Below, in pieces: positions 1 through 64,000 of a DNA stretch of 64,000 nt. The stretch covers positions 1 through 64,000 of the forward strand of contig QHSU01000066.1 of NCBI GenBank assembly GCA_003220535.1, in the 5' to 3' direction. Below the pieces are notes generated by a model, which ran no database searches, was not told where the DNA came from, and saw only the letters and a list, made by a program, of their open reading frames with translations. Positions within the stretch are counted from its first letter, which is position 1. Each line of letters starts with the position of its first letter. The stretch is from Candidatus Rokuibacteriota bacterium. GTDB lineage: Bacteria > Methylomirabilota > Methylomirabilia > Rokubacteriales > CSP1-6. Made by a program: the position numbers and the translations under genes.

Positions 1-182
1 TTGCTCGTCATGTTGAGAATGCGTCCCTCGAGCTGATGAAGAAGGGGGACGTACTCGTCGCTGCCGCAGGACGGGCAGGTCGGATCGCCCAGATCGAAGC
101 ACTCCTCGCACGCCACGCAAACGGCGAGGCCACGGAGCGAGATCGGAACTCGCGAGAGCGTTCGAACCATCGTACTGATCAT
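1..182 (-). CDS. Partial zinc-ribbon-like protein (runs off left edge)
   Basis: This is the 5' part of a gene cut by the left edge; about 60 codons are visible. The product begins MISTMVRTL and carries clustered cysteines (C22, C25, C28, then C36 and C39 in CPSC), a spacing typical of a small zinc ribbon. The start at 182 is set by a strong ribosome binding site, AGGAGGTG, 7 bases upstream. No catalytic motif is visible, so only metal binding is proposed. The rest of the protein lies outside the window, and the ribbon could be the N-terminal module of something larger. Confidence 0.6.
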   Translation of the reverse strand, partial: MISTMVRTLSRVPISLRGLAVCVACEECFDLGDPTCPSCGSDEYVPLLHQLEGRILNMTS

Positions 183-531
183 GACCTTTCACCTCCTGAC
201 CCGTACTAAGGCAAAGGCGATACCAAGCCGAACATGAGTTACAAGCAGCTGTATTCAATGTCTGTTTTAGATCTCATCAGAGCTGGTCGACTCATCGCTG
301 GCACGATTCTTACCGCCTCGGAGCTGCCGGGCCTGATCAGGCCTCGTCCACCAGTTCTGGCGCGGCAGTGGCGCGGCGTGTCGAGCCGGTCTACAGTCGC
401 CCCCGTAGTGCGCGCCGCAGGCTGTCGCGGGGCCGTAGTGCGAGCCGCAGGGCCGCCGCGGGGCTGGGCCCCCAGGTGCCCGAGAAGAGCTATCCGAAGA
501 GTCTCGTCGGCCGAGGCGCGGCTATGAACTC
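183..531. other. Non-coding interval with no convincing gene
   Basis: About 350 bases separate the partial zinc-ribbon gene from the AI-2E-family permease. The left third is relatively AT-rich and holds the ribosome binding site and presumably the promoter of the leftward gene. The right half is GC-rich and contains an imperfect 30-base tandem repeat. An open frame at 234-527 has no ribosome binding site and its arginine-rich composition is what random GC-rich DNA gives, so it is not called as a gene. Confidence 0.6.
401..460. repeat. Imperfect 30-bp tandem repeat (two units)
   Basis: Two adjacent 30-base units (401-430 and 431-460) share CCGTAGTGCG, then C or A, then GCCGCAGG, differing at a few positions. 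The repeat lies in the untranslated interval upstream of the permease gene. Its function is unknown; it may be simple duplication. Confidence 0.5.
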
Positions 532-1593
532 ATGACCGCAATCCCACACCAGCGCTGGGCGCAGCTCGCCGGGGTCGCGCTGATCGCGCTGACGTCGCTG
601 ATCGTATTGCGCCCGTTCCTCGTCCCGGTCGCGTGGGCGGCGATTCTCGCCTATGCGACCTGGCCCCTTTATGTCCGCATCGATCGGGGCCTGCGGGGCC
701 GGACCTGGCTCAGCGCGCTCCTAATGACCGTCCTGGTGGTGCTCGTCGTCGTGGTGCCCGCCGTGCTGGTCTCGCTGGCGCTGGTCGCGGAGCTTCAGAG
801 CGCCCTCGTCGGCTTTCAAGCCTGGCTCGTCGGCGGCGGCCCATCGAAGCTCGCGGGGGCGCTGCGCGACATCCCCTGGTTCGGCCCACGGGCGGCCGCC
901 TGGATCGAAGGCCTGGTGGCAAACCCGCTCCAAATGGAGCAGTGGGTGCTCGCCCGCACCGGTCTCGTGGTCGGTGTCATCGCGAGCACCGCCGGCGATC
1001 TGGGGCGGCTGGCACTCGACGCGATCCTGACTCTGCTGACGCTCTTCTTCTTCTACCGCGGCGGCGGCGAGCTGGTGCCCGAGACCAAGAGAGCGGCGCG
1101 GCGCCTGGCGGGCGATGGGGTGGACCCCGTGATCCGCACGCTCGGAGAGACCGTCCGCGCCGTGATGTACGGGACCCTGGCGACCGCGATCGCCCAGGCA
1201 CTACTCGTCACGCTCGGAGCGTGGGCGGCGGGGCTCGGCTCTCCGGTGCTCCTCGGGGCGCTGACCGGGCTGCTGGCGCTCACGCCGGCCGGCGCGCCCG
1301 TCGTCTATGTGCCGGCGTGTGCCTGGCTGGTGCTGCAGGGGCGGGTCGTCGCCGGCGTGCTGCTCCTGGGATGGGGAATCGTCACGGTCAGCACGGTCGA
1401 CAACGTGATCCGGTCCTGGTTCCTCCGCGGCGCCGCGCGCATGCCGTTTCTTCTCGGGTTCTTCGGCGTCTTCGGCGGCCTCGTGGCCTTCGGACCGATC
1501 GGGCTCTTCGTCGGACCGATCACGATCGCGCTCCTGCTCACTCTGTGGCGGGACTGGACACGGCCCGACGCCGAGGCGAAGACAGCGACCTGA
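532..1593 (+). CDS. AI-2E family transporter (PerM/YdiK-like permease)
   Basis: A 353-residue membrane protein of the usual length for the AI-2E exporter/UPF0118 family. It begins with a short cytoplasmic segment, then paired hydrophobic helices at about residues 13-48 and 60-86, a soluble stretch with amphipathic helices, and a C-terminal block of four to five helices with glycine-rich segments such as LLGALTGLLALTPAGAP and a final FGPIGLFVGPI, typical of this family. Family members are reported to export small molecules or sodium, but the substrate cannot be read from sequence. It is transcribed away from the zinc-ribbon gene and stands alone. ATG at 532 is the first good start. Confidence 0.85.
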   Translation: MTAIPHQRWAQLAGVALIALTSLIVLRPFLVPVAWAAILAYATWPLYVRIDRGLRGRTWLSALLMTVLVVLVVVVPAVLVSLALVAELQSALVGFQAWLVGGGPSKLAGALRDIPWFGPRAAAWIEGLVANPLQMEQWVLARTGLVVGVIASTAGDLGRLALDAILTLLTLFFFYRGGGELVPETKRAARRLAGDGVDPVIRTLGETVRAVMYGTLATAIAQALLVTLGAWAAGLGSPVLLGALTGLLALTPAGAPVVYVPACAWLVLQGRVVAGVLLLGWGIVTVSTVDNVIRSWFLRGAARMPFLLGFFGVFGGLVAFGPIGLFVGPITIALLLTLWRDWTRPDAEAKTAT

Positions 1594-1618
1594 GGCGTCC
1601 GTTGTCGGCGACGCGTGC

Positions 1619-1624
1619 TAGAAT
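1619..1624 (+). promoter_or_regulatory. -10-like box TAGAAT before small basic protein
   Basis: TAGAAT lies about 30 bases upstream of the GTG at 1655 in otherwise GC-rich DNA. The same box recurs before several genes in this window, which supports it as a sigma-70-type -10 element. No clear -35 was found. Confidence 0.4.
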
Positions 1625-1654
1625 TCCGGCGATGAGATCGAGCGTGGGAGACCG

Positions 1655-1942
1655 GTGAGCCGCGGGGGCCACTACGGCTTCGAGCGGCGACGCCGAGCCG
1701 ACATCCAGAAGGCCAAGCAGGAAGCGAAGCGCCAGCGCAAGACCGAGCGGGCGGAGTCCGGCGCGGTCGGGCCCGAGATCGGCGAGGCGCAGGACACCGG
1801 TGCGCCGGCCGGCATGTGGGAGTGGTTCTCGCCAAGTCGCGGTCGGACCGTCACCTCGCGACCCAAAACGCGACCCGATCCCGACCCGCCCGACGACTGG
1901 ATCCTGTTGACCGACGTCGAGCCCGACGCCCGTCCGGAGTAG
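1655..1942 (+). CDS. Small basic hypothetical protein
   Basis: A 95-residue hydrophilic protein with a highly charged N-terminal segment (RGGHYGFERRRRADIQKAK, residues 3-21) likely to form a basic helix, and a proline/aspartate-rich tail. Short proteins with a similar Lys/Arg-rich start are common in proteobacterial and related genomes, but no function is known to me. GTG is the only plausible start, because the upstream ATG at 1631 meets a stop. Its stop is only two bases from the stop of the convergent CDGSH gene. It lacks membrane segments and cysteines. A nucleic-acid-binding role is possible from charge alone. Confidence 0.6.
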   Translation: MSRGGHYGFERRRRADIQKAKQEAKRQRKTERAESGAVGPEIGEAQDTGAPAGMWEWFSPSRGRTVTSRPKTRPDPDPPDDWILLTDVEPDARPE

Positions 1943-1944
1943 GC

Positions 1945-2151
1945 CTACTTCTTCGCGGCCTCGGCTGCCTGAAAGCCGACCTTGTTGTGCGTCCCGTCGC
2001 ACATCGGCTTGTTGGAGGACGCCCCACACCGGCAGAGCGCGATCCTCTGCTGTCCCGACGTGGTGATCTGAGCTCCGGTCGGGTCGTAGAGCTCGCAGTC
2101 TCCTTCGATGAGGTACGGACCATTCGGCCGGGCGGTGATCTTCACGGTCAT
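1945..2151 (-). CDS. CDGSH iron-sulfur domain protein
   Basis: A 68-residue protein consisting of one CDGSH (mitoNEET-type) domain. The 2Fe-2S ligands are visible as C40, C42, C51 and H55 in CRCGASSNKPMCDGTH, the signature of the family. Small bacterial CDGSH proteins are thought to act in redox or iron-sulfur transfer in the cytoplasm. ATG 2151 is preferred because AAGGAGGG lies 8 bases upstream; the frame extends further upstream without a ribosome binding site. It is divergent from the radical SAM gene and convergent with the small basic protein gene. Confidence 0.9.
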   Translation of the reverse strand: MTVKITARPNGPYLIEGDCELYDPTGAQITTSGQQRIALCRCGASSNKPMCDGTHNKVGFQAAEAAKK

Positions 2152-2211
2152 TGCGTGAGCCCTCCTTGAGTCGGGGAGTAGAGCAGCGCCACCAAGATAC
2201 CATCGCGGCGG

Positions 2212-2217
2212 TACACT
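2212..2217 (+). promoter_or_regulatory. -10-like box TACACT, probable leaderless start of radical SAM gene
   Basis: TACACT ends 7 bases before the ATG at 2225, and no Shine-Dalgarno sequence is present. This fits a transcript beginning at or next to the start codon. The identical hexamer stands 6 bases before the TesA-like gene at 13782. Confidence 0.45.
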
Positions 2218-2224
2218 CTTGGGC

Positions 2225-3721
2225 ATGAAGGAGCCCGGCGCGATCCTGCTTGTCGCCTGCTACGAGCTCGGTCACCAGCCCCTGGCGGTGGCGTGGCCGG
2301 CGGCGTTTCTCGAGCGCGAGGGTTACGCGCCGGCGGTGATGGACGTTTCCGTCGAGCCGTTCGACGCCGAGCGCGTCCGCCGCGCGAAGTTCGTCGCGAT
2401 CTCTGTGCCGATGCACACGGGGCTCCGGCTCGGCGTGGCCGTCGCCGAGCGCGTGCGGGCCGTGAACGTGGCCTGTCACGTCGCCTTCTACGGCCTCTAC
2501 GCGACGCTCAATGCCGACCATCTCCTGGCCGGCATCGCCGACTCCGTCCTGAGCGGCGAGATCGAAGCGGCTCTGGTGACGCTGGTCAAAGGGCTCGAGG
2601 CCGAGAGTCACGGGATGGGGGCGGCGGAGAGGGCGGGGGGCACGCGAGGGGCTCCGTCACCCACTCGCCCGAATCGCAGCTCTTCGAGCTGCGGACCGGA
2701 CGAGGGGGTCCCACTGCGCCTCTCGAGTACCCCCCGCCCTCCCCGCCGCCCCTATCCCGTGACTCCGGTACTGGAGAAGCTGCAGTTTCCGGTGCCGAGT
2801 CGCGGGAAGCTGCCGTCGCTGAAGAAGTACACGCACCTGGAGCGCAACGGCGGTCTCGAGCTGGTGGGCCACGTCGAGGCGAGCCGCGGCTGCAAGCACA
2901 TGTGCCGGCACTGTCCCATCCCTCCCGTGTACGGCGGGCGTTTCTTCGTCGTGCCTGTCGACGTGCTGCGCGCGGACATCCGGCAGCAGGCGGATATGGG
3001 CGCGACCCACATCACGTTCGGCGATCCCGACTTTCTGAACGGCCCCGGCCACGCCCTGGCCGTCGCCCGAGCCCTCCACGACGACTTCCCGAGCCTCACC
3101 TTCGACTTCACGGCGAAGATCGAGCACCTCTTGCGCCACCGCGCCCGGTTGCCCGAGTTCGCCAGGCTCGGCTGTGCGTTCGTCGTCACGGCCGCCGAAT
3201 CGTTGAGCGACGCGGTCCTGGCCCACCTCGACAAAGGTCATACGCGCGCCGACATCGAGACGGCGGTGCGGCTCGTGCCCGCCGCAGGCATCGCGCTGCG
3301 CCCCACCTGGGTACCCTTTACCCCATGGACGACGCTCGACGACTACCGCGACCTCCTGGACTTCGTCGACGCTCATCAGCTCGTCGACGCCATCGATCCC
3401 GTCCAGTACTCGATCCGGCTCCTGCTCCCGCCCGGCTCGCTCCTGCTCGAGCGCGCCGCGCTACGCCCGTTCCTCGGCGAGCTGGTGGCGAATCAGTTCT
3501 TTCACCGCTGGACCCACCCCGACCCGCGCATGGAGGCGCTCCACCGCGAGGTGTCGGCCGCGGTCGCCGACGGCGCCGACCGGCGCGAGGACGCCGCGAC
3601 CACGTTCCACCGCGTGCGCGAGCTGGCGGACCGAGCCGCCGGCGCAGCACCGCGAGCCTTCGCGGCGCCGGCGCGCGACCGCAAGCGCCCGCCGCGCCTC
3701 ACCGAACCCTGGTTCTGCTGA
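2225..3721 (+). CDS. B12-binding/radical SAM protein with an element-derived linker
   Basis: A 498-residue protein with an N-terminal Rossmann-like cobalamin-binding region (residues about 1-120), a linker, and a radical SAM TIM barrel from about residue 185. The 4Fe-4S ligands are C223, C227 and C230 in RGCKHMCRHC, followed by GDPDF and other barrel motifs. Such proteins use B12 and SAM to methylate or rearrange unreactive carbons; the substrate here is unknown. Residues about 128-180 are Pro/Ser/Arg-rich, unlike the flanks, and are encoded by an inverted-repeat element that keeps the frame open. ATG 2225 is chosen over TTG 2219. It could also be read as two separate domains if the insertion impairs folding. 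Confidence 0.8.
   Translation: MKEPGAILLVACYELGHQPLAVAWPAAFLEREGYAPAVMDVSVEPFDAERVRRAKFVAISVPMHTGLRLGVAVAERVRAVNVACHVAFYGLYATLNADHLLAGIADSVLSGEIEAALVTLVKGLEAESHGMGAAERAGGTRGAPSPTRPNRSSSSCGPDEGVPLRLSSTPRPPRRPYPVTPVLEKLQFPVPSRGKLPSLKKYTHLERNGGLELVGHVEASRGCKHMCRHCPIPPVYGGRFFVVPVDVLRADIRQQADMGATHITFGDPDFLNGPGHALAVARALHDDFPSLTFDFTAKIEHLLRHRARLPEFARLGCAFVVTAAESLSDAVLAHLDKGHTRADIETAVRLVPAAGIALRPTWVPFTPWTTLDDYRDLLDFVDAHQLVDAIDPVQYSIRLLLPPGSLLLERAALRPFLGELVANQFFHRWTHPDPRMEALHREVSAAVADGADRREDAATTFHRVRELADRAAGAAPRAFAAPARDRKRPPRLTEPWFC
2605..2765. mobile_element. MITE-like element with 48-bp terminal inverted repeats inside a gene
   Basis: The first 48 bases (2605-2652) and the reverse complement of the last 48 (2718-2765) match at 43 positions, both beginning GAGTCACGGGAT. 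The central segment contains a small palindrome, GCAGCTC-TTC-GAGCTGC (about 2676-2692). No transposase is encoded. Bases 2633-2696 recur almost exactly at 44631-44693. The element has inserted into, or has been domesticated as, the linker of the radical SAM gene without breaking the frame. Non-autonomous transposable element or REP-like sequence are both possible. Confidence 0.65.
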
Positions 3722-3742
3722 GCGGAGCCCACCGAGGGCCAG

Positions 3743-3771
3743 TTGGCCCTGAGCGGAAACTCGGGTACAGT
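3743..3771 (+). promoter_or_regulatory. Promoter for Nfu-type gene (TTGGCC-17-TACAGT)
   Basis: A -35-like TTGGCC (3743-3748) and a -10-like TACAGT (3766-3771) are 17 bases apart, placing transcription start near 3778, just before GAGGTG and the ATG at 3792. The -35 overlaps a tight palindrome, AGGGCCAGTTGGCCCT (3735-3750), that could terminate the upstream transcript or bind a regulator. Confidence 0.45.
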
Positions 3772-3791
3772 ATCGATCTAGAGGTGCCGCC

Positions 3792-4073
3792 ATGAGCGCA
3801 GAACTCAAGACTCGCGTTCAGGAACTGATCGACACGATGATCAATCCTGCGGTCGCCGGCCACGGCGGGTTCGTCGAGTTGATCGACGTGCAGGACAACC
3901 GCGTCTACCTTCAGATGGGTGGCGGCTGCCAGGGCTGCGGCGCCGCCGACGTCACGCTGAAGTCGGGGATCGAGCGGCTGATCAAGGAGGAACTCCCCGA
4001 GGTCGCCGAGGTCCTGGACACGACCGACCACGCCGCCGGCAACAACCCCTACTACACGGCGGGCAAAGCTTAG
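3792..4073 (+). CDS. NifU C-terminal domain (Nfu-type) iron-sulfur scaffold protein
   Basis: A 93-residue stand-alone NifU-C domain. The cluster-binding CxxC is C46 and C49 in GGGCQGCG, preceded by the family's hydrophobic core and the HGGxVEL-type strand (HGGFVELIDV). Nfu proteins carry 4Fe-4S or 2Fe-2S clusters to apoproteins in the cytoplasm, and the neighbouring radical SAM protein is a plausible but unproven client. The start is supported by GAGGTG 6 bases upstream. The length is normal for single-domain Nfu. Confidence 0.88.
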   Translation: MSAELKTRVQELIDTMINPAVAGHGGFVELIDVQDNRVYLQMGGGCQGCGAADVTLKSGIERLIKEELPEVAEVLDTTDHAAGNNPYYTAGKA

Positions 4074-4104
4074 CCCGGCGCCGCCGCGTGGGCGGGAGAC
4101 ACCC

Positions 4105-5346
4105 GTGCCGACTTCGGCGAGCCGGTTGCTGCTCCTCCTGCCCACCACGACCTACCGCACCCAGGCCTTCGTCGAAGCGGCAACCAAGCTCGCCGTCGAC
4201 CTCGTGTGTGCCTCCGAGCGACCGAGCACGCTGGAGGCGCTGGCACCCGAGTCCCTCGTGACCCTCGACTTCGGCGATCCGCTCGCGAGCGCGGAAGCGG
4301 TCGCCCGATTCGCTCGGCAGCGACCGATCGACGCCGTGGTCGCCGTGGACGACCTCACCACGGTCGTCGCCGCCGCCATCAGTCATCGGCTCGGGCTCAA
4401 AGCGAACTCGCTGCCCGCGGCCAGCGTCACACGTGACAAGCACGCGATGCGCCGGTGCCTCGCCAGCGCCGGCGTGTCGGTGCCCCGCTTCCGGTTGGTG
4501 AAGCTGGCCGACGAGCCCGCGGCGCTCGCCGAGGACGTCGACTACCCGTGCGTCCTCAAGCCGCTCGCGCTCTCGGCCAGCCGCGGGGTGATTCGTGCGA
4601 ACGACGCGCGAGAGTTCGTCATCGCCTTCCGCCGCATCGCGGCGATCCTCGAGCGCGCGGGCACGGAGCTTCCGGACGAGGCGCGGCGCGCGCTGCTCGT
4701 CGAGGAGTTCATCCCGGGACGCGAATTCGCGCTCGAGGGGTTACTGGTCGGCGGAACGCTCCACGTCCTGGCGCTCTTCGACAAGCCCGACCCACTCGAC
4801 GGCCCGTTCTTCGAGGAGACGATCTACGTCACGCCGTCGCGGCTGCCCGAGACGGCGCAGGCCCGCATCGCCGCGGTGACCGGCGACGCCTGCGGAGCCC
4901 TCGGCCTCACGGAGGGACCGATCCACGCCGAGCTGCGCCTCAACGAGCGCGGGCCCTTCATCCTGGAGGTCGCCGCGCGCTCGATCGGCGGGCTGTGCTC
5001 GCGCACGCTTCGCTTCGGAACCGGCCTGAGCCTCGAGGAGCTGATCATCAGCCACGCCCTCGGCCGCCCGCTGGAGTCGCTCGAGCGCGAGCGCCGTGCG
5101 GCGGGCGTCATGATGATCCCGATCCCCCGCGCGGGTCGGCTCGTCGCGGTGCGGGGCGTCGAGGAGGCCGGGGCGGTCGACGGCATCGACGAAGTCGCGA
5201 TCACGATGCACCCGGGCCAGGACGTGGTCCCGCTCCCCGAGGGCTGGCAGTATCTCGGATTCATCTTCGCCCGCGCCGACACGCCCGCTGCCGTCGAAGA
5301 GGCCCTCCGCGAGGCGCACACGCGGCTCTCCTTCGACATTGGGTAA
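4105..5346 (+). CDS. ATP-grasp domain ligase, substrate unknown
   Basis: A 413-residue member of the ATP-grasp carboxylate-amine ligase superfamily. An N-terminal pre-ATP-grasp region ends near residue 105; the ATP-binding lysine region PCVLKPLALSASRGV (about 150-164), the LVEEFIPGREFALEG strand (about 198-212) and the metal-binding GPFILEVAARSIGG loop (about 282-295) follow. The overall pattern resembles biotin-carboxylase-like and L-amino-acid-ligase-type enzymes, which activate a carboxylate as acyl phosphate. GTG 4105 is the first usable start, 31 bases after the Nfu stop. The gene overlaps the histidine kinase by 8 bases, so they are probably co-transcribed. No pathway can be assigned. 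Confidence 0.75.
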   Translation: MPTSASRLLLLLPTTTYRTQAFVEAATKLAVDLVCASERPSTLEALAPESLVTLDFGDPLASAEAVARFARQRPIDAVVAVDDLTTVVAAAISHRLGLKANSLPAASVTRDKHAMRRCLASAGVSVPRFRLVKLADEPAALAEDVDYPCVLKPLALSASRGVIRANDAREFVIAFRRIAAILERAGTELPDEARRALLVEEFIPGREFALEGLLVGGTLHVLALFDKPDPLDGPFFEETIYVTPSRLPETAQARIAAVTGDACGALGLTEGPIHAELRLNERGPFILEVAARSIGGLCSRTLRFGTGLSLEELIISHALGRPLESLERERRAAGVMMIPIPRAGRLVAVRGVEEAGAVDGIDEVAITMHPGQDVVPLPEGWQYLGFIFARADTPAAVEEALREAHTRLSFDIG

Positions 5347-8300
5347 GGCAAAGCCGCCGAAGCCCGCGAACTCCGACAAGGAGGCCTCGGGCCCGCGGGC
5401 GCTCCTGTTCCGACAGGCGGAAGAACGCGCCGAGCGCCTGACCACCCTCAGCAAGCTGACGCGCCTCATCACGTCCGCGACCGAAAGCGACGCGGCGTTC
5501 CGGGCGATCGCCGAGGCGGCCACGACGCTGCTCAAAGCGAAGATGGCGTATGTGTGGGTGGATGAAGGCGGCGACACGCTGCGCGAGGGTGGCAGCTTCT
5601 GGACTCCCGAGCTCGTCCGACCGACGCTCCTCATCGTGCCGGCGACGCGCCGCGGAAGCCTTTCCGGGGTCGTCCTCGATTCACGCCGGCCCGAGTACCT
5701 CGAGGATGTCCAGTCGGACCCGAGGTGGATGAACCCGGTGCTGGCGAAGGCCGCCGATCTCCACGCTTGCATCGCGCTGCCGCTGATCCATCACGACCGC
5801 GCCCTCGGCACGCTGATCGTCATCTTCGGGCATCGCGCCGACTTCACGCCCGAGGAAAAGGACCTCGCGAGTCTCCTGGCGGACCAGGCGGCCATCGCCA
5901 TCGACAACGCCCGCCTCTACGAGGACGCGGGTCGGCGACGGCGCGAGGCCGAGCTGCTGGCGGCCGTGGTTCGCACCGTCAATACCTCGCTCGACCTCGC
6001 GACCGTGCTGCAGCGGATTGCCGAGGGCGCTCGTGAGATATGCCGGAGCGACATGGCGTTCATCGCCCTCCGCGATCCCGGTATCGATGCGGTCGTGTTC
6101 TGCCACTGGCCCGGCGCACGGTACCAGGGGTATCACTCGTTCCGGATCGCGCCCGGCCAGGGCGCCGGCGGTCAGGTCCTCGCGAGCGGCCGGCCGTTCC
6201 GTACCGACCACTACCTGGAGGACACAAGGATCGGCCCGCAGTTCACCGCGGTCGCCCGAGAAGAGGGCATGCGCTCGTACATGGCGGTGCCGATTAAGCT
6301 CGAGGAGCGCGTCGAAGGCTTCCTGGCGGTATCCAACCGAGACGACCGCGCTCTCACCGACCGTGACGAGCAGATCCTCGTGAACCTCGCCGACCACGCC
6401 GCGGTCGCGATCCACAACGCACGCCTGTTCGCCGACAACGCCGCGCGACGCCAGGAGGCCGAGGCGTTCGCGGAGCTCTCCAGCGCGATCGCGTCGTCCC
6501 TGGAGCTCCAGAAGATCCTGGCGTTCGTCGTCGACCGCGCCTGTGCCCTGCTCGGCACCCAGCGATCGGCCGTCGCGCTGGTGAACTCGACCGAGCCCGA
6601 AGTCTCCTGGCTCTTCCTGGCGAGCCGCGGGATGAGCCCGGCGTTCACGGAGGGCATGCGGCCCCGGCATCGACGCGACGGCACCACGCCCGCGGCGATC
6701 GCCGAGCGGCGACCCGTCTGGTCGGCCGACCTCCTCAACGACCCGGCGTTCGACCTCACGCCGGCCACGCGCGCGGCGGTCGAGGCCGAGGGCTATCGCG
6801 CGGTGCTCTCCGTGCCGCTGCTCGTCGGCGAGCGGGTGCTCGGCGCCCTGGTGACATATCGGGACCACGTCCGGCCGTTCTCCGACCGTCAGGTCGAGCT
6901 CCTGCAGGCGTTTGCCGACCAGGCGGCGCTCGCTCTGGAGAATTCACGACTGTACGAGGAGAGTCAGCGGCGCCAGCGGGAGTCCGAGGTGCTCTCGGAG
7001 GCGGCGCGGGCCATCACCGCGTCGCTCGACCTCGACACCGTCCTGCGGCGAATCGCCGACGGCGCCAAGGACCTCGTCGGGAGCGACATCGCGGCGATGG
7101 GGTTTCGCGAAGGCGAGACGGACACCGTGACGGTCCGCTACCGCGTCGGCTCGAGGTACTCGGACCGGACGCTCATCGTCGAGCCCGGCAAGGGTCTCGG
7201 GGGCCACGTGCTCGTGACGGGCCGCCCGCATCGCACCGACGACTACGCGAGCGATCAATCGTTCGACAAGTCGAACCTGGCGGGCGCCCTCGCGGACGAC
7301 GTCGTCGCCGCCATGGTGGTCCCGATCAAGACGGAGGAGCGCGTCGAAGGGACGCTCTACGTCGCCAACCGCACGCGGCGCCCGTTCACCGACCGCGACG
7401 AGGCGATCCTGGTGCGGCTCGCCGCCGTCGCCGCGATCGCGATCAAGAACGCGCAGCTCTTCGCCAGCGAGCGCGAGAGCGAGCGACGCTACCGGACGCT
7501 GGTGGAGGGATCGATCCAGGGTATCTACATCGACCGAGACTGGGTCACGCTCTTTGCCAACTCGACGTTCGCGCGGATACTCGGCTACGAGAGCCCAAGG
7601 GCGCTCATCGGCCTCGACACGCGCGGCTGGATCGCGCCGCATGAGCGCTCGCGGATCGAGGGCTACCGCACGGCGCGCCTTGCCGGAGAGCCTGTGCCCG
7701 CCCAGTACGAGTTTCAGGCGGTCCGGACGGACGGCTCGCTCATCTGGATCGGCATCCAGATCGCCGAGATCCTCTGGGAGGGCGATCGCGCGTTCCAGTC
7801 GACCGTGCTGGACATCAGCGAGCGCAAACGAGCGGAGGCTTCGCTGCGGGAGAGCGAGGCCCGCAAGGGGACGATTCTCTCGGCCGCCCTGGACTGCATC
7901 ATCACGATCGATCACGAGGGGCGCGTCGTGGAGTTCAACCCGGCGGCGGAGAGGACATTCGGCTATACGAGCGCCCAGGCGTTGGGCCGCGAGCTGGCCC
8001 AGCTGATCGTGCCGCCGTCCCTGCGTGACCAACATCGCCGAGGACTCGCGCAATACCTCGCGACGGGCGAAGGTCCGGTGATCGGTCGGCGCCTCGAATT
8101 GACCGCGATGCGCGCCGACGGCACCGAGTTTCCCGTCGAGGTCGCCATCATCGCGATCCCCTCGGACGGGCCGCCGATGTTCACCGGCTTCTTACGGGAC
8201 ATCAGCGAGCGCAAGCGCGCCGAGGAAGCGCTCCGGCAGAGCGAGGCCCAGCTGCGCCAGTCGCAGAAGATGGATGCCGTCGGCCAGCTCGCCGGGGGCG

Positions 8301-9394
8301 TGGCGCACGACTTCAACAACCTCTTGACCGTCATCACCGGCCGTACGGAGCTGCTGCTGCTCCGCCTTCCGCTCGACGACCCCCGGCGGCGCGACATCGA
8401 GCTCGTCAGGAAGACGGCCGACCGCGCGGCGACCCTCACTCAGCAGCTCCTCGCGTTCAGCCGCAAGCAGATGCTCCAGGTGAAGGTGCTCGACCTCAAC
8501 GGCGTTGTGGCGAACATGGCGCTGATGCTCAAGCCCCTGATCGGTGAGACGATCGACTTGCTCACCCTGCTCGATCCCACGCTCGGCCGCGTAAGGGCCG
8601 ACCCGGCGCAGATCGAGCAGATCGTCGTGAACCTCGCCGTGAACGCGCGGGACGCGATGCCGCAGGGCGGGCGCCTCACCATCCAGACCGCCAACATCGA
8701 GCTCGACGACGCCTTCATCGAGGCGCACCCCGGCGCGAGCGCCGGGCCCCACGCCATGCTCTGCGTACGCGATAGCGGGGCGGGCATGAGCCCCGACGTC
8801 CTGGCGCACATCTTCGAGCCGTTTTTCACGACCAAGGAGGTCGGGAAGGGCACGGGGCTCGGCCTCGCGACCGTCTACGGCATCGTCAAGCAACACGGAG
8901 GCTACGTCGGGATCGAGAGCGCGGCCGGGACGGGCACCGCCGTGACGATCTATCTGGCTCGTGTCGCAGCGTCCGCCGATTCCGTCGCCGCGACCGAGAG
9001 CGCCGCGCCGCTGGTCGCGGCGTCCGGCACGGTGCTCGTCGTCGAGGACGAGGGCGAGCTGCGCGAGCTGACCACCGAGGTCCTCGGTATGGCCGGCTAC
9101 TCGATCCTGTCGGCCGGCAGCCCGCGCGAGGCCCTGGACGTCGCCCGGCGCTACCAGGGCCCGATCGACCTGCTGCTGACCGACGTCGTCATGCCCGGGA
9201 TGAGCGGCCGTGATCTCGCGGATCGCCTCGTCCCCGACCACCCCGGGATGAAGGTCCTGTACATGTCGGGCTATACGGACGACGCGATCGTCCATCACGG
9301 CGTGCTCGATCCCGGCACCGCGCTGCTCCAGAAGCCGTTCACGCCGGACAAGCTGACACGAATGGTTGGGGACGTGCTCAGCCGCTTGGGCTAG
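5339..9394 (+). CDS. Multi-GAF/PAS hybrid sensor histidine kinase
   Basis: A 1351-residue cytoplasmic hybrid kinase without membrane segments. Domains in order: four GAF domains (about residues 32-200, 203-360, 371-535, 547-705), two PAS domains with PAC-like ends (about 718-835 and 840-960), a HisKA dimerisation domain with phospho-acceptor H990 in GGVAHDFNN, a HATPase_c domain (about 1087-1205, with [10 protein letters not shown] and [11 protein letters not shown]) and a C-terminal receiver (about 1230-1350) with D1282 in [13 protein letters not shown]. The GAF/PAS array should sense small ligands or redox state in the cytosol. No DNA-binding output is adjacent, so the downstream partner is unknown. 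The likely TTG start overlaps the ATP-grasp stop by 8 bases. Confidence 0.88.
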
Positions 9395-9412
9395 GACTCT
9401 GTAGGGTATCGA

Positions 9413-9441
9413 GGAGCGCCACGGCTTCGCCGGGGTGCTCC
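9413..9441 (+). terminator. Imperfect hairpin after the hybrid kinase
   Basis: GGAGCGCCACGGC and GCCGGGGTGCTCC pair with two mismatches around a TTC loop, 19 bases after the kinase stop. No T-tract follows, so intrinsic termination is only possible. Confidence 0.35.
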
Positions 9442-9459
9442 GAGCGTTGGGGGGTTGGG

Positions 9460-9478
9460 GGGGCCATCTCGAGGCCCC
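9460..9478 (-). terminator. Short hairpin downstream of the 9492-9887 gene
   Basis: GGGGCC and GGCCCC pair across a 7-base loop, in the gap between two convergent genes and just beyond the stop of the leftward gene. There is no T-tract. Confidence 0.3.
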
Positions 9479-9491
9479 TCAGGTAGAACGG

Positions 9492-9887
9492 CTAGCGGCA
9501 CCCGGCGGGAGGCGCTCCGGGCGCTTTCCGGGGCACGAGCGTGCAACCGAAGGTCGCCGGCGCCTTCGCGTGCGCGTCCAGGGTGGCCTGGAGCCGCGAG
9601 AGCGTCCGGTCACGCCGCGCGAGACCGATGCCGTAGATCGCGAGATCGTTCACGAGGCGCGTGTAGAAGACGTGCTCCATGTCGCCGCCCGCGCCCACGC
9701 AGGGCGACGGCTTCTGCGCGAGTCGAAGCAGCGGCCCGAACACCACCACATATCGCTCGAGCACGGATTCGCCGTGGAGATCGGCCGGCACCTCGGGAAA
9801 GCGCGCCAGGAACTCGTCGACGGTCATCGGCCCGGGCACCGCGCGGGCGCGGTCGTCGAGGTCACGCGAGAGACGGATCTGCACCAT
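9492..9887 (-). CDS. Hypothetical protein, 131 aa
   Basis: I do not recognise this family. The product is soluble and mostly helical in character, with DEFLARFPEVPADL near residues 24-37 and a central GGDMEHVFYTRLVNDLAIYG segment. It has two cysteines and no obvious catalytic motif. The start is well supported: a TATAAT box at 9906-9911 and GGGGAGGGAGCC directly upstream of ATG 9887. It follows a 49-residue small gene on the same strand and is convergent with the hybrid kinase. The Pro/Ala/Arg tail at the C-terminus is probably disordered. Confidence 0.6.
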   Translation of the reverse strand: MVQIRLSRDLDDRARAVPGPMTVDEFLARFPEVPADLHGESVLERYVVVFGPLLRLAQKPSPCVGAGGDMEHVFYTRLVNDLAIYGIGLARRDRTLSRLQATLDAHAKAPATFGCTLVPRKAPGAPPAGCR

Positions 9888-9905
9888 CGGCTCCCTCCCC
9901 GCTCG

Positions 9906-9911
9906 ATTATA
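9906..9911 (-). promoter_or_regulatory. TATAAT -10 box for the 9887 gene
   Basis: A perfect TATAAT on the minus strand (within TATATAAT), one of the few AT-rich spots in the region, lies 18 bases before the ATG at 9887 with a purine-rich ribosome binding site between. No convincing -35 was seen. Confidence 0.5.
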
Positions 9912-9924
9912 TATCCGCGACGCG

Positions 9925-10074
9925 CTACCCCGAGAGCCGAAGCTGAGCGAGGAGACTCCAGCACAGCGCCGACGCGAGGTCGCGCAACTCGATTTCGGCG
10001 GCGATCGGCAGGCCGTGCGTCACGAGATAGATCACAACGGCGCATTTCACGAGGCCCTGCACCGCGACGAGCAT
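9925..10074 (-). CDS. Small hydrophobic protein, 49 aa
   Basis: A short frame encoding MLVAVQGLVKCAVVIYLV followed by THGLPIAAEIEL and a second hydrophobic patch, LASALCWSLLAQL. It would form one or two short membrane-associated helices. GGAGG lies 6 bases before ATG 10074; another in-frame ATG at 10080 abuts the same GGAGG and is less likely. The frame sits between the 131-residue hypothetical gene and the VOC gene, all on the minus strand. The residue pattern is protein-like rather than the Arg/Pro-rich pattern of spurious frames. Function unknown. Confidence 0.45.
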   Translation of the reverse strand: MLVAVQGLVKCAVVIYLVTHGLPIAAEIELRDLASALCWSLLAQLRLSG

Positions 10075-10139
10075 CCCCATCCTCCATCGCACGTCGTTCC
10101 GACGATGGGACGCGGGGTGAAGGCCCCGTGTTTACTCGC

Positions 10140-10511
10140 TCAGGGGCGCGGCTTGAGCTCGATCATGTGGCCGTCGGGGTCGCGGAGATAGATCGAGGGG
10201 CCGTCACCCCACGCGCCGTAGCGCTGAACGACGTCGCCCTCGAGGGCGACGGCCTTCGCGCGCAGCGCCTCGGCGACCGCCTTGAGATCGTCGCACCGGA
10301 TCGAGAGGCAGAAGTGATCGGGCCCGACCGGCCCCGCCTCGGTGGCGGGCAGCAGGTCGATCAGGGCCTCGCCGAACCGCAGGTGGATCAGCGAGATCCT
10401 CTCGTTCAGCTTGTCGAGCGTGCAGCCCAGCACGTCCTCGTAGAACCGGCGTGACCGTACCTGGTCGCGAACTCGCAGGACGACGTGATCGAGGCCGAGC
10501 GGTTTGAACAT
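10140..10511 (-). CDS. VOC/glyoxalase-fold metalloenzyme
   Basis: A 123-residue vicinal-oxygen-chelate protein with two beta-alpha-beta-beta-beta modules. Candidate metal ligands are the His of LDHVVLRV (about residue 8), the His of PDHFCLSIRCDD (about 67) and the Glu of HMIELKP near the C-terminus; RDPDGHMIEL is a typical glyoxalase/dioxygenase ending. Family members act as lactoylglutathione lyases, dioxygenases or resistance proteins, and the substrate cannot be chosen here. ATG 10511 is preferred over the upstream 10523 ATG because GGAGGTGGCG lies immediately before it. Confidence 0.82.
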   Translation of the reverse strand: MFKPLGLDHVVLRVRDQVRSRRFYEDVLGCTLDKLNERISLIHLRFGEALIDLLPATEAGPVGPDHFCLSIRCDDLKAVAEALRAKAVALEGDVVQRYGAWGDGPSIYLRDPDGHMIELKPRP

Positions 10512-10546
10512 CGCCACCTCCATCGGGAAAGACTACCATGGGGCGC

Positions 10547-13090
10547 TCACTCCTGGCGGAGCACCGACAGGGGCTTGCGGCCGAGCAGTCGGACGGTCGC
10601 GAGGAGACCAACCGCGAGCGAGACGAGCGTCGTCAGGATCACGCCCAGGAGCAGCGTCTCGGGCTCGAGCGTCCAGGGGGTGTCGAGGACGAAGCGCAGG
10701 ATGATCCAGGCGAGGACGACCGCGAGCAACGTCCCGCCGACGCCCGCCGTCGCGCCGAGACACGCGTACTCGACGGCGAACGCGCGCGCGATCGCCCAGC
10801 GCGTGGCGCCGAGCGTCTTGAGGATGACCGACTCGTAGAGACGCTGGTAGCGCGTCGCCGCAAGCGCACCGGCCATGACCACGAGGCCCGCGGCGACGCT
10901 GAAGAGCGCCATGAACCGTACCGCGAACGAGATCTGGTCGAGGACTTCGCCCACGCGCTCGAGGACACCCCGCAGGGGAATCGCGGTGATATTGGGGAAG
11001 GCCGCCACCACGCGGTCCTGAAGCTCCGTCTCGACGTCGGCGGCCACGCGCGCCGTCGCCATGTAGACCGCCGGCGCGCCGTCGAGGGCGCCCGGCGAGA
11101 GCACCATGAAGAAGTTGGTGCTCAGGCTTTGCCAGTCGATCTTGCGCAGGCTCGCGACCTCCGCCTCGACCGGCACGCCCTGGACGTCGAAGGTGAGCGT
11201 CCCGCCGACCCCGACCCCGAAGTATTTCGCCGCCGCCTCGTCCACCGAGACGCGCGGCCGCGCCGCCGCCTCGCTCGCGGTCCACCAGCGGCCGCGGGTG
11301 ATCACGCTCGCCGGCGGCGGCTCGGCGGCCCAGGTCAACATGTACTCACGTGTGAGATACCAGATCTTGTCCGGCGCCTCTCGCTTCCGCCGCTCGATCA
11401 GCTCGCGCGTGACGGACGCGCCGTCGATCTCCGCGAGCCGTGCCCGCACGACCGGCGTCAGCGTCGGCGCGGTGCCGCTGACGGCGGCGACGAGCCGGCT
11501 GAACGCGTCCCGCTGGTCCCCTTGCACGTCGATGAAGAAGAACGCCGGGGCGTCGCGCTTTTGCTCGAAGGCGATTTGACGGCCGAGGTTCGCCTCGAGC
11601 AACGCGACGGCCACGAGCAGCATGACGGCGAGTCCGAGGGCCACGACCACTCTGACCGTGTGGCCTCCGGGCCGGTCGAGACCGGCGATGCCCTGACGCC
11701 AGGCCAGCCCCCGGACGCGCGGCAGCCGCCTGGCGAGCCTCACGAGCCCCCCCGACAGCCCCAGGAGGACGGCGAGCGCCGCCAGCGCGGCGCCGAGGAA
11801 GATCGCGCCCAGCCGGAGCGATCCGGCCTGCCAGATGGCCAGCGCGGCCAGCCCCGAGAGGATCGGGGCCGCTGCGGCCCACGGACGGCGCGCGCGCCAG
11901 GAGCTCGCCTCGACGTCACGCCGGAGGATCAGCGACGGGGGAACGCTGCGGACGGCCAGGAGCGGCCAGAGCGCACAGAGCAGCGCCGTGAGCATGCCGA
12001 GCGCGATCCCACGGGCGATCGTCCCCGCATCCCACTGGACTTCGAGCGCGAACGGAGCGAACGGGGCGAGCACGCGCACGAGCAGCGGCTGGGCTGCCAC
12101 GCCCAGGGCGGCGCCCGCCAGACTCCCGAGAAGGCCGAGGGACAATATCTGGATCAGATAGGTGACGAGGAGGACGCGCGAGCCCGCCCCGAGGCACTTG
12201 AGGATCGCGATCGTCACGAGCTGGCGCCTGAAGAAGGTGGTCACCGAGGACGCGATCCCGACGCCGCCGACCAGCAGGCTCGCCAGCCCGACGAGGCCGA
12301 GGTAGGTGGCGAGCTGCGAGAAGAAGCGGCGCAGGCCCGGCTGAGCCTCGTCGAACGCCGCGATGCGGACCGCCGGATCGCCGATCGAGCGGGCGAGATC
12401 GGCGCCGGCGACGCGGGCCGTCACGCCGGCGGGGAGGCGCGCGAGCGTTCGGTAACGGACACGACTGCCAACCTGCAAGAGTCCGGTCCGCTCGAGTGCC
12501 GGGCCCCCGATGAGGACGCGCGGCCCCAGGGTCACCAGGCCCATCGAGCGGTCTGGCTCTCGCACGAGCACGCCGGTGACGGTGAAGCGGGCGGCGCCGA
12601 CGACCAGAGGATCGCCCACGGCGAGCCCCAGGCGCTCCAGCAGCCGGGCCTCGACCACGGCGCCGCCGGCGCCGTCGCGGTCGGCGAGCAGGGTATCGAG
12701 CGGCGCGGCCGGCACCGTCTCGACGCGTCCGTAGAGCGGATACTCGCCCTCCACCGCTTTGAGCTCCACCAGGAGCGTCGCGCCGCGGGCGGGGGCGCGC
12801 GCCATGGCGGCCAGCTCGCGGACGGTGGTGGTTGCGGCGCCGCCACGCGCGAGCTCGGCGAGCGCCGTGCGCACGTCGTCGTCGAGCGGCCGCGCCGAGC
12901 GGAGCTCGAGGTCACCGCCCGTGAGCGTGCGGGCCTCGCGCCCCAGGGTGCGGTCGAGATTCGCCGCGAACGTGCCGACCGAGACCAGCGCCGCGACGCC
13001 GAGGGCGACGCAGCCGAAGAACACGATGAAGTGACGCCACGCCCCACGCGTCTCGCGCCAGGCCATGCGCAGCGAAAACGCGAGGCTCAC
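10547..13090 (-). CDS. FtsX-like ABC transporter permease (YbbP/LolC-like)
   Basis: An 847-residue membrane subunit with an N-terminal anchor helix (about residues 19-42), a large periplasmic domain, three helices with an FtsX-type domain in the middle (about 260-390), further helices, and a second FtsX-type domain at the C-terminus (about 725-840). This two-half architecture matches YbbP-type permeases of export or mechanotransmission ABC systems, which act on envelope lipids or attached molecules rather than importing solutes. The GTG start overlaps the upstream ATPase stop by 4 bases (GTGA), so the two subunits are translationally coupled. The substrate is unknown. Confidence 0.85.
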   Translation of the reverse strand: MSLAFSLRMAWRETRGAWRHFIVFFGCVALGVAALVSVGTFAANLDRTLGREARTLTGGDLELRSARPLDDDVRTALAELARGGAATTTVRELAAMARAPARGATLLVELKAVEGEYPLYGRVETVPAAPLDTLLADRDGAGGAVVEARLLERLGLAVGDPLVVGAARFTVTGVLVREPDRSMGLVTLGPRVLIGGPALERTGLLQVGSRVRYRTLARLPAGVTARVAGADLARSIGDPAVRIAAFDEAQPGLRRFFSQLATYLGLVGLASLLVGGVGIASSVTTFFRRQLVTIAILKCLGAGSRVLLVTYLIQILSLGLLGSLAGAALGVAAQPLLVRVLAPFAPFALEVQWDAGTIARGIALGMLTALLCALWPLLAVRSVPPSLILRRDVEASSWRARRPWAAAAPILSGLAALAIWQAGSLRLGAIFLGAALAALAVLLGLSGGLVRLARRLPRVRGLAWRQGIAGLDRPGGHTVRVVVALGLAVMLLVAVALLEANLGRQIAFEQKRDAPAFFFIDVQGDQRDAFSRLVAAVSGTAPTLTPVVRARLAEIDGASVTRELIERRKREAPDKIWYLTREYMLTWAAEPPPASVITRGRWWTASEAAARPRVSVDEAAAKYFGVGVGGTLTFDVQGVPVEAEVASLRKIDWQSLSTNFFMVLSPGALDGAPAVYMATARVAADVETELQDRVVAAFPNITAIPLRGVLERVGEVLDQISFAVRFMALFSVAAGLVVMAGALAATRYQRLYESVILKTLGATRWAIARAFAVEYACLGATAGVGGTLLAVVLAWIILRFVLDTPWTLEPETLLLGVILTTLVSLAVGLLATVRLLGRKPLSVLRQE

Positions 13091-13767
13091 GCGGCGCCGT
13101 TCAGAATCCGGCCGTCGTGCAGCTTGACGACGCGATCGGCGTGGCTCGCCAGCGCCTCGTCGTGAGTCACCAGCACCAGCGTGGAGCCGCGGCGGCGGTT
13201 CAACGCGAGCAGGAGCTGGATGATCTGGACGCCGGTGGCGGAATCGAGGTTGCCGGTCGGCTCGTCGGCCAGCAGGAGGCCGGGGTCGAGCGCGACCGCG
13301 CGCGCGAGCGCGACGCGCTGCTGCTCGCCCCCCGAGAGCTGCACCGGATAGTGGTGGCCGCGCTCGCCGAGCCCGACGTCACCGAGCAGCCCGCGCGCAC
13401 GGCTGAGCGCATCGGGCGCGCCGACGATCTCGAGCGGGACGGCGACGTTCTCCGCCGCGGTGAGGGTCGGGATCAGGTGGTAGGACTGGAAGACGTACCC
13501 GAGCGTCTCGCGGCGGAACCGTGCGAGCGCGTCTTCGTCGAGCCCCGTGATCTCGACGCCGGCGACGGCGATCGAGCCCGCGCTCGGCCGGTCGAGACCG
13601 GCGATGAGCCCCAGCAGCGTGGACTTGCCGCTCCCGGAAGGCCCGGTGATGGCGCAGACCTCGCCCGCGGCGACGTCGAGCGTGACGCCATCGAGGATCG
13701 TGAGCGGGCGCCCGCCGCTCGAGAGGCGCATGACGACGTCGCGGATCCGGATCATCTCGAAACTCAT
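13087..13767 (-). CDS. ABC transporter ATP-binding protein (YbbA/LolD-like)
   Basis: A 226-residue ABC ATPase with Walker A GPSGSGKST (about residues 42-50), signature LSGGEQQRVALARA (about 143-156) and Walker B followed by DEPTGNLD (about 166-173). The sequence is of the MacB/LolD/FtsE subgroup that partners FtsX-like permeases, consistent with the overlapping permease gene downstream. The first start is ATG 13767; ATG 13755 is also possible because a TAGTAT box at about 13764-13769 would place transcription start between them. It is divergent from the TesA-like esterase gene, an arrangement also seen around ybbAP in enterobacteria. Confidence 0.9.
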   Translation of the reverse strand: MSFEMIRIRDVVMRLSSGGRPLTILDGVTLDVAAGEVCAITGPSGSGKSTLLGLIAGLDRPSAGSIAVAGVEITGLDEDALARFRRETLGYVFQSYHLIPTLTAAENVAVPLEIVGAPDALSRARGLLGDVGLGERGHHYPVQLSGGEQQRVALARAVALDPGLLLADEPTGNLDSATGVQIIQLLLALNRRRGSTLVLVTHDEALASHADRVVKLHDGRILNGAA

Positions 13768-13769
13768 AC

Positions 13770-13775
13770 TACACT
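13770..13775 (+). promoter_or_regulatory. TACACT -10-like box in 14-bp divergent gap
   Basis: TACACT is followed after 6 bases by the GTG of the esterase gene with no room for a ribosome binding site, so its message should be leaderless. On the opposite strand TAGTAT overlaps this box and may serve the ABC ATPase gene, making two back-to-back overlapping promoters. Confidence 0.45.
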
Positions 13776-13781
13776 GGCCGC

Positions 13782-14414
13782 GTGAGGCGACTTCGCGTGC
13801 GCGGGCTCGTCCTCTTGTCCGTCGTGCTGCTGAGCCTGGGACCGGCCGAGGCGCGCGGCGAGGGCGTCATCGTCGCGCTCGGCGACAGCCTCACCGCCGG
13901 CCTGGGCGTCGACGCCGACGAGGCGTTCCCCGCCCGACTCCAGGTGCGGCTCCGGCGCGAGGGCTACGCCTACCGTGTGGTCAACGCCGGCGTGAGCGGC
14001 GACACCACGGCCGGCGGTCTCCGACGGGTCGACTGGGTCCTGCGCACGAATCCGGAAATCGTCATCGTCGCGCTCGGCGCCAACGATGGCCTGCGGGGCC
14101 AGAGCCCGCAGGCGGTGCGCGCCAACCTCGAGGAGATCGTCGCGCGGCTCCAGGCCGCGGGCGCCCGCGTGCTGCTGGCGGGCATGCGCCTGCCGCCGAA
14201 CTATGGTGCCGAGTTCACGAAGGAGTTCGAGGCGGTGTTCCCGGCGGTCGCGCGCCGCGCGAAGATCGCGTTCATGCCCTTCCTCCTCGACGGCGTCGCT
14301 ACCGACCCCCGGCTCAACCAGCCCGACGGGATCCATCCGACGGCCGCCGGTCATCAGGTGATCGCCGATCACCTGTGGAGCTATCTCCGCCCCCTGCTCA
14401 GTGGGGGGAAATAA
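13782..14414 (+). CDS. tesA: SGNH-family arylesterase/lysophospholipase (TesA-like)
   Basis: A 210-residue secreted esterase. A signal peptide (about residues 1-25) precedes the SGNH core: block I ALGDSLTAGLG with nucleophile S36, block III ALGANDGLRG, and block V DGIHPTAAGHQ with the catalytic Asp and His. Members hydrolyse thioesters, aryl esters or lysophospholipids in the periplasm. The length equals that of E. coli TesA, and the divergent YbbAP-like pair is its usual neighbour. The GTG start lacks a ribosome binding site and is probably leaderless. Confidence 0.88.
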   Translation: MRRLRVRGLVLLSVVLLSLGPAEARGEGVIVALGDSLTAGLGVDADEAFPARLQVRLRREGYAYRVVNAGVSGDTTAGGLRRVDWVLRTNPEIVIVALGANDGLRGQSPQAVRANLEEIVARLQAAGARVLLAGMRLPPNYGAEFTKEFEAVFPAVARRAKIAFMPFLLDGVATDPRLNQPDGIHPTAAGHQVIADHLWSYLRPLLSGGK

Positions 14415-14484
14415 GGGTCGGGACGGATTCGTCTCATCGGGCGACGGAGGGGTTGGATCCCAGCAGTCCCTCCGATTCCGATAG

Positions 14485-14526
14485 GGGGCGCGCCTTGCGT
14501 TAGTGGTTCCTCGCAAGGCGCGCCCC
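14485..14526 (+). terminator. Perfect 15-bp stem hairpin after the esterase gene
   Basis: GGGGCGCGCCTTGCG (14485-14499) is exactly complementary to 14512-14526, with a 12-base loop. It lies about 70 bases after the esterase stop and before the M48-like gene. The stem is strong enough to block polymerase, but no T-tract follows; it could instead be a palindromic repeat or protein site. Confidence 0.5.
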
Positions 14527-14600
14527 AAGCTGTAGACGTCACATCACCACGTCGTTATTTCCGCCGGATTCGCGAGGGTCCCTTCATAGGATGGACGGGC

Positions 14601-15296
14601 ATGCGTCGCTCCCTCGCGCTCCTTCTGCTCCTTGTCCTCACCAGTGGATGCGCGCTGATTCCTCCCACACACCCGGACCTCGCGTACTACCCTTCGCCCC
14701 GCGATCCTGGGACCATCAAGATCTCCCAAACCCTCCATCGCGCCGCCGAGGCGGCGGGAGACGATCCGGACCGCTACTCGTTCGCGCTCATCGAAACCAG
14801 TGCCGTCACCGCCTTCGCCGCCGAGGACGCGACCTTTTACTTTTCTGACGGGCTCGTACGCCAGTCCCAGCGCTGCATCGACGCGCTCGTCGCTCAGAAG
14901 GTCGCGCACGAGATCCTGGAACACGCGGGCCAACGACGCAACCTCGCTCTCGCGATGAATGCCGGATTCGCGCTGCTGGGTCTCTTCATGCCGGGGCTCG
15001 GCCTCGCCGATTTCGTCGTGAACCCCCTGGTCATCCGCGCCTTCTCGCGCGAGCAGGAGCTGGAGGCCGATCAGCGGGCCATCGAGATCCTGAGAGACAT
15101 GGGCCACGAAGCCCCGCGCCGGACGCTCGCCGACGCCCTCCGCGCGGCCGCGGCGGTGAATCCTCCGCCGTCCCCCTTGTTCGAGCAGCGTCTCCTGGCG
15201 AGGGAGCCCGACCTCGCCGACCGGCTCGCCGCGCTCGAGCCACTCGAGCCGACCGTCGTGGTCGCCCTGCGCAAGGCCGCCGCGAAGCGGCGATAG
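14601..15296 (+). CDS. M48-like metallopeptidase lipoprotein with altered zinc motif
   Basis: A 231-residue envelope lipoprotein: signal peptide with lipobox LTSGC (C17), then a domain resembling M48 peptidases. The expected HExxH helix appears as VAHEILEHAG, giving H103, E104 and H108, one residue longer than the consensus, while the downstream REQELEADQRA retains the ExxxD-type third-ligand helix found in M48 proteins. A hydrophobic hairpin lies between them. Either zinc binding is preserved with unusual spacing or the protein is a non-catalytic homologue. M48 lipoproteins such as LoiP and BepA act in outer-membrane quality control. ATG 14601 gives the complete signal peptide. Confidence 0.7.
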   Translation: MRRSLALLLLLVLTSGCALIPPTHPDLAYYPSPRDPGTIKISQTLHRAAEAAGDDPDRYSFALIETSAVTAFAAEDATFYFSDGLVRQSQRCIDALVAQKVAHEILEHAGQRRNLALAMNAGFALLGLFMPGLGLADFVVNPLVIRAFSREQELEADQRAIEILRDMGHEAPRRTLADALRAAAAVNPPPSPLFEQRLLAREPDLADRLAALEPLEPTVVVALRKAAAKRR

Positions 15297-15325
15297 CGCT
15301 CGGCCTGCCTGTCCCGGTCTCGCGG

Positions 15326-15331
15326 TAGAAT
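15326..15331 (+). promoter_or_regulatory. TAGAAT box before the HMGCS-like gene
   Basis: TAGAAT ends 8 bases before the GTG at 15340. There is no Shine-Dalgarno sequence in the gap, so initiation on a leaderless or nearly leaderless transcript is likely. Confidence 0.45.
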
Positions 15332-15339
15332 CGTCCACT

Positions 15340-16755
15340 GTGAACGGGATCGTCGCGTACGGCGCTTACCTGCCCTATTTCCGCCTCGATCGCAAGGCGA
15401 TCGGCGAGTCGCTGGGCGCGCCGGCCGGCGCGGGCACCCGGTCCGTCGCCTCCTACGACGAGGACACCACGTCGATGGCCGTCGAGGCCGCCCGCGCGGC
15501 GCTGCGGGCGGCGCCGAACGTACGGCCCGAGGCCCTCTACTTCGCCACGGCGGCGCCGGCGTACCTCGACAAGACCAACGCGACGGCCATCCACGCGGCG
15601 CTCGACCTGGACACCGGCGCGCCGGCGTTCGACATGCTGGGGTCGGTGCGCTCGGGCGCCGGTGCCGTGCGGGCGGCGATCGATGCCAGTCGGCCGACGC
15701 TGACGGTGCTCTCGGACATCCGCACCGGCCTCCCCGGGAGCGGCGACGAGCGCGAAGGCGGTGACGGCGCCGCGGCGTTTCTCCTGGCCGATTCGCGAGA
15801 CCGATCCACGCTGGCCGAGCCGGTCGCGTGGGCGTCGGCCACGGCCGAGTTCCTCGAGCGCTGGCGCCTGCCGGGCGATGCCGCCTCGCGCCAGTGGGAG
15901 GAGCGCTTCGGCGAGCACGCGTACGTGCCGCTGGGCGAGGCCGCCGTGGCCGACGCGCTCAAGCAGACCGGGCTCACCGCGGCGGCCGTCTCCCGCTGGA
16001 TCGTCACCGGTCCCCACGGCCGAGCTAGCCGGCGCGTCGCCGGGTCGATCGGCGCAGAGAAGGGGACGATCGTCGACGATCTGGCCGCGAGCATCGGCAA
16101 CACCGGAACGGCGCACGCGGGTCTCATGCTCGCCGACGCGCTCGACCGCGCCAAGCCGGACGAGCTGATCGTCGTGGTCTCGCTGGCGGACGGCTGCGAC
16201 GTCGCCATCTGGCGGACAACAGCGGCGATCGCGTCTCGACGGTCCACGCGGCCGGTGGCGGCGCAGATCGCCGCCGGTGGTCGCCTCACGTACCCGACCT
16301 TCTTGACCTGGCGTGGATTCCTCCAGCGCGAGCCGCCGCGCCGGCCCGATCCGGAGCGCCCCGCGGCGCCGCCGTCCTTCCGCGCCGAGGCGTGGAAGTT
16401 CGCCTTCACGGGCAGCCGCTGCCGGGCGTGCGGCGTCCGGCACGTGCCGCCGCAGCGGGTGTGCGTGAAGTGCCATGCCGTCGACCGGATGGCGGCCGAG
16501 CGGCTCGCCGACGTCCCGGCGACGATCGCAACCTTCACCGTGGATCGGCTCGCCTACTCGCTCTCGCCGCCCGTGGTCGCCGCGGTCATCGACTTCGAGG
16601 GCGGCGGGCGGTTCCAGTGCGAGCTGACCGACGTTGATCCGTCGGCCGTCAAGATCGGCGACCGGGTCGAGATGACCTTTCGCCGGCTGTTCACGGCCGG
16701 TGGCGTACACAACTACTTCTGGAAGGCGAGGCCGCTGAGGGGTCGGGCGAGCTGA
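15340..16755 (+). CDS. HMG-CoA-synthase-like/OB-fold (DUF35) fusion protein
   Basis: A 471-residue protein. Residues about 1-300 follow the thiolase-fold pattern of HMG-CoA synthase (start GIVAYGAYLPYFRL, GDGAAAFLL, NTGTAHAGL). Residues about 345-465 are a DUF35 module with a zinc ribbon (C361, C364, C375, C378) and an OB fold. At the place where HMG-CoA synthase has its nucleophilic Cys this protein reads GSVRSGAGAV; the only Cys in the thiolase-like part is far downstream in ADGCDVAIW. It may therefore be an acyl-carrier or scaffold subunit. Archaeal thiolase/HMGCS complexes use a DUF35 subunit in a similar way, and a thiolase gene lies 1.4 kb downstream. GTG start, no ribosome binding site. 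Confidence 0.75.
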   Translation: MNGIVAYGAYLPYFRLDRKAIGESLGAPAGAGTRSVASYDEDTTSMAVEAARAALRAAPNVRPEALYFATAAPAYLDKTNATAIHAALDLDTGAPAFDMLGSVRSGAGAVRAAIDASRPTLTVLSDIRTGLPGSGDEREGGDGAAAFLLADSRDRSTLAEPVAWASATAEFLERWRLPGDAASRQWEERFGEHAYVPLGEAAVADALKQTGLTAAAVSRWIVTGPHGRASRRVAGSIGAEKGTIVDDLAASIGNTGTAHAGLMLADALDRAKPDELIVVVSLADGCDVAIWRTTAAIASRRSTRPVAAQIAAGGRLTYPTFLTWRGFLQREPPRRPDPERPAAPPSFRAEAWKFAFTGSRCRACGVRHVPPQRVCVKCHAVDRMAAERLADVPATIATFTVDRLAYSLSPPVVAAVIDFEGGGRFQCELTDVDPSAVKIGDRVEMTFRRLFTAGGVHNYFWKARPLRGRAS

Positions 16756-16816
16756 GCGGCGCCGCGAGGCGAGCCCTTCAGTGATCGAAACCGGGCGAGC
16801 TGAGCGGCTCGGCGGC
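16747..16816. repeat. Direct repeat, copy 1 (GCGAGCTGAGCGGC family)
   Basis: GCGAGCTGAGCGGC followed by GCCGCGAGGCGAGC and CTTCA..GATCGA (16747-16788), then a second partial GCGAGCTGAGCGGC. The left end supplies the last codons and stop of the HMGCS-like gene. A copy with a 6-base insertion and few mismatches is at 18130-18177; the two bracket the permease gene. Confidence 0.55.
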
Positions 16817-18054
16817 TACACCGGAAGGAACGCGAGCAGGAGCCAGCCGAAGAAGAGCGTCACCAGCGTCAGCGGCACACCCACCTTGCAGTACTCGACG
16901 AACCCGATCTCCACGCGGGCGGCCCGGGCGGTCTCGACGACGATCAGGTTGGCGACGCTTCCCAGGATCGTCAGGTTGCCGGCGAGCGTCGAGGCCATGG
17001 CCAGCACGAGCCACGCGCGACGCGGCTCGCCGAACGAGGCGACGAGCGGCTTGAACAGGAGCACGGCCGGCACATTGGAGACGACGTTCGAGAGCACCGC
17101 GGTGACGACGGTAAGCACGGCCGGGCGATGGAGGTTCGCGGCCGCGGCCCACTGCAGCAGGAGATCGATCACCCCCGAGTGCTCGAGGCCGGCGGTGACG
17201 ACGAAGAGGCCGGCGAAGAGGACGAGCAGGCCCCAGTTGATCTCGCGGTAGACCTTCTCCGGGTTCACCCGCCGCGTGAAGAGCGTGCACGCGGCGCCGG
17301 TGACCGCGACGATGGCGATCGGCACGCCGCCGAGGAACGCGAGCAGCATGACCGAGGCGGCGGCGATCGTCTTCCACATGAGCGGATAGTGCACGGCCAG
17401 GCGCGTGTCCGGGACGATCTCGAGCGGAGTGTTCGGAAGCTGGCGGCGGTAGACCAACGCGACGACGACGAACACGCAAGCGAGGCCGACGAGGGCGATG
17501 GGCGCCTCGCGGGCGAGGAAGCTTCGATAGCTGATCCCCGAGAAGCTCCCGACGAGCATGTTCTGCGGATTCCCCGTCAGCGTCGCCACGCTCCCCACGT
17601 TGGCCGCCGTCGCGAGCGCGATGAGATACGGCATCGGCGGCAGCGCCAGCTGGCGCGTCGCCTCCAGCACCACCGGGGCCAGGACAAGACACACGACGTC
17701 GTTGACGAAGAACGCGGACAGGGCGCCGGACGCGACCACGACCGCCGCCAGCAGCGTGAGCGGCGTCCGGGCGCGCCGGAGCGCCAGCGTCATCACCAGG
17801 CGGAAGAACCCGGAGAGGCGAAGATAGGCGGTCACGACCATCATCCCGAACAACAGGACGAGCGTCGGCGCGTCGACCGCGGCGACGGCGTCGGACCACG
17901 GAAGCGCGCCGGAGGCGACCATCACGGCGGCACCGATGATGGCGACGCCCGTACGGTCGACCCGGAAGCCCGGCACGCGCCCGAGTGCGAGTCCGACGTA
18001 GCAGGCGACGAAGGCGACGACGGCGATCGCTCGACTCCACTCGCTCGCGGCCAC
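16816..18054 (-). CDS. SLC13/ArsB-type anion permease
   Basis: A 412-residue integral membrane protein with 10-12 hydrophobic segments. It matches the CitMHS/ArsB/SLC13 (ion transporter) superfamily: two inverted halves each with a re-entrant hairpin, seen as LTGNPQNMLVG (about residue 157) and LTILGSVANLIVVE (about 367). Substrates in the family include di- and tricarboxylates, sulfate and arsenite, and the sequence alone does not decide. The GTG start at 18054 gives the full first helix. It is oriented opposite to the HMGCS-like and thiolase genes on either side and is flanked by direct repeats, so it may be an insertion into an older gene pair. Confidence 0.8.
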   Translation of the reverse strand: MAASEWSRAIAVVAFVACYVGLALGRVPGFRVDRTGVAIIGAAVMVASGALPWSDAVAAVDAPTLVLLFGMMVVTAYLRLSGFFRLVMTLALRRARTPLTLLAAVVVASGALSAFFVNDVVCLVLAPVVLEATRQLALPPMPYLIALATAANVGSVATLTGNPQNMLVGSFSGISYRSFLAREAPIALVGLACVFVVVALVYRRQLPNTPLEIVPDTRLAVHYPLMWKTIAAASVMLLAFLGGVPIAIVAVTGAACTLFTRRVNPEKVYREINWGLLVLFAGLFVVTAGLEHSGVIDLLLQWAAAANLHRPAVLTVVTAVLSNVVSNVPAVLLFKPLVASFGEPRRAWLVLAMASTLAGNLTILGSVANLIVVETARAARVEIGFVEYCKVGVPLTLVTLFFGWLLLAFLPV

Positions 18055-18091
18055 GGCTCAAAGCATACCTGTGGGTCTCCCAGGGCCCTGC

Positions 18092-18097
18092 TAGAAT
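18092..18097 (+). promoter_or_regulatory. TAGAAT box upstream of the thiolase gene
   Basis: TAGAAT lies about 95 bases before the thiolase ATG. The transcribed leader would include the direct repeat at 18130-18177 and then GGGAGG as ribosome binding site. Confidence 0.4.
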
Positions 18098-18129
18098 TGG
18101 AGCCCACGATTCGATTGATCGAGGGCAGT

Positions 18130-18177
18130 GCGAGCTGAGCGGCGGCCGCGCCGCGAGGCGAGCGCTTCAACGATCGA
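18130..18177. repeat. Direct repeat, copy 2 (GCGAGCTGAGCGGC family)
   Basis: Same sequence family as 16747-16788, in the same orientation, carrying 6 extra bases (GGCCGC-type) in the middle. It ends at GATCGA, just before the thiolase ribosome binding site. Confidence 0.55.
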
Positions 18178-18192
18178 GGGAGGTCCGGGCTG

Positions 18193-19392
18193 ATGGCGAG
18201 CAACGGGATCCGTGATCGGGTAGCGATCGTCGGTATGGGCTGCACGTCGTTCGGCGAGCACTGGGACAAGGGCGTCAACGACCTGCTCGTCGACGCCGCG
18301 AAGGACGCGCTCGCGTCGGCGGGGGTCGCGCTCGGCGACGTGGACGCGTTCTGGCTCGGCACGCTCTATTCGGGCCAGTCGGGCCTCACGCTCTCACGCC
18401 CCCTCAAGATCGACTACAAGCCGGTGAGCCGGCTCGAGAACTACTGCGCCACCGGCTCCGAGGCCTTCCGCAACGCCTGCTATGCGGTCGCCTCGGGCGC
18501 CTACGACATCGCGATGGCGATCGGCGTCGAGAAACTGAAGGACTCCGGCATCTCCGGCCTTCCCGGGATCGCCGCCCCCGGCGACGGCACCAGGGCCGGC
18601 CTCACCGCGCCCGCGACGTTCAGCCTGCTGGCCCCGGCCTACGCCAAGAAGTTCGGCGTGGACGACGCGGTGCTGAAGGACGTCATGACGCGGATCGCGT
18701 GGAAGAATCACAAGAACGGCGCCCTGAACCCGCGCGCGCAATTCCGCAAAGAGGTGCCCAAGGAGACGATCGCCTGCTCACCGCTCGTCGCCGGCCCGCT
18801 CGGGATCTTCGACTGCTCGGGCGTCAGCGACGGCTCCGCGGCGGCGATCATCGTCCGCGCCGAGGACGCGCGCCGCTACACCGACAAGCCGCTCTACGTG
18901 AAGGCGCTCTCGTTCATCGCCGGCCCCGCCGCCGGCCCCTTGGACCCCGACTACGACTACACGACCTTCCCGGAGGTCGTCGCCTCCGCCATCGACGCGT
19001 ACGCCCAGGCCGGCATCAAGGACCCGCGCCAGGAGCTCGCGATGGCCGAGGTGCACGACTGCTTCACGCCGACCGAGCTCGTGCTCATGGAAGACCTCGC
19101 TTTCGCCGCGCGCGGCACGGCGTGGAAGGAAGTCCTTGCGGGCACCTTCGATCTCGACGGCGAGCTGGCCGTGAACCCCGACGGCGGCCTCAAGTCCTTC
19201 GGTCACCCGATCGGCGCCTCGGGCCTCCGGATGCTCTTCGAGGCGTGGCTGCAGCTCCGCGGCGAGGCCGGCAAGCGCCAGATCGCGTCGGTCGCGCGCG
19301 GCCGCAAGCTCGCGCTGACGCACAACCTGGGCGGCGCACCCGGAGAATGCGTGTCGTTCGTCAGCGTGGTGGGGTCGGAGCCGGCCGCGTAG
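18193..19392 (+). CDS. Thiolase / acetyl-CoA acetyltransferase-like (SCP-x type)
   Basis: A 399-residue thiolase. The acylated cysteine is C85 in ENYCATGSEAF; the second active region reads VHDCFTPTE (about 290-298), and GHPIGASG carries H338. The family's second Cys near the C-terminus is represented by GAPGECVSFV. It is closest in pattern to SCP2/non-specific-lipid-transfer thiolases that condense or cleave acyl-CoA, often encoded with a DUF35 protein as here. A functional complex with the HMGCS-like/DUF35 protein upstream is inferred. The start has GGGAGG upstream. The 3' end overlaps the convergent LLM gene by 32 bases. Confidence 0.85.
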   Translation: MASNGIRDRVAIVGMGCTSFGEHWDKGVNDLLVDAAKDALASAGVALGDVDAFWLGTLYSGQSGLTLSRPLKIDYKPVSRLENYCATGSEAFRNACYAVASGAYDIAMAIGVEKLKDSGISGLPGIAAPGDGTRAGLTAPATFSLLAPAYAKKFGVDDAVLKDVMTRIAWKNHKNGALNPRAQFRKEVPKETIACSPLVAGPLGIFDCSGVSDGSAAAIIVRAEDARRYTDKPLYVKALSFIAGPAAGPLDPDYDYTTFPEVVASAIDAYAQAGIKDPRQELAMAEVHDCFTPTELVLMEDLAFAARGTAWKEVLAGTFDLDGELAVNPDGGLKSFGHPIGASGLRMLFEAWLQLRGEAGKRQIASVARGRKLALTHNLGGAPGECVSFVSVVGSEPAA

Positions 19393-20392
19393 CGGGCGCG
19401 AGCGTCTGGACCGCGTCGAGCAGGATCGCACGCCGCCGCGCCGGGTCCGTCTCGAGCGTCGAGAGCGCGAGGAACGCGGTATCGATGCCGGCGTCGAGAT
19501 AGCGGCCGATGTGCGCGCGGATCTCGGCCATCGATCCACGAATGATCAAGTCGTTCATCACCCTCTCGGGCACCGCGCCGACCGCGGCCTTCCGATCACC
19601 GCTCTGCCACGCATTCCACATCGGCTCGAGCACGCTTGCGCGCCCGAGCCATTCCTGGAACGCCCGGTAGACGGGGACATTCAGGTACGCGGTGACGTGC
19701 CGGCGCACCGCCAGGTCCGACGCCGGGCTCGGCGGGTCGACGTTGATCAGGAGACGCGCGGTGATCTCGATCGTGGCGGGATCGCGCCCGGCCTTCTGCG
19801 CGGCCTCGCGGACGACAGCCACCGACTTCGGCACGTCCTGCGCGGAAAGCCAGTTGAGGATCGCGCCGTCGCCGACCTCGCCCGCGACGCGCAGCATGCC
19901 CGGTCGGAGCGCCGCGACGTAGATCGGGATCGGCTGCGCGGGCGGGCGGCTCAGGCGGAACCCGTCCACCGAGAAGGTCTCGCCCCGGAACACGACGCGC
20001 TCTCCCGCCAGGGCGCGACGCAGAAACTGCGCGCTTTCGCGCACGCGGGTCGCCGGCCGGCCGAACACTCCCCCGTTCCACGCCTCGACGATCGGCTGGG
20101 AGCCCGACCCGATGCCGAGACAGAAGCGGCCCGGCGCGACTTCGGCGACGCCGGCCGCGCACATCGCCAGGGTCGCCGGCCCTCGCGTGTACACGTTCGC
20201 GATCGCCGTCCCCAGCCGCATGGACGTCGCCATTCCGACGACGGCCAGCGGCGCGAAGCAGTCGACGCCGTCGGCCTCGAGCGACCAGGCATCCACGTAG
20301 CCGAGCCGCTCCGCGGCGCGCGCGATCTCCGCGTGCTCGGCCAGCGCGAAGCCGTCGAGCGGCACCGACAGCGCCCAGCGCTTGGGGTTCAC
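19361..20392 (-). CDS. LLM-class (F420-type) oxidoreductase
   Basis: A 343-residue luciferase-like TIM-barrel oxidoreductase. Typical features are the opening RWALSVPLDGFALAEHAEIARAAE-like strand-helix unit, DGVDCFAPLAVVGMAT, RLGTAIANVYTRGPA, and GRFCLGIGSGS, the pattern of F420- or FMN-dependent hydride-transfer enzymes such as methylene-tetrahydromethanopterin-reductase-like proteins. The substrate is unknown. GTG 20392 is chosen because the in-frame extension has no start signal and would overlap the LarA-like gene; GGAG is upstream. It is the last gene of the glnD-side operon. Confidence 0.82.
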   Translation of the reverse strand: MNPKRWALSVPLDGFALAEHAEIARAAERLGYVDAWSLEADGVDCFAPLAVVGMATSMRLGTAIANVYTRGPATLAMCAAGVAEVAPGRFCLGIGSGSQPIVEAWNGGVFGRPATRVRESAQFLRRALAGERVVFRGETFSVDGFRLSRPPAQPIPIYVAALRPGMLRVAGEVGDGAILNWLSAQDVPKSVAVVREAAQKAGRDPATIEITARLLINVDPPSPASDLAVRRHVTAYLNVPVYRAFQEWLGRASVLEPMWNAWQSGDRKAAVGAVPERVMNDLIIRGSMAEIRAHIGRYLDAGIDTAFLALSTLETDPARRRAILLDAVQTLAPATRPAPTPPR

Positions 20393-20405
20393 GGCCGCAT
20401 TGCCC

Positions 20406-21788
20406 TCACTCCGGGCGCGCAGGGGCCGGCTGCCTGACGTGGGCGATCGCGCAGTCGCGGCCATGGATCGTCTCGGCGCGAGCAAGCGCCTCCTCGACGC
20501 TCGCGGCGACCTCGAAGCCCAGGTGTCGGGGCACCGCGGGGTCGCGCGGCCCGACGACGATGACGCGACCGATGCGGCTCAGGCGCTTGAGGGGATAGAC
20601 CGCGAAGATCGCGTGGACGGGATGGAAGCCGTAGTGCCCGCGGTAGGCCTCGATGTACTCCGGCCGGCGCGCGTAGTCGTCGGCGAATCGGCGCATGATC
20701 TCGTGCGGATCGCGCGTGAGCCCGAGGACGCGCTCCCACACCTCCGGATACGAGGGATGGGCGACGCGATCCCAGCGCTCGGGCACCGGCGTCGCCAGGA
20801 TCACGGTGCAGCCGGGCGCTCCGACCGCCTCGACGAGCCCGCCGAGATAGCCAAGCCCCGACGAGATCAGCGTGAGGATCGGATTGACATGGGAGAAGAC
20901 CGCGTACGGGCTGTCGTCGGGGACGCCGTAGACCAGGACGTCGAACCGCTCCCGGGCCAGCTCGCGCCGCGGTGGGAACATCGTGCCCATCGCGCTCAGA
21001 ATCGCGCGGCGCGAGTCGTCGACCGAGCCGGCGACGACCTTCGCCACGCGCAAGGGATCGGCCAGGAGCGTGTCGATCTTGAAGACGCGGCGGCCGAGGC
21101 GACTCTCGAGATGGCGGCCCATCTCGTCGAGCACCGCGTGCATGCGGTTGCCGTGGACCGACATCGACATGCCGTCGGGCGTGTGGGTCACGCGGATCGT
21201 GGCGTACGTCGACAGCCCGACACAGACAGACTTCCAGCCGCCGTTGAAGCCCCGCATGTACCCCGCGTTCACGTAGACGGTGAGATCGGACTCGGCGACG
21301 AGCCGATGCGTGACGACGGGGTACCCGTGCTCCGGCGTCGGGCCCAGGCTCACGAGGGCGCTCGGGTCCTCGGCGTCGTGGCAGAGCAGGCGATCGCCGA
21401 ACTCGGCGACGAGACCGGCTCCGAGGATGCGCGCGAGCTCAGCCGGCCGGAGCTTTCGGTGGAGCGCGTTGGCGCAGATCAGCGTGACCTGCCGCCGCGA
21501 GACTCCCGCCGTCGCCAGCTCCGCGAGCACGGCCTCGATCCCGACCGAACGGATCGGGCCATAGGACGGCACCGTCGCGTCGTCGAATGCGATCGTGACC
21601 GTCGCGTCGGGCTTCACCAGCTCGCCGAGGCGCGGCAGCCCGAGCGGCCGGGCCAGCGCCTCGCCGACGGCCGCCTGGAGATCCGCCACCGGTGCGGGGG
21701 TGACGGCCTCCGTGTTCGACAGGCTCCGCGTCCGCTCTGGGAGCCTCGCGGGCAGGGTGGCCTCGCCGTAGGGCAGCTCCACGTTCAC
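20406..21788 (-). CDS. LarA-like (lactate racemase/DUF2088) protein
   Basis: A 460-residue protein of the LarA family. The N-terminal domain includes TIAFDDATVPSYG (about 63-75) and an LHRKL segment, where LarA has the HxxxH region used for the nickel-pincer cofactor, followed by RLLCHDAEDPS. A C-terminal domain contains GWKSVCVGL and VNPILTLISSGLGYLGG. LarA homologues racemise or epimerise 2-hydroxy acids, but many have other substrates, and the cofactor-making genes larB, larC and larE are not in view. GTG 21788 is preferred to a start at 21830: GAGGAA sits 6 bases upstream and the methyltransferase stop is 10 bases away. Confidence 0.78.
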   Translation of the reverse strand: MNVELPYGEATLPARLPERTRSLSNTEAVTPAPVADLQAAVGEALARPLGLPRLGELVKPDATVTIAFDDATVPSYGPIRSVGIEAVLAELATAGVSRRQVTLICANALHRKLRPAELARILGAGLVAEFGDRLLCHDAEDPSALVSLGPTPEHGYPVVTHRLVAESDLTVYVNAGYMRGFNGGWKSVCVGLSTYATIRVTHTPDGMSMSVHGNRMHAVLDEMGRHLESRLGRRVFKIDTLLADPLRVAKVVAGSVDDSRRAILSAMGTMFPPRRELARERFDVLVYGVPDDSPYAVFSHVNPILTLISSGLGYLGGLVEAVGAPGCTVILATPVPERWDRVAHPSYPEVWERVLGLTRDPHEIMRRFADDYARRPEYIEAYRGHYGFHPVHAIFAVYPLKRLSRIGRVIVVGPRDPAVPRHLGFEVAASVEEALARAETIHGRDCAIAHVRQPAPARPE

Positions 21789-21798
21789 GACGCGTTCC

Positions 21799-22623
21799 TC
21801 ATCGGCGGTTCTGCGCGACCACGATGACATGGGCGCTGAGACCGAGCAACGTCGGCTCGCGCTCGACCGACCGGGCTGCCCAGATCAGGCGCTCGCGCTC
21901 CCGGGGATCGGCCCAGCGCGACTCGAGATCGGGCAAGAGCCACGCCGGGCCCTCGACACCGAGGAGCTCGAGCACGGTGAGCCCCGCCTGCGTGACCTCG
22001 GCCGCGAGCTCGTGGGGCAGGTGGAAGTAGGCGGTCGTGAAGTAGTCTTCGCTCGTCGGGTTGCGGTGTTGGCCGTCGGTGAGATCACGCTCGACGATCG
22101 CGACGTAGGCCTGGTCGCGGAAGAGGCCGCCGAACAACCCATCGAAGAGCGAGGCGAAGCGCGAGATCCCGGCGGCGAACAGGACGCCGCCGGGCTTGAG
22201 CTCCCGCCGAGCCTCGCCGAGCGCCACGATCCGGTCCGGCTGCTGCGTCAGGTGATAGAGCGGGCCCAGCAGCAGCACGGCGTCGGCGCTCGCGTCCGGC
22301 CGCTCGAGCCGCCGCGCGTCGCCGACGCGCGCACTCGCGAGCTCGCGCCCGGGCTGGCGGCCCGAAGCAACGCGCGCTTGATCGACATGCATCGGGCTCG
22401 CATCGATCAGGTGCACCTCGTGGCCGAGCGCGGCGAGCCAGCACGCGTAGACACCCGGACCGCCGCCGACGTCGAGCACGACGCGCCCCGGCGGCAGATG
22501 GCGCAGGATGATCTCCTGGGTACGCGCGAGCTCGACCTGGCCGGCGCCGCCCAGGAGGCGAGCCGCCTCACCGGCCTGCCTGTAGTACGTGATGATCTCG
22601 GGCGGGAGTGGCTCGGGATTCAC
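21799..22623 (-). CDS. Class I SAM-dependent methyltransferase
   Basis: A 274-residue methyltransferase with the glycine-rich SAM motif VLDVGGGPGVYACWLAALG (about 57-75), the acidic residue ending strand 2 in VHLIDASP, and ADAVLLLGPLYHL as motif IV. It resembles small-molecule methyltransferases rather than RNA or protein enzymes; the substrate is unknown. The GTG start overlaps the transglycosylase stop by 4 bases (GTGA), so it is part of the minus-strand operon led by glnD. Confidence 0.85.
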   Translation of the reverse strand: MNPEPLPPEIITYYRQAGEAARLLGGAGQVELARTQEIILRHLPPGRVVLDVGGGPGVYACWLAALGHEVHLIDASPMHVDQARVASGRQPGRELASARVGDARRLERPDASADAVLLLGPLYHLTQQPDRIVALGEARRELKPGGVLFAAGISRFASLFDGLFGGLFRDQAYVAIVERDLTDGQHRNPTSEDYFTTAYFHLPHELAAEVTQAGLTVLELLGVEGPAWLLPDLESRWADPRERERLIWAARSVEREPTLLGLSAHVIVVAQNRR

Positions 22624-25223
22624 GGCCCGCCGTAGATCCGGCGGTACTCGTCCCAGGAGAAGACGACCTTCTTCACGTAGAGGCGGGTCTCGTCGAACGG
22701 GATCTGCTCGACGAACGCCTCGACGTCGTCGCTGCGGCGCGCCGCCCACCACTGGCGGACGCGATTGGGGCCGGCGTTGTAGGCGGCCACCGCCAGGCGC
22801 GCGTCGGGAAACTCGCGCAAGAGGCCGGCGAGGAAGCGGGTGCCGAGCTCGATGTTGACCCCGGGATCGTCGAGGTCGACGGCCGTCGCCATCAGCCTGG
22901 CCGTCGCCGGCATGAGCTGCATGAGCCCGCGCGCGCCGGCGCGGGAGAGGGCGCGCGGGTAGTAGCTCGACTCCTCGCGCACGACCGCGGCGACCAGATA
23001 CTGGTCGAGCCCGGTGCGCTGCGCGGCGTCCCGGACCTCGTCGCGCCACGCGTACGGATAGAACATCTCCCAGAACGCACGCGGCAGCGTCGGGTCTCCG
23101 GTCGCCGCGAACGTCTGAAAATGCCGGCGCATGATGCGGAGCGCCAGGTGATAGCGCTCGACCGCGACGTACGTGCCCGCCAGCCCGTAGAGGCGCACGG
23201 GATCGGTGAGCGCGCCCTGGACGATCTCCTCGAGGTCCTGGGCGGCATCTTCAACGAGATTGATCCGCCGCAGCAGCTCGACACGCGCGAAGCCGGGATC
23301 GTCGGCGAGGGCAGCGCGCGGCTCGGGCGGGAGCGCGATCGGCGCGGCCACCCCCCCTTCCCGGGCGCGGCCGAGGCGCCCGGCCGCGAGCATGCCGTAG
23401 TAGCTCCGTGGCGCTTCGGCAAGGATCTGGCTGTAGAGCTCGGGCGCGCCGGCGTCGCCCGCCTGCTCACGGCCTCGGGCCGCCCAGTAGAGCGCCGGGT
23501 GTCGGTAGCCCCCGGCGGTCCCGAGCTCGGCGAGGCGGGTCCAGGCCTTCTGAGCGCCATGCGCGTCACGTTTACCGTACGCGAGCCAACCCAGCCGCCA
23601 GAGGGACGCCGCCGCGGCCTCGCGCGTCGGATGGTTGGCGACGACCTGGCGATAGACCGCGGTCGCCTCCACCTCACGAGCCTGGTCTTCCAGCACCCGG
23701 CCCTTGAGATAGAGCGCTTCGGACTTCTCGGCTTCGGGACCTGCCGAAACGACGGCGTCGAGCGCGGTCAGCGCCCGCGCCCGCTCGCTGGCGCGCACGA
23801 GGAGCCGCGCCTGCTCGAGCCGCAGCGCCGGGCGTCGCTCGGCGGGCGACCGGTCGGCGAGGAGTCCGAGCGTACGCGCCGCCTGCTCGTGGCGGCCGAG
23901 CCTCCGCGCGCCGTCGACGACGACACGGAGCGCGCGCGTCACGACCGCCGTCTCCTTGACTTCGTCGACGAGACGCTCGGCTTCGCTCATGGCGACGTCG
24001 GCCACGCCGCTCCGCAGGAGCCGCTCGGCACGGTCGATCCGCTGGGCTGGCGTCAATGGGGGCAGCTGGACGCCGGTCGCCTGCAACGCGACGATCCTGT
24101 CGCTGGCGCCGTCGGCGTAGCCGCTCGCGGGCGTCAGGATGCGCACGTCGCGATAGGTCAGCGCTGCCGCGTCGAGCTGGCCGAGGGACTCCGCCGACAT
24201 GGCGAGCAAATAGAGCGCACCCGCGAGATCGGGCGAGTCGGGATAGTCGTTGATCAAGCGAACCAGGACGGTCTGCGCCGCGGCCTCCTGGCCCGCGCGC
24301 AGGTCGAGCGTCGCGGCGAGCACCAGGGCCCGGGGCGCCAGGCGACTACGAGGATAGCGTTCCGGAACGCTCAGCGCGGCCGCACGCGCGGCGGCGAGGT
24401 CGTCGCCCCGAGAGAGCGCTTCGGCCAGAAGGTAACGGACGTGGTCGCCGATCAAGCTGTCTCTGGCCCCGTCGAGCCCGAACTCGCGGATGAGCGGCTC
24501 GACCTCGCCCTGCTGGTAGGCTTCCACGGCTGCCGCCCAGCCCTTTGCCGCCGGCTCGGCGTCGGTGCCCGGCGCCTCGGACTGCGCCACGACGGCCACC
24601 GGCGCCAGGAGCACGGCCACGCAGAGCACTATGCGCAGGAGCGCGGCGTCGCGTGTCGCGCGCCAGGTGAAGGCGATGCGCTGGATCGCCGTGAGGTTCG
24701 AGAGAATGGCGAGGACCCACAGCGAGGGCTCGAGGAGATCGAGGAGCGCGCCGGCGATCAGACAGATCATGCGCTCGGGGCGTTCCATCATGCCCACGGT
24801 GCAACGCACGCCGATCGACTCGGCCCGCGCCTTCGTGTAGCTCACCATCATCGAGCCGATCAGCCCCGCCATCGCGACGACGGCGCCGCGCGGTTGGGGC
24901 ATCTGGGCGAAGAGCACGACGATGCCGAGCAGCACGACCAGGTCGGAGTACCGGTCGATGACCGAGTCGAGAAACGCGCCGAACGCCGACACCTGGCCGG
25001 AGGCGCGCGCCAGCGAGCCGTCGAAGAAATCGCAGAGGCCGGCCAGGATGAGGAGGACGCCGGCGGTGCGCAGCCGGCCCGTGGAGAACGCCGTGGCGGC
25101 CAGCAGGCTCACGCCGAGTCCGATGATCGTCAGGTGGTTCGGGCGCAGGTGGAACCGTTGATAGAGCACGCGCCCGATCGGGTCGATCCAGAGGCGCACC
25201 GGCTCGCGGTAACGGCCCAGCAT
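22620..25223 (-). CDS. Fused CDP-alcohol phosphatidyltransferase and lytic transglycosylase
   Basis: A single 867-residue frame. Residues 1-190 form a CDP-alcohol phosphatidyltransferase with the complete family signature (D65, D68-G69, A72-R73, G82, D86, D90) and several membrane helices. Residues 196-214 (LRIVLCVAVLLAPVAVVAQ) look like a signal peptide or extra helix, followed by helical TPR-like repeats (about 220-690) and a C-terminal SLT domain with catalytic Glu in REESSYYP, then GLMQLMP and AYNAGPN. This would join phospholipid head-group synthesis to peptidoglycan cleavage. No stop or ribosome binding site separates the halves, but an internal GTG at V199 could allow a separate second product. 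It starts 2 bases after the glnD stop. Confidence 0.8.
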   Translation of the reverse strand: MLGRYREPVRLWIDPIGRVLYQRFHLRPNHLTIIGLGVSLLAATAFSTGRLRTAGVLLILAGLCDFFDGSLARASGQVSAFGAFLDSVIDRYSDLVVLLGIVVLFAQMPQPRGAVVAMAGLIGSMMVSYTKARAESIGVRCTVGMMERPERMICLIAGALLDLLEPSLWVLAILSNLTAIQRIAFTWRATRDAALLRIVLCVAVLLAPVAVVAQSEAPGTDAEPAAKGWAAAVEAYQQGEVEPLIREFGLDGARDSLIGDHVRYLLAEALSRGDDLAAARAAALSVPERYPRSRLAPRALVLAATLDLRAGQEAAAQTVLVRLINDYPDSPDLAGALYLLAMSAESLGQLDAAALTYRDVRILTPASGYADGASDRIVALQATGVQLPPLTPAQRIDRAERLLRSGVADVAMSEAERLVDEVKETAVVTRALRVVVDGARRLGRHEQAARTLGLLADRSPAERRPALRLEQARLLVRASERARALTALDAVVSAGPEAEKSEALYLKGRVLEDQAREVEATAVYRQVVANHPTREAAAASLWRLGWLAYGKRDAHGAQKAWTRLAELGTAGGYRHPALYWAARGREQAGDAGAPELYSQILAEAPRSYYGMLAAGRLGRAREGGVAAPIALPPEPRAALADDPGFARVELLRRINLVEDAAQDLEEIVQGALTDPVRLYGLAGTYVAVERYHLALRIMRRHFQTFAATGDPTLPRAFWEMFYPYAWRDEVRDAAQRTGLDQYLVAAVVREESSYYPRALSRAGARGLMQLMPATARLMATAVDLDDPGVNIELGTRFLAGLLREFPDARLAVAAYNAGPNRVRQWWAARRSDDVEAFVEQIPFDETRLYVKKVVFSWDEYRRIYGGP

Positions 25224-25225
25224 CG

Positions 25226-27904
25226 TCAGATGGGCTGCACGAGCGCCTGCTCGAGCGCCTCGCGGACGCGGCCCAGCGCGTCGGGGTCCTCGATCTTGCG
25301 GCCCCGGCCGTCGTGGACATAGAACGTGTCGACCGCCTGGTCGATCTCGGTCGCGATCCTCGCGGTCGCGATGTCCAGGCCGCGCCCCGCGAGCGTCCGC
25401 GTGACCAGGTAGAGCAGGCCCAGACGGTCCGGGCATTTCACCTCGAGTACGGTGTAGTCGTCCGAGAGCTGGTTGTCGAGCGTGATCTTCGCAGGGCCGC
25501 CCACGCCGGCGGTGGTGCGCCCGGCCGCGCGCCGCTTCTCGAGCAACGTCGCGACCTGCGCGTCGCCCGTCAGCACCGCTCGGAGCGCGTCGAGCGTGCG
25601 CCCCCAGTGGGCCGTCGATGTGACGGCGTCGCCGGTCGGGTCGTTGACCTGGAGAGTGTCGATGGCGATCCCGTCGGCCCGCGTGTGGATCTGCGCGGAG
25701 ATGATGTTGACGCCCTGGGAGGCGAGCGTGCCGGCGATCAGCGAAAAGAGCCCGGGGAGATCGCGCGTGACGACGACCAGGTCGGACGAGCCCAGGTCGG
25801 GATGGAGGAACAGCTCGGTCACGACCGACGTGCTGCTCAGCTGCTCGAGCATCCGGACGTGCTCGGCCATCCGCTGCACGCCCGTCGTCGCCAGGTAACG
25901 GTCCGACATCATCGCGAGGTGGGCCTTGAGCGCCTGAGCCGGCACCTCTCCGGCGACGGCCACCCGCAGGCGCTCGGCGAGCTGCGGCCGGCTGGGCCTC
26001 ACGCTGCGGCCACCGGTCAGCCTGGCCAGCGCCCGGGTGTAGAGCTCGTGGAGGATCGTCGCCTGCCAGGGGGTGAGGACACCGGGACCCACCGCCCGCA
26101 TGTCCGCCCACGTCAAGAGGTAGAGCATCTTGAGGCGCTGGGGGTCGCCGACCGTCGTCGCGAAATCCGCGATGGTCTTGGGGTCGTCGATGTCGCGCCG
26201 CTGGGCGATGTGCGACATCGTGAGGTGGTGCGCGACGAGGAACTCGACCACCGCGCCGTCGTCCCCGTCGAGCCCCATGCGGGTCACCAGCTCGCGGATC
26301 AGCGGGATGCCCTTAGCGACGTGGCCATGCCCCCTGGCCTTGCCGACGTCGTGCAGGAGCATGCCGAGCATCAGCAGCTCGGGCCTTTCCACCTCGTGGA
26401 ACACCTGCGCGGCGCCCTCCGACTCCGCGGACTGGCCGGGCGCCAGCGCCTCGAGGTGCTCGACGGCGAGGAGCGAGTGCTGGTCGACGGAGAACTTGTG
26501 GTAGACGTCGTACTGGACGAGGCACGTCAAGGCACCCCACTCCGGCAGGTACCGTCCCAGGAGCCCGAGCTCGTGCATCTCCGAGAATGTCTGCGCGGCG
26601 CGTCCCCACGCCCGGCAGACGTCGAGGAAGAGATCGCGCACGACCGGCGACCGCTGGAACGCGCCGTCGGCGAGGTACAGCGAGTCCTCGAGGGCCCGCT
26701 CGAGGTCGAGCGACAGCTCGCAGCCCAGACGATGCAAGTGCCAGAAGACCTTCATGAGGCGCGAGGGATCGGCCCGCAGCGGCCCCGAGTCGCGATCGGC
26801 CAGATGGAGCTGCCCGTCGAAGAAGACGAGCCCGTCGGCCAGCGCCTGCTGCCGCTGGCGCCGCTCGGCCGAGCCCCGGCGCGACAGCGTTTCCTGGCAG
26901 CGCGCGATCAGCCGGCGCGACACGCGGTGAATCGCGCGCGCGTGCAGGTAGTAGTCGCGCATGAAGCGCTCGACGCCGAGCGAGGTGTCGTCGTTCTCGT
27001 AGCCGAGATTCTTCGCGATCCGAGGCTGGAGGTCGCGCGAGAGCACGTCGTTCTTGTGGCCCGAGAAGAAGTGCAGCTCGTTGCGCACGCGCCAGAGGAA
27101 GGTCAGGGCCGCGTCGGTGGCCGCCTGCTCGCGCGGCGTGATGAGCCCCTTGTCGGCCAGCTCGCGCAGCGTGCGCGCGCCGAACTTCGCGGCGCCGAGC
27201 CACATCGCGGTGTGGACGTCCCGCAGTCCGCCCGCCGACTCCTTGACGTTCGGCTCACCGATGTACGGCGAGGCGCCGTAGCGGCGGTAGCGCTGGTCGC
27301 GCTCGGCGAGCGTCGTCTCCAGGAACTGGCCGAAGTCGCGCCGGTAGACGTTGTCACGCAGCACCCGGCGAAACCGGCCGAAGAGCCGCCGGTCACCGGC
27401 CAGGAACCGCGCCTCCTGCATCGAGGTGCGGCTCGGAAAGTCCGTGCGCGCCATCGCCACGCAGTCGTCGAGCGAGCGCAGGCTGTGACCGACCTGCAGC
27501 CCGAGGTCCCAGAGGGAGTACAGGAGCTCCTGCATCATCCGCTGGACGTAGGGCGACAGCTCGCCGTCGTAGACGACCATCAGATCGATGTCGGAGAGCG
27601 GATGGAGCTCGCCCCGGCCGTAGCCGCCGAGAGCCGCGACCACCAGGGAGGTCGGGTCGAGTCGAGCGCGACTCGCGTCGGCGGCGATGAGCCGGGTCAG
27701 CGAGAAGATGACCTCGTCCATGAGGCGCGCGTGGGTGCGGACCGATTCCTGCCCCGACGCGCCCTCGGCGTGTCTCACCTTGAGGGAGTCGAATCCCTGC
27801 GTGAGCGCCTGACGGAAGAATTCGAGCCGAAGGCGACGCCGGTCTTCGGCGCGCTCGGCCCTTGCTTCGGCACGCCGGGCCCGGCGAAACAGCTCGACGG
27901 ACAT
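25226..27904 (-). CDS. glnD: Bifunctional PII uridylyltransferase/uridylyl-removing enzyme
   Basis: An 892-residue GlnD. In order: a nucleotidyltransferase domain with GGYGRGELHPLSDIDLMVVY (about 86-105), a GlnE/linker helical domain, an HD domain with MLLHDVGKARGHGHV, and two C-terminal ACT domains that sense glutamine. GlnD uridylylates PII proteins when glutamine is low and removes UMP when it is high, controlling glutamine synthetase and nitrogen uptake. Length and order are those of the proteobacterial enzyme. ATG 27904 is preferred over TTG 27922 since the promoter at 27913-27942 places transcription start next to it. It heads the minus-strand operon. Confidence 0.93.
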   Translation of the reverse strand: MSVELFRRARRAEARAERAEDRRRLRLEFFRQALTQGFDSLKVRHAEGASGQESVRTHARLMDEVIFSLTRLIAADASRARLDPTSLVVAALGGYGRGELHPLSDIDLMVVYDGELSPYVQRMMQELLYSLWDLGLQVGHSLRSLDDCVAMARTDFPSRTSMQEARFLAGDRRLFGRFRRVLRDNVYRRDFGQFLETTLAERDQRYRRYGASPYIGEPNVKESAGGLRDVHTAMWLGAAKFGARTLRELADKGLITPREQAATDAALTFLWRVRNELHFFSGHKNDVLSRDLQPRIAKNLGYENDDTSLGVERFMRDYYLHARAIHRVSRRLIARCQETLSRRGSAERRQRQQALADGLVFFDGQLHLADRDSGPLRADPSRLMKVFWHLHRLGCELSLDLERALEDSLYLADGAFQRSPVVRDLFLDVCRAWGRAAQTFSEMHELGLLGRYLPEWGALTCLVQYDVYHKFSVDQHSLLAVEHLEALAPGQSAESEGAAQVFHEVERPELLMLGMLLHDVGKARGHGHVAKGIPLIRELVTRMGLDGDDGAVVEFLVAHHLTMSHIAQRRDIDDPKTIADFATTVGDPQRLKMLYLLTWADMRAVGPGVLTPWQATILHELYTRALARLTGGRSVRPSRPQLAERLRVAVAGEVPAQALKAHLAMMSDRYLATTGVQRMAEHVRMLEQLSSTSVVTELFLHPDLGSSDLVVVTRDLPGLFSLIAGTLASQGVNIISAQIHTRADGIAIDTLQVNDPTGDAVTSTAHWGRTLDALRAVLTGDAQVATLLEKRRAAGRTTAGVGGPAKITLDNQLSDDYTVLEVKCPDRLGLLYLVTRTLAGRGLDIATARIATEIDQAVDTFYVHDGRGRKIEDPDALGRVREALEQALVQPI

Positions 27905-27912
27905 GACAGAAG

Positions 27913-27942
27913 AGCGTAGCAACCCAGCACGAAGACTGTCAA
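27913..27942 (-). promoter_or_regulatory. Sigma-70-type promoter for glnD (TTGACA-18-TACGCT)
   Basis: A perfect TTGACA (27937-27942, minus strand) and TACGCT (27913-27918) are 18 bases apart. Transcription would begin about at the glnD ATG, giving a leaderless message. Confidence 0.6.
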
Positions 27943-27959
27943 ATGCGACGCAGACTTAC

Positions 27960-27965
27960 TAGAAT
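27960..27965 (+). promoter_or_regulatory. TAGAAT box for hisC
   Basis: TAGAAT ends 6 bases before the GTG of hisC, again without a ribosome binding site. It is divergent from the glnD promoter, the two sharing about 55 bases. Confidence 0.5.
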
Positions 27966-27971
27966 GACGGG

Positions 27972-29045
27972 GTGCGTAGACTCTGGCGCTCCGTCCTCGA
28001 CGCGCTCACCCCCTACGACGCAGGCCCGTCGCTCGAGGCCCTGGCCAGAGAGCTGGGGCGTTCCGACCTCGTCCGTCTCTCTGCCAACGAAAACCCGCTG
28101 GGCCCCTCGCCCCGCGCAATGGCCGCCGTCGCACGCGAGGCCGGGCGGATCCACCTCTATCCCGACGGGGGCTCGACCGCGCTGCGCGAGGCGCTGGCGC
28201 GCCGCCTCGGCGTCGGCGCCGACCAGCTCGTCGTCGGCAACGGCGCCGACGAGCTGATCGCGCTGATCGCGGCGGCGGCGTTCGAGCCGGGCGACGAGGT
28301 GGTCGTCCCCGAGCCTTCGTTCGAGCCGTACGCGATCTCGGCGACGCTGGCCGGCGCGCGCGTCGTGCCGAGCCCGATGGCCGGGTACGAGACCGACCTG
28401 GCCGACGTGCGCCGCAAGGTGACCGAGCGAACGAAGGCGGTGATGCTGTGCTCGCCGCACAATCCGGCGACGACCATCATCCGCCGGGCCCCCCTGCTCG
28501 CCTTCCTCGACGCGCTGGGCGTCGATCCGCCGCTGGTCGTCCTCGATGAGGCATACAGCGACTTCTGCGACGACCCCGACTACCCGGATGGTGTGCGTCT
28601 GCTCCCGCGCTACCCGCGCCTCGTCGTGCTCCGCACCTTCTCGAAGATCGCGGGGCTCGCCGGACTTCGCGTGGGGTACGCGGCGGCGAGCGCCGAGACG
28701 ATCGACCGCTTCAATCGCGTCCGCGCCCCCTACAACGTGAACCGGCTCGGCCAGGTCGGAGCGCTCGCGGCCCTCGAGGACCAGGAACACCTGGACAGGA
28801 CGCGCCGGCTCGTGCTCGAGGAGCGGGCGTTTCTCAGCACCGAGTTGACCAAGCGCGGCTACGTGTTCCCGCCGTCGCAGGCGAACTTCCTGCTGATCCG
28901 CGTCCCCGACCCCGCCGCGCTGCGCGCGCGACTCCTGAAAGCGGGAATCCTCGCCCGCGACGGCGCCAGCATCGGATTCCCCAACCACCTCCGCGTCTCC
29001 ATAGGCCTACCGGAGACGAACGCAACCCTCCTGTCCCTTCTCTAG
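27972..29045 (+). CDS. hisC: Histidinol-phosphate aminotransferase
   Basis: A 357-residue class I/II PLP aminotransferase of the HisC subgroup. Visible motifs are LSANENPLGPSP near the N-terminus, GNGADELIALI for PLP phosphate binding, CSPHNPAT, VLDEAYSDF and the PLP lysine in RTFSKIAGLAGLRVGYA. HisC converts imidazole-acetol phosphate to histidinol phosphate with glutamate. Paralogues act on aromatic amino acids or cobalamin aminopropanol, and no other his gene is adjacent, so the substrate is probable, not certain. GTG start after a TAGAAT box. Confidence 0.85.
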   Translation: MRRLWRSVLDALTPYDAGPSLEALARELGRSDLVRLSANENPLGPSPRAMAAVAREAGRIHLYPDGGSTALREALARRLGVGADQLVVGNGADELIALIAAAAFEPGDEVVVPEPSFEPYAISATLAGARVVPSPMAGYETDLADVRRKVTERTKAVMLCSPHNPATTIIRRAPLLAFLDALGVDPPLVVLDEAYSDFCDDPDYPDGVRLLPRYPRLVVLRTFSKIAGLAGLRVGYAAASAETIDRFNRVRAPYNVNRLGQVGALAALEDQEHLDRTRRLVLEERAFLSTELTKRGYVFPPSQANFLLIRVPDPAALRARLLKAGILARDGASIGFPNHLRVSIGLPETNATLLSLL

Positions 29046-29079
29046 CCGTCCGCCCGCCGGGACCACGCTGGACGGCAGA

Positions 29080-29245
29080 CGGAGCCGGCGGCGCGGGGCG
29101 GGCGCGGCAGGGGTCGCCGGACCCGTTCCCTCAACGCGGCGGCGGGCGCTGCGCACCTGGATCGAGCCCAGCCACCCCCGGGGCAGCGCTCGCGTGGGGC
29201 GTGGTCCGGCAACCCCTTCCGCGCCCGCCCCGCGCCGCCGGCTCC
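29080..29245. repeat. 166-bp element with near-perfect 43-bp terminal inverted repeats
   Basis: Bases 29080-29122 and the reverse complement of 29203-29245 agree at 41 of 43 positions, beginning GGAGCCGGCGGCGCGGGGCG. The 80-base centre is unrelated to the element at 2605-2765, although size and design are similar. It fills the gap between the hisC stop and the stop of the convergent small coiled-coil gene, so it could act as a bidirectional terminator, a MITE-like element, or a structured RNA. No protein is encoded. Confidence 0.65.
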
Positions 29246-29282
29246 TACACCTGGACGCCGAGCTGGCCGACGCGACCGACCC

Positions 29283-29594
29283 TCAGCGCCGCGGGACGCT
29301 CGGCCGGCCGAGCTGCCGCTCGAGGTCCTCGAGCCGCCGGATGAGCGTGTCGCGCTCGGCGGTGAGCGCCGAGATCTGCCGGTCGCGGAGCGCGTACCGC
29401 TGATCCTGCTGCGCGATTCTCGTCTGGAGCTCGGCCTCGCGCTTGTAGAGATCTTTCAGCTCGGCCTCGAGGCTCGCGACCCGCTGCTTGGCCGGGATAT
29501 AGCCGACGAACAGCACGTAGAGGACCAGCAAGGTGAGGACGACGCTCGCGACGACGAGGAACCAGGGGATCTTGGCGTTCGGCCGGTCAGCCAC
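29283..29594 (-). CDS. Single-pass membrane protein with coiled coil
   Basis: A 103-residue protein. Residues 9-32 are one transmembrane helix (WFLVVASVVLTLLVLYVLFV) and residues 35-95 are a long charged coiled coil with heptads such as RVASLEAELKDLYKREAEL. This resembles small FtsB/DivIC-like or DUF-type envelope proteins in shape only; no family is claimed. The GTG start at 29594 follows a TAGAAT box by 8 bases. The larger upstream frame on this strand lies over the plus-strand gene and is not coding. Confidence 0.65.
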   Translation of the reverse strand: MADRPNAKIPWFLVVASVVLTLLVLYVLFVGYIPAKQRVASLEAELKDLYKREAELQTRIAQQDQRYALRDRQISALTAERDTLIRRLEDLERQLGRPSVPRR

Positions 29595-29602
29595 GGGCTC
29601 GG

Positions 29603-29632
29603 ATTCTAGCAAAATTTGGAATTTGCTATCAT
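29603..29632. promoter_or_regulatory. Divergent promoters around an AT-rich palindrome
   Basis: TAGAAT on the minus strand (29603-29608) and TATCAT on the plus strand (29627-29632) are the two -10-like boxes, each 7-8 bases from a GTG start. Between and overlapping them is the imperfect palindrome TAGCAAAATTTGGAATTTGC-TA (29607-29628), strikingly AT-rich for this DNA. It could be an operator serving both genes. Confidence 0.5.
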
Positions 29633-29639
29633 TCGAGCT

Positions 29640-30164
29640 GTGGAGCTTCGCACGTTCTTCGAGCGGGCGATCCGGGCGAGCTTCCACGACCTGGCGCTCG
29701 GCAACGATCCGGCGTCGTCGTACCTCGCCGACTTGCTGACCCGTTTTGCGCGTACGGAGAACCTCTACCCGCGCGGGCTCTCGATGCCGCGACTCGAGAC
29801 CGTCGTCGACATGCTCCTCGAGACGGACGCGGTCTGGGAGAACCCGACGCACTTCCAGCCCGAGCACGAAGTCACCGTGTCCCGGCACATCGGTGACTTC
29901 ACGCTCTTCATGACCGGCATCTTCCGCGAACGGGTCGAGCGCACCGCGTCGATCGGGTACTACGTCGTCCAGGGCAAGCGTGCCTATCACTTCGTGTCCG
30001 AGCACGGTCGGGCGACCTCCCAGGCCGGCGCGGCGGCGCAGGCGCCGCTCTATCGGCGGCTCTCCGACCGGTTCGAAGGCTACGCCGGCGCGCTCGACTA
30101 CGCGCGCCGCGTGTATTTCAACGACCATCCCCAGCACCCGTTCTTCCAGCTCCGCTTCGGATGA
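29640..30164 (+). CDS. Hypothetical protein, 174 aa
   Basis: I do not recognise a named family. The soluble protein starts VELRTFFERAIRASFHDLAL (GTG start) and has a helical N-terminal half with LLTRFARTENLY, then an aromatic-rich second half (SIGYYVVQGKRAYHFVSEHG, LSDRFEGYAGALDYARR). No membrane segment or catalytic motif is obvious. It overlaps the next gene by 4 bases (ATGA), so the two are translationally coupled and may work together. A leaderless promoter (TATCAT) stands 7 bases upstream. Confidence 0.6.
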   Translation: MELRTFFERAIRASFHDLALGNDPASSYLADLLTRFARTENLYPRGLSMPRLETVVDMLLETDAVWENPTHFQPEHEVTVSRHIGDFTLFMTGIFRERVERTASIGYYVVQGKRAYHFVSEHGRATSQAGAAAQAPLYRRLSDRFEGYAGALDYARRVYFNDHPQHPFFQLRFG

Positions 30165-31210
30165 CGGATCCGGTGGCGAGCCTGGACCCGGCGTCGCTGC
30201 GAGGTCTGTCCGAGGACGTCCTCGACGCGAAGCTCCGTGCGTTCGCGAACGAGCACGGCGCGGGCGCCCTCGCGGCCCTGAGTGGGCTCGCCGAGGGCGC
30301 GGCGGATCGCAGCGTGCGTCGCGCGGCGAAGCGGGCGCTCTATCGGCTCTCCCAGCGGGGCGTCGCACCGGCTCCCACGCCGACGGCGCCCGTCGTCCAG
30401 CGTCGTGCCCCGCGCGCCGTGCGCGCCTGGCTCTCGGGCATCGACGGCAGTGGCTCGCGGGCGGCGTGGATCCTGTTCGAGGGTCCGTACGGCAACGGGG
30501 CGCTCTGCTCGCTCATCCTCAACGACATCGTCGGCATCGCCGAGGTCGCCGGCGGCGAGATCACGAAGCGGCGGCTCGAGGCGGAGCTGGCCTCGCTGCG
30601 CGCGGCGCAGAAGCTGCCGTGGGTCGAGACGGAGCCCGCGCGCGCCCTCGGCCTCGTGGCCGAAGCGCTCGAGCTCCACCGCGTGCGCGCGACCACGCCT
30701 CCGGCCGCGTTCGCGCGCTGGCAGCCCTTCTTCACGGAGGTCGCCGCCCCCGAGCCGCTGGCCGGGTCCGTCGCTGATCCGGCGCTCCTCGCCCGCTCGG
30801 CGGAGCTGCTCGGCCTCCCGGAGATGGCCGGCTGGTTCCTCGATCCCGAGGCGGTCCAGAGCGACGCGCTCGAGGTGCAGGAGACGCGTGAGAGCCGCCT
30901 CGTCGTCTCCGACCAGATCAAGGCCGAGCGACAGGAAGCGATCCTGGCGCGCGTGATCGAGCGCGAGTTCACGCCCGAGGCGCGCCGCCGCTGGGGGCGT
31001 CGGCTCGCCGAGATGGCCTGGATCTTCGGCGCGACCGACCGGCTCGAGCAGGCGTCGATCGCGTCGGCGGCGGCCGCGGCGTTCGTCCAGCAGGACGCCG
31101 AGCCCCTGCGCCATCCGCTCGCGCGGGCGCTCGCGCAGCGCGCCCTCGAGTTGGCCGGCGAAGTCGCCGCCGGGCGCCTGAGCGCCGCCGACGTGAGCCG
31201 CAAGCCCTGA
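30161..31210 (+). CDS. Hypothetical helical protein, 349 aa
   Basis: An Ala/Arg/Leu-rich, soluble, almost wholly helical protein. Residues about 35-66 read like a HEAT-type repeat (ALAALSGLAEGAADRSVRRA); a Pro-rich linker (about 69-82) follows, then a larger domain containing WILFEGPYGNGALCSLILND and a C-terminal helical tail. No enzymatic motif was found and I do not recognise the family. Stop and start overlaps on both sides suggest a co-translated trio with the 174-residue protein and the P1-family peptidase. Confidence 0.6.
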   Translation: MTDPVASLDPASLRGLSEDVLDAKLRAFANEHGAGALAALSGLAEGAADRSVRRAAKRALYRLSQRGVAPAPTPTAPVVQRRAPRAVRAWLSGIDGSGSRAAWILFEGPYGNGALCSLILNDIVGIAEVAGGEITKRRLEAELASLRAAQKLPWVETEPARALGLVAEALELHRVRATTPPAAFARWQPFFTEVAAPEPLAGSVADPALLARSAELLGLPEMAGWFLDPEAVQSDALEVQETRESRLVVSDQIKAERQEAILARVIEREFTPEARRRWGRRLAEMAWIFGATDRLEQASIASAAAAAFVQQDAEPLRHPLARALAQRALELAGEVAAGRLSAADVSRKP

Positions 31211-32157
31211 TCACCGACGTCCCGGGCATTCGCGTCGGCCACGCGACCGATCTCACCGGCCTCACCGGCGTCACGGTGGTGCTGTGCGATCGTCCCGCCG
31301 TGTGCGGCGCAGAGCTGCGGGGCGGCGCGAACGATGTCGTCGGGCTCGACTACCTCGATCCTCGTCACCTCGTGCCGACCGTCGACGGCGTCGTTCTCGG
31401 CGGTGGCAGCCGGTTCGGCGGCGAGGCGATCTGGGGCGTGATGCGATGGCTCGAAGCGCGCGGGCGCGGCTTCGCGGCGGGGCCGACGGTCGTGCCTCAT
31501 GTCCCGGGCGCGTTCCTCTTCGACCTCAACGTCGGCGACGGGCGCGCGCGGCCCACGCGCGAGATGGGCGGAGAGGCGGCCGCCAACGCCTCCGCCGGCC
31601 CGGTCGCCGAGGGCAACGTGGGGGCCGGGACGGGCGCGACCGTCGGCAAGGTGCACCGGATCGGCCGGGCCATGCGCGGTGGGATCGGGAGCGCCTCGGT
31701 GAGACTCGGCGACGTCACGGTGGGCGCCCTCGTGGCGGTGAACGCCGTCGGCGACGTGCGCGATCCCGATACGGGCGCGCTGATCGCCGGCGCCCGCGAG
31801 GCGCCCGAGAGCCACCGCCTCATCGACTCGGCGCGGGCGCTCGCGGGCGGCCGCGTGCTCGAACGGTTCGCCGCGCCCGGGAACACGACGATCGGCGTCG
31901 TCGCCACCGACGCGCGCCTGGGCAAGGCGGAGGCCGGCAAGCTCGCGTCGCTCGCGATGCTCGGGTTCGCACGCGCGCTGTCGCCGCCGCATACCGCCTT
32001 CGACGGCGACACGCTCTTCGCCCTGTCCGTCGGTGATCTGACCACCGATCTCACCCGACTCGGCCTCGCGGCCGCCGAGGCGGTCGCCCATGCGATCGCC
32101 CGGGGCGTGCGGGCCGCGACGTCACTGCCAGGCCTTCCCGCCGCACGCGACCTCTAA
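31207..32157 (+). CDS. P1-family peptidase (DmpA/L-aminopeptidase-like)
   Basis: A 316-residue N-terminal-nucleophile hydrolase of peptidase family S58/P1. The N-terminal ITDVPGIRVGHATD is the usual beginning of the family, and the segment NVGAGTGATVGK followed by GGIGSASVRLGD and VGALVAVNAVGD matches its core; PGNTTIGVVATDARLGK contains the strand and helix around the self-cleavage site. Members cleave N-terminal residues from peptides or amides. No ATG or GTG precedes the conserved start, so translation seems to begin at CTG 31207, overlapping the upstream TGA (CTGA); a shorter GTG start at 31276 would remove conserved residues. Confidence 0.78.
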   Translation: MITDVPGIRVGHATDLTGLTGVTVVLCDRPAVCGAELRGGANDVVGLDYLDPRHLVPTVDGVVLGGGSRFGGEAIWGVMRWLEARGRGFAAGPTVVPHVPGAFLFDLNVGDGRARPTREMGGEAAANASAGPVAEGNVGAGTGATVGKVHRIGRAMRGGIGSASVRLGDVTVGALVAVNAVGDVRDPDTGALIAGAREAPESHRLIDSARALAGGRVLERFAAPGNTTIGVVATDARLGKAEAGKLASLAMLGFARALSPPHTAFDGDTLFALSVGDLTTDLTRLGLAAAEAVAHAIARGVRAATSLPGLPAARDL

Positions 32158-32176
32158 GCAGGACGCCGGGGAGACG

Positions 32177-33508
32177 ATGCGCATCCGGTTCTGGGGAACG
32201 CGGGGATCGCTGGCGCGGCCGGGGCCGAGCACGCTGCGGTACGGGGGCAACACGTCCTGCGTGGAGATCCGCGCGGACGACGGAACGCTGGTCGTCCTGG
32301 ACTGCGGCACCGGCGCGTTCGGTCTCGGGCAGACGCTCGCGCCCGAGCACGCGCGGCGGGGTCACCTGCTGATCACGCACACGCACTGGGATCACATCCA
32401 GGGCTTCCCCTTCTTCGCTCCACTCTTCGCGGCCGGCAACGACTGGGATCTCTACGCGCCGGGCGGCGAGGGACGGCGCCTGGAAACCACGCTGGCTGGA
32501 CAGATGGAGCACACGTACTTTCCCGTCGCCCTCGCGCAGATGGGCGCCACGATCCGCTTCCACGACCTCGTCGAGGGCGGCTTCACGGTGGGCGGCTTCC
32601 GCGTCGCCGCCCAATACCTGAACCACCCGGCCCTCACGCTGGGCTATCGCCTCGAAGCCGATGGCGCGGCGGTCGTGTACGCGGTCGATCACGAACCCCA
32701 TCTGCGCGAGGGGCCCGAGGCGGCGGGCCTGCTCTCGGGTGTCGAGGGCGCTGGTCCGGTGCATCCCGAAGACCGCCGGCACATCGCGTTCCTGGCCGGG
32801 GCCGATCTCGTCATCCACGACGCGCAGTACACGGCCGAGGAGTACCCGGGCAGGATTACGTGGGGTCATACCCCCGCGGAAGTCGCCGTGGACTACGCCC
32901 TCGCCGCCCACACCCGACGGCTGGCGCTCACCCACCATGACCCGCTGCGGGACGACGACTCGGTGGATCGCATCGTCGAGGTCTGCCGCGCGCGTGTCAG
33001 GGCCTCCGGGGGCGCGCTCGAGGTCATCGGCGCCGCCGAGGGCCTCACGCTCGAGCTGTCGCGACAGGAAGGGGGCGCGCGCGAGCCCGAGTGGCCGGCC
33101 AGCCCTCCGGAGCGCCGGAGGGGGCCCGAGACCGTCCTGGTCGTCGACGACGATCCCGCGGTCGTCGACGTGCTGGCCGATACGCTGCGGCTGGACGGTT
33201 TCCGCGTGCTCACGGCCGCCGACGGCGAAGCCGCGCTCCGGATCGCTCGCATCGAGCGGCCGGCGATCATCCTGCTCGACTGGCACATGCCCCGACTCGA
33301 CGGCATGGTCGTCGCGCGCACGCTGCGCGCCGAAGCCGACGCCTACTTCCGCGAGGTGCCGATCGTGCTGCTCACCGCCGAGGTGGGGGCCGAGGGCACG
33401 AAGGAAGGGTTTGCCGCCGGCGTCACCGACTACCTGACCAAGCCCTTCAAGCCTCCGTTCGTCAGCGCGCGGGTGCGCGTCTGGCTCACGCGAACCGCGC
33501 CCCGCTAG
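32177..33508 (+). CDS. Metallo-beta-lactamase-fold hydrolase fused to a response-regulator receiver
   Basis: A 443-residue two-domain protein. Residues 1-300 are an MBL-fold phosphodiesterase-like hydrolase beginning MRIRFWGTRGS, with metal motif H68, H70, D72, H73 (THTHWDHIQG) and a later NHPALTLGYRL and DAQY set of ligands; this subgroup includes cyclic-nucleotide and RNase Z-like enzymes. Residues about 320-440 are a CheY-like receiver with acidic pocket VVDDD and phospho-acceptor D368 in LLDWHMPRLDG. Phosphorylation may thus gate a hydrolase. GGGGAG precedes ATG 32177. Its stop overlaps the convergent rhomboid stop by 4 bases. Confidence 0.85.
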   Translation: MRIRFWGTRGSLARPGPSTLRYGGNTSCVEIRADDGTLVVLDCGTGAFGLGQTLAPEHARRGHLLITHTHWDHIQGFPFFAPLFAAGNDWDLYAPGGEGRRLETTLAGQMEHTYFPVALAQMGATIRFHDLVEGGFTVGGFRVAAQYLNHPALTLGYRLEADGAAVVYAVDHEPHLREGPEAAGLLSGVEGAGPVHPEDRRHIAFLAGADLVIHDAQYTAEEYPGRITWGHTPAEVAVDYALAAHTRRLALTHHDPLRDDDSVDRIVEVCRARVRASGGALEVIGAAEGLTLELSRQEGGAREPEWPASPPERRRGPETVLVVDDDPAVVDVLADTLRLDGFRVLTAADGEAALRIARIERPAIILLDWHMPRLDGMVVARTLRAEADAYFREVPIVLLTAEVGAEGTKEGFAAGVTDYLTKPFKPPFVSARVRVWLTRTAPR

Positions 33509-34248
33509 CGGCGGAGCCAGCCGAAGACCGCGTAGGCAAGCAACCCGGCGACCAGCCAGAGCCGGCGGCGGACCGGGGCCGCGCGCTCGGAGGGAAGCGG
33601 CGAGAGCACGACCGGGTGAAGCCGGCGGGCCATCAGCGCCCCGCCCAGCGCACCGCCGATGTGAGCGCCGTTGTCGATGAAGGGCTCCATGAGGCCGCCG
33701 ACGATCGTGTAGATCGCCCAGATGAGCAGCACGAAGCCGACACGGCGGTCGCGGACCAGCAGACGATCCCGGTGCTGACGAAAGAGCACGATCGCGGCGC
33801 CCTGCAGGCCGAAGATCGCCCCGGACGCCCCCACCGACGGCCCCGGGCTCATGAGCACGCTCACGACCGAACCGCAGAGCCCGCTCAGCACGTAGAGCAC
33901 GACGAACTGCGCGGGGCCGAACGCCGCCTCGCACAGCATGCCGAGGATGAAGAGCGCGATCCCGTTGCCGACCAGATGATCGACACCGCCGTGGAGCCAG
34001 GGCGCGGTCAGCAGGCGCCAGTATTCCCCTGCGGCCACGCGCTCGCGCACGAGCGCGCCGACGCCGATGATCGCCTCGCGCGACGCGAGCGCGCCGACCT
34101 TGATCTCGACCAGGAAGATCACGGCGAGCACCGCGAGGATCGCGAGAGTCACGGGTGGAACCCGCCGCATGCGGCGCTCGAAGTCGATGCGACGCGAGAG
34201 AAGCATATCGGGGGTGATGCGCAAGGGCTGCTCGGGCCTCACCGCCAT
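33505..34248 (-). CDS. Rhomboid-family intramembrane serine protease
   Basis: A 247-residue membrane protein with about six core helices plus a C-terminal helix. The catalytic dyad is S142 in VGASGAIFG and H196 in NGAHIGGALGG; H91 and N95 in DHLVGN form the oxyanion-stabilising HxxxN. Rhomboids cut transmembrane helices of substrate proteins. The first 30 residues are cytoplasmic. ATG 34248 shares a base with the stop of the zinc-ribbon/LURP-one gene upstream (TGATG), so the two are co-translated. Confidence 0.88.
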   Translation of the reverse strand: MAVRPEQPLRITPDMLLSRRIDFERRMRRVPPVTLAILAVLAVIFLVEIKVGALASREAIIGVGALVRERVAAGEYWRLLTAPWLHGGVDHLVGNGIALFILGMLCEAAFGPAQFVVLYVLSGLCGSVVSVLMSPGPSVGASGAIFGLQGAAIVLFRQHRDRLLVRDRRVGFVLLIWAIYTIVGGLMEPFIDNGAHIGGALGGALMARRLHPVVLSPLPSERAAPVRRRLWLVAGLLAYAVFGWLRR

Positions 34249-35147
34249 CAGCGGCGCTCGCCGGTGTCGAGCATGACGCCCAGGGCCACCGCCAGGCGCC
34301 GGTCGAACGTCCGCCTGGCATCCGCCGAGAGGTCGAGCACGTAGCGATCGAGCAGCGTGAACTTGCGGTTGAACTCGCCGAACACTTCTTCGTCTCGGCC
34401 CCGCACGAAGATGAAGTTGGTGCGCAGGAAGCCGAAGAACGTTCCGAGGACGCGCCGGAGCAGCGAGAGCACGATCGAGTCTTCGATCGCCATCGCGATC
34501 GGCTCGCCCCGCGGTGTCGTGACGTACCAGCGCTTGCGGACGATGTTGTGCAAGTAGGTCTTGCGCAGTGTGGCGAGCGGCTCGCCGGTCGGCGTCACGA
34601 CCGTGTACGTCCGGGTCAGGAGCGCGACGCGCTGATCCTGGAGCACCCGGAGCATCGTCTCGCGCCGCGAATCGTCGCGGTAGATCGTCACGTGGCGGAG
34701 GGGGCGGAGGGACATCGACACGACGAGGAAGACGAACGCGGCAAGGGGGAATACCAGCAGCACGAGGGGGGTGCCGTCGCCCCTCGCCAGCGGGCGGCCG
34801 ATCCATCCCGTGACCATCAGCGTCGCGATGATCGCCAGGACGTAGGCCATCAGGGTCCGGACGGGGTAGGTCGGCCGCTCCACGTAGAGCACCGGCGTGC
34901 CGTTCTCCGCCCAGACCTCGTACTTCGAGGTGATCGTGAAGATGCGCTCGCGGAGCAGGAAGACGTCGCGGTCGAAGGCGGGGTCGACGCCCGGCGCCGG
35001 CGGGCGCGGCGCGCCCGGAGCCTGGCCGGCTTGCAGGTGCCTCCCGCACGACGGGCACTCGAGCAGCCGCCCCGCGTACTCGGGCCGCAGCTCGTACACC
35101 TCGCCGCACGGACAGGCGACGACGACGCCGGCGCTCGCCCGGCTCAC
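34248..35147 (-). CDS. Zinc-ribbon/LURP-one (Tubby C-like) membrane protein
   Basis: A 299-residue protein. An N-terminal zinc ribbon is formed by CPC (about residues 12-14) and CPSC (about 31-34), followed by a Pro-rich linker. The part from about residue 60 resembles LURP-one/scramblase-like Tubby C folds: FLLRERIFTITSKYEVWA, then two transmembrane helices (about 99-150) inserted in the fold, and later strands ending FNRKFTLLDRYVLDLSADA. Such proteins are linked to lipid scrambling or membrane tethering, but bacterial roles are unknown. Translational coupling with a rhomboid suggests a shared membrane function. Assignment to the fold is by pattern and only moderately sure. Confidence 0.6.
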   Translation of the reverse strand: MSRASAGVVVACPCGEVYELRPEYAGRLLECPSCGRHLQAGQAPGAPRPPAPGVDPAFDRDVFLLRERIFTITSKYEVWAENGTPVLYVERPTYPVRTLMAYVLAIIATLMVTGWIGRPLARGDGTPLVLLVFPLAAFVFLVVSMSLRPLRHVTIYRDDSRRETMLRVLQDQRVALLTRTYTVVTPTGEPLATLRKTYLHNIVRKRWYVTTPRGEPIAMAIEDSIVLSLLRRVLGTFFGFLRTNFIFVRGRDEEVFGEFNRKFTLLDRYVLDLSADARRTFDRRLAVALGVMLDTGERR

Positions 35148-35222
35148 GGGGTGACCGGGCGCGGCCCGCTGAAGGACGTCATCGGTTCATAGAAACTGCT
35201 GGGCGTCGCGCCGGTCGTCGGC

Positions 35223-36512
35223 TCAGCGGTCCACGTCGGGCGGGCGCAGCTCGTCGCGCGCGTCGGCGAGCCGCTCGGCGAGCCCGCGGACTTCCGCGAG
35301 TCGATCGGGCCGGTGGACGAACCGGGGATCCGTCGCGTAGCCGCCCCAGCTCTTCATGTAGTCCGGCCGCGCGAGCCCGAGGGCGAATTCGGAGATCGCC
35401 GTCGGGTTGGCGAGATCCGCCATGATCGCGACTTCCCGGTGGACGCTCGGCGTCCGCCCGTCCAGGAAGGCCTTCAGCGCGGCGGGCTTCGGACCGTGCG
35501 GGAGCCCGACCGGGTGGATCGTGACCATCCCCTCCTGCACCACGCCACCCGCGCTGAAGAAATCACCGAAGTGGTAGCCGAGCGTCTCGAGGTAGTCGAG
35601 GTTCTTGTGAAAGAACGGCAGCCACATGCCCTCTTTCTCGACCGAGCGCACGGTGAAGACGCAGAGGTAGCAGCCCGGGAGCTTGAAGACCGTGTGCGCC
35701 GAGGGCGGCATGTGCGAGCGATCGGCCACGAGCGGGCGCACGTCTTCGACGGCGAACTTGTAGGGCAGATAGTCGCCGCGCCAGCCGATCACGTCGAAGG
35801 GATGCGTGGGATGGACGCGGCGCGTGTAGACGCCGTCGACCTTGGAGACGATCTCGAAGCGCCCGGCCTCGTTGCGCGTGTCGAGCGAGCGCGGGTACCG
35901 GTAGTCGCTCCGGCTATGGGTGAGGAACTGGCCGGTCGTCGGTGCCTCGGATTTCTCGGGGTCGCCGGCGAAGCTCTCGTACACCCAGTAGTACTGCGGG
36001 CCCGGGGCGAGCTCGAACCGGTGCGTGATGCCCTTGGGCACGATCAGGAAATCGCCCCGCGTGAACTCGATCGGGCCGAACATCGTCTCGAGCGTGCCGC
36101 CGCCCTGGTGGACAAAGTAGACGACCGTCGCCGAGTGATGCTCGAAGAAATAGTCCATGGGCGCGCGCGGCGCGGTGACGTTCATCGCCACCGTGGCGTT
36201 CGCGACCAGACGCGCCATGCCGCGGTAGACGTCGCGCGGCTCGTCGGGCGCCATGAGGGAGAGCGCCACGTGCGTGCCGCCGAGCGGCCGGAGCGGCGAC
36301 TCCCAGCGCGGCGCCCATCCCTCGATCACGCGCGCTTCGTCGGCGAGCCAGTTGGTCGGCGGGTAGAGATGGTAACTGTGGGTAACCTTGCCGGCGAAGC
36401 CGCCGCGGCCGTGCTCTTGCTCGAAGACCTGGCGGAGCAGCGGGCCGGCGTGCGGGGCCCGGGGGACGATCCCGACCTCCGGGATGCCGCTGAAGTATTC
36501 GAACTTCTCCAT
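35223..36512 (-). CDS. Homogentisate 1,2-dioxygenase family protein
   Basis: A 429-residue cupin enzyme that matches homogentisate dioxygenase in length and layout. The first cupin includes ATVVYFVHQGGGTLET and DFLIVPKGITHRFEL; the second has the iron-site region ending TIHPVGLPHGPKP. True HmgA opens the ring of homogentisate in tyrosine catabolism, but no maleylacetoacetate isomerase or fumarylacetoacetase is nearby, so a related aromatic substrate is possible. ATG 36512 is set by AGGAGGGGCCC directly upstream, shortening the open frame by 13 residues. It is divergent from the DUF2007-like gene. Confidence 0.82.
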   Translation of the reverse strand: MEKFEYFSGIPEVGIVPRAPHAGPLLRQVFEQEHGRGGFAGKVTHSYHLYPPTNWLADEARVIEGWAPRWESPLRPLGGTHVALSLMAPDEPRDVYRGMARLVANATVAMNVTAPRAPMDYFFEHHSATVVYFVHQGGGTLETMFGPIEFTRGDFLIVPKGITHRFELAPGPQYYWVYESFAGDPEKSEAPTTGQFLTHSRSDYRYPRSLDTRNEAGRFEIVSKVDGVYTRRVHPTHPFDVIGWRGDYLPYKFAVEDVRPLVADRSHMPPSAHTVFKLPGCYLCVFTVRSVEKEGMWLPFFHKNLDYLETLGYHFGDFFSAGGVVQEGMVTIHPVGLPHGPKPAALKAFLDGRTPSVHREVAIMADLANPTAISEFALGLARPDYMKSWGGYATDPRFVHRPDRLAEVRGLAERLADARDELRPPDVDR

Positions 36513-36558
36513 GGGCCCCTCCTGGCGCGGTCGTGGTTCAGGCGGCTGCAAGCTGGAT

Positions 36559-36564
36559 TATACT
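36559..36564 (+). promoter_or_regulatory. TATACT box for the DUF2007-like gene
   Basis: TATACT ends 7 bases before ATG 36572 with no ribosome binding site between, another probable leaderless start. Confidence 0.5.
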
Positions 36565-36571
36565 CACGGCC

Positions 36572-36868
36572 ATGTCGGTGCGTGGGAAGGTGATCCGGTT
36601 TCCGAAGCTCCCGCCCGGGCCGCGGGACGAGCGGGGCCTCGTCGAGGTGCGCCGCTGCGCTCAGGCGGAGGCGCTGGTTCTCAAAGGGCTCTTCGAGAGC
36701 GAAGGGATTCCCACGATGCTCCGCTCGCGCCTGGCCCACTCGGTCTATCCGTTCAGCGTCGGCGTTCAGGGTGAGGTGGTCGTCCTCGTCCCGGCGAGCG
36801 AAGCCGCGCTGAGCCGGCGTCTACTCTTCCGGCTCGCCTCGGCTCCGCCTACGCCACTTCCGCGATAA
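36572..36868 (+). CDS. DUF2007-like putative signal-transducing protein
   Basis: A 98-residue protein whose central part (EVRRCAQAEALVLKGLFESE, IPTMLRS, GEVVVLVPASEAALSRRLL) follows the pattern of DUF2007, a small ferredoxin-like domain found in bacteria and fused to sensor proteins. Its function is unknown, and binding of a regulatory ligand or protein has been suggested. ATG 36572 follows a TATACT box. The 3' end overlaps the convergent M28 peptidase gene by 20 bases. Confidence 0.7.
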   Translation: MSVRGKVIRFPKLPPGPRDERGLVEVRRCAQAEALVLKGLFESEGIPTMLRSRLAHSVYPFSVGVQGEVVVLVPASEAALSRRLLFRLASAPPTPLPR

Positions 36869-37787
36869 CGGCTTCGAGCGCCCGGAGCGCGGTGGCGAGC
36901 GCCGCCGGCTCGAGCGTGCTGCCGCTGTCGCGGGCCGTGTGGTAGGTGTCGAACGGCACGGGGCGCCGGATCAGGTGACGAAGCGCGCTGCGCACGGGGC
37001 TGAAGACGAACTGCCGCAACGCCTCCGCCTGCGCCGACGGCACGAGCGTGAATCCGTACGCCGGCACCCCGGCCGGCGCGAAGGCGCGATGATCGCTGCC
37101 GAACATCGGGATCCGACCGACGACGTGGTAGCTCTCGTCGCTCCTGAGCCCGATGCCGTCGAGCGCCCTGCGCACCTGTCCGAGGAACGGCGTCTCGTCG
37201 GACACGTCCCAGATCGCGACGCTGTCGCCGATGCCACAGAGCTCGAGGCTCAGGACGCCGGCCAGCTCGGCGAGGTTCGCCCCCCGCGCGTAGTGGCGGG
37301 CGCCGAGATAGCCGCGCTCTTCCGCCGCGGTGAAGAGGAACCTCAGTCGGACCTTCGACGGGGGCGCCGTGGCGAGCCGCTCCAGGAGATTCAGCAGAAT
37401 GCCGACGGCGGCGGCGTTGTCGTTGGCGCCGGGGCTCCCGGGGACCGCGTCGTGATGGGCGACGAGCAGGAGTACGCGGCTGCCCGAGCCCAGGTCGACG
37501 CTGAAGTTCCGACCCGCTCCCTCGCTCGAGGCGAACGGGTGGAGCGCGAACGGGATGCCGCGCGCGTCGAGGTAGCTCGCCACCGCCGCCTCCCGGTCCG
37601 GGTTCGAGCGCCCCTCGAGGAGGCGCGAGAGCGCCAGCGGAGTCCGCCCGCCGCGAATGACCTCGCCGAGCGGCGGCGGCACGACCCGCGGCGCGCGGGT
37701 GCCTGCATTGAGCACCTGGCTCAGCCGGGTGTTGAGCTGCCCGCGCAGGTAGAGCACGACGTCGTGCAGCGCGCCGCTCCGCCTCAC
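36849..37787 (-). CDS. M28-family zinc aminopeptidase
   Basis: A 312-residue peptidase with the M28 two-metal site: HHDAVPGSPGANDNAAAV supplies the first His and Asp and the bridging Asp, FTAAEERGYLGARHY the catalytic and metal Glu, LELCGIGD the next region, and GSDHRAF with a later DTYHTARD the remaining His. M28 enzymes remove N-terminal residues from peptides. No signal peptide is evident, so it is probably cytoplasmic. The GTG start overlaps the tatD stop by 4 bases (GTGA), linking it to the tmk-metG operon; a longer frame upstream is only the opposite frame of tatD. Confidence 0.82.
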   Translation of the reverse strand: MRRSGALHDVVLYLRGQLNTRLSQVLNAGTRAPRVVPPPLGEVIRGGRTPLALSRLLEGRSNPDREAAVASYLDARGIPFALHPFASSEGAGRNFSVDLGSGSRVLLLVAHHDAVPGSPGANDNAAAVGILLNLLERLATAPPSKVRLRFLFTAAEERGYLGARHYARGANLAELAGVLSLELCGIGDSVAIWDVSDETPFLGQVRRALDGIGLRSDESYHVVGRIPMFGSDHRAFAPAGVPAYGFTLVPSAQAEALRQFVFSPVRSALRHLIRRPVPFDTYHTARDSGSTLEPAALATALRALEAVIAEVA

Positions 37788-38557
37788 AGCCGCAACAGGG
37801 CGCGGGCGTTGTCCGACATCCGCGCCGCGAGGTCGGCGAGCGGCTCGCCGCGCAACTCCGCGACTCGCGCGGCCGTGATCGCGACGTAGGCCGGCTCGTT
37901 GCGCTTCCCGCGGTAGGGCTGGGGCGGGAGGAACGGGCAGTCGGTCTCGACGACCAGGCGATCGGCAGGGACCATCCGCGCGACCTCGGGCAGGGCGCCC
38001 GGCTTGGGGTACGTCACGGGCCCTGCGAGCGAGATCAGGAGCCCCTGGTCGAGGCACCGGCGCGCGATCTCGAGATCGCCCGAGAAGCAGTGCATGATCC
38101 CGCCCCGGTCGCGCACGTCCTCGGCCGCGAGGAGCGCCAGCGTCTCCTCGTGGGCGTCGCGGCAGTGGATGAGCACCGGCTTGCCGGCCCGGCGCGCCAG
38201 GGCGAGCTGGGCGCGGAACGCGCGTTCCTGGGCGTCGCGCGGCGCGAGGTCGCGGAAGAAATCCAGCCCGGTCTCGCCGATCGCGACGACCTTGACACCG
38301 GACGCCAGCCGCTCGATCTCGGCGAGCGCGGTGTCGTCCGCCGACGCGGCCTCGTGCGGGTGGATGCCGACGGCCGCCCAGATGTCCGGCTCGCGCGCGG
38401 CCAGCGCCACCGCGGCGCGCGAGGTCGCCACGTCCGTCCCGATCGTCACGATACGCCGCACGCCGGCGGCCCTCGCCCGCGCGAGCACGGCGTCCAGGTC
38501 GCCCGCGAACTCCGGAAAATGAAGGTGCGCGTGCGTGTCGAAGAGGTCGGGGGTCAC
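37784..38557 (-). CDS. tatD: TatD-family metal-dependent DNase
   Basis: A 257-residue TatD hydrolase. Metal ligands are visible in DTHAHLHF (HxH near residue 7), GETGLDFF (Glu), VLIHCRDAH (His), MHCFSGD (His) and VETDCPFL (Asp). TatD proteins are 3'-5' exonucleases or D-aminoacyl-tRNA-deacylase-like enzymes in DNA repair. The position after metG is conserved in many bacteria (metS-yabD in Bacillus), separated here by three other genes. GTG 38557 overlaps the ACT-protein stop (GTGA), and the alternative extension has no start signal. Confidence 0.92.
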   Translation of the reverse strand: MTPDLFDTHAHLHFPEFAGDLDAVLARARAAGVRRIVTIGTDVATSRAAVALAAREPDIWAAVGIHPHEAASADDTALAEIERLASGVKVVAIGETGLDFFRDLAPRDAQERAFRAQLALARRAGKPVLIHCRDAHEETLALLAAEDVRDRGGIMHCFSGDLEIARRCLDQGLLISLAGPVTYPKPGALPEVARMVPADRLVVETDCPFLPPQPYRGKRNEPAYVAITAARVAELRGEPLADLAARMSDNARALLRL

Positions 38558-38967
38558 ATCGCTCCGAGGACACCGGCCGTTTTCTTCACGTCGCGCGGCT
38601 TCACCCACAGGATCGCGGCGTACCGCCCGCCGCCGTGGGCGACGGCGTCCATGGCCGTCACGTTGATCTTCGCGGCCGCCAGCCTTCCGAGGACGTCGGC
38701 GCAGGCGCCGACGCGATCGTCGCCTTCGATCAGGAACGCGCGCTTCGGCCCCTTGACCTTCCACTTCTTCTGCCTGGCGACGGCCTGGAACGCGCCGGGA
38801 TCGGTCGGGACGAGATCGAGCTGGGCGCCCCGGCCGCTCGGAAAGCCCGAATACGCGACCAGGTTGATGCCGGCGCTCTTGAGCTCGGCGAGGATCCTGG
38901 CGCCTTCCCCCGGCTTGTCCGGCACCATCACGTAGAAGTAGTCGGCGGTTCGCACTGTCTCAGCCAT
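38554..38967 (-). CDS. Tandem ACT-domain protein
   Basis: A 137-residue protein made of two ACT modules: residues about 8-65 (VMVPDKPGEGARILAELKSA) and 75-130 (IEGDDRVGACADVLGRLAAA). ACT domains bind amino acids to regulate enzymes; free-standing pairs resemble GcvR-type or aspartokinase regulatory subunits, but the ligand is unknown. AGGAGG lies 5 bases before the ATG, one of the strongest ribosome binding sites here, suggesting independent high-level translation inside the operon. Confidence 0.8.
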   Translation of the reverse strand: MAETVRTADYFYVMVPDKPGEGARILAELKSAGINLVAYSGFPSGRGAQLDLVPTDPGAFQAVARQKKWKVKGPKRAFLIEGDDRVGACADVLGRLAAAKINVTAMDAVAHGGGRYAAILWVKPRDVKKTAGVLGAM

Positions 38968-38984
38968 GGCATCCTCCTGTCACC

Positions 38985-39974
38985 CTACCGAACGATCCGG
39001 AACCTGAGCCGGCCGATCAGCTGGCCCGAGGCCGTCACGACGTCCACCGACCAGCGACCCTCCGGTTCGGCCGGAAACGACGTCTTGCGCGAATACGTGC
39101 GGTAGCCCTCCCGTCGTCCGCCGAGCACGGGGGACAGGCCGACCACCTCGATCACGTGCCCCTTGTGACGCCAGACGTGCCTGACCGACTGACGCAGGCC
39201 CGCCGGCGCGTAGATCGCAGTGTACGCCACGAGCCCGCGCTCCTTCACCTCGGCCGCGCTGATGGTCGTCGGCAGCGCCTCGATGGCGTCGAGGTCCAAC
39301 ACGTCCCACATGATCGCGGCGCGCGCCATGAAGAGCGGGGCCGGAGGGATCCACGCGCGTCCGACCGCGGCCAGCGTCGCGGCGACCACGCCGAGCGCCA
39401 TCGTCACCCGGAGCGCCGCCGTCCACGTCCGTCCGCCGGCGCGCCGGACCACCGGGGTGATTGCGGTCGAGGCGACGAACGCGCTGGCCAGGAGCGCGCC
39501 GAAGGGCGGCAGCCCGACCAGCGGCAGCGCGACGTTGAGCGCCGCGAAGATCGACACCACGAAAAAGACGTACCCGAGCCACGGCCGCGGATGCACGACC
39601 GCCCGGTACCACGGATCGAAGGTCGCCAGGATCGCCAGCGCCACCAGCAGCCCGAAGAAGACCGCGTTCAGCGAGGTCAAGGTCACGCTCGCATAGTAGG
39701 CGGGCAGCACGAACAGGAGGAGCCCGTGGTACAGCGTCTGGATCGTGTAGTCGGCCGCCGTGACGACCAGCCGGCCGGACCTCCGCCCCGAGTCGGCGAG
39801 CGGCTGGCGCAGCTCGACCAGAACGGCGAAGACCAGCCAGAGCAGCAGCAGGTAGCCGACGATCCAGGCGACATGAGGCAGGCCGCGGCGGAAAACGAAC
39901 AGGGTGAAGAAGCCGCCGGTCAGCGAGGCGAACGAGACGCCCCAGTCGGCGAGCCACGCAAACGCGGACGTCAC
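38985..39974 (-). CDS. DUF5924/DUF2914-type membrane protein
   Basis: A 329-residue protein with seven or eight hydrophobic helices (about residues 8-210) and a soluble C-terminal domain of about 60 residues with HVWRHKGHVIEVVGLSPV and a final WSVDVVTASGQLIGRLRF, the pattern of DUF2914. The function is unknown. The GTG start overlaps the preceding small gene by 4 bases. It lies in the conserved metG-tatD interval where most bacteria have no such gene, so it is an accessory member of the operon. Confidence 0.72.
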   Translation of the reverse strand: MTSAFAWLADWGVSFASLTGGFFTLFVFRRGLPHVAWIVGYLLLLWLVFAVLVELRQPLADSGRRSGRLVVTAADYTIQTLYHGLLLFVLPAYYASVTLTSLNAVFFGLLVALAILATFDPWYRAVVHPRPWLGYVFFVVSIFAALNVALPLVGLPPFGALLASAFVASTAITPVVRRAGGRTWTAALRVTMALGVVAATLAAVGRAWIPPAPLFMARAAIMWDVLDLDAIEALPTTISAAEVKERGLVAYTAIYAPAGLRQSVRHVWRHKGHVIEVVGLSPVLGGRREGYRTYSRKTSFPAEPEGRWSVDVVTASGQLIGRLRFRIVR

Positions 39975-40258
39975 ACGGGCGGCGTGGTCGTCGGATCGCC
40001 CCCGGCGGGCGCGGGTTCGAGCCGCGCGGCGATGCGCCGCGCAACCGCGTCGCGCTTGAGCGCGTCGATGCAGTCGAGGACGTCGCCGGCGGCCGAGTGC
40101 ACGCGCAGGTGCGCGGCCACCAGGTCGAGCGCGCTGGACCTCACGACGGCGTCGAGGCCCAGGATCTCGCGCAGCACCCGCGCGATCGATGCGTCGCCCT
40201 CGGCGACCCGTACGATCGCGTCCACGTACTCGTCCGGGGTCAGCGCCGGGGAGGGCAT
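39971..40258 (-). CDS. Small helical hypothetical protein, 95 aa
   Basis: A soluble helical protein beginning MPSPALTPDEYVDAIVRVAE with central LREILGLDAVVRSSALDLV and a Pro/Ala-rich tail. I do not recognise the family. ATG 40258 is preferred to GTG 40270 because AGGAG stands 4 bases before it. It starts 8 bases after the metG stop and overlaps the DUF2914 gene, so it is co-transcribed with metG. Confidence 0.6.
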   Translation of the reverse strand: MPSPALTPDEYVDAIVRVAEGDASIARVLREILGLDAVVRSSALDLVAAHLRVHSAAGDVLDCIDALKRDAVARRIAARLEPAPAGGDPTTTPPV

Positions 40259-40266
40259 GGGGCTCC

Positions 40267-42153
40267 TCACGTGACCTTCGCGCCGGGCGGCAGGTCGCGG
40301 TCGAGCGAGAGGACGGCCAGCTTGCCGCCGGCCGAGGCGGCCAGGACCATGCCGTTGGACTCGATGCCCATGAGCTTCGCTGGCTCGAGGTTCGCCACGA
40401 TGACGATCTTCTTGCCCACGAGCTCGGCCGGCGCGTAGTGCTCGGCGATCCCCGCCACCACCGTGCGCTGCTCCTCGCCGAGCGATACCGTGAGCCGCAG
40501 GAGCTTCTTCGATTTCGGCAGCGCCTCGGCGGCGACGATCTCCGCCACGCGCAGCTCGACCTTGCCGAACTCGTCGATCTTGATGCGTGGGGCCGCGGGT
40601 TCGATCGTGAGCTGACCTGTCGCCGGTGTGATCTTGACGTCGACCCGCGGGAAGAGCCCCGACACCTTTTGAACAGGCGTGCCTGGCACGAGGCGTCCCC
40701 AGACCGCGTCGGCGAGCGTGGGCTCAGCCTTCTGGTCGAGCCCCGCGCGGATCTTCGCTGCCGCGTCAGGCAGAAACGGTGCCAGGACGATCCCCAGCAC
40801 CCTCAGCGACTCGCCGAGCGTCCACAGCACCTCCGAGAGGCGCTCCCGCTTGCCGGAGTCCTTGGCGAGCGCCCACGGCTGCGTCGCGTCGACGTAACGG
40901 TTCACGACGCCGATGAACTCCCAGATCGACGCCAGCGCCCGTTGAAACGCGAACTCTTCCATCGCCCCCTTCACGTCGGCCTTCGCCTTCGTGAAGGCCG
41001 CGATCACGCCCTCGTCCGCGGCGGTCGGCCCTCCGGACGAGGGCACGAGCCCCTGGTTGAGGTTCACGATCAGCGTCGTGACGCGCGAGACCAGGTTGCC
41101 GAGGTCGTTGGCCAGATCGGCGTTGAGCCGCGCGACGAACGCCTCTTCCGAGAAGTCGGCGTCGAGGCCGAAGACCATTTCACGCAGGACGAAGTAGCGG
41201 AAGGCGTCGTTACCGTACCTCTCCTTGAGCGCCAGCGCCTCGACGAGGTTGCCGACCGACTTGGAGATCTTCTGCCCGCCGAGGGTCCAGTACCCGTGGA
41301 CGTTGAGGTGCTGATAGAGCGGGATGCCGGCCGCCTTCAGCATGCAGGGCCAGTAGATCGCGTGGGGCTTGACGATGTCCTTGGCCGTCACGTGCTGGAC
41401 GTGGGGCCAGAATTTCTCGAAACGCGGCTCGCCCGGACCGCCGAGCGCCGACACGTAGTTGATCAGCGCGTCGAACCAGACGTAGGTGACGTACTTGTCG
41501 TCGAACGGCAGCGGGATCCCCCACTCGAGCCGCCGGCGCGGCCGGCTGATCGAGAGATCGGTCAACGGGTCGCGCAGGAAGCCGAGCACCTCGTTACGGT
41601 AGCGCTGGGGCCGGACGAAGTCGGGATTGCGCTCGATGTGGTCGATCAGCCATCCCTGGTACTTCGACATCTTGAAGAAGTAGTTTTCCTCCTCGATCCA
41701 CGTGAGCGGCGTCTGGTGATCGGGGCACTTGCCGTCGACGATTTCCTTCTCGGTGTAGAAGCGCTCGCAGCCGAAGCAGTAGTGGCCGCCGTACTTGCCG
41801 AGGTAGATCTCGCCGGCGTCCCAGAGCTTCTGGAGGATCGCCTGGACGACCTTCGTGTGGCGCGCTTCGGTCGTCCGGATGTAGTCGTCGTAGCGGATGC
41901 CCAGCGCCTGCCACGTCTCGCGGAACGCCGCGGAATTCTGGTCGGCCATCGCCTGCGGCGTCACGCCCGCCTTGGCCGCGGCCTGGGCGATCTTGTCCCC
42001 GTGCTCGTCGGTCCCGGTGAGGAACCAGACCTCGTCACCGGCCAGACGGCGATAGCGCGCCATCGCGTCGACCACGATCGTCGTGTACGCATGCCCCAGG
42101 TGGGGGCGATCGTTCACGTAGTAGATCGGTGTCGTCAGGTAGAAGGCGGTCAC
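40267..42153 (-). CDS. metG: Methionyl-tRNA synthetase
   Basis: A 628-residue class I synthetase. The HIGH motif is PHLGHAYT near residue 18, the zinc knuckle is CFGCERFY with KCPDH (about 127-148), and KMSKS appears as KISKS in GGQKISKSVGN. An anticodon-binding helical domain follows and a C-terminal EMAP/Trbp111-type tRNA-binding domain (about 525-628, FGKVELRVAEIV) completes the protein. It charges tRNA-Met for initiation and elongation. The GTG start overlaps the ricT stop by 4 bases; the longer upstream frame is not coding. The order tmk-holB-ricT-metG-tatD is widespread in bacteria. Confidence 0.96.
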   Translation of the reverse strand: MTAFYLTTPIYYVNDRPHLGHAYTTIVVDAMARYRRLAGDEVWFLTGTDEHGDKIAQAAAKAGVTPQAMADQNSAAFRETWQALGIRYDDYIRTTEARHTKVVQAILQKLWDAGEIYLGKYGGHYCFGCERFYTEKEIVDGKCPDHQTPLTWIEEENYFFKMSKYQGWLIDHIERNPDFVRPQRYRNEVLGFLRDPLTDLSISRPRRRLEWGIPLPFDDKYVTYVWFDALINYVSALGGPGEPRFEKFWPHVQHVTAKDIVKPHAIYWPCMLKAAGIPLYQHLNVHGYWTLGGQKISKSVGNLVEALALKERYGNDAFRYFVLREMVFGLDADFSEEAFVARLNADLANDLGNLVSRVTTLIVNLNQGLVPSSGGPTAADEGVIAAFTKAKADVKGAMEEFAFQRALASIWEFIGVVNRYVDATQPWALAKDSGKRERLSEVLWTLGESLRVLGIVLAPFLPDAAAKIRAGLDQKAEPTLADAVWGRLVPGTPVQKVSGLFPRVDVKITPATGQLTIEPAAPRIKIDEFGKVELRVAEIVAAEALPKSKKLLRLTVSLGEEQRTVVAGIAEHYAPAELVGKKIVIVANLEPAKLMGIESNGMVLAASAGGKLAVLSLDRDLPPGAKVT

Positions 42154-43007
42154 TGCTCGAGCTGGGCCTGGATGTGCGGCCGCCCCTCCCAGGTGAGCTG
42201 GTCGAGCGGCACCTCCGCCTCCGTGCCGTCGGGGAAGCCCACGACGACGCTCTGCTTGAGGATGCGGATCGACCTCACCTTGCCGGTCATGCAGCCCCCG
42301 CCGCCGCAGGAGGCCTGGCAGGGCGTGTTCACGCGCGGCAGTCGAGACCGCAGCTCTTCGTAGGTCGAGAACTCGTAGAGCAGGCAGCACTTGAGCCGGC
42401 CGCAATTGCCGAGCAGGCGGTTGTCGGTCAACGGCATGTCCTGGGTCTTGGCCATCTTCACCGAGATCGGATCGAAGCGCCGGAGGTGCGAGGTACAGCA
42501 GAGCTGGCGGCCGCACGGTCCGATACCGTCCAGGATCTTCGTCGTGTCGCGCGCGCCGATCTGGCGCATCTCGACCCGCGACCGGAGCTCGCGCGCGAGA
42601 TCGCGAACGAGGTCCCGGAAGTCGATCCGCTCTTCCGCGTTGAAATATACCGTCGCCCGGCGGGCCACCGGGTGCATCTCGACGTCCACGACCTTCATCG
42701 TCAAGCCGCGGCCGCGCGCGATCCGCTGGCAGGCGGCGATGGCGCGCTCCTCGCGCTCGCGGCGCTCACGGTGTGCCCGCGCCTCCGCTTCGGTCGCGGG
42801 GCGTAGCACCCGCGGGTACCCGCGCTCGCGCTTCGCCTCGGGGATCTCGCGCTTCGCCCGGCGCACCTCGCCCACGGCGCTCTCGTTCGCCGTCTCCACC
42901 AGCACCAGATCGCCGACGTGGAGCTCGAGGTCGCCGACCCGGTAGTCGTCGGCCTGCGCGGTGGCGCGGAGCCGAACACCGACGAGATAGTCGTTCATGC
43001 CTTCCAT
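42150..43007 (-). CDS. ricT: PSP1-domain protein RicT (YaaT-like)
   Basis: A 285-residue PSP1 C-terminal-domain protein with the cysteine-rich core GPCGRQLCCTSHLRRF, LGNCGRLKCCLLYE and SCGGGGC, the residues that bind iron-sulfur clusters in Bacillus RicT. In Bacillus RicT acts with RicA and RicF in RNase Y-dependent RNA processing and phosphorelay control; those partners are not in view. Start chosen at ATG 43007; ATG 42998, preceded by GGAAGG, is an alternative. It is 12 bases downstream of holB. Confidence 0.9.
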   Translation of the reverse strand: MEGMNDYLVGVRLRATAQADDYRVGDLELHVGDLVLVETANESAVGEVRRAKREIPEAKRERGYPRVLRPATEAEARAHRERREREERAIAACQRIARGRGLTMKVVDVEMHPVARRATVYFNAEERIDFRDLVRDLARELRSRVEMRQIGARDTTKILDGIGPCGRQLCCTSHLRRFDPISVKMAKTQDMPLTDNRLLGNCGRLKCCLLYEFSTYEELRSRLPRVNTPCQASCGGGGCMTGKVRSIRILKQSVVVGFPDGTEAEVPLDQLTWEGRPHIQAQLEQ

Positions 43008-43019
43008 CCCATGCCGCCC

Positions 43020-43862
43020 CTATGCCGCCCGCAGGGCGAGCCGGCTCAGCACGATTTCGAGGGTGAGGCGCGGCGCGACATTGCGCAGGAGCGCCTCGCG
43101 GGCCTGCCGGCATCCATCGACCGCCGACAGGATCTGATCGATCGTCCAGCCCTCGGCCTCGCGCGCGAGCTCGGCGGCGCGACCGGCGTCGACCAGGAGC
43201 GCGCCCGGCGCGCCGGATTTCGCCAGTAGCAGATCACGGCAGAAGAGCCAGTAGGCATCGACCAGGGCTTCCGCCTTCTCGCGCTCCAGGTGATCCGTCC
43301 GGCGGAACAGCGCCTCGACGCCCTGGGCCCGGACCTCGGCCAGAAGCTCGAGCGCCCCGGCGCGCGCTGTCGCGGCGCCGGCGTCATCGCGCGCTCCGAA
43401 GCGCACGACCTGGCACCGGGAGAGGAGCGTCGCCGGCACCGCCCGGGCGCGCAGCAGAATCAGGATGATCACGGTCGCGGCGGGCGGCTCCTCGAGCGTC
43501 TTCAAGAACGCCTGCGGCGTCTCGGCCGTCATCCGCTCGGCCTCGTCCAGGACGAAGACCTTGCGGCGCCCCATCGCGGGCCGGAGCGACGCCTGTCGCT
43601 CCAGCTCGCGGATCGCGCCGATGCGGATGGCGCGGGCGCCCCGCGGATTCGACTCGGGAGGCGTCGGGACGATCACGTGCATGTCCGGGTGCTGCCGCGA
43701 GGGGCTCTCGAGGAGCTCCTCCGCGAACGCGAGCGCCGTCGTCATCCGCCCGGCGCCCGTCGGACCGACGAAGGCGTACGCGTGGGCGACGCGGTCGCTG
43801 GCGAGCGCGCGTCGCAAGAGATCGACCGCCCGCGGCTGATCGAGGATGCGCTCAAGCGCCAC
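43020..43862 (-). CDS. holB: DNA polymerase III delta-prime subunit
   Basis: A 280-residue AAA+ clamp-loader subunit. The P-loop region reads GPTGAGRMTT with Arg in place of the Lys, and the sensor region FLKTLEEPPA is intact, as expected for delta-prime, which does not hydrolyse ATP. The four zinc-binding cysteines of gamma and delta-prime subunits are absent, replaced by SPSRQHPDMHV. It loads the beta clamp as part of the gamma/tau complex. GTG 43862 is used because earlier frame residues lack a start signal; it overlaps the tmk stop by 11 bases. Confidence 0.88.
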   Translation of the reverse strand: MALERILDQPRAVDLLRRALASDRVAHAYAFVGPTGAGRMTTALAFAEELLESPSRQHPDMHVIVPTPPESNPRGARAIRIGAIRELERQASLRPAMGRRKVFVLDEAERMTAETPQAFLKTLEEPPAATVIILILLRARAVPATLLSRCQVVRFGARDDAGAATARAGALELLAEVRAQGVEALFRRTDHLEREKAEALVDAYWLFCRDLLLAKSGAPGALLVDAGRAAELAREAEGWTIDQILSAVDGCRQAREALLRNVAPRLTLEIVLSRLALRAA

Positions 43863-44478
43863 GAAGAAACTCCTCGACGATCGCCCGCACTTCGGCCTCG
43901 ACGACGGCGGGCGGGCGCGCCGCACGGATCAGCCGGACGCGCTTGGGCTCGGCGCGGCAGATCTCGAGATAGCCCCGGCGCACTCGCCGATGGAAGGCGA
44001 TCGCTTCGCGCTCGAAGCGATCGAGTCGTCGTCCCTTGAGCCGATTCCGCTTCAGGCCCTCGGCGGGATCGAGGTCGAAGAGCAGGGTGAGATCGGGAAG
44101 GACCCCGCTGGTCGCGCGAACGTTCAGCTCGCGGATCAGGTCGGGATCGACGCCGCGGGCGTACCCCTGATACGCGACGGTCGCGTCGGCGTACCGATCG
44201 CAGAGCACGACGCGACCCCGATCGAGCCACGGCCGGATCTTCTCGGCGACGTGCTGCTGGCGCGCGGCCATGAAGAGGAAGACCTCAACGAGCGGCTGCG
44301 GGTGGACGCCGGGACGCTCGAACAGACGACGCACGGCGACGCCGAGCCGGGTCCCGTCGGGTTCGCGGGTGTGCTCGACCTTCCGCCCCTGCTGACGAAG
44401 CCATCGCTCGAGCCGCATCATCTGAGTCGTCTTGCCCGACCCCTCGACGCCCTCGAGCGTGATTAGTGCGCCGCTCAC
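43852..44478 (-). CDS. tmk: Thymidylate kinase
   Basis: A 208-residue dTMP kinase. P-loop EGVEGSGKTTQ (about 9-19), DRYADATVAYQGYARG carrying the DRY/dTMP motif, and a LID segment around NRLKGRRLDRFE. It makes dTDP for DNA synthesis. GTG 44478 gives the normal N-terminus SGALITLEG; the longer frame upstream runs into repeat sequence. A TAGAGT box lies about 30 bases upstream at about 44511, likely the promoter of the whole leftward operon to the M28 peptidase. Confidence 0.93.
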   Translation of the reverse strand: MSGALITLEGVEGSGKTTQMMRLERWLRQQGRKVEHTREPDGTRLGVAVRRLFERPGVHPQPLVEVFLFMAARQQHVAEKIRPWLDRGRVVLCDRYADATVAYQGYARGVDPDLIRELNVRATSGVLPDLTLLFDLDPAEGLKRNRLKGRRLDRFEREAIAFHRRVRRGYLEICRAEPKRVRLIRAARPPAVVEAEVRAIVEEFLRGA

Positions 44479-44564
44479 GCTCCAGCAACCTCCGGCTGCT
44501 GCAATAGGCCACTCTAGCACGCCGCTGCAGCACCAGCGAACCGGCGGCGCGCCCGGGCTGCCGG

Positions 44565-44693
44565 CGGAGAGGGCCGGGGGTACGCGATGGCTCCCACTGC
44601 GCCGACGCGCACCGGGCCACGGGCGGACGAGCGGGGGGCACGCGAGGGCTCCGTCACCCACTCGCCCGAATCGCAGCTCTTCGAGCTGCGGAC
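44565..44693. mobile_element. Rearranged second copy of the 2.6-kb inverted-repeat element
   Basis: Bases 44631-44693 match 2633-2696 with a single one-base deletion, including the palindrome GCAGCTCTTCGAGCTGC. The preceding segment (44565-44605) starts GGCGGAGAGGGC and contains CTCCCACTGCGCC, both also present in the first copy but in different order, so this copy is incomplete or rearranged. It sits exactly where the substrate-binding-protein fragment at 44698-44897 ends. Confidence 0.6.
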
Positions 44694-44697
44694 GGGT

Positions 44698-44897
44698 CGG
44701 TACTCAAGGGCGATGCTGGCTCCTTCCCGGTAGCCGAGTTCGCGCAATCCTTCCTGAAAGGATTGCCAGAACGGTACGTCGTGACTGCCGAGAATCCCGA
44801 TCCTTGGCACCTTCCCCGCTTGCTGCGCCCCAACGATGATCGGCGCTGCCAGATGTCCCAGCGCCACCCCGCACAGGAACGTGCGCCGCTTCATCAC
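44698..44897 (-). pseudogene. Truncated PF04392 substrate-binding protein, N-terminal fragment
   Basis: The frame begins MMKRRTFLCGVALGHLA, a signal peptide ending near VGAQQ, then AGKVPRIGILGSHDVPFWQSF and ELGYREGASIALEYR, closely paralleling the start of the intact PF04392 protein at 44894-45874. Homology stops after about 66 residues, within a few bases of the repeat, and the frame then reads through the repeat to give a 127-residue hybrid. The remaining two thirds of the gene are missing. Its start overlaps the stop of the intact paralogue (ATGA), so a tandem pair existed before the truncation. Confidence 0.75.
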
Positions 44898-45874
44898 TGG
44901 ATGATTTCGTCGGCTCGCACCAAGAGCGATTGGGGAATCGTCAGCCCAAGGGCCTTGGCAGTCTTGAGGTTGATGACCAGCTCGAACTTGGTCGGCTGCT
45001 CGATCGGGAGGTCCGCAGGTTTGGCACCCTTGAGGATCCTGTCGACGTAGTAGGCGGTGCGCGCCTGGAGATTCGCAGTGTATGAAACATAGGCGATTAG
45101 GCCGCCGGCGGCGACCCAGCCCCTGTAAGGGTACATCCCAGGCAATCTGTGTCGGGCCGCGAGTTCGAGCACTCGATCGCGGTAAACAGACAATCTGGTT
45201 TCGGCTGTCGTCAGGAGTCCTTCGGCGCGCTCTTTGGCTCCGGCGTCGAACGCAGCCGGAAGGTCATCAGCGCTCCGGATGTCGCGGACCAGCAGTGTCA
45301 CTCCCAGAGAGTGAGTCGCAAGCTCCAGTTCCCGTAACTGGGGCGCCGCAATCGAGTCGCCGAGATCCGAGAGCACAAGCACTCGCGAGAGCCGGGGCAG
45401 CACCTCTTTCAGCAACTCAAGACGCTTGGCTGCAAGCCCGGGCGACATCATCGACACCCCGGTGACATTTCCCCCAGGTCTGGCGATGCTCACGACGAGC
45501 CCGGCCGCCACCGGGTCGCCCAGACCGTGCATGACGATCGGGATGGTGCGGGTGGCCTTCTTCGCGGCCTGAGCCGCCAGGGTGGTGCTTGCGACGACGA
45601 TGTCCGCCTTGAGGCGCACGCAGTCGGCGGCGAGGGTGGGAAACCTCTCAACCTGGCCATCTGCGGAGAGGTAGTCGATGGTGATGGTCTGCCCATCCAC
45701 GTAGCCCAGGTCGCGTAGGCCTTGGAAGAATGGGCTATATAGCGATCGCGAAAGACCTGCATTCAACTCAAGGAAGCAGAGCCGCGGGATTTTTCCCGCC
45801 TGCCGCGCCTCGGCGGCGAGCGGCGCAAAACTGAGACCGACAGCCAGAACGACCGCGAGCCCGATCAGCCACAT
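44894..45874 (-). CDS. ABC transporter substrate-binding protein (PF04392 family)
   Basis: A 326-residue periplasmic protein with an N-terminal signal peptide (about 1-23, ending AEARQ) and the Rossmann-like two-lobe fold of the PF04392 family (FLELNAGL, GYVDGQTITIDYLSADGQ, ARPGGNVTGVS, PIEQPTKFELVINLKTAKAL). These receptors are common near TrpXYZ-like ABC systems and bind amino acids or aromatics, but neither permease nor ATPase is adjacent, so this is an orphan receptor here. GAGGTG lies before ATG 45874. Codon use and spacing are like the surroundings. Confidence 0.85.
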   Translation of the reverse strand: MWLIGLAVVLAVGLSFAPLAAEARQAGKIPRLCFLELNAGLSRSLYSPFFQGLRDLGYVDGQTITIDYLSADGQVERFPTLAADCVRLKADIVVASTTLAAQAAKKATRTIPIVMHGLGDPVAAGLVVSIARPGGNVTGVSMMSPGLAAKRLELLKEVLPRLSRVLVLSDLGDSIAAPQLRELELATHSLGVTLLVRDIRSADDLPAAFDAGAKERAEGLLTTAETRLSVYRDRVLELAARHRLPGMYPYRGWVAAGGLIAYVSYTANLQARTAYYVDRILKGAKPADLPIEQPTKFELVINLKTAKALGLTIPQSLLVRADEIIQ

Positions 45875-46053
45875 GGGGCACCTCGGTGGAGGATGGCTGG
45901 CGGGAGTCTAGCCGAACGTCACGATGCGCACCAGCGCCCCGGCCGGGACTGCACCGGGGCGTCAGGATCGCGAAGTTGTCGGGCGGGCTACGCGGCGAGC
46001 GTCAGGGTCCCCTCGAAGTGGATGCTCAGGTCAGGGGTGCACTCGGGGATTCG

Positions 46054-46075
46054 GGGGGAGCGGCGGCGCTCCCCC
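46054..46075 (-). terminator. Strong hairpin after the TM-helix protein gene
   Basis: GGGGGAGCG and CGCTCCCCC form a perfect 9-bp stem with a GCGG loop, 4 bases beyond the stop of the leftward gene at 46080. It is probably its terminator, although no T-tract follows. A second stem (CGCCCCGG/CCGGGGCG, 45935-45961) lies farther on. The rest of 45875-46079 contains no gene I can support. Confidence 0.45.
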
Positions 46076-46079
46076 TGAT

Positions 46080-46787
46080 CTACAAATGAGTCATCGTGTC
46101 TTGAGACGCGGGCTCGCGCTCGCGGCGGCGGCCGCGCTCGAGGATTTCCCGGGCTACGTGCCGGCCGCCGAGCCCGAAGGCCAGCGCCAGGGCCAGGACG
46201 AGCCCGCCGAAGAGGACGCCGAAGGCGATCAGCACCATGTCGCGGCCGATGCCGATCTCGACGAGCGCGGTGGCGACGGCGAATAGCAGGACGACCCAGC
46301 GAGTGGTCCGGGCCAGGAGCCGCGCCTGGAGCACGCCGGCGTTGACCGCGGTGATCAGCATTGCCTGGGCGAGGAAGTTCGCCGCGAGCCAGCCGACGAC
46401 GAGGATCAGGAGCGCGGACAGCAGGCGAGGCAGGAGGCGCATCAGCATGCCGGTCGCGCCGGGAGCGCCGGGGATCGCCAGCGCATCGATCCCCATCGTC
46501 GCGAAGATCACGAAGATCCCCCAGAACGCGATGAGGCGCAGCACCTGGGACGGCGGCCGATAGATGCCGGCGCGGGCGAGGGCGGACGTGAGGCCCCACG
46601 TCCGACTGCGCTGGTCGAGGTCCAGGGCGTGGGCGAGCCGCGTCACCAGCGTGCCTGCGATCCAGCCCAAGAGAGCGCCGAGCGCCACGAGCGTCAGCAT
46701 GGCCAGAATGCTCGGCAACACGGCGCCGAGCGTGGCCGTCATGTTGCGCATCGCGGTCAGGACGAGATCGCGCCAGAAATCCGTCAT
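46080..46787 (-). CDS. TM-helix repeat / small mechanosensitive-channel-like protein
   Basis: A 235-residue membrane protein with five hydrophobic helices at about residues 22-48, 82-104, 116-143, 158-178 and 182-207. Glycine-containing segments such as ILVVGWLAANFLAQ and ALAFGLGGRHVAREIL are characteristic of the conserved TM-helix repeats found in MscS-like proteins and in CmpX. The beta domain of true MscS is absent. A role in osmotic release is plausible next to the trehalose operon but not demonstrated. GAGGAGGAG precedes ATG 46787. Confidence 0.75.
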   Translation of the reverse strand: MTDFWRDLVLTAMRNMTATLGAVLPSILAMLTLVALGALLGWIAGTLVTRLAHALDLDQRSRTWGLTSALARAGIYRPPSQVLRLIAFWGIFVIFATMGIDALAIPGAPGATGMLMRLLPRLLSALLILVVGWLAANFLAQAMLITAVNAGVLQARLLARTTRWVVLLFAVATALVEIGIGRDMVLIAFGVLFGGLVLALALAFGLGGRHVAREILERGRRREREPASQDTMTHL

Positions 46788-46839
46788 GGACGTCTCCTCC
46801 TCATACTACTCTGCACCGTCCTCTTCCGATCCGCCAGGG

Positions 46840-47661
46840 TCACTCCTTCACCGCGCCCGCGGTGAGCCCCTTGACCAGGAACCGCTGCAGCGCGATGACG
46901 ATCACGACGGGCGGGAGGCTCGCGAGCATCGCCGCCGCGGCGATGTCACCCCACGGCACCTCGAACACCCCCGGGAAGAGCGCCAGCGCCACCGGGATCG
47001 TCCGGCTGGCCTCGGAGACGGTGAACGTGTAGGCGAAGAGGAACTCGTTCCAGCTGAAGAGAAACGTCAGGAGCGCCGTGGAGGCGAGCCCCGGAGCCAG
47101 CAACGGGATCACGACCCACCGGAACAGCCCGAGGAGGCCGGCCCCGTCGACGGCCGCGGCCTCCTCCGCCTCCATCGGGATCTCACGAATGAACCCGGCG
47201 AGAAGCCAGATCGTCAGCGGCAGCGCGAACGAGGCGTGCACGAGGACCAGGCCCGCCCACGTGTCGCGCAGATCGAGCGCGCGCATCAGGAGATAGAGGG
47301 GGCTCACCGTCGCGATCTGGGGAAACGCCGTGCTCGCGACGATGGCGAGAAGCAGCAGGCGCTTGCCCGGCAACGGCAGCCGCGCGACCGCGTACGCGCC
47401 GGGCACGCCCGCGACGAGCGCCAGGAGCGTGGTGAGCGTGGCGATCCCGAGGCTGTTGCCGAGCGCCCGCGGCATCAGGCTCTGCTCGATCACGACGCGA
47501 TAGTGCTCGAGGGTCAATCGGCTGGGCAAGAGCGGCGGGATCCGGAGCAGCTCGGCCTCGGGCTTGAACGAGGTCAGAAGCTGCCAGAAGAAGGGGATCG
47601 CGTAGGCCGCCAGCGCCACCAGGACCGCGACGTCGCCGACCGTCCGGATCGAGCGTCTCAC
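46840..47661 (-). CDS. Sugar ABC transporter permease (MalG/UgpE-like)
   Basis: A 273-residue permease with six helices and the EAA loop EEAAAVDGAGLLGLFRWVVI, by which it would contact the ATPase. It matches the carbohydrate-uptake (CUT1) second permease, MalG/SugB type. With the upstream permease and binding protein it forms a sugar importer. It is the last gene of the trehalose operon in transcription order; no ATP-binding subunit follows, so a shared MsmK/MalK-like ATPase elsewhere is inferred. The GTG start overlaps the previous stop by 4 bases. Confidence 0.9.
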   Translation of the reverse strand: MRRSIRTVGDVAVLVALAAYAIPFFWQLLTSFKPEAELLRIPPLLPSRLTLEHYRVVIEQSLMPRALGNSLGIATLTTLLALVAGVPGAYAVARLPLPGKRLLLLAIVASTAFPQIATVSPLYLLMRALDLRDTWAGLVLVHASFALPLTIWLLAGFIREIPMEAEEAAAVDGAGLLGLFRWVVIPLLAPGLASTALLTFLFSWNEFLFAYTFTVSEASRTIPVALALFPGVFEVPWGDIAAAAMLASLPPVVIVIALQRFLVKGLTAGAVKE

Positions 47662-48530
47662 GCCGCGACCGTGCCCGTGCGGAGGATCTTCAGATACGCC
47701 CACGCGACGGCCATGACGAGGAGGAACACCACGACGCTCAGCGCCGAGCCGAAGCCTAGCTGGAGCGTCTGGAAGAGGGCGCGGTAGGCGTACACCGTGA
47801 GTGTCTCGGTCGTCCCCGCCGGACCGCCGCCGGTCAACACGAACATGATGTCGAACGCGCGAAGCGCGTCGAGCGTCCGGAAGAGCGCGGCCAGGAGCAG
47901 GATCCTGCCGAGCAGCGGCAGTGTGATCCGCGTGAGCGTCGCGAGCCGGCCGGCGCCGTCGACCTGGGCCGCCTCGTACACCTCCGCCGGCACCGCCAGA
48001 AGACGCGCGTAGCAGAGGATCGCGACGAAGGGCATCGTGCGCCACACGTCGGCCAGGATGACGGCGGGCAGGGCGAGCCCGGGGTCGCCGAGCCAGTTGG
48101 CCGAGTGCCGGCCGAGCGTCACGTTGATGAGCCCGGCGGTGGGGTGATAGAGCCACTCGAAGAGCTTCGCCCCGACGACCGCGGGCATCGCCCACGCGAG
48201 CAGCAGGAGCGAGAGCGCCAGGCGGCGGCCGCGCCGCTGGGCGTGAATCGCGAGGGCGGCCATCACGCCCAGCACGACCTCGAGCGCCACGGAGCCCAAG
48301 GTGAAGACCGCGGTCGTGTGAGCCGCGTTCCAGAATCTCGAGTCGACGCCGAGGAACGCGTAGTTGTCGAGGCCGGCGAACCGCGACACGTCGAAGATCG
48401 GGATACGGTGCTGGAGCGAGAGCCAGAGCACCCAGACGCCCGGATAGACCGTGAGCGCGCCGAGCGCCAGGACGGTCGGCGCCAGGCACGCCAGCGCCCG
48501 CCGACGGTCGGCGGCCTGGCGCCGGGTCAT
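47658..48530 (-). CDS. Sugar ABC transporter permease (MalF/SugA-like)
   Basis: A 290-residue CUT1 permease with six helices and EAA motif YEAAQVDGAGRLATLTRITL (about 196-215), ending with GGGPAGTTETLTVYAYRALF typical of MalF/SugA proteins. A short basic N-terminus (MTRRQAADRRRALA) precedes the first helix. ATG 48530 overlaps the binding-protein stop (ATGA). Pairing with the 46840-47661 permease would give the heterodimeric channel of a di- or oligosaccharide importer. Confidence 0.9.
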   Translation of the reverse strand: MTRRQAADRRRALACLAPTVLALGALTVYPGVWVLWLSLQHRIPIFDVSRFAGLDNYAFLGVDSRFWNAAHTTAVFTLGSVALEVVLGVMAALAIHAQRRGRRLALSLLLLAWAMPAVVGAKLFEWLYHPTAGLINVTLGRHSANWLGDPGLALPAVILADVWRTMPFVAILCYARLLAVPAEVYEAAQVDGAGRLATLTRITLPLLGRILLLAALFRTLDALRAFDIMFVLTGGGPAGTTETLTVYAYRALFQTLQLGFGSALSVVVFLLVMAVAWAYLKILRTGTVAA

Positions 48531-49816
48531 CGCAGCGCCTCGAGAAAGTAGCGGAGCCTGGTCCCGGCGTCGGCGATCGCCCGCTCGGGCGACTTGACCC
48601 CGACGAGCGCCGCCGAGAACTCGGGCTGGACGGTCGCGGAGACCAGGAGGTAGTACGGCGTCACCGGCCGCGGCCGACCCGCCAGGGCCAGAGCCAGCAG
48701 TCGTGGCATCGTCGGGCGATCCCGCGCGAGCTCCGGATCTTGGTAGAGGGCCTGGCGCGTCGGGGAGAGCGCGGCTCCGAGCGCGATCGCCCGCTGAGCG
48801 GGCTCGGTCGTGAGGTGTCGCGCCAGGGCCAGCGCCAGCTCCGGGTGCCGACTGCCGCGGGACACGCCCAGGTGCGCGCCCCCCGTCGAGCCCACGCCAC
48901 GCTCGCCCCGCGCGCGACCCGGCAGCGGCGCGAACGCCACCTTCCCGCGCACCGCCGAGTCTTTGCCCTCGAACAGGTCCAGCGCGTACGGCCAGTTGCG
49001 CAGGAAGATCGCGTGACCGTCCCCGAACGCTCGCCGGGAGAGCTCCTCGTCGGCGGCCGTCGTCCAGGCCGGGCTCACTCCCGTCTCGATGAGACCGCGG
49101 AGGAAGCGGAGTGCATCGGCCGCCCGCTCGCGATCTGGAAAGACCGCGCCGTCTTCGGCGAGGAGCCTGGCCCCGTTCGCCCAGAGCGCCTCGAGGACGT
49201 TGACGACCAGCCCTTCGTACTGTTTGCCCTGCCAGAGGTAGCCGTCGAGCGCTGGATCGCGCTCGCCGGCGCGAATGCGGCGGACCTGATCGACGAGTTC
49301 CTCGTAGGTCTCGGGCGGGCGGAGTCCGTACTTGGCCAGAAGGTCGGTGCGGTAGTAGAGGAGGCCGACGTTGAAGTTCCAGGGCAGCGCCCAGACACGC
49401 CCACCGTACTTCGCCGCGGCCACCGTGCTCGCGAAGTACGGGGCGAGCTCGTCCGGCGAGAGATACGGCGTCAGATCGGTGAGCCACCCGGCACGGGCGA
49501 ACTCGGGCACCCAGATGCAGTCGAGCATCATGACGTCGAACCCCGGGCTTCGGCCCTCGAGGTTGATGACGTAGAACTGGTGCTGGTCGTCCGACGTCCA
49601 CGGCAGCGCCTCACCCTTGACGCGCACACCTGGATGCTTGGCCTCGAACGAGCGCAGGAGCGCCGGCAGTGGGTCGGCGTTGCCGAGGATACGCGCGTAC
49701 TTGAACACCAGAGTGACGGGCCCACGCTCCGGCTGACCGCCGGCGCAGCCGCCGAGCACCAGGAGCCAGACCGCCAGAGCCGACCGCAGCGGGAGGTGCT
49801 GGCGTCTCGACCTCAT
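48527..49816 (-). CDS. Sugar-binding lipoprotein (MalE/LpqY-like)
   Basis: A 429-residue extracellular solute-binding protein, family 1. A lipoprotein signal peptide with lipobox LGGC (about 22-25) is followed by the two-lobe fold: FEAKHPGVRVK, PWNFNVGLLYYRTDLLAKYGL, TYEELVDQVRRI and HPELALALARHL are characteristic. It should capture a sugar, probably trehalose, maltose or another disaccharide given its operon. It overlaps the maltokinase-like stop by 4 bases, so recycling of leaked trehalose is a natural hypothesis. Confidence 0.88.
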   Translation of the reverse strand: MRSRRQHLPLRSALAVWLLVLGGCAGGQPERGPVTLVFKYARILGNADPLPALLRSFEAKHPGVRVKGEALPWTSDDQHQFYVINLEGRSPGFDVMMLDCIWVPEFARAGWLTDLTPYLSPDELAPYFASTVAAAKYGGRVWALPWNFNVGLLYYRTDLLAKYGLRPPETYEELVDQVRRIRAGERDPALDGYLWQGKQYEGLVVNVLEALWANGARLLAEDGAVFPDRERAADALRFLRGLIETGVSPAWTTAADEELSRRAFGDGHAIFLRNWPYALDLFEGKDSAVRGKVAFAPLPGRARGERGVGSTGGAHLGVSRGSRHPELALALARHLTTEPAQRAIALGAALSPTRQALYQDPELARDRPTMPRLLALALAGRPRPVTPYYLLVSATVQPEFSAALVGVKSPERAIADAGTRLRYFLEALR

Positions 49817-51339
49817 GATGCGGCGCGCTCGCGCGCCAGCAGCCGAGCGAGTCCGCGCAAGGGGATGCCGAGCCAGGTCGGCCGGTTGTCGAGCTCGTAG
49901 CGGACCTCGTACAGGGCCTTGTCGAGCTCGAAGACCGACAGCGCGCGCGCGAATGCGGACGGCGACGGCGGAAGGAGCCGCGCGGGGGCCCCGGCGACCG
50001 CGTTGCGGTACCCCTCGACAAACGAGGCCGAAGCGCGGCGGACCCAGCGCTCCCCCGCGTGCGTCGTCGCGCTCGTCGGCAGCGTCGCGTGGACGGCATA
50101 GTCGAGCGAGCGGAGCATTCCGGCGACGTCCACCAGCACGCACTGCTTTCGCCGGCGCTCGGCGAGCGGCCGCGCGGGCTCGCCCTCGAAGTCGAGGACG
50201 ACGAATCCCGCATCGGTGCGGAGCGTCTGGCCCAGATGGTAGTCGCCATGGATGCGGATCTTCACGCAGCGCTCGTCGGCGAGCGCCTGGACGTCGCGCA
50301 CCCGTGCGAGGAGCGCGGGGGCGCCGGCGAGCAGCGTCCGCGCGTCGTCCGCGATCTCTCGCGGAAGCGACGGCAGGCGCGCCTGGATCGCCTCACACGT
50401 CCGGCGGATGTCGGCTGCGATGCGCTCGCTCCACTCGGCGGCGTCCTCGGCCGTGAGCGGCTCGGGCGCAAAGCCGGGGTCCCCGGCGCCGGAGGCGAGT
50501 GCCACGTGCAGGGCGCCCGTCACGCCGCCCAGGCGGGCGAGCTCGTGGAAGACGGGCTCGGACAGCTCGTCGATGCGCTCCGGTGGGAGCTGCCGCAGGT
50601 GACCGCCGACCCAGCTCCATCCGTCGCCGTGGTTCGCGACGAAGCCCTGGAGCAGCCCCAGCGTCGTGACCTCGCCGTCCGCCGGGAGGTACTCGATGGC
50701 TCCCGCCAGCGGCGGAACGTGCGGGAACCGGGCTCGAAAGGTCAGGAACGCTCCGATTTCGTAGTCGAGGGTGATGCCGGGCTTCACCCGTCGGAGCGCC
50801 TTCATGACGAGGAGGTCGCCGTAGACCACGGAGGTATTGGACTGCTCCGCGGTCAGCCGGCGGGGCACGATCGAGGCCACGCGTTCGAGCCGCGGAAACC
50901 GCTCGGTCCGGACGAAGCGGATCGTGCCGCCCCGAACAGTCGTCAGGCTCGCGCCCCGCTCGAACAGGGTCAGGAGCTCGAGACAGACGGTCGGATCGTC
51001 GAGGGCGTCGATCGCCCGGATCGGCGCCCCATCGAGGTCGAGCGTCATCGACAGCGTGCTCGGCGCCCCGCCGTCGACACCGAGAACGAGCGGGACCGCG
51101 TATGTCTCGTCCGGGCCCTGGACGAACGTCACGTCCACCAGGGTGAGCCACGCGCGATCGCCGAGCGCCCCACAGTCCCGCAGGCGGACACCCGCGATCG
51201 TGCGCCCCTTGTCGCCGAACCACCGGAGGCGTGGGAGCACCGGCGGGAGCTCGGCCGCGAGGGCCCGCTCGAGCGCGGCGACGATCCGCGCCGGATCGCC
51301 GTGGCGCGCTCCGTCAGATCGCGGTGCGCTCGATGCCAA
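49813..51339 (-). CDS. Maltokinase-like protein (Mak/Pep2 family)
   Basis: A 508-residue kinase. The N-terminal region has the maltokinase-type [10 protein letters not shown] (about 38-47) and the C-terminal aminoglycoside-phosphotransferase-like fold carries [11 protein letters not shown] (catalytic Asp) and [16 protein letters not shown] (metal Asp). Maltokinases make maltose-1-phosphate from maltose and ATP, usually for GlgE-dependent glucan synthesis; glgE is not in the window. In many genomes this domain is fused to or adjacent to TreS, as here. The start overlaps the treS gene by 26 bases. Confidence 0.85.
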
Positions 51340-52999
51340 ACGGCTCGTCGCCGTCGCCGGGGCGCTCCAGGCGGAACCAGTAGAACCCGTGCGGCCCCAG
51401 GCTCAGGAAGTAAGGCGCCGTGCGAATCGTCGGGAACACCGTGCCACCCAGCATCTCGATCGGCGTCACCCCGGCGAAGGCCGCGAGGTCGACCTCGACC
51501 GGCTGGGGCGCCGCCGAAAGGTTGGCGACGATGAGCAGCGTCTCGCGCTCGAACCGGCGCAGGTACGCGAGCACCTTCGAGTTGCGGGGGCGCAAGAACT
51601 CGATGCCGCCCCGCCCGAAGACGGACGACGTCCGCCGCGTCGCCAGGAGCCGCCGCATGGTGTTGAGCAGCGAGGACGGCTGCCGGGTCTGCGCGGCGAC
51701 GTTCACGGCCTCGTAGCCATAAACCGGATCGGTGATGACCGGCAGGTAGAGCTGCCCGTGTTCGGCGCTCGAGAATCCCGCGTTCCGGTCACGCGACCAC
51801 TGCATCGGCGTGCGGACGCCGTTCCGGTCGCCGAGGTACACGTTGTCACCCATGCCGATCTCGTCGCCGTAATAGATGATCGGGCTCCCCGGCAGCGTGA
51901 GCAGCAGGCAGTTCAGCAACTCGACGCGGCGGCGGTCGCCGTCGAGGAGCGGGGCCAGACGCCGGCGGATCCCGAGGTTCAGCTTCATGTCGCGCTCGTG
52001 CGCGTAGGCGTAGTACATGAAGGCCCGTTCCTCGTTGGTCACCATCTCGAGCGTGAGCTCGTCGTGATTGCGCAGGAAGAGGGCCCACTGGCACGCGGGC
52101 GGGATCGGCGGCGTGTGGGTGAAGATGTCGGTGATCGGCCGGGAGTCTTCGAGCCGCAGCCCGAGGTAGAGGCGTGGCATGAGCGGGAAGTGGAACGCCA
52201 TGTGGAACTCGTCGCCGTCGCCGAAGTAGTGGCGGACGTCCTCGGGCCACTGGTTGGCCTCGGCGAGCAGGACCCGGTCGCCTCCGTACTCGCGGTCGAT
52301 GACCGCGCGGAACTCCTTGAGGATCGCGTGCGTCTCCGGCAGGTTCTCGCAGCTCGTGCCCTCGCGCTCCACGAGATACGGCACCGCGTCGCAGCGGAAC
52401 CCGTCGAGGCCCCGGTCGAGCCAGAAGCGCATGACGTCGAGCATCGCGCGACGCACCGCGGGGTTGTCGTAGTTGAGGTCGGGCTGGTGGCTGAAGAATC
52501 GGTGCCAGTAGTATTCCCGGCGCACCGGGTCCGGCGTCCAGTTCGACTTCTCGGTGTCGACGAAGATGACGCGCGCGTCATTGAAGCGCCGGTCGGACGG
52601 GTTCCACACGTAATAGTCGCCGTAGAGCGACGCCGGATTCGAGCGCGAGGCCTGGAACCAGGGGTGCTGATCCGAGGTGTGGTTCATCACGAGGTCGGCG
52701 ATGACCCGGAGGTCGCGGGCGTGCGCGGCGTCGAGGAACTTCTGGAAGTCCTCGACCGTCCCGTACGACGGGTGGATCCCGTAGAAATCGGAGATATCGT
52801 AGCCGTCGTCGCGAAGCGGCGAGGGATACATCGGCAGGATCCACAGGCAGTCGACGCCGAGCTCCTGGACGTAGTCGAGGCTCTCGGTGAGCCCGGCGAA
52901 ATCACCGATGCCGTCGCCGTTGGCGTCCATGAACGCCTTGACGTGCACCTCGTAGAAGACGGCGTCCTTGTACCAGTCGCGGGCGGTGTTGCGCGTCAT
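51314..52999 (-). CDS. treS: Trehalose synthase (maltose alpha-glucosyltransferase)
   Basis: A 561-residue GH13 enzyme that interconverts maltose and trehalose. The (beta/alpha)8 barrel motifs are DLVMNHTSD (about 102-110), [11 protein letters not shown] with nucleophile D204, [12 protein letters not shown] with acid/base E248 and [11 protein letters not shown] with D313. The opening [15 protein letters not shown] and the [14 protein letters not shown]-like region before the C-terminal beta domain are typical of TreS. ATG 52999 overlaps the upstream glycosyltransferase stop (ATGA). Confidence 0.94.
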
Positions 53000-54255
53000 C
53001 GCCAGCGGTCCACCAGGTAGGGCTTCTCGCGCTCGAACGCGTCGGCGACCGCGGCGAGGGCGGCCTCGACGGCCGCCGCGTCGCGCCGTCGCGTCGCCAG
53101 CACGAAGGCCGCCGTCCGACCGAGGTAGAGCGGCACGATCGAGCGCAGCAGGTGGTCGCGGTACACGACGTTGTAGTGATGGCCAAGCGCGAAGTCGTAG
53201 ACCACGTGCGCCCACAGATCGTCCGGGAATCGGAACCGCTCGACGTCGTCCGTCTCGAGGCTCAGCACGTCCCCCAGCGTCTCGGGGGCCAGGACGTGCT
53301 CCCAGATCGTGCCGAGGTCGCGCAACCCGCGGCCGAACGCGCCGACCATGCGCTCGACGTCGATCCGCGCGGGCTCGTCCGAGGCGGGCGCCGGCGGGCC
53401 CTCCACCGGCACCGGGGCGCCGCCCGCCGCCTGGAGCCACAAGTCCTCGTAGCCGTCCATCACGGTGAAGACCCCTCCCAGCGTCTGGGCGACCATCGTG
53501 GGCAGATCGGCGGTGCGCGTTTCCGACTCGACCCGCCACCGGCCGAGCCGCGCCTCGTGCACCGCGAAGCCCTCCGCGATGGCCGTGCCCTCGATCCAGA
53601 GATCCGTCATGCTCCGCCCCGGCGCCGGCCACCGTGGGTCGGCGGCCAGGCGCTCCAGGACTCGCGTCGAGAGCGCCCGCGCGCCCGCCAGGGGCTGGTG
53701 CAGCCGCCGTCCATACAGGGCGCCGACGAGCGGCGCCAGCACGAGATTCGTGATCGTGCCGTCGTACCGCTGCCGGGCGTGCAGGGGCAGCACGAGGTCG
53801 GCGCCCTGCTCGAGCACGGGGCGCGCCAGGCGCTCGAGCCATTCACCGCTGATCGACGTGACGTCGGCCTCGAGCACGACGAGCGCGCGCGCGCCGAGGC
53901 GCCGCGCGACGCCGACCGCCAGCCGGAGCGCGGCGCCGCGGCCGGGCACGCCGTGGAAGGGCACCGCGGCGAGCTGCGCGGCGGGCGACTCGTGATGCGC
54001 GCGCACGAGCGGCAGACCGCTGTCGGCGAGCCGCTCCGCGGTGGCGTCCGACGAGCCCGCGTCGGCGTTGATCAGGACCGTCGTCATGCCGGCGAAGTGC
54101 TTCTCGAGCCCGGCGCGGATGGCGTCCACGACCACGGGCACCGTCGCGGCGTTGTTGTAGGTCGGCACCGTCACGGCGAGGTCCGCCTGCGGCAGGCCCT
54201 CGAGCTGGCGGTCGACGTCGGCGGAGAGCGTCGGGCCGTCCGCGAGCGCGCTCAT
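52996..54255 (-). CDS. Family 2-like glycosyltransferase of unknown product
   Basis: A 419-residue protein with a GT-A fold: [20 protein letters not shown] at the nucleotide-binding N-terminus, then [14 protein letters not shown], and VVLEADVTS as the likely DxD-type metal site. The second half (about 250-410) is helical with no membrane segment. It resembles synthases of glucosylglycerate-type compatible solutes in architecture (GT2/GT81), but I cannot assign donor or acceptor. Placed between treS and the TreT-like gene with 4-base overlaps on each side, it probably makes a trehalose derivative or another osmolyte. Confidence 0.65.
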
Positions 54256-55442
54256 CGGGTCAGGTGGATCACGAGCGCCAGATCGTCGACGAGCTCGCGC
54301 GTGATCAAGAAGGAGCGTCGCACGTGCTCGCGCCCCGCGGCGCCCATGCGCGGAATCAGCTCCGGGTTGTTCAGCAGGTGGCGGATGCGGAAGGCGGCGC
54401 CCTCCACGGAGTAGACCGTGTAGCCGGTCACGTTGGCGATGATCTGCTGCGCGAGCCCACCCGCATAGCCGCCGATGACGGGCTTGCCCTTCCACATCGC
54501 CTCCGCCGGGCCGAGGTCGAAGCCGGTCCGCACCGATTTCTGCAGGACGATCGTGGCGGCGCGCTGAAGCGCGTTGACCTGGCGGTGCGCCTCGGCGGGG
54601 AGCTCGAGGACGACGACGTCGGGGTCCTCGTGGGCGACCTCCAGGAGCTGCGACAGGAGCTCGAGCCGCTCCGGCTCGCCGTCGGCGGTCCCCGCCAGCA
54701 CCAGGCGCACGTCGTGATGTTTCTTGACGAGCCGGTACGCGTTCACGACGCCCAGCGGGTCGTTTGCGCGCGCGAACGGTCCGACCTGCACGAGCAGGGG
54801 CTTGTCGCGCGCGATCCGGAGCGCCCCGAGGATCTCGGTCATCTCGCGCGGCGTGAGATCGCGGTTTCGCTCCGAGAACGGGTCGATCGACGGGGGCACG
54901 ACGTACATCGGGATCCCGAGCCGGCCCTCGAACCCCGGCAGCGAGAAGACCGCGGCATCGTACTGGCCGGCGAACGTCCGGAAGAAGGTCCACGTCCCGG
55001 CCTGCGCCGACGAGCAGTCGAAGTGGCACCGCCAGACCCACCGACCGCCGCTCCGGGCGCTCACGAGGCTCGCCGGCTGGCTGTCGTGCACGAGGGTCAG
55101 GTCCGCGTCGAGGTCGAGCTTCTTCGCGTTGAGGCCGTTCATGTCGACCCAGCGCGCGAGCCCCTCTTCGCTGAGCACGCGCTCGGCGCCCTCGAGGGCG
55201 GCCTGGAGCGTGCGCGCCGTCGCGTAGTACGCGGAGTCGCCCCCCGTGATCTCCCAGCGCGCGTCGATGCCGAGCTCGTTCAGGATGGGCACGGTGGCGC
55301 GCAGGGTCTCGGCCGCGCCGCCGCCGAGACGTCCGCCCGTCACGTGGAGAAACCGCCGGCCCTTGACCTGCTCGGCGAGCTTCAGGATGAAGTCCACCGT
55401 CCCGGGCCGGGCGACCCGCCGGTAGTCGTCGATGCGGCTCAT
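54252..55442 (-). CDS. Trehalose glycosyltransferring synthase (TreT-like), GT4
   Basis: A 396-residue GT-B glycosyltransferase with GGRLGGGAAETLRATVPIL near residues 37-55 and LVQVGPFARANDPLGVVNAY and GGLAQQIIANVTGY in the C-terminal, nucleotide-sugar half. This matches TreT, which joins NDP-glucose and glucose to trehalose and can run in reverse. Similar sequences include mannosylfructose- or trehalose-phosphorylase-like enzymes, so the exact reaction is inferred. ATG 55442 overlaps the DUF5752 stop by 4 bases. Confidence 0.8.
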   Translation of the reverse strand: MSRIDDYRRVARPGTVDFILKLAEQVKGRRFLHVTGGRLGGGAAETLRATVPILNELGIDARWEITGGDSAYYATARTLQAALEGAERVLSEEGLARWVDMNGLNAKKLDLDADLTLVHDSQPASLVSARSGGRWVWRCHFDCSSAQAGTWTFFRTFAGQYDAAVFSLPGFEGRLGIPMYVVPPSIDPFSERNRDLTPREMTEILGALRIARDKPLLVQVGPFARANDPLGVVNAYRLVKKHHDVRLVLAGTADGEPERLELLSQLLEVAHEDPDVVVLELPAEAHRQVNALQRAATIVLQKSVRTGFDLGPAEAMWKGKPVIGGYAGGLAQQIIANVTGYTVYSVEGAAFRIRHLLNNPELIPRMGAAGREHVRRSFLITRELVDDLALVIHLTR

Positions 55443-56101
55443 CCGCGTCCCTCTTCCAGCGTCTCGTCGATGAACCCGAGGAGTCGCGCCCGGACCCGCT
55501 CGAGCGTCGTCAGGTACGGGTCGACCCGCTCGAACCGCTCGGCGAGCGCCGGTAGATCGAGCGCGTCCCGCAGCCACTCGGCGAAGCCCTCGGCGCGGCG
55601 CTCGCGGGCCCGCGTCTCGATGGTGTGCAGATAGATTGCGCTCTCGTCCACGTTCGAGAGGCCGGCGCGGAACTCGACGAGGGTGGTGGCCGCGAGCCCG
55701 AGCGGCACCTCGACGATGTGCGACCGCTGGAAGTGGAATCCGCGGTCGAACTCGACGCGGCCCTCGGCCTCGCGGCCCCGGAGATGATCCTGGACGATCG
55801 TCACCAGATGCTCGCGCAGCCCCTCGAGCGTCGGGAAGGCGAACGGGTCGACGACGGCGAGGCGCTCGGCGAGGGCGCGATCGCCGATCTCGAGCGCGGC
55901 CCACCGGGCGAAGTCGTTGCCGTAGGCGGTCGTGAAGGCGCGGTGCCGGAGGAAGTAGCCGAACGTGTGGAAGAAGATCGACTCCGCCGGCGCCTCTCCG
56001 AGCCGGTGCAGCAGCTCGCGCTCGTCGAGCGCATGCACGTCGAGGGTCTGGCGCAGCTCGACGCAGCCCGAGAACGTGAACGGCTTCGCTGCCTGGCGCA
56101 T
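55439..56101 (-). CDS. DUF5752 family protein
   Basis: A 220-residue soluble helical protein starting RQAAKPFTFSGCVELRQTLD, with HTFGYFLRHRAFTTAYGNDFARW (about 45-67) and repeated Asp/Glu-rich helices. The pattern corresponds to DUF5752, a family I recall as encoded beside TreT-like glycosyltransferases, though no activity is known. The ATG shares a base with the treY stop (TGATG), indicating tight coupling. It may be a subunit or regulator of the neighbouring TreT-like enzyme. Confidence 0.65.
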   Translation of the reverse strand: MRQAAKPFTFSGCVELRQTLDVHALDERELLHRLGEAPAESIFFHTFGYFLRHRAFTTAYGNDFARWAALEIGDRALAERLAVVDPFAFPTLEGLREHLVTIVQDHLRGREAEGRVEFDRGFHFQRSHIVEVPLGLAATTLVEFRAGLSNVDESAIYLHTIETRARERRAEGFAEWLRDALDLPALAERFERVDPYLTTLERVRARLLGFIDETLEEGRG

Positions 56102-59100
56102 CAGTCCTCCCGCACCAGGAGCGCCACCGGAAAGCTCCGGCAGGCACGGGCGAGCTCCAGCACGCCATCCCACGGCTCGACGCGCTCGCCGGTGAGCACG
56201 TTGCGGAAGTGTCCGCCCATGTCGGCGGGCACGACGACATGGGTGTCGTCCGGCCAGTACGCCGCTCCGCACGGGGGCTCGTCCGCCGGCCGCCGCGCGT
56301 AGAGTCGCGGGACCACCGTCAGCGCCACGGCGGCGCCGCAGACCCGCGCGAAGCTGCAGACGTGCGCGGCCAGCGGCCCGCGCGTCTCGAGGGGCCGGTA
56401 GGCGCCCTCGAGGAAGAGCTCGGCCTGGGCGCGGCGAAGCTTGAGGGCCTGATGGATCAGGTACATCTTCACGCGCCCGTCCTCCTTCGTCTCCAGCAGG
56501 CCGTGCGCGAGCGTCGAGAGGTCCGGGCTCGCCGCGATCTCGGCGACGAGCGCGTCGAGCAGCCGCCGCCGCTGCGCAAAATCCACGGGGCGGCGGTTGT
56601 CGGGATCCACCAGGCTCAGGTCCCACAGCTCGGTCCCCTGATAGAAATCGGCCACGCCGGGGATAGTGAGCTTGAGCAGCGTCTGCGAGAGGGCGTTGTA
56701 CATCCCCCAGGCCGAGACCCGTCGCTGGAACGGCAGGAAGTCGTTGAGGAACGAGTTGGGACCCGAGCGGTCGAGGAGCCCGTCGACGAACCGTCGCACG
56801 GCGGCGTCGTACTCGGGCCGCGGGCTGACCCAGCTCGTATTGACCTTGGCCTCCCGGAGCGCCTTGAACATGAACTGCTGGATGCGCTCGGTGAACTCTG
56901 CGTGCTCCGTCTGTGAGACGGGCTCGATCGGCCACGCACCCACCACCGTCTGGTACAGGAGATACTCTTCGTTGCTGTCAGGCGCCGGCTGTCCGTCGAC
57001 CATTGCCTTCCGCTTCCGGTTGAGCCGCTGCCACCGGCGCACGCGCTCCCGCCACTCTATGGGAAGTTCCGAGAGCACGTCGATCCGGGCGCGGACGTCC
57101 TCGCCGCGCTTGGTATCGTGCGTGGCGGTGGCCGAGAACGACCAGGGCCAGGCGGCCTGGCGCTCGACGTTGAGCCGGTGGAACTCCGCCACGGCCACCC
57201 CGAAGCGGGTCGGGGCGCCTCCGACGTCGTTGAGCGAGATCAAGCGGTTGTACCGATAGAACGCGGTGTCCTCGAGCGCCTTGGCCGTGATCGGGCCCGT
57301 CTGCTGCTGGAACTTCCCGACGAACGCCCGCTCCTCCGCTCGGGCCGCCTCGGTCCGCGGGCCGCCCCGGCGCAAGCAGATCAGATCGGCGATGAAGTCG
57401 AAGATCGACTCGCTGACCGTCGGGTTCCGCCGCTTCGCCATCACCGTCGAGAGCTCGACGTACCGCCGGTCGCGTTCGGTCACCGCGGAGCCATCCTCGG
57501 CGACGTAGGTCCGGTATACCGGAAAGCACGCGATGATCTCGCGGAGCGCGCCGGTCAGACTCCGGCGCGTGAAGTCCCGCGAAGCGCGGTCGGCCTCCGA
57601 CAGCCGCGCGAGCCGATGCCCGAGCATGTTCGCCTCGCTGGCCATCAAGGTGTCGATGATGAGCTTCTTGCACTCGTACACGAGGTCGCGAAAGTCGCTG
57701 CGCGTCCGGACGAACCGCGTGTAGATGTCGTCGAGCGCCCGCGCGGCGCCGACATCGACGAGGACGCCGTTGATCGCGTTGAGGATGTCGTATCCGGTGG
57801 TGCCGTGGACCGCCCACGTCTCCGGCAGTCGCTCGTCCGCCATCAGGATCTTCTCGGCGACGATGTAGAACGGGCGGGCCAGCGCGCCGAGAGGATCGGC
57901 CTGGACCCGGCGGTCGAACTCCGCCAGCACCGTCTCGCGCCAGGCGCTCTGCTCGCTCTCCGGCGCGGCGTCGATCCCAGCGAGCGCCGCGGCGGTCTCC
58001 AGAAAGCACCGTCGCTGCAGCCGGCGGAAGTACTCGGCGGGCGCGTAGAGACCGTCGGGATGGTCGATCCGCAGTCCGGTGACGCAGCCGTCGTGGACGA
58101 GACGGAACACGAGCCGATGCGCACCCTCGAAGACCACGGGCTCTTCCATCCGGATCGCCGCCAGCCCGTTGATGTCGAAGAACCGGCGGTAGTTGACCTC
58201 GTCGGCGGCGACCTGCCAGAAAGCCAGCCGGTAGACCTGCTCGCCGAGGAGCTCGTCCAGCCGGTCGAAGCTCGCCGGCTCGCCCTTGACGCCGTTGAAG
58301 AGACGGACGTTGCCGTCGATGAACGCCCTGATCTCGGAGGACGCCTCGACGAGCGTCGCCAGGCGCCGCTTGATGACCTGGCTCTCGCGACCGCGCTCGG
58401 CGACCCGCTCGGCGTCGGTCTCCGTGTAGGCCGGCAAATGCGCCAGCGCCGTGACGATGCTCTTGAGCTCGAGCACGTGCGCGTTGTCCGCGCCGAGCTC
58501 TCGCTCGAGCTCGTCCAGACGCTCGCGGAGGACGAGCGCGTACGAGTGCGGCTCGACCGGCAGGACCGTGTCGTAGTACCTGACGACGAAGGCGCCGTCG
58601 CGCAGCTCCAGCCCGAGCTCCTGGTTCTCGAGGACGTGTCCGTACTGGTCGCCGAGGATCGGCAGGAGGATCTTGTTGCTCAGGAACCGCTCGGCCGGGT
58701 TCCAGTCGATGTCGAAGTAGTTGGCGTAGGACGACGCCGGGCCGTGCTCGAGGACGTCAGCCCACCACGCGTTGCCGTTGCCCGAGATCCCCATGTGGTT
58801 CGGCACCACGTCGATGATCACGCCCATCCGCCGGGCCCGAAGCTCGGCGGCGAGCGCGCGATAGTCGGCCTCGGTGCCGAGCACCGAGTTGAAGCGGCCG
58901 TGGTCGCAGATGTCGTAGCCGTGCGATTCCGAGGAGCACGACTCGAAGAACGGCGACAGATAGTAGTCCGTGATGCCCAAGGTGTCGAGGTAGGCGACGA
59001 CGTCACGCGCGTCGGCGAACGTGAAGGTGCGGTCGAGCTGCAGCCGGTAGGTCGCCGCCGGGACCCGGCGGAAGGTCCGGGGGTCGCGGGCGAGGATCTC

Positions 59101-59133
59101 GACGACCTGATCGGGAGACATCATGGGGGTCAC
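56101..59133 (-). CDS. treY: Maltooligosyl trehalose synthase
   Basis: A 1010-residue GH13 enzyme that turns the reducing end of a maltooligosaccharide into a trehalose unit. The start TYRLQLDRTFTFADARDVV, DVVPNHMGIS, CVTGLRIDHPDGLYAP (nucleophile Asp) and PFYIVAEKIL (catalytic Glu) with ATHDTKRGEDVRARI near residue 678 are diagnostic. The length is somewhat above the 700-950 usual for TreY because of inserted helical segments. GTG 59133 overlaps the treZ stop by 4 bases (GTGA). Confidence 0.95.
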   Translation of the reverse strand: MTPMMSPDQVVEILARDPRTFRRVPAATYRLQLDRTFTFADARDVVAYLDTLGITDYYLSPFFESCSSESHGYDICDHGRFNSVLGTEADYRALAAELRARRMGVIIDVVPNHMGISGNGNAWWADVLEHGPASSYANYFDIDWNPAERFLSNKILLPILGDQYGHVLENQELGLELRDGAFVVRYYDTVLPVEPHSYALVLRERLDELERELGADNAHVLELKSIVTALAHLPAYTETDAERVAERGRESQVIKRRLATLVEASSEIRAFIDGNVRLFNGVKGEPASFDRLDELLGEQVYRLAFWQVAADEVNYRRFFDINGLAAIRMEEPVVFEGAHRLVFRLVHDGCVTGLRIDHPDGLYAPAEYFRRLQRRCFLETAAALAGIDAAPESEQSAWRETVLAEFDRRVQADPLGALARPFYIVAEKILMADERLPETWAVHGTTGYDILNAINGVLVDVGAARALDDIYTRFVRTRSDFRDLVYECKKLIIDTLMASEANMLGHRLARLSEADRASRDFTRRSLTGALREIIACFPVYRTYVAEDGSAVTERDRRYVELSTVMAKRRNPTVSESIFDFIADLICLRRGGPRTEAARAEERAFVGKFQQQTGPITAKALEDTAFYRYNRLISLNDVGGAPTRFGVAVAEFHRLNVERQAAWPWSFSATATHDTKRGEDVRARIDVLSELPIEWRERVRRWQRLNRKRKAMVDGQPAPDSNEEYLLYQTVVGAWPIEPVSQTEHAEFTERIQQFMFKALREAKVNTSWVSPRPEYDAAVRRFVDGLLDRSGPNSFLNDFLPFQRRVSAWGMYNALSQTLLKLTIPGVADFYQGTELWDLSLVDPDNRRPVDFAQRRRLLDALVAEIAASPDLSTLAHGLLETKEDGRVKMYLIHQALKLRRAQAELFLEGAYRPLETRGPLAAHVCSFARVCGAAVALTVVPRLYARRPADEPPCGAAYWPDDTHVVVPADMGGHFRNVLTGERVEPWDGVLELARACRSFPVALLVRED

Positions 59134-60920
59134 TCACCCAAATAGTACGCCGTGAACCAACCGTCGACCTCTCGACCGCCGGCGCGCGCGGATTGCGTGG
59201 CGAAGAGGCATCGACCCGGCGCGCTCCAGGGGGGCGCGTCGAGACAGGCCGGGCCCAGATTGGCGAGGAGCCGGAGCGTCGGGCCCCCCGCCCACGCCCA
59301 CTCCACGGCGAGGCCCGCCGCGCCCAGCCGGACGGAGCTCGCTCGCGCCAGCTTGCGGGCGAGCAACGGGACGATCGTGCGCTGGCGCGTTTGTAAGAGT
59401 TTTCGGGTCCACTCCGCGCGGCGCCGGTGCGCCGGGTGCCCGAGGGCGCTCCAGTCGAGCGTGGATCGCCGAACGGTCTCGACGTCCTGGGGATCGGGGA
59501 TCTGAGCCCGGCTCTGTGCATCCTGGAACCGCGCAAACCGCGCGAACTCGCGCCGCCGGCCTTCGGTCACGGCAGATGCCAGGTCGGGCCCGAAGTCGCA
59601 GAAAAAGAGGAAGGGCGAGGGCGCCGCCCACTCCTCGCCCATGAAGAGCAGCGGCGGTGACGGGGCCAACAGCACGAGCGCCGTGACGGCTTCCACCGCC
59701 GCCTCCGGAGCCAACGCCGTCAGGCGCTCGCCGAACGCGCGATTGCCGATCTGGTCGTGGTTCTGGAGGAACGCCACGAACGCCGTGAGGGGGACGCCCG
59801 TGGTCGGGGTCCCCCGCGGAGCGCCGCGGTAGGGCGAATACTCGCCCTGATAGGCGAAGCCCTCGGTCAGGCAGCGGGCCAGGGCGCCGACCGGGTCGGC
59901 ATAGTCCACGTAGTAGCCGTCTCGCTCCCCGGTCACCTGCGCGTGGAGCGCGTGGTGGATGTCGTCGTTCCACTGGGCGGCACGGAGGCGCCGATCGCCC
60001 GCGGGCGGGCGGAGAAAGCGCGCCTCGTTCGCGTCGTTCTCGAGCACGATGTGTACGGGCCGCGCGGCACCCGGCCCCGCGTGCGCGGCGTCGATGATCT
60101 CGTCGACGATGTGCACGGCTGACTCGTCGTGGATGGCGTGGACCGCGTCGAGCCGGAGCCCGTCCAGCCGAAACTCGTCGAGCCAGTAGAGCGCGTTCTC
60201 ACGGAAGAAGGCGCGAACCCAGCGGCTCTCGTCGCCGTCGAAGTTGATCGCGCGCCCCCAGGGGGTCGAGTGCCGGGCGCTGAAGAACTGGGGCGCGTAG
60301 AGTCCCAGGTAGTTGCCGTCGGGCCCGAAATGGTTGTAGACGACGTCGAGGAACACGGCGAGGCCGCGGGCGTGGCAGGCCTGGACGAACGACTTGAGCG
60401 CAGCGGGACGGCCGTATCGGCTCTCGGGTGCGAAGGGGAGCACGCCGTCGTAACCCCAGCCCCAGCGTCCCGGAAAATCACCGAGCGGCATGAGCTCGAC
60501 GGCGGTGATTCCGAGAGCGGCCAGGTGATCGAGGCGCGCCGTCGCGGCGTCGAGCGTCCCCTCGGGCGTGAAGGTTCCGACGTGGAGCTCGTAGAAAACC
60601 AGCTCCTCCCACGCGCGCCCCCGCCATCCGCCGTCGGTCCACTCGAAGGCCTCCGGATCGATCACCTCGCTCGGCCCGTGGACGTCGTCCGGCTGAAAGC
60701 GCGAGGCCGGGTCGGGCACGAGACGCTCGCCGTCGATGCGGTAGCGATACCGGCTGCCGGCACGCCCGTGAGGCACCTCGACGCGGATCCAGCCCTCGGT
60801 ATCTCGCTCGACCGGAATGGGCGGACCGTCGTCGAGGCAGAGCTCGACACGGCTGGCGGCGGGCGCCCAGAGCGCGAACCGCACGCCGCCCTCGGGCAGA
60901 ACTTCGGCACCGAAGGGCAT
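59130..60920 (-). CDS. treZ: Maltooligosyl trehalose trehalohydrolase
   Basis: A 596-residue GH13 enzyme that releases trehalose from the product of TreY. An N-terminal CBM48-like domain (GGVRFALWAPAASRVELCL) precedes the barrel with VFYELHVGTFTPEGT, DVVYNHFGPDGNYL, DGLRLDAVHAI (nucleophile) and VLENDANEARFL (acid/base). The C-terminal beta domain is present. ATG 60920 was chosen although its ribosome binding site is weak. It lies 35 bases after the otsB stop. Confidence 0.94.
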   Translation of the reverse strand: MPFGAEVLPEGGVRFALWAPAASRVELCLDDGPPIPVERDTEGWIRVEVPHGRAGSRYRYRIDGERLVPDPASRFQPDDVHGPSEVIDPEAFEWTDGGWRGRAWEELVFYELHVGTFTPEGTLDAATARLDHLAALGITAVELMPLGDFPGRWGWGYDGVLPFAPESRYGRPAALKSFVQACHARGLAVFLDVVYNHFGPDGNYLGLYAPQFFSARHSTPWGRAINFDGDESRWVRAFFRENALYWLDEFRLDGLRLDAVHAIHDESAVHIVDEIIDAAHAGPGAARPVHIVLENDANEARFLRPPAGDRRLRAAQWNDDIHHALHAQVTGERDGYYVDYADPVGALARCLTEGFAYQGEYSPYRGAPRGTPTTGVPLTAFVAFLQNHDQIGNRAFGERLTALAPEAAVEAVTALVLLAPSPPLLFMGEEWAAPSPFLFFCDFGPDLASAVTEGRRREFARFARFQDAQSRAQIPDPQDVETVRRSTLDWSALGHPAHRRRAEWTRKLLQTRQRTIVPLLARKLARASSVRLGAAGLAVEWAWAGGPTLRLLANLGPACLDAPPWSAPGRCLFATQSARAGGREVDGWFTAYYLGE

Positions 60921-60955
60921 CGGATGCCGCGTCCGGGCGCCACCCGCTGCGGGTG

Positions 60956-61720
60956 CTAGTCGACCTTGCGCACGATCCATCTCAGCAGGTGGTGCATCTG
61001 CGCGACGCCGTCCACCCAGTACTCGGCACCGCCGCGGCGGGGTCCGACCCGAACCGTCACGCCGCGATCGCGCAACGCCTCGAACGCCGTCTCGTCCGTC
61101 AAGTCGTCGCCCGCATACAGGACGACCGTCCTCCCGGGCGGGAGGGTTCGCTCGTGGTGAACGATCCACCGGGCCGCTTCTCCCTTGGTCCATCCGACGC
61201 GCGGGACGAAATCGAACACTTTGCGACCGCCGACGACCGTGAGATCGGGAGCTCCGCGGGCGATCCGGGTGACCAGCTGATGGACGTCCTGGCGGTGCGA
61301 GGGCGCCACGTTCCGGTAGTGCATGCTGACACAGAGCCGCTTGAACTCGACGTGGGCCCCGGGGATGTCAGCGGCGCCCACGCGGAGCGCGCGCCCGACC
61401 GCGGCGACGCGAAGCGGGCGCACGCGCGGGTGACGGAAGCGCAGGCCGCGCCCCTCGATCTCGAGTCCGTGACAGCCGCCGTAGACGACAGCGTCGAGGC
61501 CGACCCGGCGCCGGACGTCCGCCAGCGCCCGGCCCGACAGGATCGCGAGCCGCGCGCGCTTGCTCCGCGCCAGTCGCGAGAGCGTCGCGCGGACCGTCGG
61601 CGCCAGCACGGCTAAGTCCGGCGAGGAGGCGATCGGCGCCAGGGTCCCGTCGTAGTCGAGGATCGCCATCAGGCCGGCACCGGCCTCGAGCTCGTGATCG
61701 AGACGACCGAGAAGACGCAC
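60956..61720 (-). CDS. otsB: Trehalose-6-phosphate phosphatase
   Basis: A 254-residue HAD-superfamily phosphatase. Motif I is LDYDGTLAPI with the nucleophilic Asp, motif II LAILSGR, the cap is small, and motif IV GDDLTDETAFEAL binds magnesium. It dephosphorylates trehalose-6-phosphate. GTG 61720 is inferred because it lies 8 bases after the otsA stop and gives the normal short N-terminus; a CTG at the stop itself is less likely. The typical EVRP segment is represented by HVEFKRLCVSMHYRNV. Confidence 0.9.
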   Translation of the reverse strand: MRLLGRLDHELEAGAGLMAILDYDGTLAPIASSPDLAVLAPTVRATLSRLARSKRARLAILSGRALADVRRRVGLDAVVYGGCHGLEIEGRGLRFRHPRVRPLRVAAVGRALRVGAADIPGAHVEFKRLCVSMHYRNVAPSHRQDVHQLVTRIARGAPDLTVVGGRKVFDFVPRVGWTKGEAARWIVHHERTLPPGRTVVLYAGDDLTDETAFEALRDRGVTVRVGPRRGGAEYWVDGVAQMHHLLRWIVRKVD

Positions 61721-61728
61721 CGGGAGGC

Positions 61729-63963
61729 TCAGGACGCCTTGGCGCCCGCCTCGATGGGGATCCTGGCCAGCTCGCTCAGCAAGAGCCCGGCCCATCGATA
61801 GATGTTGTGGTCGACGACGGAATGGCGCATCCGAACCATGCGCGCGCGGCGCTCCTCCGGCGGCATCTCGAGCGCCGTGCGGATGGCCTCGGCCATGCCG
61901 GCGAGGTCGTACGGGTTCACGATCAACGCGTCGCGGAGCTCGTGCGAGGCCCCCGCGAACCGGCTCAGGATGAGCGCGCCGTCCTCGTCGTCACGGACCG
62001 AGACGAACTCCTTGGCCACGAGGTTCATGCCGTCATGGAGCGAGGTCACCATGCAGAAGTCCGCGTGGCGGTAGTAGGCCCAGATGTCGCGATGCTCGTG
62101 ATGGGCCTTCATGTAGTGGATAGGGCGCCAGGTTTTCGTCTGGAACGCCTGGTTCAGCTCGCGCACCTGCTCCTCGATCTCGCGCTGGATCTCCTGGTAG
62201 CGATCGATCATGCCGCGGCTGGGCGCGGCGAGCTGCACGAACACCAGCCGCTCACGATAGTCGGGGTAGGTCTCGAAGAAGAAGCGCAGGGCCCGGATCC
62301 GCTCGGGCAGGCCCTTCGTGTAGTCGATCCGCTCGACGCCGACCCCGAGGAACTCGGCCGTGATCCCCAGCCGGCGCAGCAGCTCCGCGCGGGAGACGCG
62401 GAGCGGATCGTCCACGAACTCGGGGGCGACGCTGATCGGAAACGGCTTGACGTACGTCGTGTGCTCGCCACGCGTCACCGAGAAGCGCTCCCAGTCGGTG
62501 CGCGTCTCGAGCGCACGGTCCACCGTTTCCAGGAAGTTGTTGCAGTAGTACTGGGTGTGGAAGCCGATCAGGTCGGCGCCGAGCATGCCGAGGAGCAGCT
62601 CGCTCTGCCAGGGGCAGATTCCGAAGGCCTCGAAGTTCGGCCAGGGAATGTGCCAGAAGATGGCCACGCGCGCGTCGGGACGCTCGGCCTTGATGAGCGC
62701 CGACAGCGGAGCGAAGTGGTAGTCCTGGATGAGGACGAGCGGCGCCTCGGCATCCTTGATCTGGTCCAGCACCGTGTCGGCGAACTTCTGATTCACCTCG
62801 AGGTAGTACGCCCAGTCGTCGGGCCGGAAGACCGGCCGCGTGTGCACGATGTGGCAGAGCGGCCAGAGCCCTTCGTTGGAGAAGCCAGAGTAGTACCCTT
62901 GCTCCTCTTCCTTCGTGAGCCACACCCGCCGCAACGTGTAGCGCGGATCGTCGACCGGAACGCCGAGCCGGCCGCGGCCGTCCGCAGTCTCCCGGTCGGC
63001 GTCGCCGCTGGCGTGCGCGACCCAGACGCCCCCGCAGGCGCGCATCACCGGATCCATCGCGGTCACGAGACCGCTGGCCGGAGCCTGCGCTTGCACCTGG
63101 CCACCCCGCCACACGTGGCTCACGGGTTCGCGGTTGGACACGACGACCAGCAGCCGGCCGTTGAGCTGCATGCTGACGAACTGCTTGAGGCGCTCCTCGG
63201 TCCAGACGCTCTCGCCGGACAGGCGCAAGGCCGCTTCCTGCTCGGCGGCGGCCTGGGCCCGCTGCATGCTGCGCGCCAGGCGCGAGACCTCGAGCGCGAG
63301 CGGCCCGAACATATTGGCGTCGACGACGTTGCGCGGCGGCGGAACCGGGCGTCCGCTCCGGAGCGCCCGCGTCCACTGAGAAATCTCCGCCATCGGTCGG
63401 GTGATGCTGATTTTCACCACCAGCGCGATGATGACCGAGATGACCAGGGCCAGCACGAGGAACCGCACGGCGTTGTAGCTCCAGCGATCCCACTCCGCCC
63501 GCTCCAGCTCCGAGGCGTCGAGGAGGACCGCGACCGCGCCGACGGGCTGGTCGTCGGCGAGCAGAGGCGTCGCGTAGATGTAGCGGGTGCGGTCGCCGAG
63601 AACCCTGATCCCCTGGGTCGGGACGTTCTGGGAGATCGCGTCGGTCACCTCGGATAAGGACGGCGGGAGAATCGGCGCGATGTCGGGTGTCGCGACCCGC
63701 AGGGTGGCGAAGCGATCGTAGACGGCGATCCCGCGCTGGTTCTGCCCGAACTTCTTGACGATCCGCTCGATAGCCGCCGTCGACTGCTTGGCCGCCGCCG
63801 GCTCGATCGCGTCGCTCAACCCTTCGGCGACCAGCGCCGCGCGCCGCTGCAGATCGCCGACCATGCGGCCGCGCTCCTCTCGGATCTGCAGGTACGCGAA
63901 GCCGCCGATGACCAGCATCACCGAGATCCAGATCGCGCTGACGAGACGAAGGGTGAATTTCAC
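61729..63963 (-). CDS. otsA: Membrane sensor-fused trehalose-6-phosphate synthase
   Basis: A 744-residue fusion. Residues 8-25 and 166-185 are transmembrane helices enclosing an extracytoplasmic region of about 140 residues ([20 protein letters not shown], a Cache/PAS-like strand set). Residues about 186-240 are HAMP-like ([20 protein letters not shown]), and residues about 265-740 are a complete GT20 Ots[54 protein letters not shown] and [12 protein letters not shown]. OtsA makes trehalose-6-phosphate from UDP-glucose and glucose-6-phosphate; ordinary OtsA is about 460-480 residues and soluble. A direct membrane or osmotic signal to the synthase is inferred. The GTG start overlaps an upstream stop (GTGA). 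Confidence 0.9.
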
Positions 63964-64000
63964 GCGCGCGCGACCATGCGTTCGACCGTGCTCGGCATGA
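63960..64000 (-). CDS. Partial upstream gene, last 12 codons
   Basis: Reading into the window from the right, the frame ends [12 protein letters not shown] followed by TGA, which overlaps the otsA GTG by 4 bases (GTGA). This tight overlap, the rule in the operon, suggests a further gene upstream of otsA. Too little is visible to identify it. Confidence 0.45.
   Translation of the reverse strand, partial: MPSTVERMVARA

Follow-up and report, generated by a model that had tools for sequence, protein, structure and literature searches.

The window analysed here, a 64,000-nucleotide stretch of DNA from a soil bacterium, Candidatus Rokuibacteriota bacterium (assembly GCA_003220535.1, contig QHSU01000066.1, positions 1-64,000), carries an open reading frame that fuses a single Cache (sCache) sensor, a HAMP domain and a GT20 catalytic domain, and that is predicted to encode a membrane-bound trehalose-6-phosphate synthase, OtsA (Table 1). 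It is the sole GT20 gene found in its genome (93.8% complete, 8.2% contamination). Six relatives from the same genus carry the same gene with 86-93% identity, which excludes an assembly artefact.

Twelve genes on one strand, spanning 46080-63963, correspond to what the initial annotation described as a twelve-gene trehalose operon opened by otsA. The run is present as described, and otsA is plausibly, though not certainly, its first gene because a histone-deacetylase-family gene lies about 160 bp upstream on the same strand. Four trehalose routes (OtsAB, TreYZ, TreT-like and TreS) and a maltokinase-like gene are represented in one run at 51314-63963.

Nine neighbouring genes were sought at other fused loci, in flanks of at most 6 kb that were often shorter. 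The otsB gene lies directly downstream in 45 of the 78 other loci with enough flank and anywhere nearby in 53 of 80. A treT-like match, which in some cases is perhaps another GT4 enzyme, is near fused otsA in 44 of 80. The remaining neighbours are rare among the 80 loci: treS in 8, treZ in 5, the glycosyltransferase in 4, the maltokinase and a permease in 2 each, and treY and the channel in 1 each. Close to the fused otsA of one relative (G027) lies a gene for a histidine kinase whose sensor-HAMP part is related (L102:5529-7070), and profile matches alone indicate a similar kinase in four others (G029, G030, G031 and G017). The sensor module may have come from such a kinase, or the kinase may be a partner that detects the same signal.

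Table 1. Features of the fused otsA gene and its same-strand neighbours in the window
Feature	Coordinates	Strand	Remarks
sCache-HAMP-GT20 fusion, predicted membrane-bound trehalose-6-phosphate synthase (otsA), 744 aa	61729..63963	-	ORF, GTG start; Pfam; AlphaFold2
TM helix 1, residues 8-27	63883..63942	-	Hydrophobic stretch; within long helix 2-58 of AlphaFold2 model
Extracytoplasmic single Cache (PAS-like) domain, residues 28-155	63499..63882	-	Profile and structure matches
TM helix 2, residues 156-186	63406..63498	-	Hydrophobic stretch; W161-P190 spacing
HAMP domain, residues 187-242, holding P190 and E225	63238..63405	-	Conservation, profile, hydrophobic spacing
Joining stretch from HAMP to enzyme, residues 243-271 (end of second HAMP helix and W254-L259 helix)	63151..63237	-	
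GT20 catalytic domain, residues 272-736	61756..63150	-	Pfam, invariant residues, structure match
otsB, trehalose-6-phosphate phosphatase	60956..61795	-	Listed ORF start may be too early
treZ	59130..61193	-	Listed ORF start may be too early
treY	56101..59133	-	
treT-like trehalose synthase	54252..56240	-	Below model cut-off; ORF start too early
Glycosyltransferase, weakly similar to glucosyl-3-phosphoglycerate synthase	52996..55041	-	Below cut-off; no Pfam match at 0.001; ORF start too early
treS	51314..53842	-	ORF start too early
Maltokinase-like	49813..51339	-	359.8 bits, cut-off 375
Solute-binding protein, sugar-type ABC transporter	48527..50143	-	ORF start too early
ABC transporter permease, BPD_transp_1	47658..49601	-	ORF start too early
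ABC transporter permease, GlcU/MalG-similar	46840..48489	-	ORF start too early
Mechanosensitive-channel-like membrane protein	46080..46787	-	NCBIfam 63.5 bits, cut-off 100; Pfam MS_channel_1st_1 above cut-off

Domain architecture of the fused protein

Conservation was assessed in 83 sequences, the query included, that remained after 100 were filtered at 85% identity. A stretch resembling TM helix 1 is present in 82 of these and one resembling TM helix 2 in 81, and a hydrophobic stretch inside the sensor occurs in none. The AlphaFold2 model (pLDDT 87.7 for the whole protein, 88.8 for the N-terminal part) and the structure match place a PAS-like fold with a long N-terminal helix between the two membrane helices, as in single Cache domains. 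No Pfam Cache model scored above its curated cut-off for the query, and 20 of 69 relatives matched sCache_3_2 at E<=1 (best 1.4e-8). When a family profile of 69 N-terminal parts was compared with solved structures, it matched the sensor domain of WalK (E 2.3e-4) and, with less support, the HAMP domains of a methyl-accepting chemotaxis protein (E 0.0046 and 0.0093) and AF1503 (E 0.05 and up).

HAMP domains consist of two amphipathic helices with a proline in the first and a glutamate in the second. Here 99% of the 83 sequences retain P190 and 98% retain E225, and hydrophobic positions recur three to four residues apart in both helices (187, 191, 194, 198 and 201; 222, 226, 229, 233, 236 and 240). 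We read the helices from this spacing because their Fourier power at the heptad angle is low (0.12 in both). A Pfam search with the whole query protein gave no HAMP row at E<=1, its N-terminal 279 residues scored 13.9 bits (E 0.069) against PF00672, below the cut-off of 25, and only 18 of the 69 family N-terminal parts matched HAMP at E<=1. Thus, the HAMP-like stretch of the initial annotation is borne out by the conserved P190 and E225 and by the family-profile matches, with a sub-threshold Pfam score for the query itself.

The enzyme part is intact. The Pfam GT20 match spans residues 273-733 and scores 394.8 bits (cut-off 32.5), and solved OtsA structures match across the whole domain (Foldseek TMt 0.84-0.91 among the matches listed). 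Eleven positions are invariant in 70 sequences (R278, G298, W314, N363, W367, D414, H438, R545, K550, D644 and E652), and we take these to be donor and acceptor residues by their mapping to E. coli OtsA. The NCBIfam OtsA equivalog TIGR02400 was not reached (427.5 bits against 564.85), and the protein lies far from rhizobial and Pantoea OtsA in a GT20 tree. For these reasons we assign the protein to the GT20 family and regard OtsA activity as likely. Synthesis of trehalose-6-phosphate from NDP-glucose and glucose-6-phosphate would agree with the position of otsB directly downstream in the loci counted above. The two membrane helices, the extracytoplasmic segment between them and the complete catalytic domain with its expected motifs are as first annotated. 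A chemoreceptor- or kinase-like architecture is indeed joined to an intact enzyme, and this combination is conserved and old, as judged from profiles, alignment, structure match and tree.

Distribution and origin of the fusion

A scan of one genome per species returned at least 583 confirmed relatives, and 71 of the best 80 of these match from residue 5 or earlier through residue 724 or later, a set biased to full-length copies because two of the six seed peptides were N-terminal and the best matches were kept. The same domain order is thus found in full-length relatives from many bacterial groups. Record titles name Rokubacteria, Methylomirabilota, Nitrospirae, Elusimicrobia, Acidobacteria and Omnitrophota, as well as Bacteroidetes, Verrucomicrobia, Gemmatimonadetes, Edwardsbacteria, Deltaproteobacteria and Patescibacteria/Daviesbacteria, and many of the genomes are metagenome-assembled, so that single records may be misbinned.

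For surveys of larger taxa, complete GT20 loci matching profile A1 were counted by hand, excluding fragments and contig-edge matches, and the sensor was scored as present when the match started at position 6 or earlier and ended at position 741 or later. Because fused proteins were the basis of the profile, a sensor that has diverged strongly would count as absent. The sensor part is present in 52 of 60 complete loci in the query's own phylum (95 genomes), 16 of 62 in the phylum of an acidobacterial locus (G100; 149 genomes), 28 of 78 in that of a Nitrospirae locus (G096; 148 genomes) and 2 of 20 in the class of a Niastella genome (G109; 149 genomes). The matches read through stop codons, and some in both count classes carry one, for example five of the eight stronger Nitrospirota fusions. 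The length of the open frame was dropped as a marker of fusion because bifunctional OtsA-OtsB proteins are equally long, and profile coverage was counted instead. A single GT20 match was found in 19 of 23 genomes bearing the fusion.

The other 20 of the 28 Nitrospirota fusions have scores of about 823-843 bits and, to judge from the one inspected (L196), belong to a second, divergent TM-sensor-TM-GT20 form, also represented by L197, L198 and L199. Matches in this band come from 20 Nitrospirota genomes, 3.5-4.5 Mb in size, and nine of these genomes hold a sensor-free GT20 as well. None of 359 matching plasmid records, among 72,556, covers 80% of the query. In a non-systematic look at the loci viewed, the sensor and GT20 parts were never seen as two intact neighbouring genes; G339 and G431 are interrupted or contig-edge cases. 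One fused gene (L112:3042-5210, G015) looks interrupted, with matches in several pieces, and other relatives hold intact copies.

A tree of 134 GT20 domains was built by a quick method with SH-aLRT support only and a midpoint root. The window sequence lies outside it as the reference of the similarity filter, which also dropped relatives of more than 85% identity; the nearest rows are L004, L089, L090 and L092. Two truncated sequences (L047 and L078) and four duplicates were left out, and for L176 and most bifunctional rows the fused or bifunctional label comes from extension length alone. The 81 fused rows form one group (support 98). The four rows of the second form group together (support 85), and are joined by a copy from Aminobacter aminovorans plasmid pAA02 (L221:3782-5599), which has a single N-terminal hydrophobic helix and neither sensor nor HAMP (support 100 for the five). 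These five are sister to the 81, in a joint group of 86 (support 95). The simplest reading of the tree is that a single fusion occurred and then spread, with sensor and HAMP probably lost in the Aminobacter line.

Five rows from the acidobacterial survey have a many-helix N-terminal half joined to GT20 in one open frame (L190:1792-5430, L191:2004-5555, L192:2066-5953, L193:2086-4845 and L194:2141-4876, from G381, G319, G353, G293 and G279, respectively). All three tested with Pfam (L190, L191 and L194) contain the Na+/H+ exchanger PF00999. Together with two antiporter-free rows, the five form one supported group outside the sensor-fused group. Our literature search found no published account of an antiporter-GT20 fusion.

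A possible route from sensor to enzyme

Residue spacing differs along the protein. W161 and P190 are 29 residues apart in all 81 scorable sequences (two have gaps), E225 and W254 are 29 apart in 77 of 83 (28 in one, 30 in five), and W254 and N277 are 23 apart in all 83. Between P190 and E225 the distance is variable, 32 to 36 (82 scorable), as it is between R41 and D149 across the sensor, 101 to 122 (81 scorable). Lengths that are fixed along the putative signal path and free elsewhere form the pattern expected from a coupled transducer. The W254-L259 motif was dropped as proof of coupling, since in five of 20 loci (L201, L202, L204, L206 and L213) a free-standing GT20 enzyme starts with a matching helix or just ahead of it. 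Its conservation therefore says nothing for coupling, and only the residues from P190 to roughly 250 count as evidence.

In comparisons with the six relatives of the same genus, omega spans 0.22-0.36 in Cache, 0.04-0.14 in HAMP, 0.13-0.35 in residues 243-271, 0.04-0.44 in TM helix 2, 0.05-0.17 in TM helix 1 and 0.055-0.117 in GT20. Against four more distant relatives the values are 0.42-0.58 for Cache, 0.18-0.33 for HAMP and 0.21-0.26 for GT20, and are less reliable at a dS of 0.55-1.15 in these domains. The sensor is thus under constraint, by these estimates less so than HAMP and the enzyme. Residues 243-271 exceed GT20 in omega in all six within-genus comparisons, which suggests a constraint below that expected of a tight coupler and slightly lowers our confidence in gating. 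Across phyla this stretch is more conserved than HAMP, and the mean frequency of the commonest residue in the 83 sequences rises from 0.43 in the sensor through 0.52 in HAMP and 0.62 in 243-271 to 0.72 in GT20.

We consider it probable, at roughly 60%, that the protein is a one-component transducer in which the Cache sensor acts through HAMP on GT20 to set the rate of trehalose-6-phosphate synthesis. The periplasmic domain, probably dimeric via its long helices and HAMP, would switch state on binding a ligand or on a change in the envelope, and TM helix 2 would hand this movement on to HAMP. At near-fixed spacing, the second HAMP helix would lead into the short W254 helix and then into the opening strand of GT20's N-terminal Rossmann lobe, such that HAMP might bias the enzyme towards its open or its closed form. 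The product would then be converted to trehalose by OtsB, which the next gene encodes. Mycobacterial OtsA takes open and closed forms, with large alpha-1 movements in its more dynamic N-terminal domain, and forms varied oligomers with an allosteric site between protomers, according to the portion of PMC6879718 available to us. Gating is plausible because the lobe adjoining the HAMP helix is the mobile one in that enzyme.

Since HAMP and the spacing are conserved, the sequences would be best explained if trehalose synthesis responds to an envelope signal. We counted against gating the sub-threshold HAMP score of the query, the 18 of 69 matches in the family, the faster-evolving sensor, the higher omega of 243-271, the anchor-only Aminobacter relative and the missed OtsA cut-off, and against the envelope signal the many sensor-free, free-standing GT20 relatives. 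An osmotic signal is a guess; it draws on the neighbourhood in this genome, most of which is not general among the loci, and on what trehalose is known to do. The signals first proposed (tension, turgor or a solute) are likewise guesses from gene context.

The N-terminal part could instead be an anchor that holds OtsA at the membrane, for example beside a sugar importer or a trehalose consumer, with its activity uncontrolled. The Aminobacter copy shows that an anchor-only form does occur, and among the rows sister to the main fused group; the sugar-type ABC transporter genes in the window, the faster evolution of the sensor relative to the enzyme and, slightly, the omega of 243-271 also point this way. 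However, an anchor needs neither the conserved Cache fold found in the family, nor a HAMP under much the same constraint as the enzyme, nor near-fixed spacing from TM helix 2 through HAMP to the enzyme, and we judge this explanation unlikely, if a serious one. Much less probable is that the enzyme reports rather than being controlled, with the substrate-bound state of GT20 passed outward or sideways via HAMP to partners as a signal of sugar-phosphate status. The available part of PMC5685639 describes Arthrobacter OtsA as an osmotic stress sensor that acts with trehalose-6-phosphate, and the histidine kinases noted above, near fused otsA in one relative and as profile matches in four, would suit such a role. 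Of the nine neighbour genes sought, though, only otsB and treT-like matches recur widely. Moreover, Cache domains face outward and normally receive signals. Finally, that the sensor is a decaying, functionless leftover of gene fusion is highly improbable: sensor-free relatives exist, but the within-genus omega of Cache is well under 1, and 81 rows forming one group have retained the architecture.

Beyond this protein, gating may be an old and widespread one-component route by which an extracytoplasmic Cache domain controls trehalose-6-phosphate synthesis via HAMP, with neither transcription nor a phosphorelay, beside a separate antiporter-fused GT20 lineage; we put this forward tentatively, at close to even odds. 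The latter lineage suggests that membrane input may have been wired to the enzyme more than once.

Significance and relation to known systems

The adjustment of bacterial osmolyte synthesis to outside conditions is usually explained by transcription and transport. Were the enzyme under the control of its own receptor, signal and synthesis would lie within one molecule, and an outside signal might switch production of a protective sugar directly. Such an arrangement would offer a simple, testable system in which HAMP drives an ordinary enzyme of metabolism. It would also be relevant to how trehalose is controlled in Acidobacteriota, Methylomirabilota/Rokubacteria, Nitrospirota, Elusimicrobiota and Omnitrophota, groups for which much of the knowledge comes from metagenomes only.

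The HAMP plus GT20 architecture may already stand in domain databases. We found no description of a HAMP- or sensor-fused OtsA in the literature searched, in which coverage of subscription journals is thin, and the accessible parts of PMC1183210 and PMC11046441 contain nothing on such a protein. Soluble OtsA of E. coli and M. thermoresistibile shares the catalytic fold and residues described above but lacks a membrane sensor, and the mycobacterial enzyme is controlled by cytosolic metabolites, as stated in the available part of PMC6879718. Arthrobacter OtsA has likewise been linked to osmotic stress sensing, although the text of PMC5685639 does not contain the word 'transmembrane' and its available part describes no membrane sensor. 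Bifunctional OtsA-OtsB proteins also carry GT20 and are of similar length (about 740 residues), but their extra domain, a Trehalose_PPase (shown for L181), is at the C-terminus, and they fall outside the fused group in the tree.

The sensor half resembles that of WalK/CitA/DcuS-type histidine kinases, with the same TM-sCache-TM order by sequence profile and structure, and WalK also has a HAMP domain; the output of these kinases is HisKA-HATPase, whereas that of the fused protein is a glycosyltransferase. HAMP-linked membrane adenylate and diguanylate cyclases likewise couple an outside sensor via HAMP to a catalytic domain in one protein, but make second messengers rather than the precursor of a compatible solute. 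What is new here is a glycosyltransferase output on a transducer of known kind.
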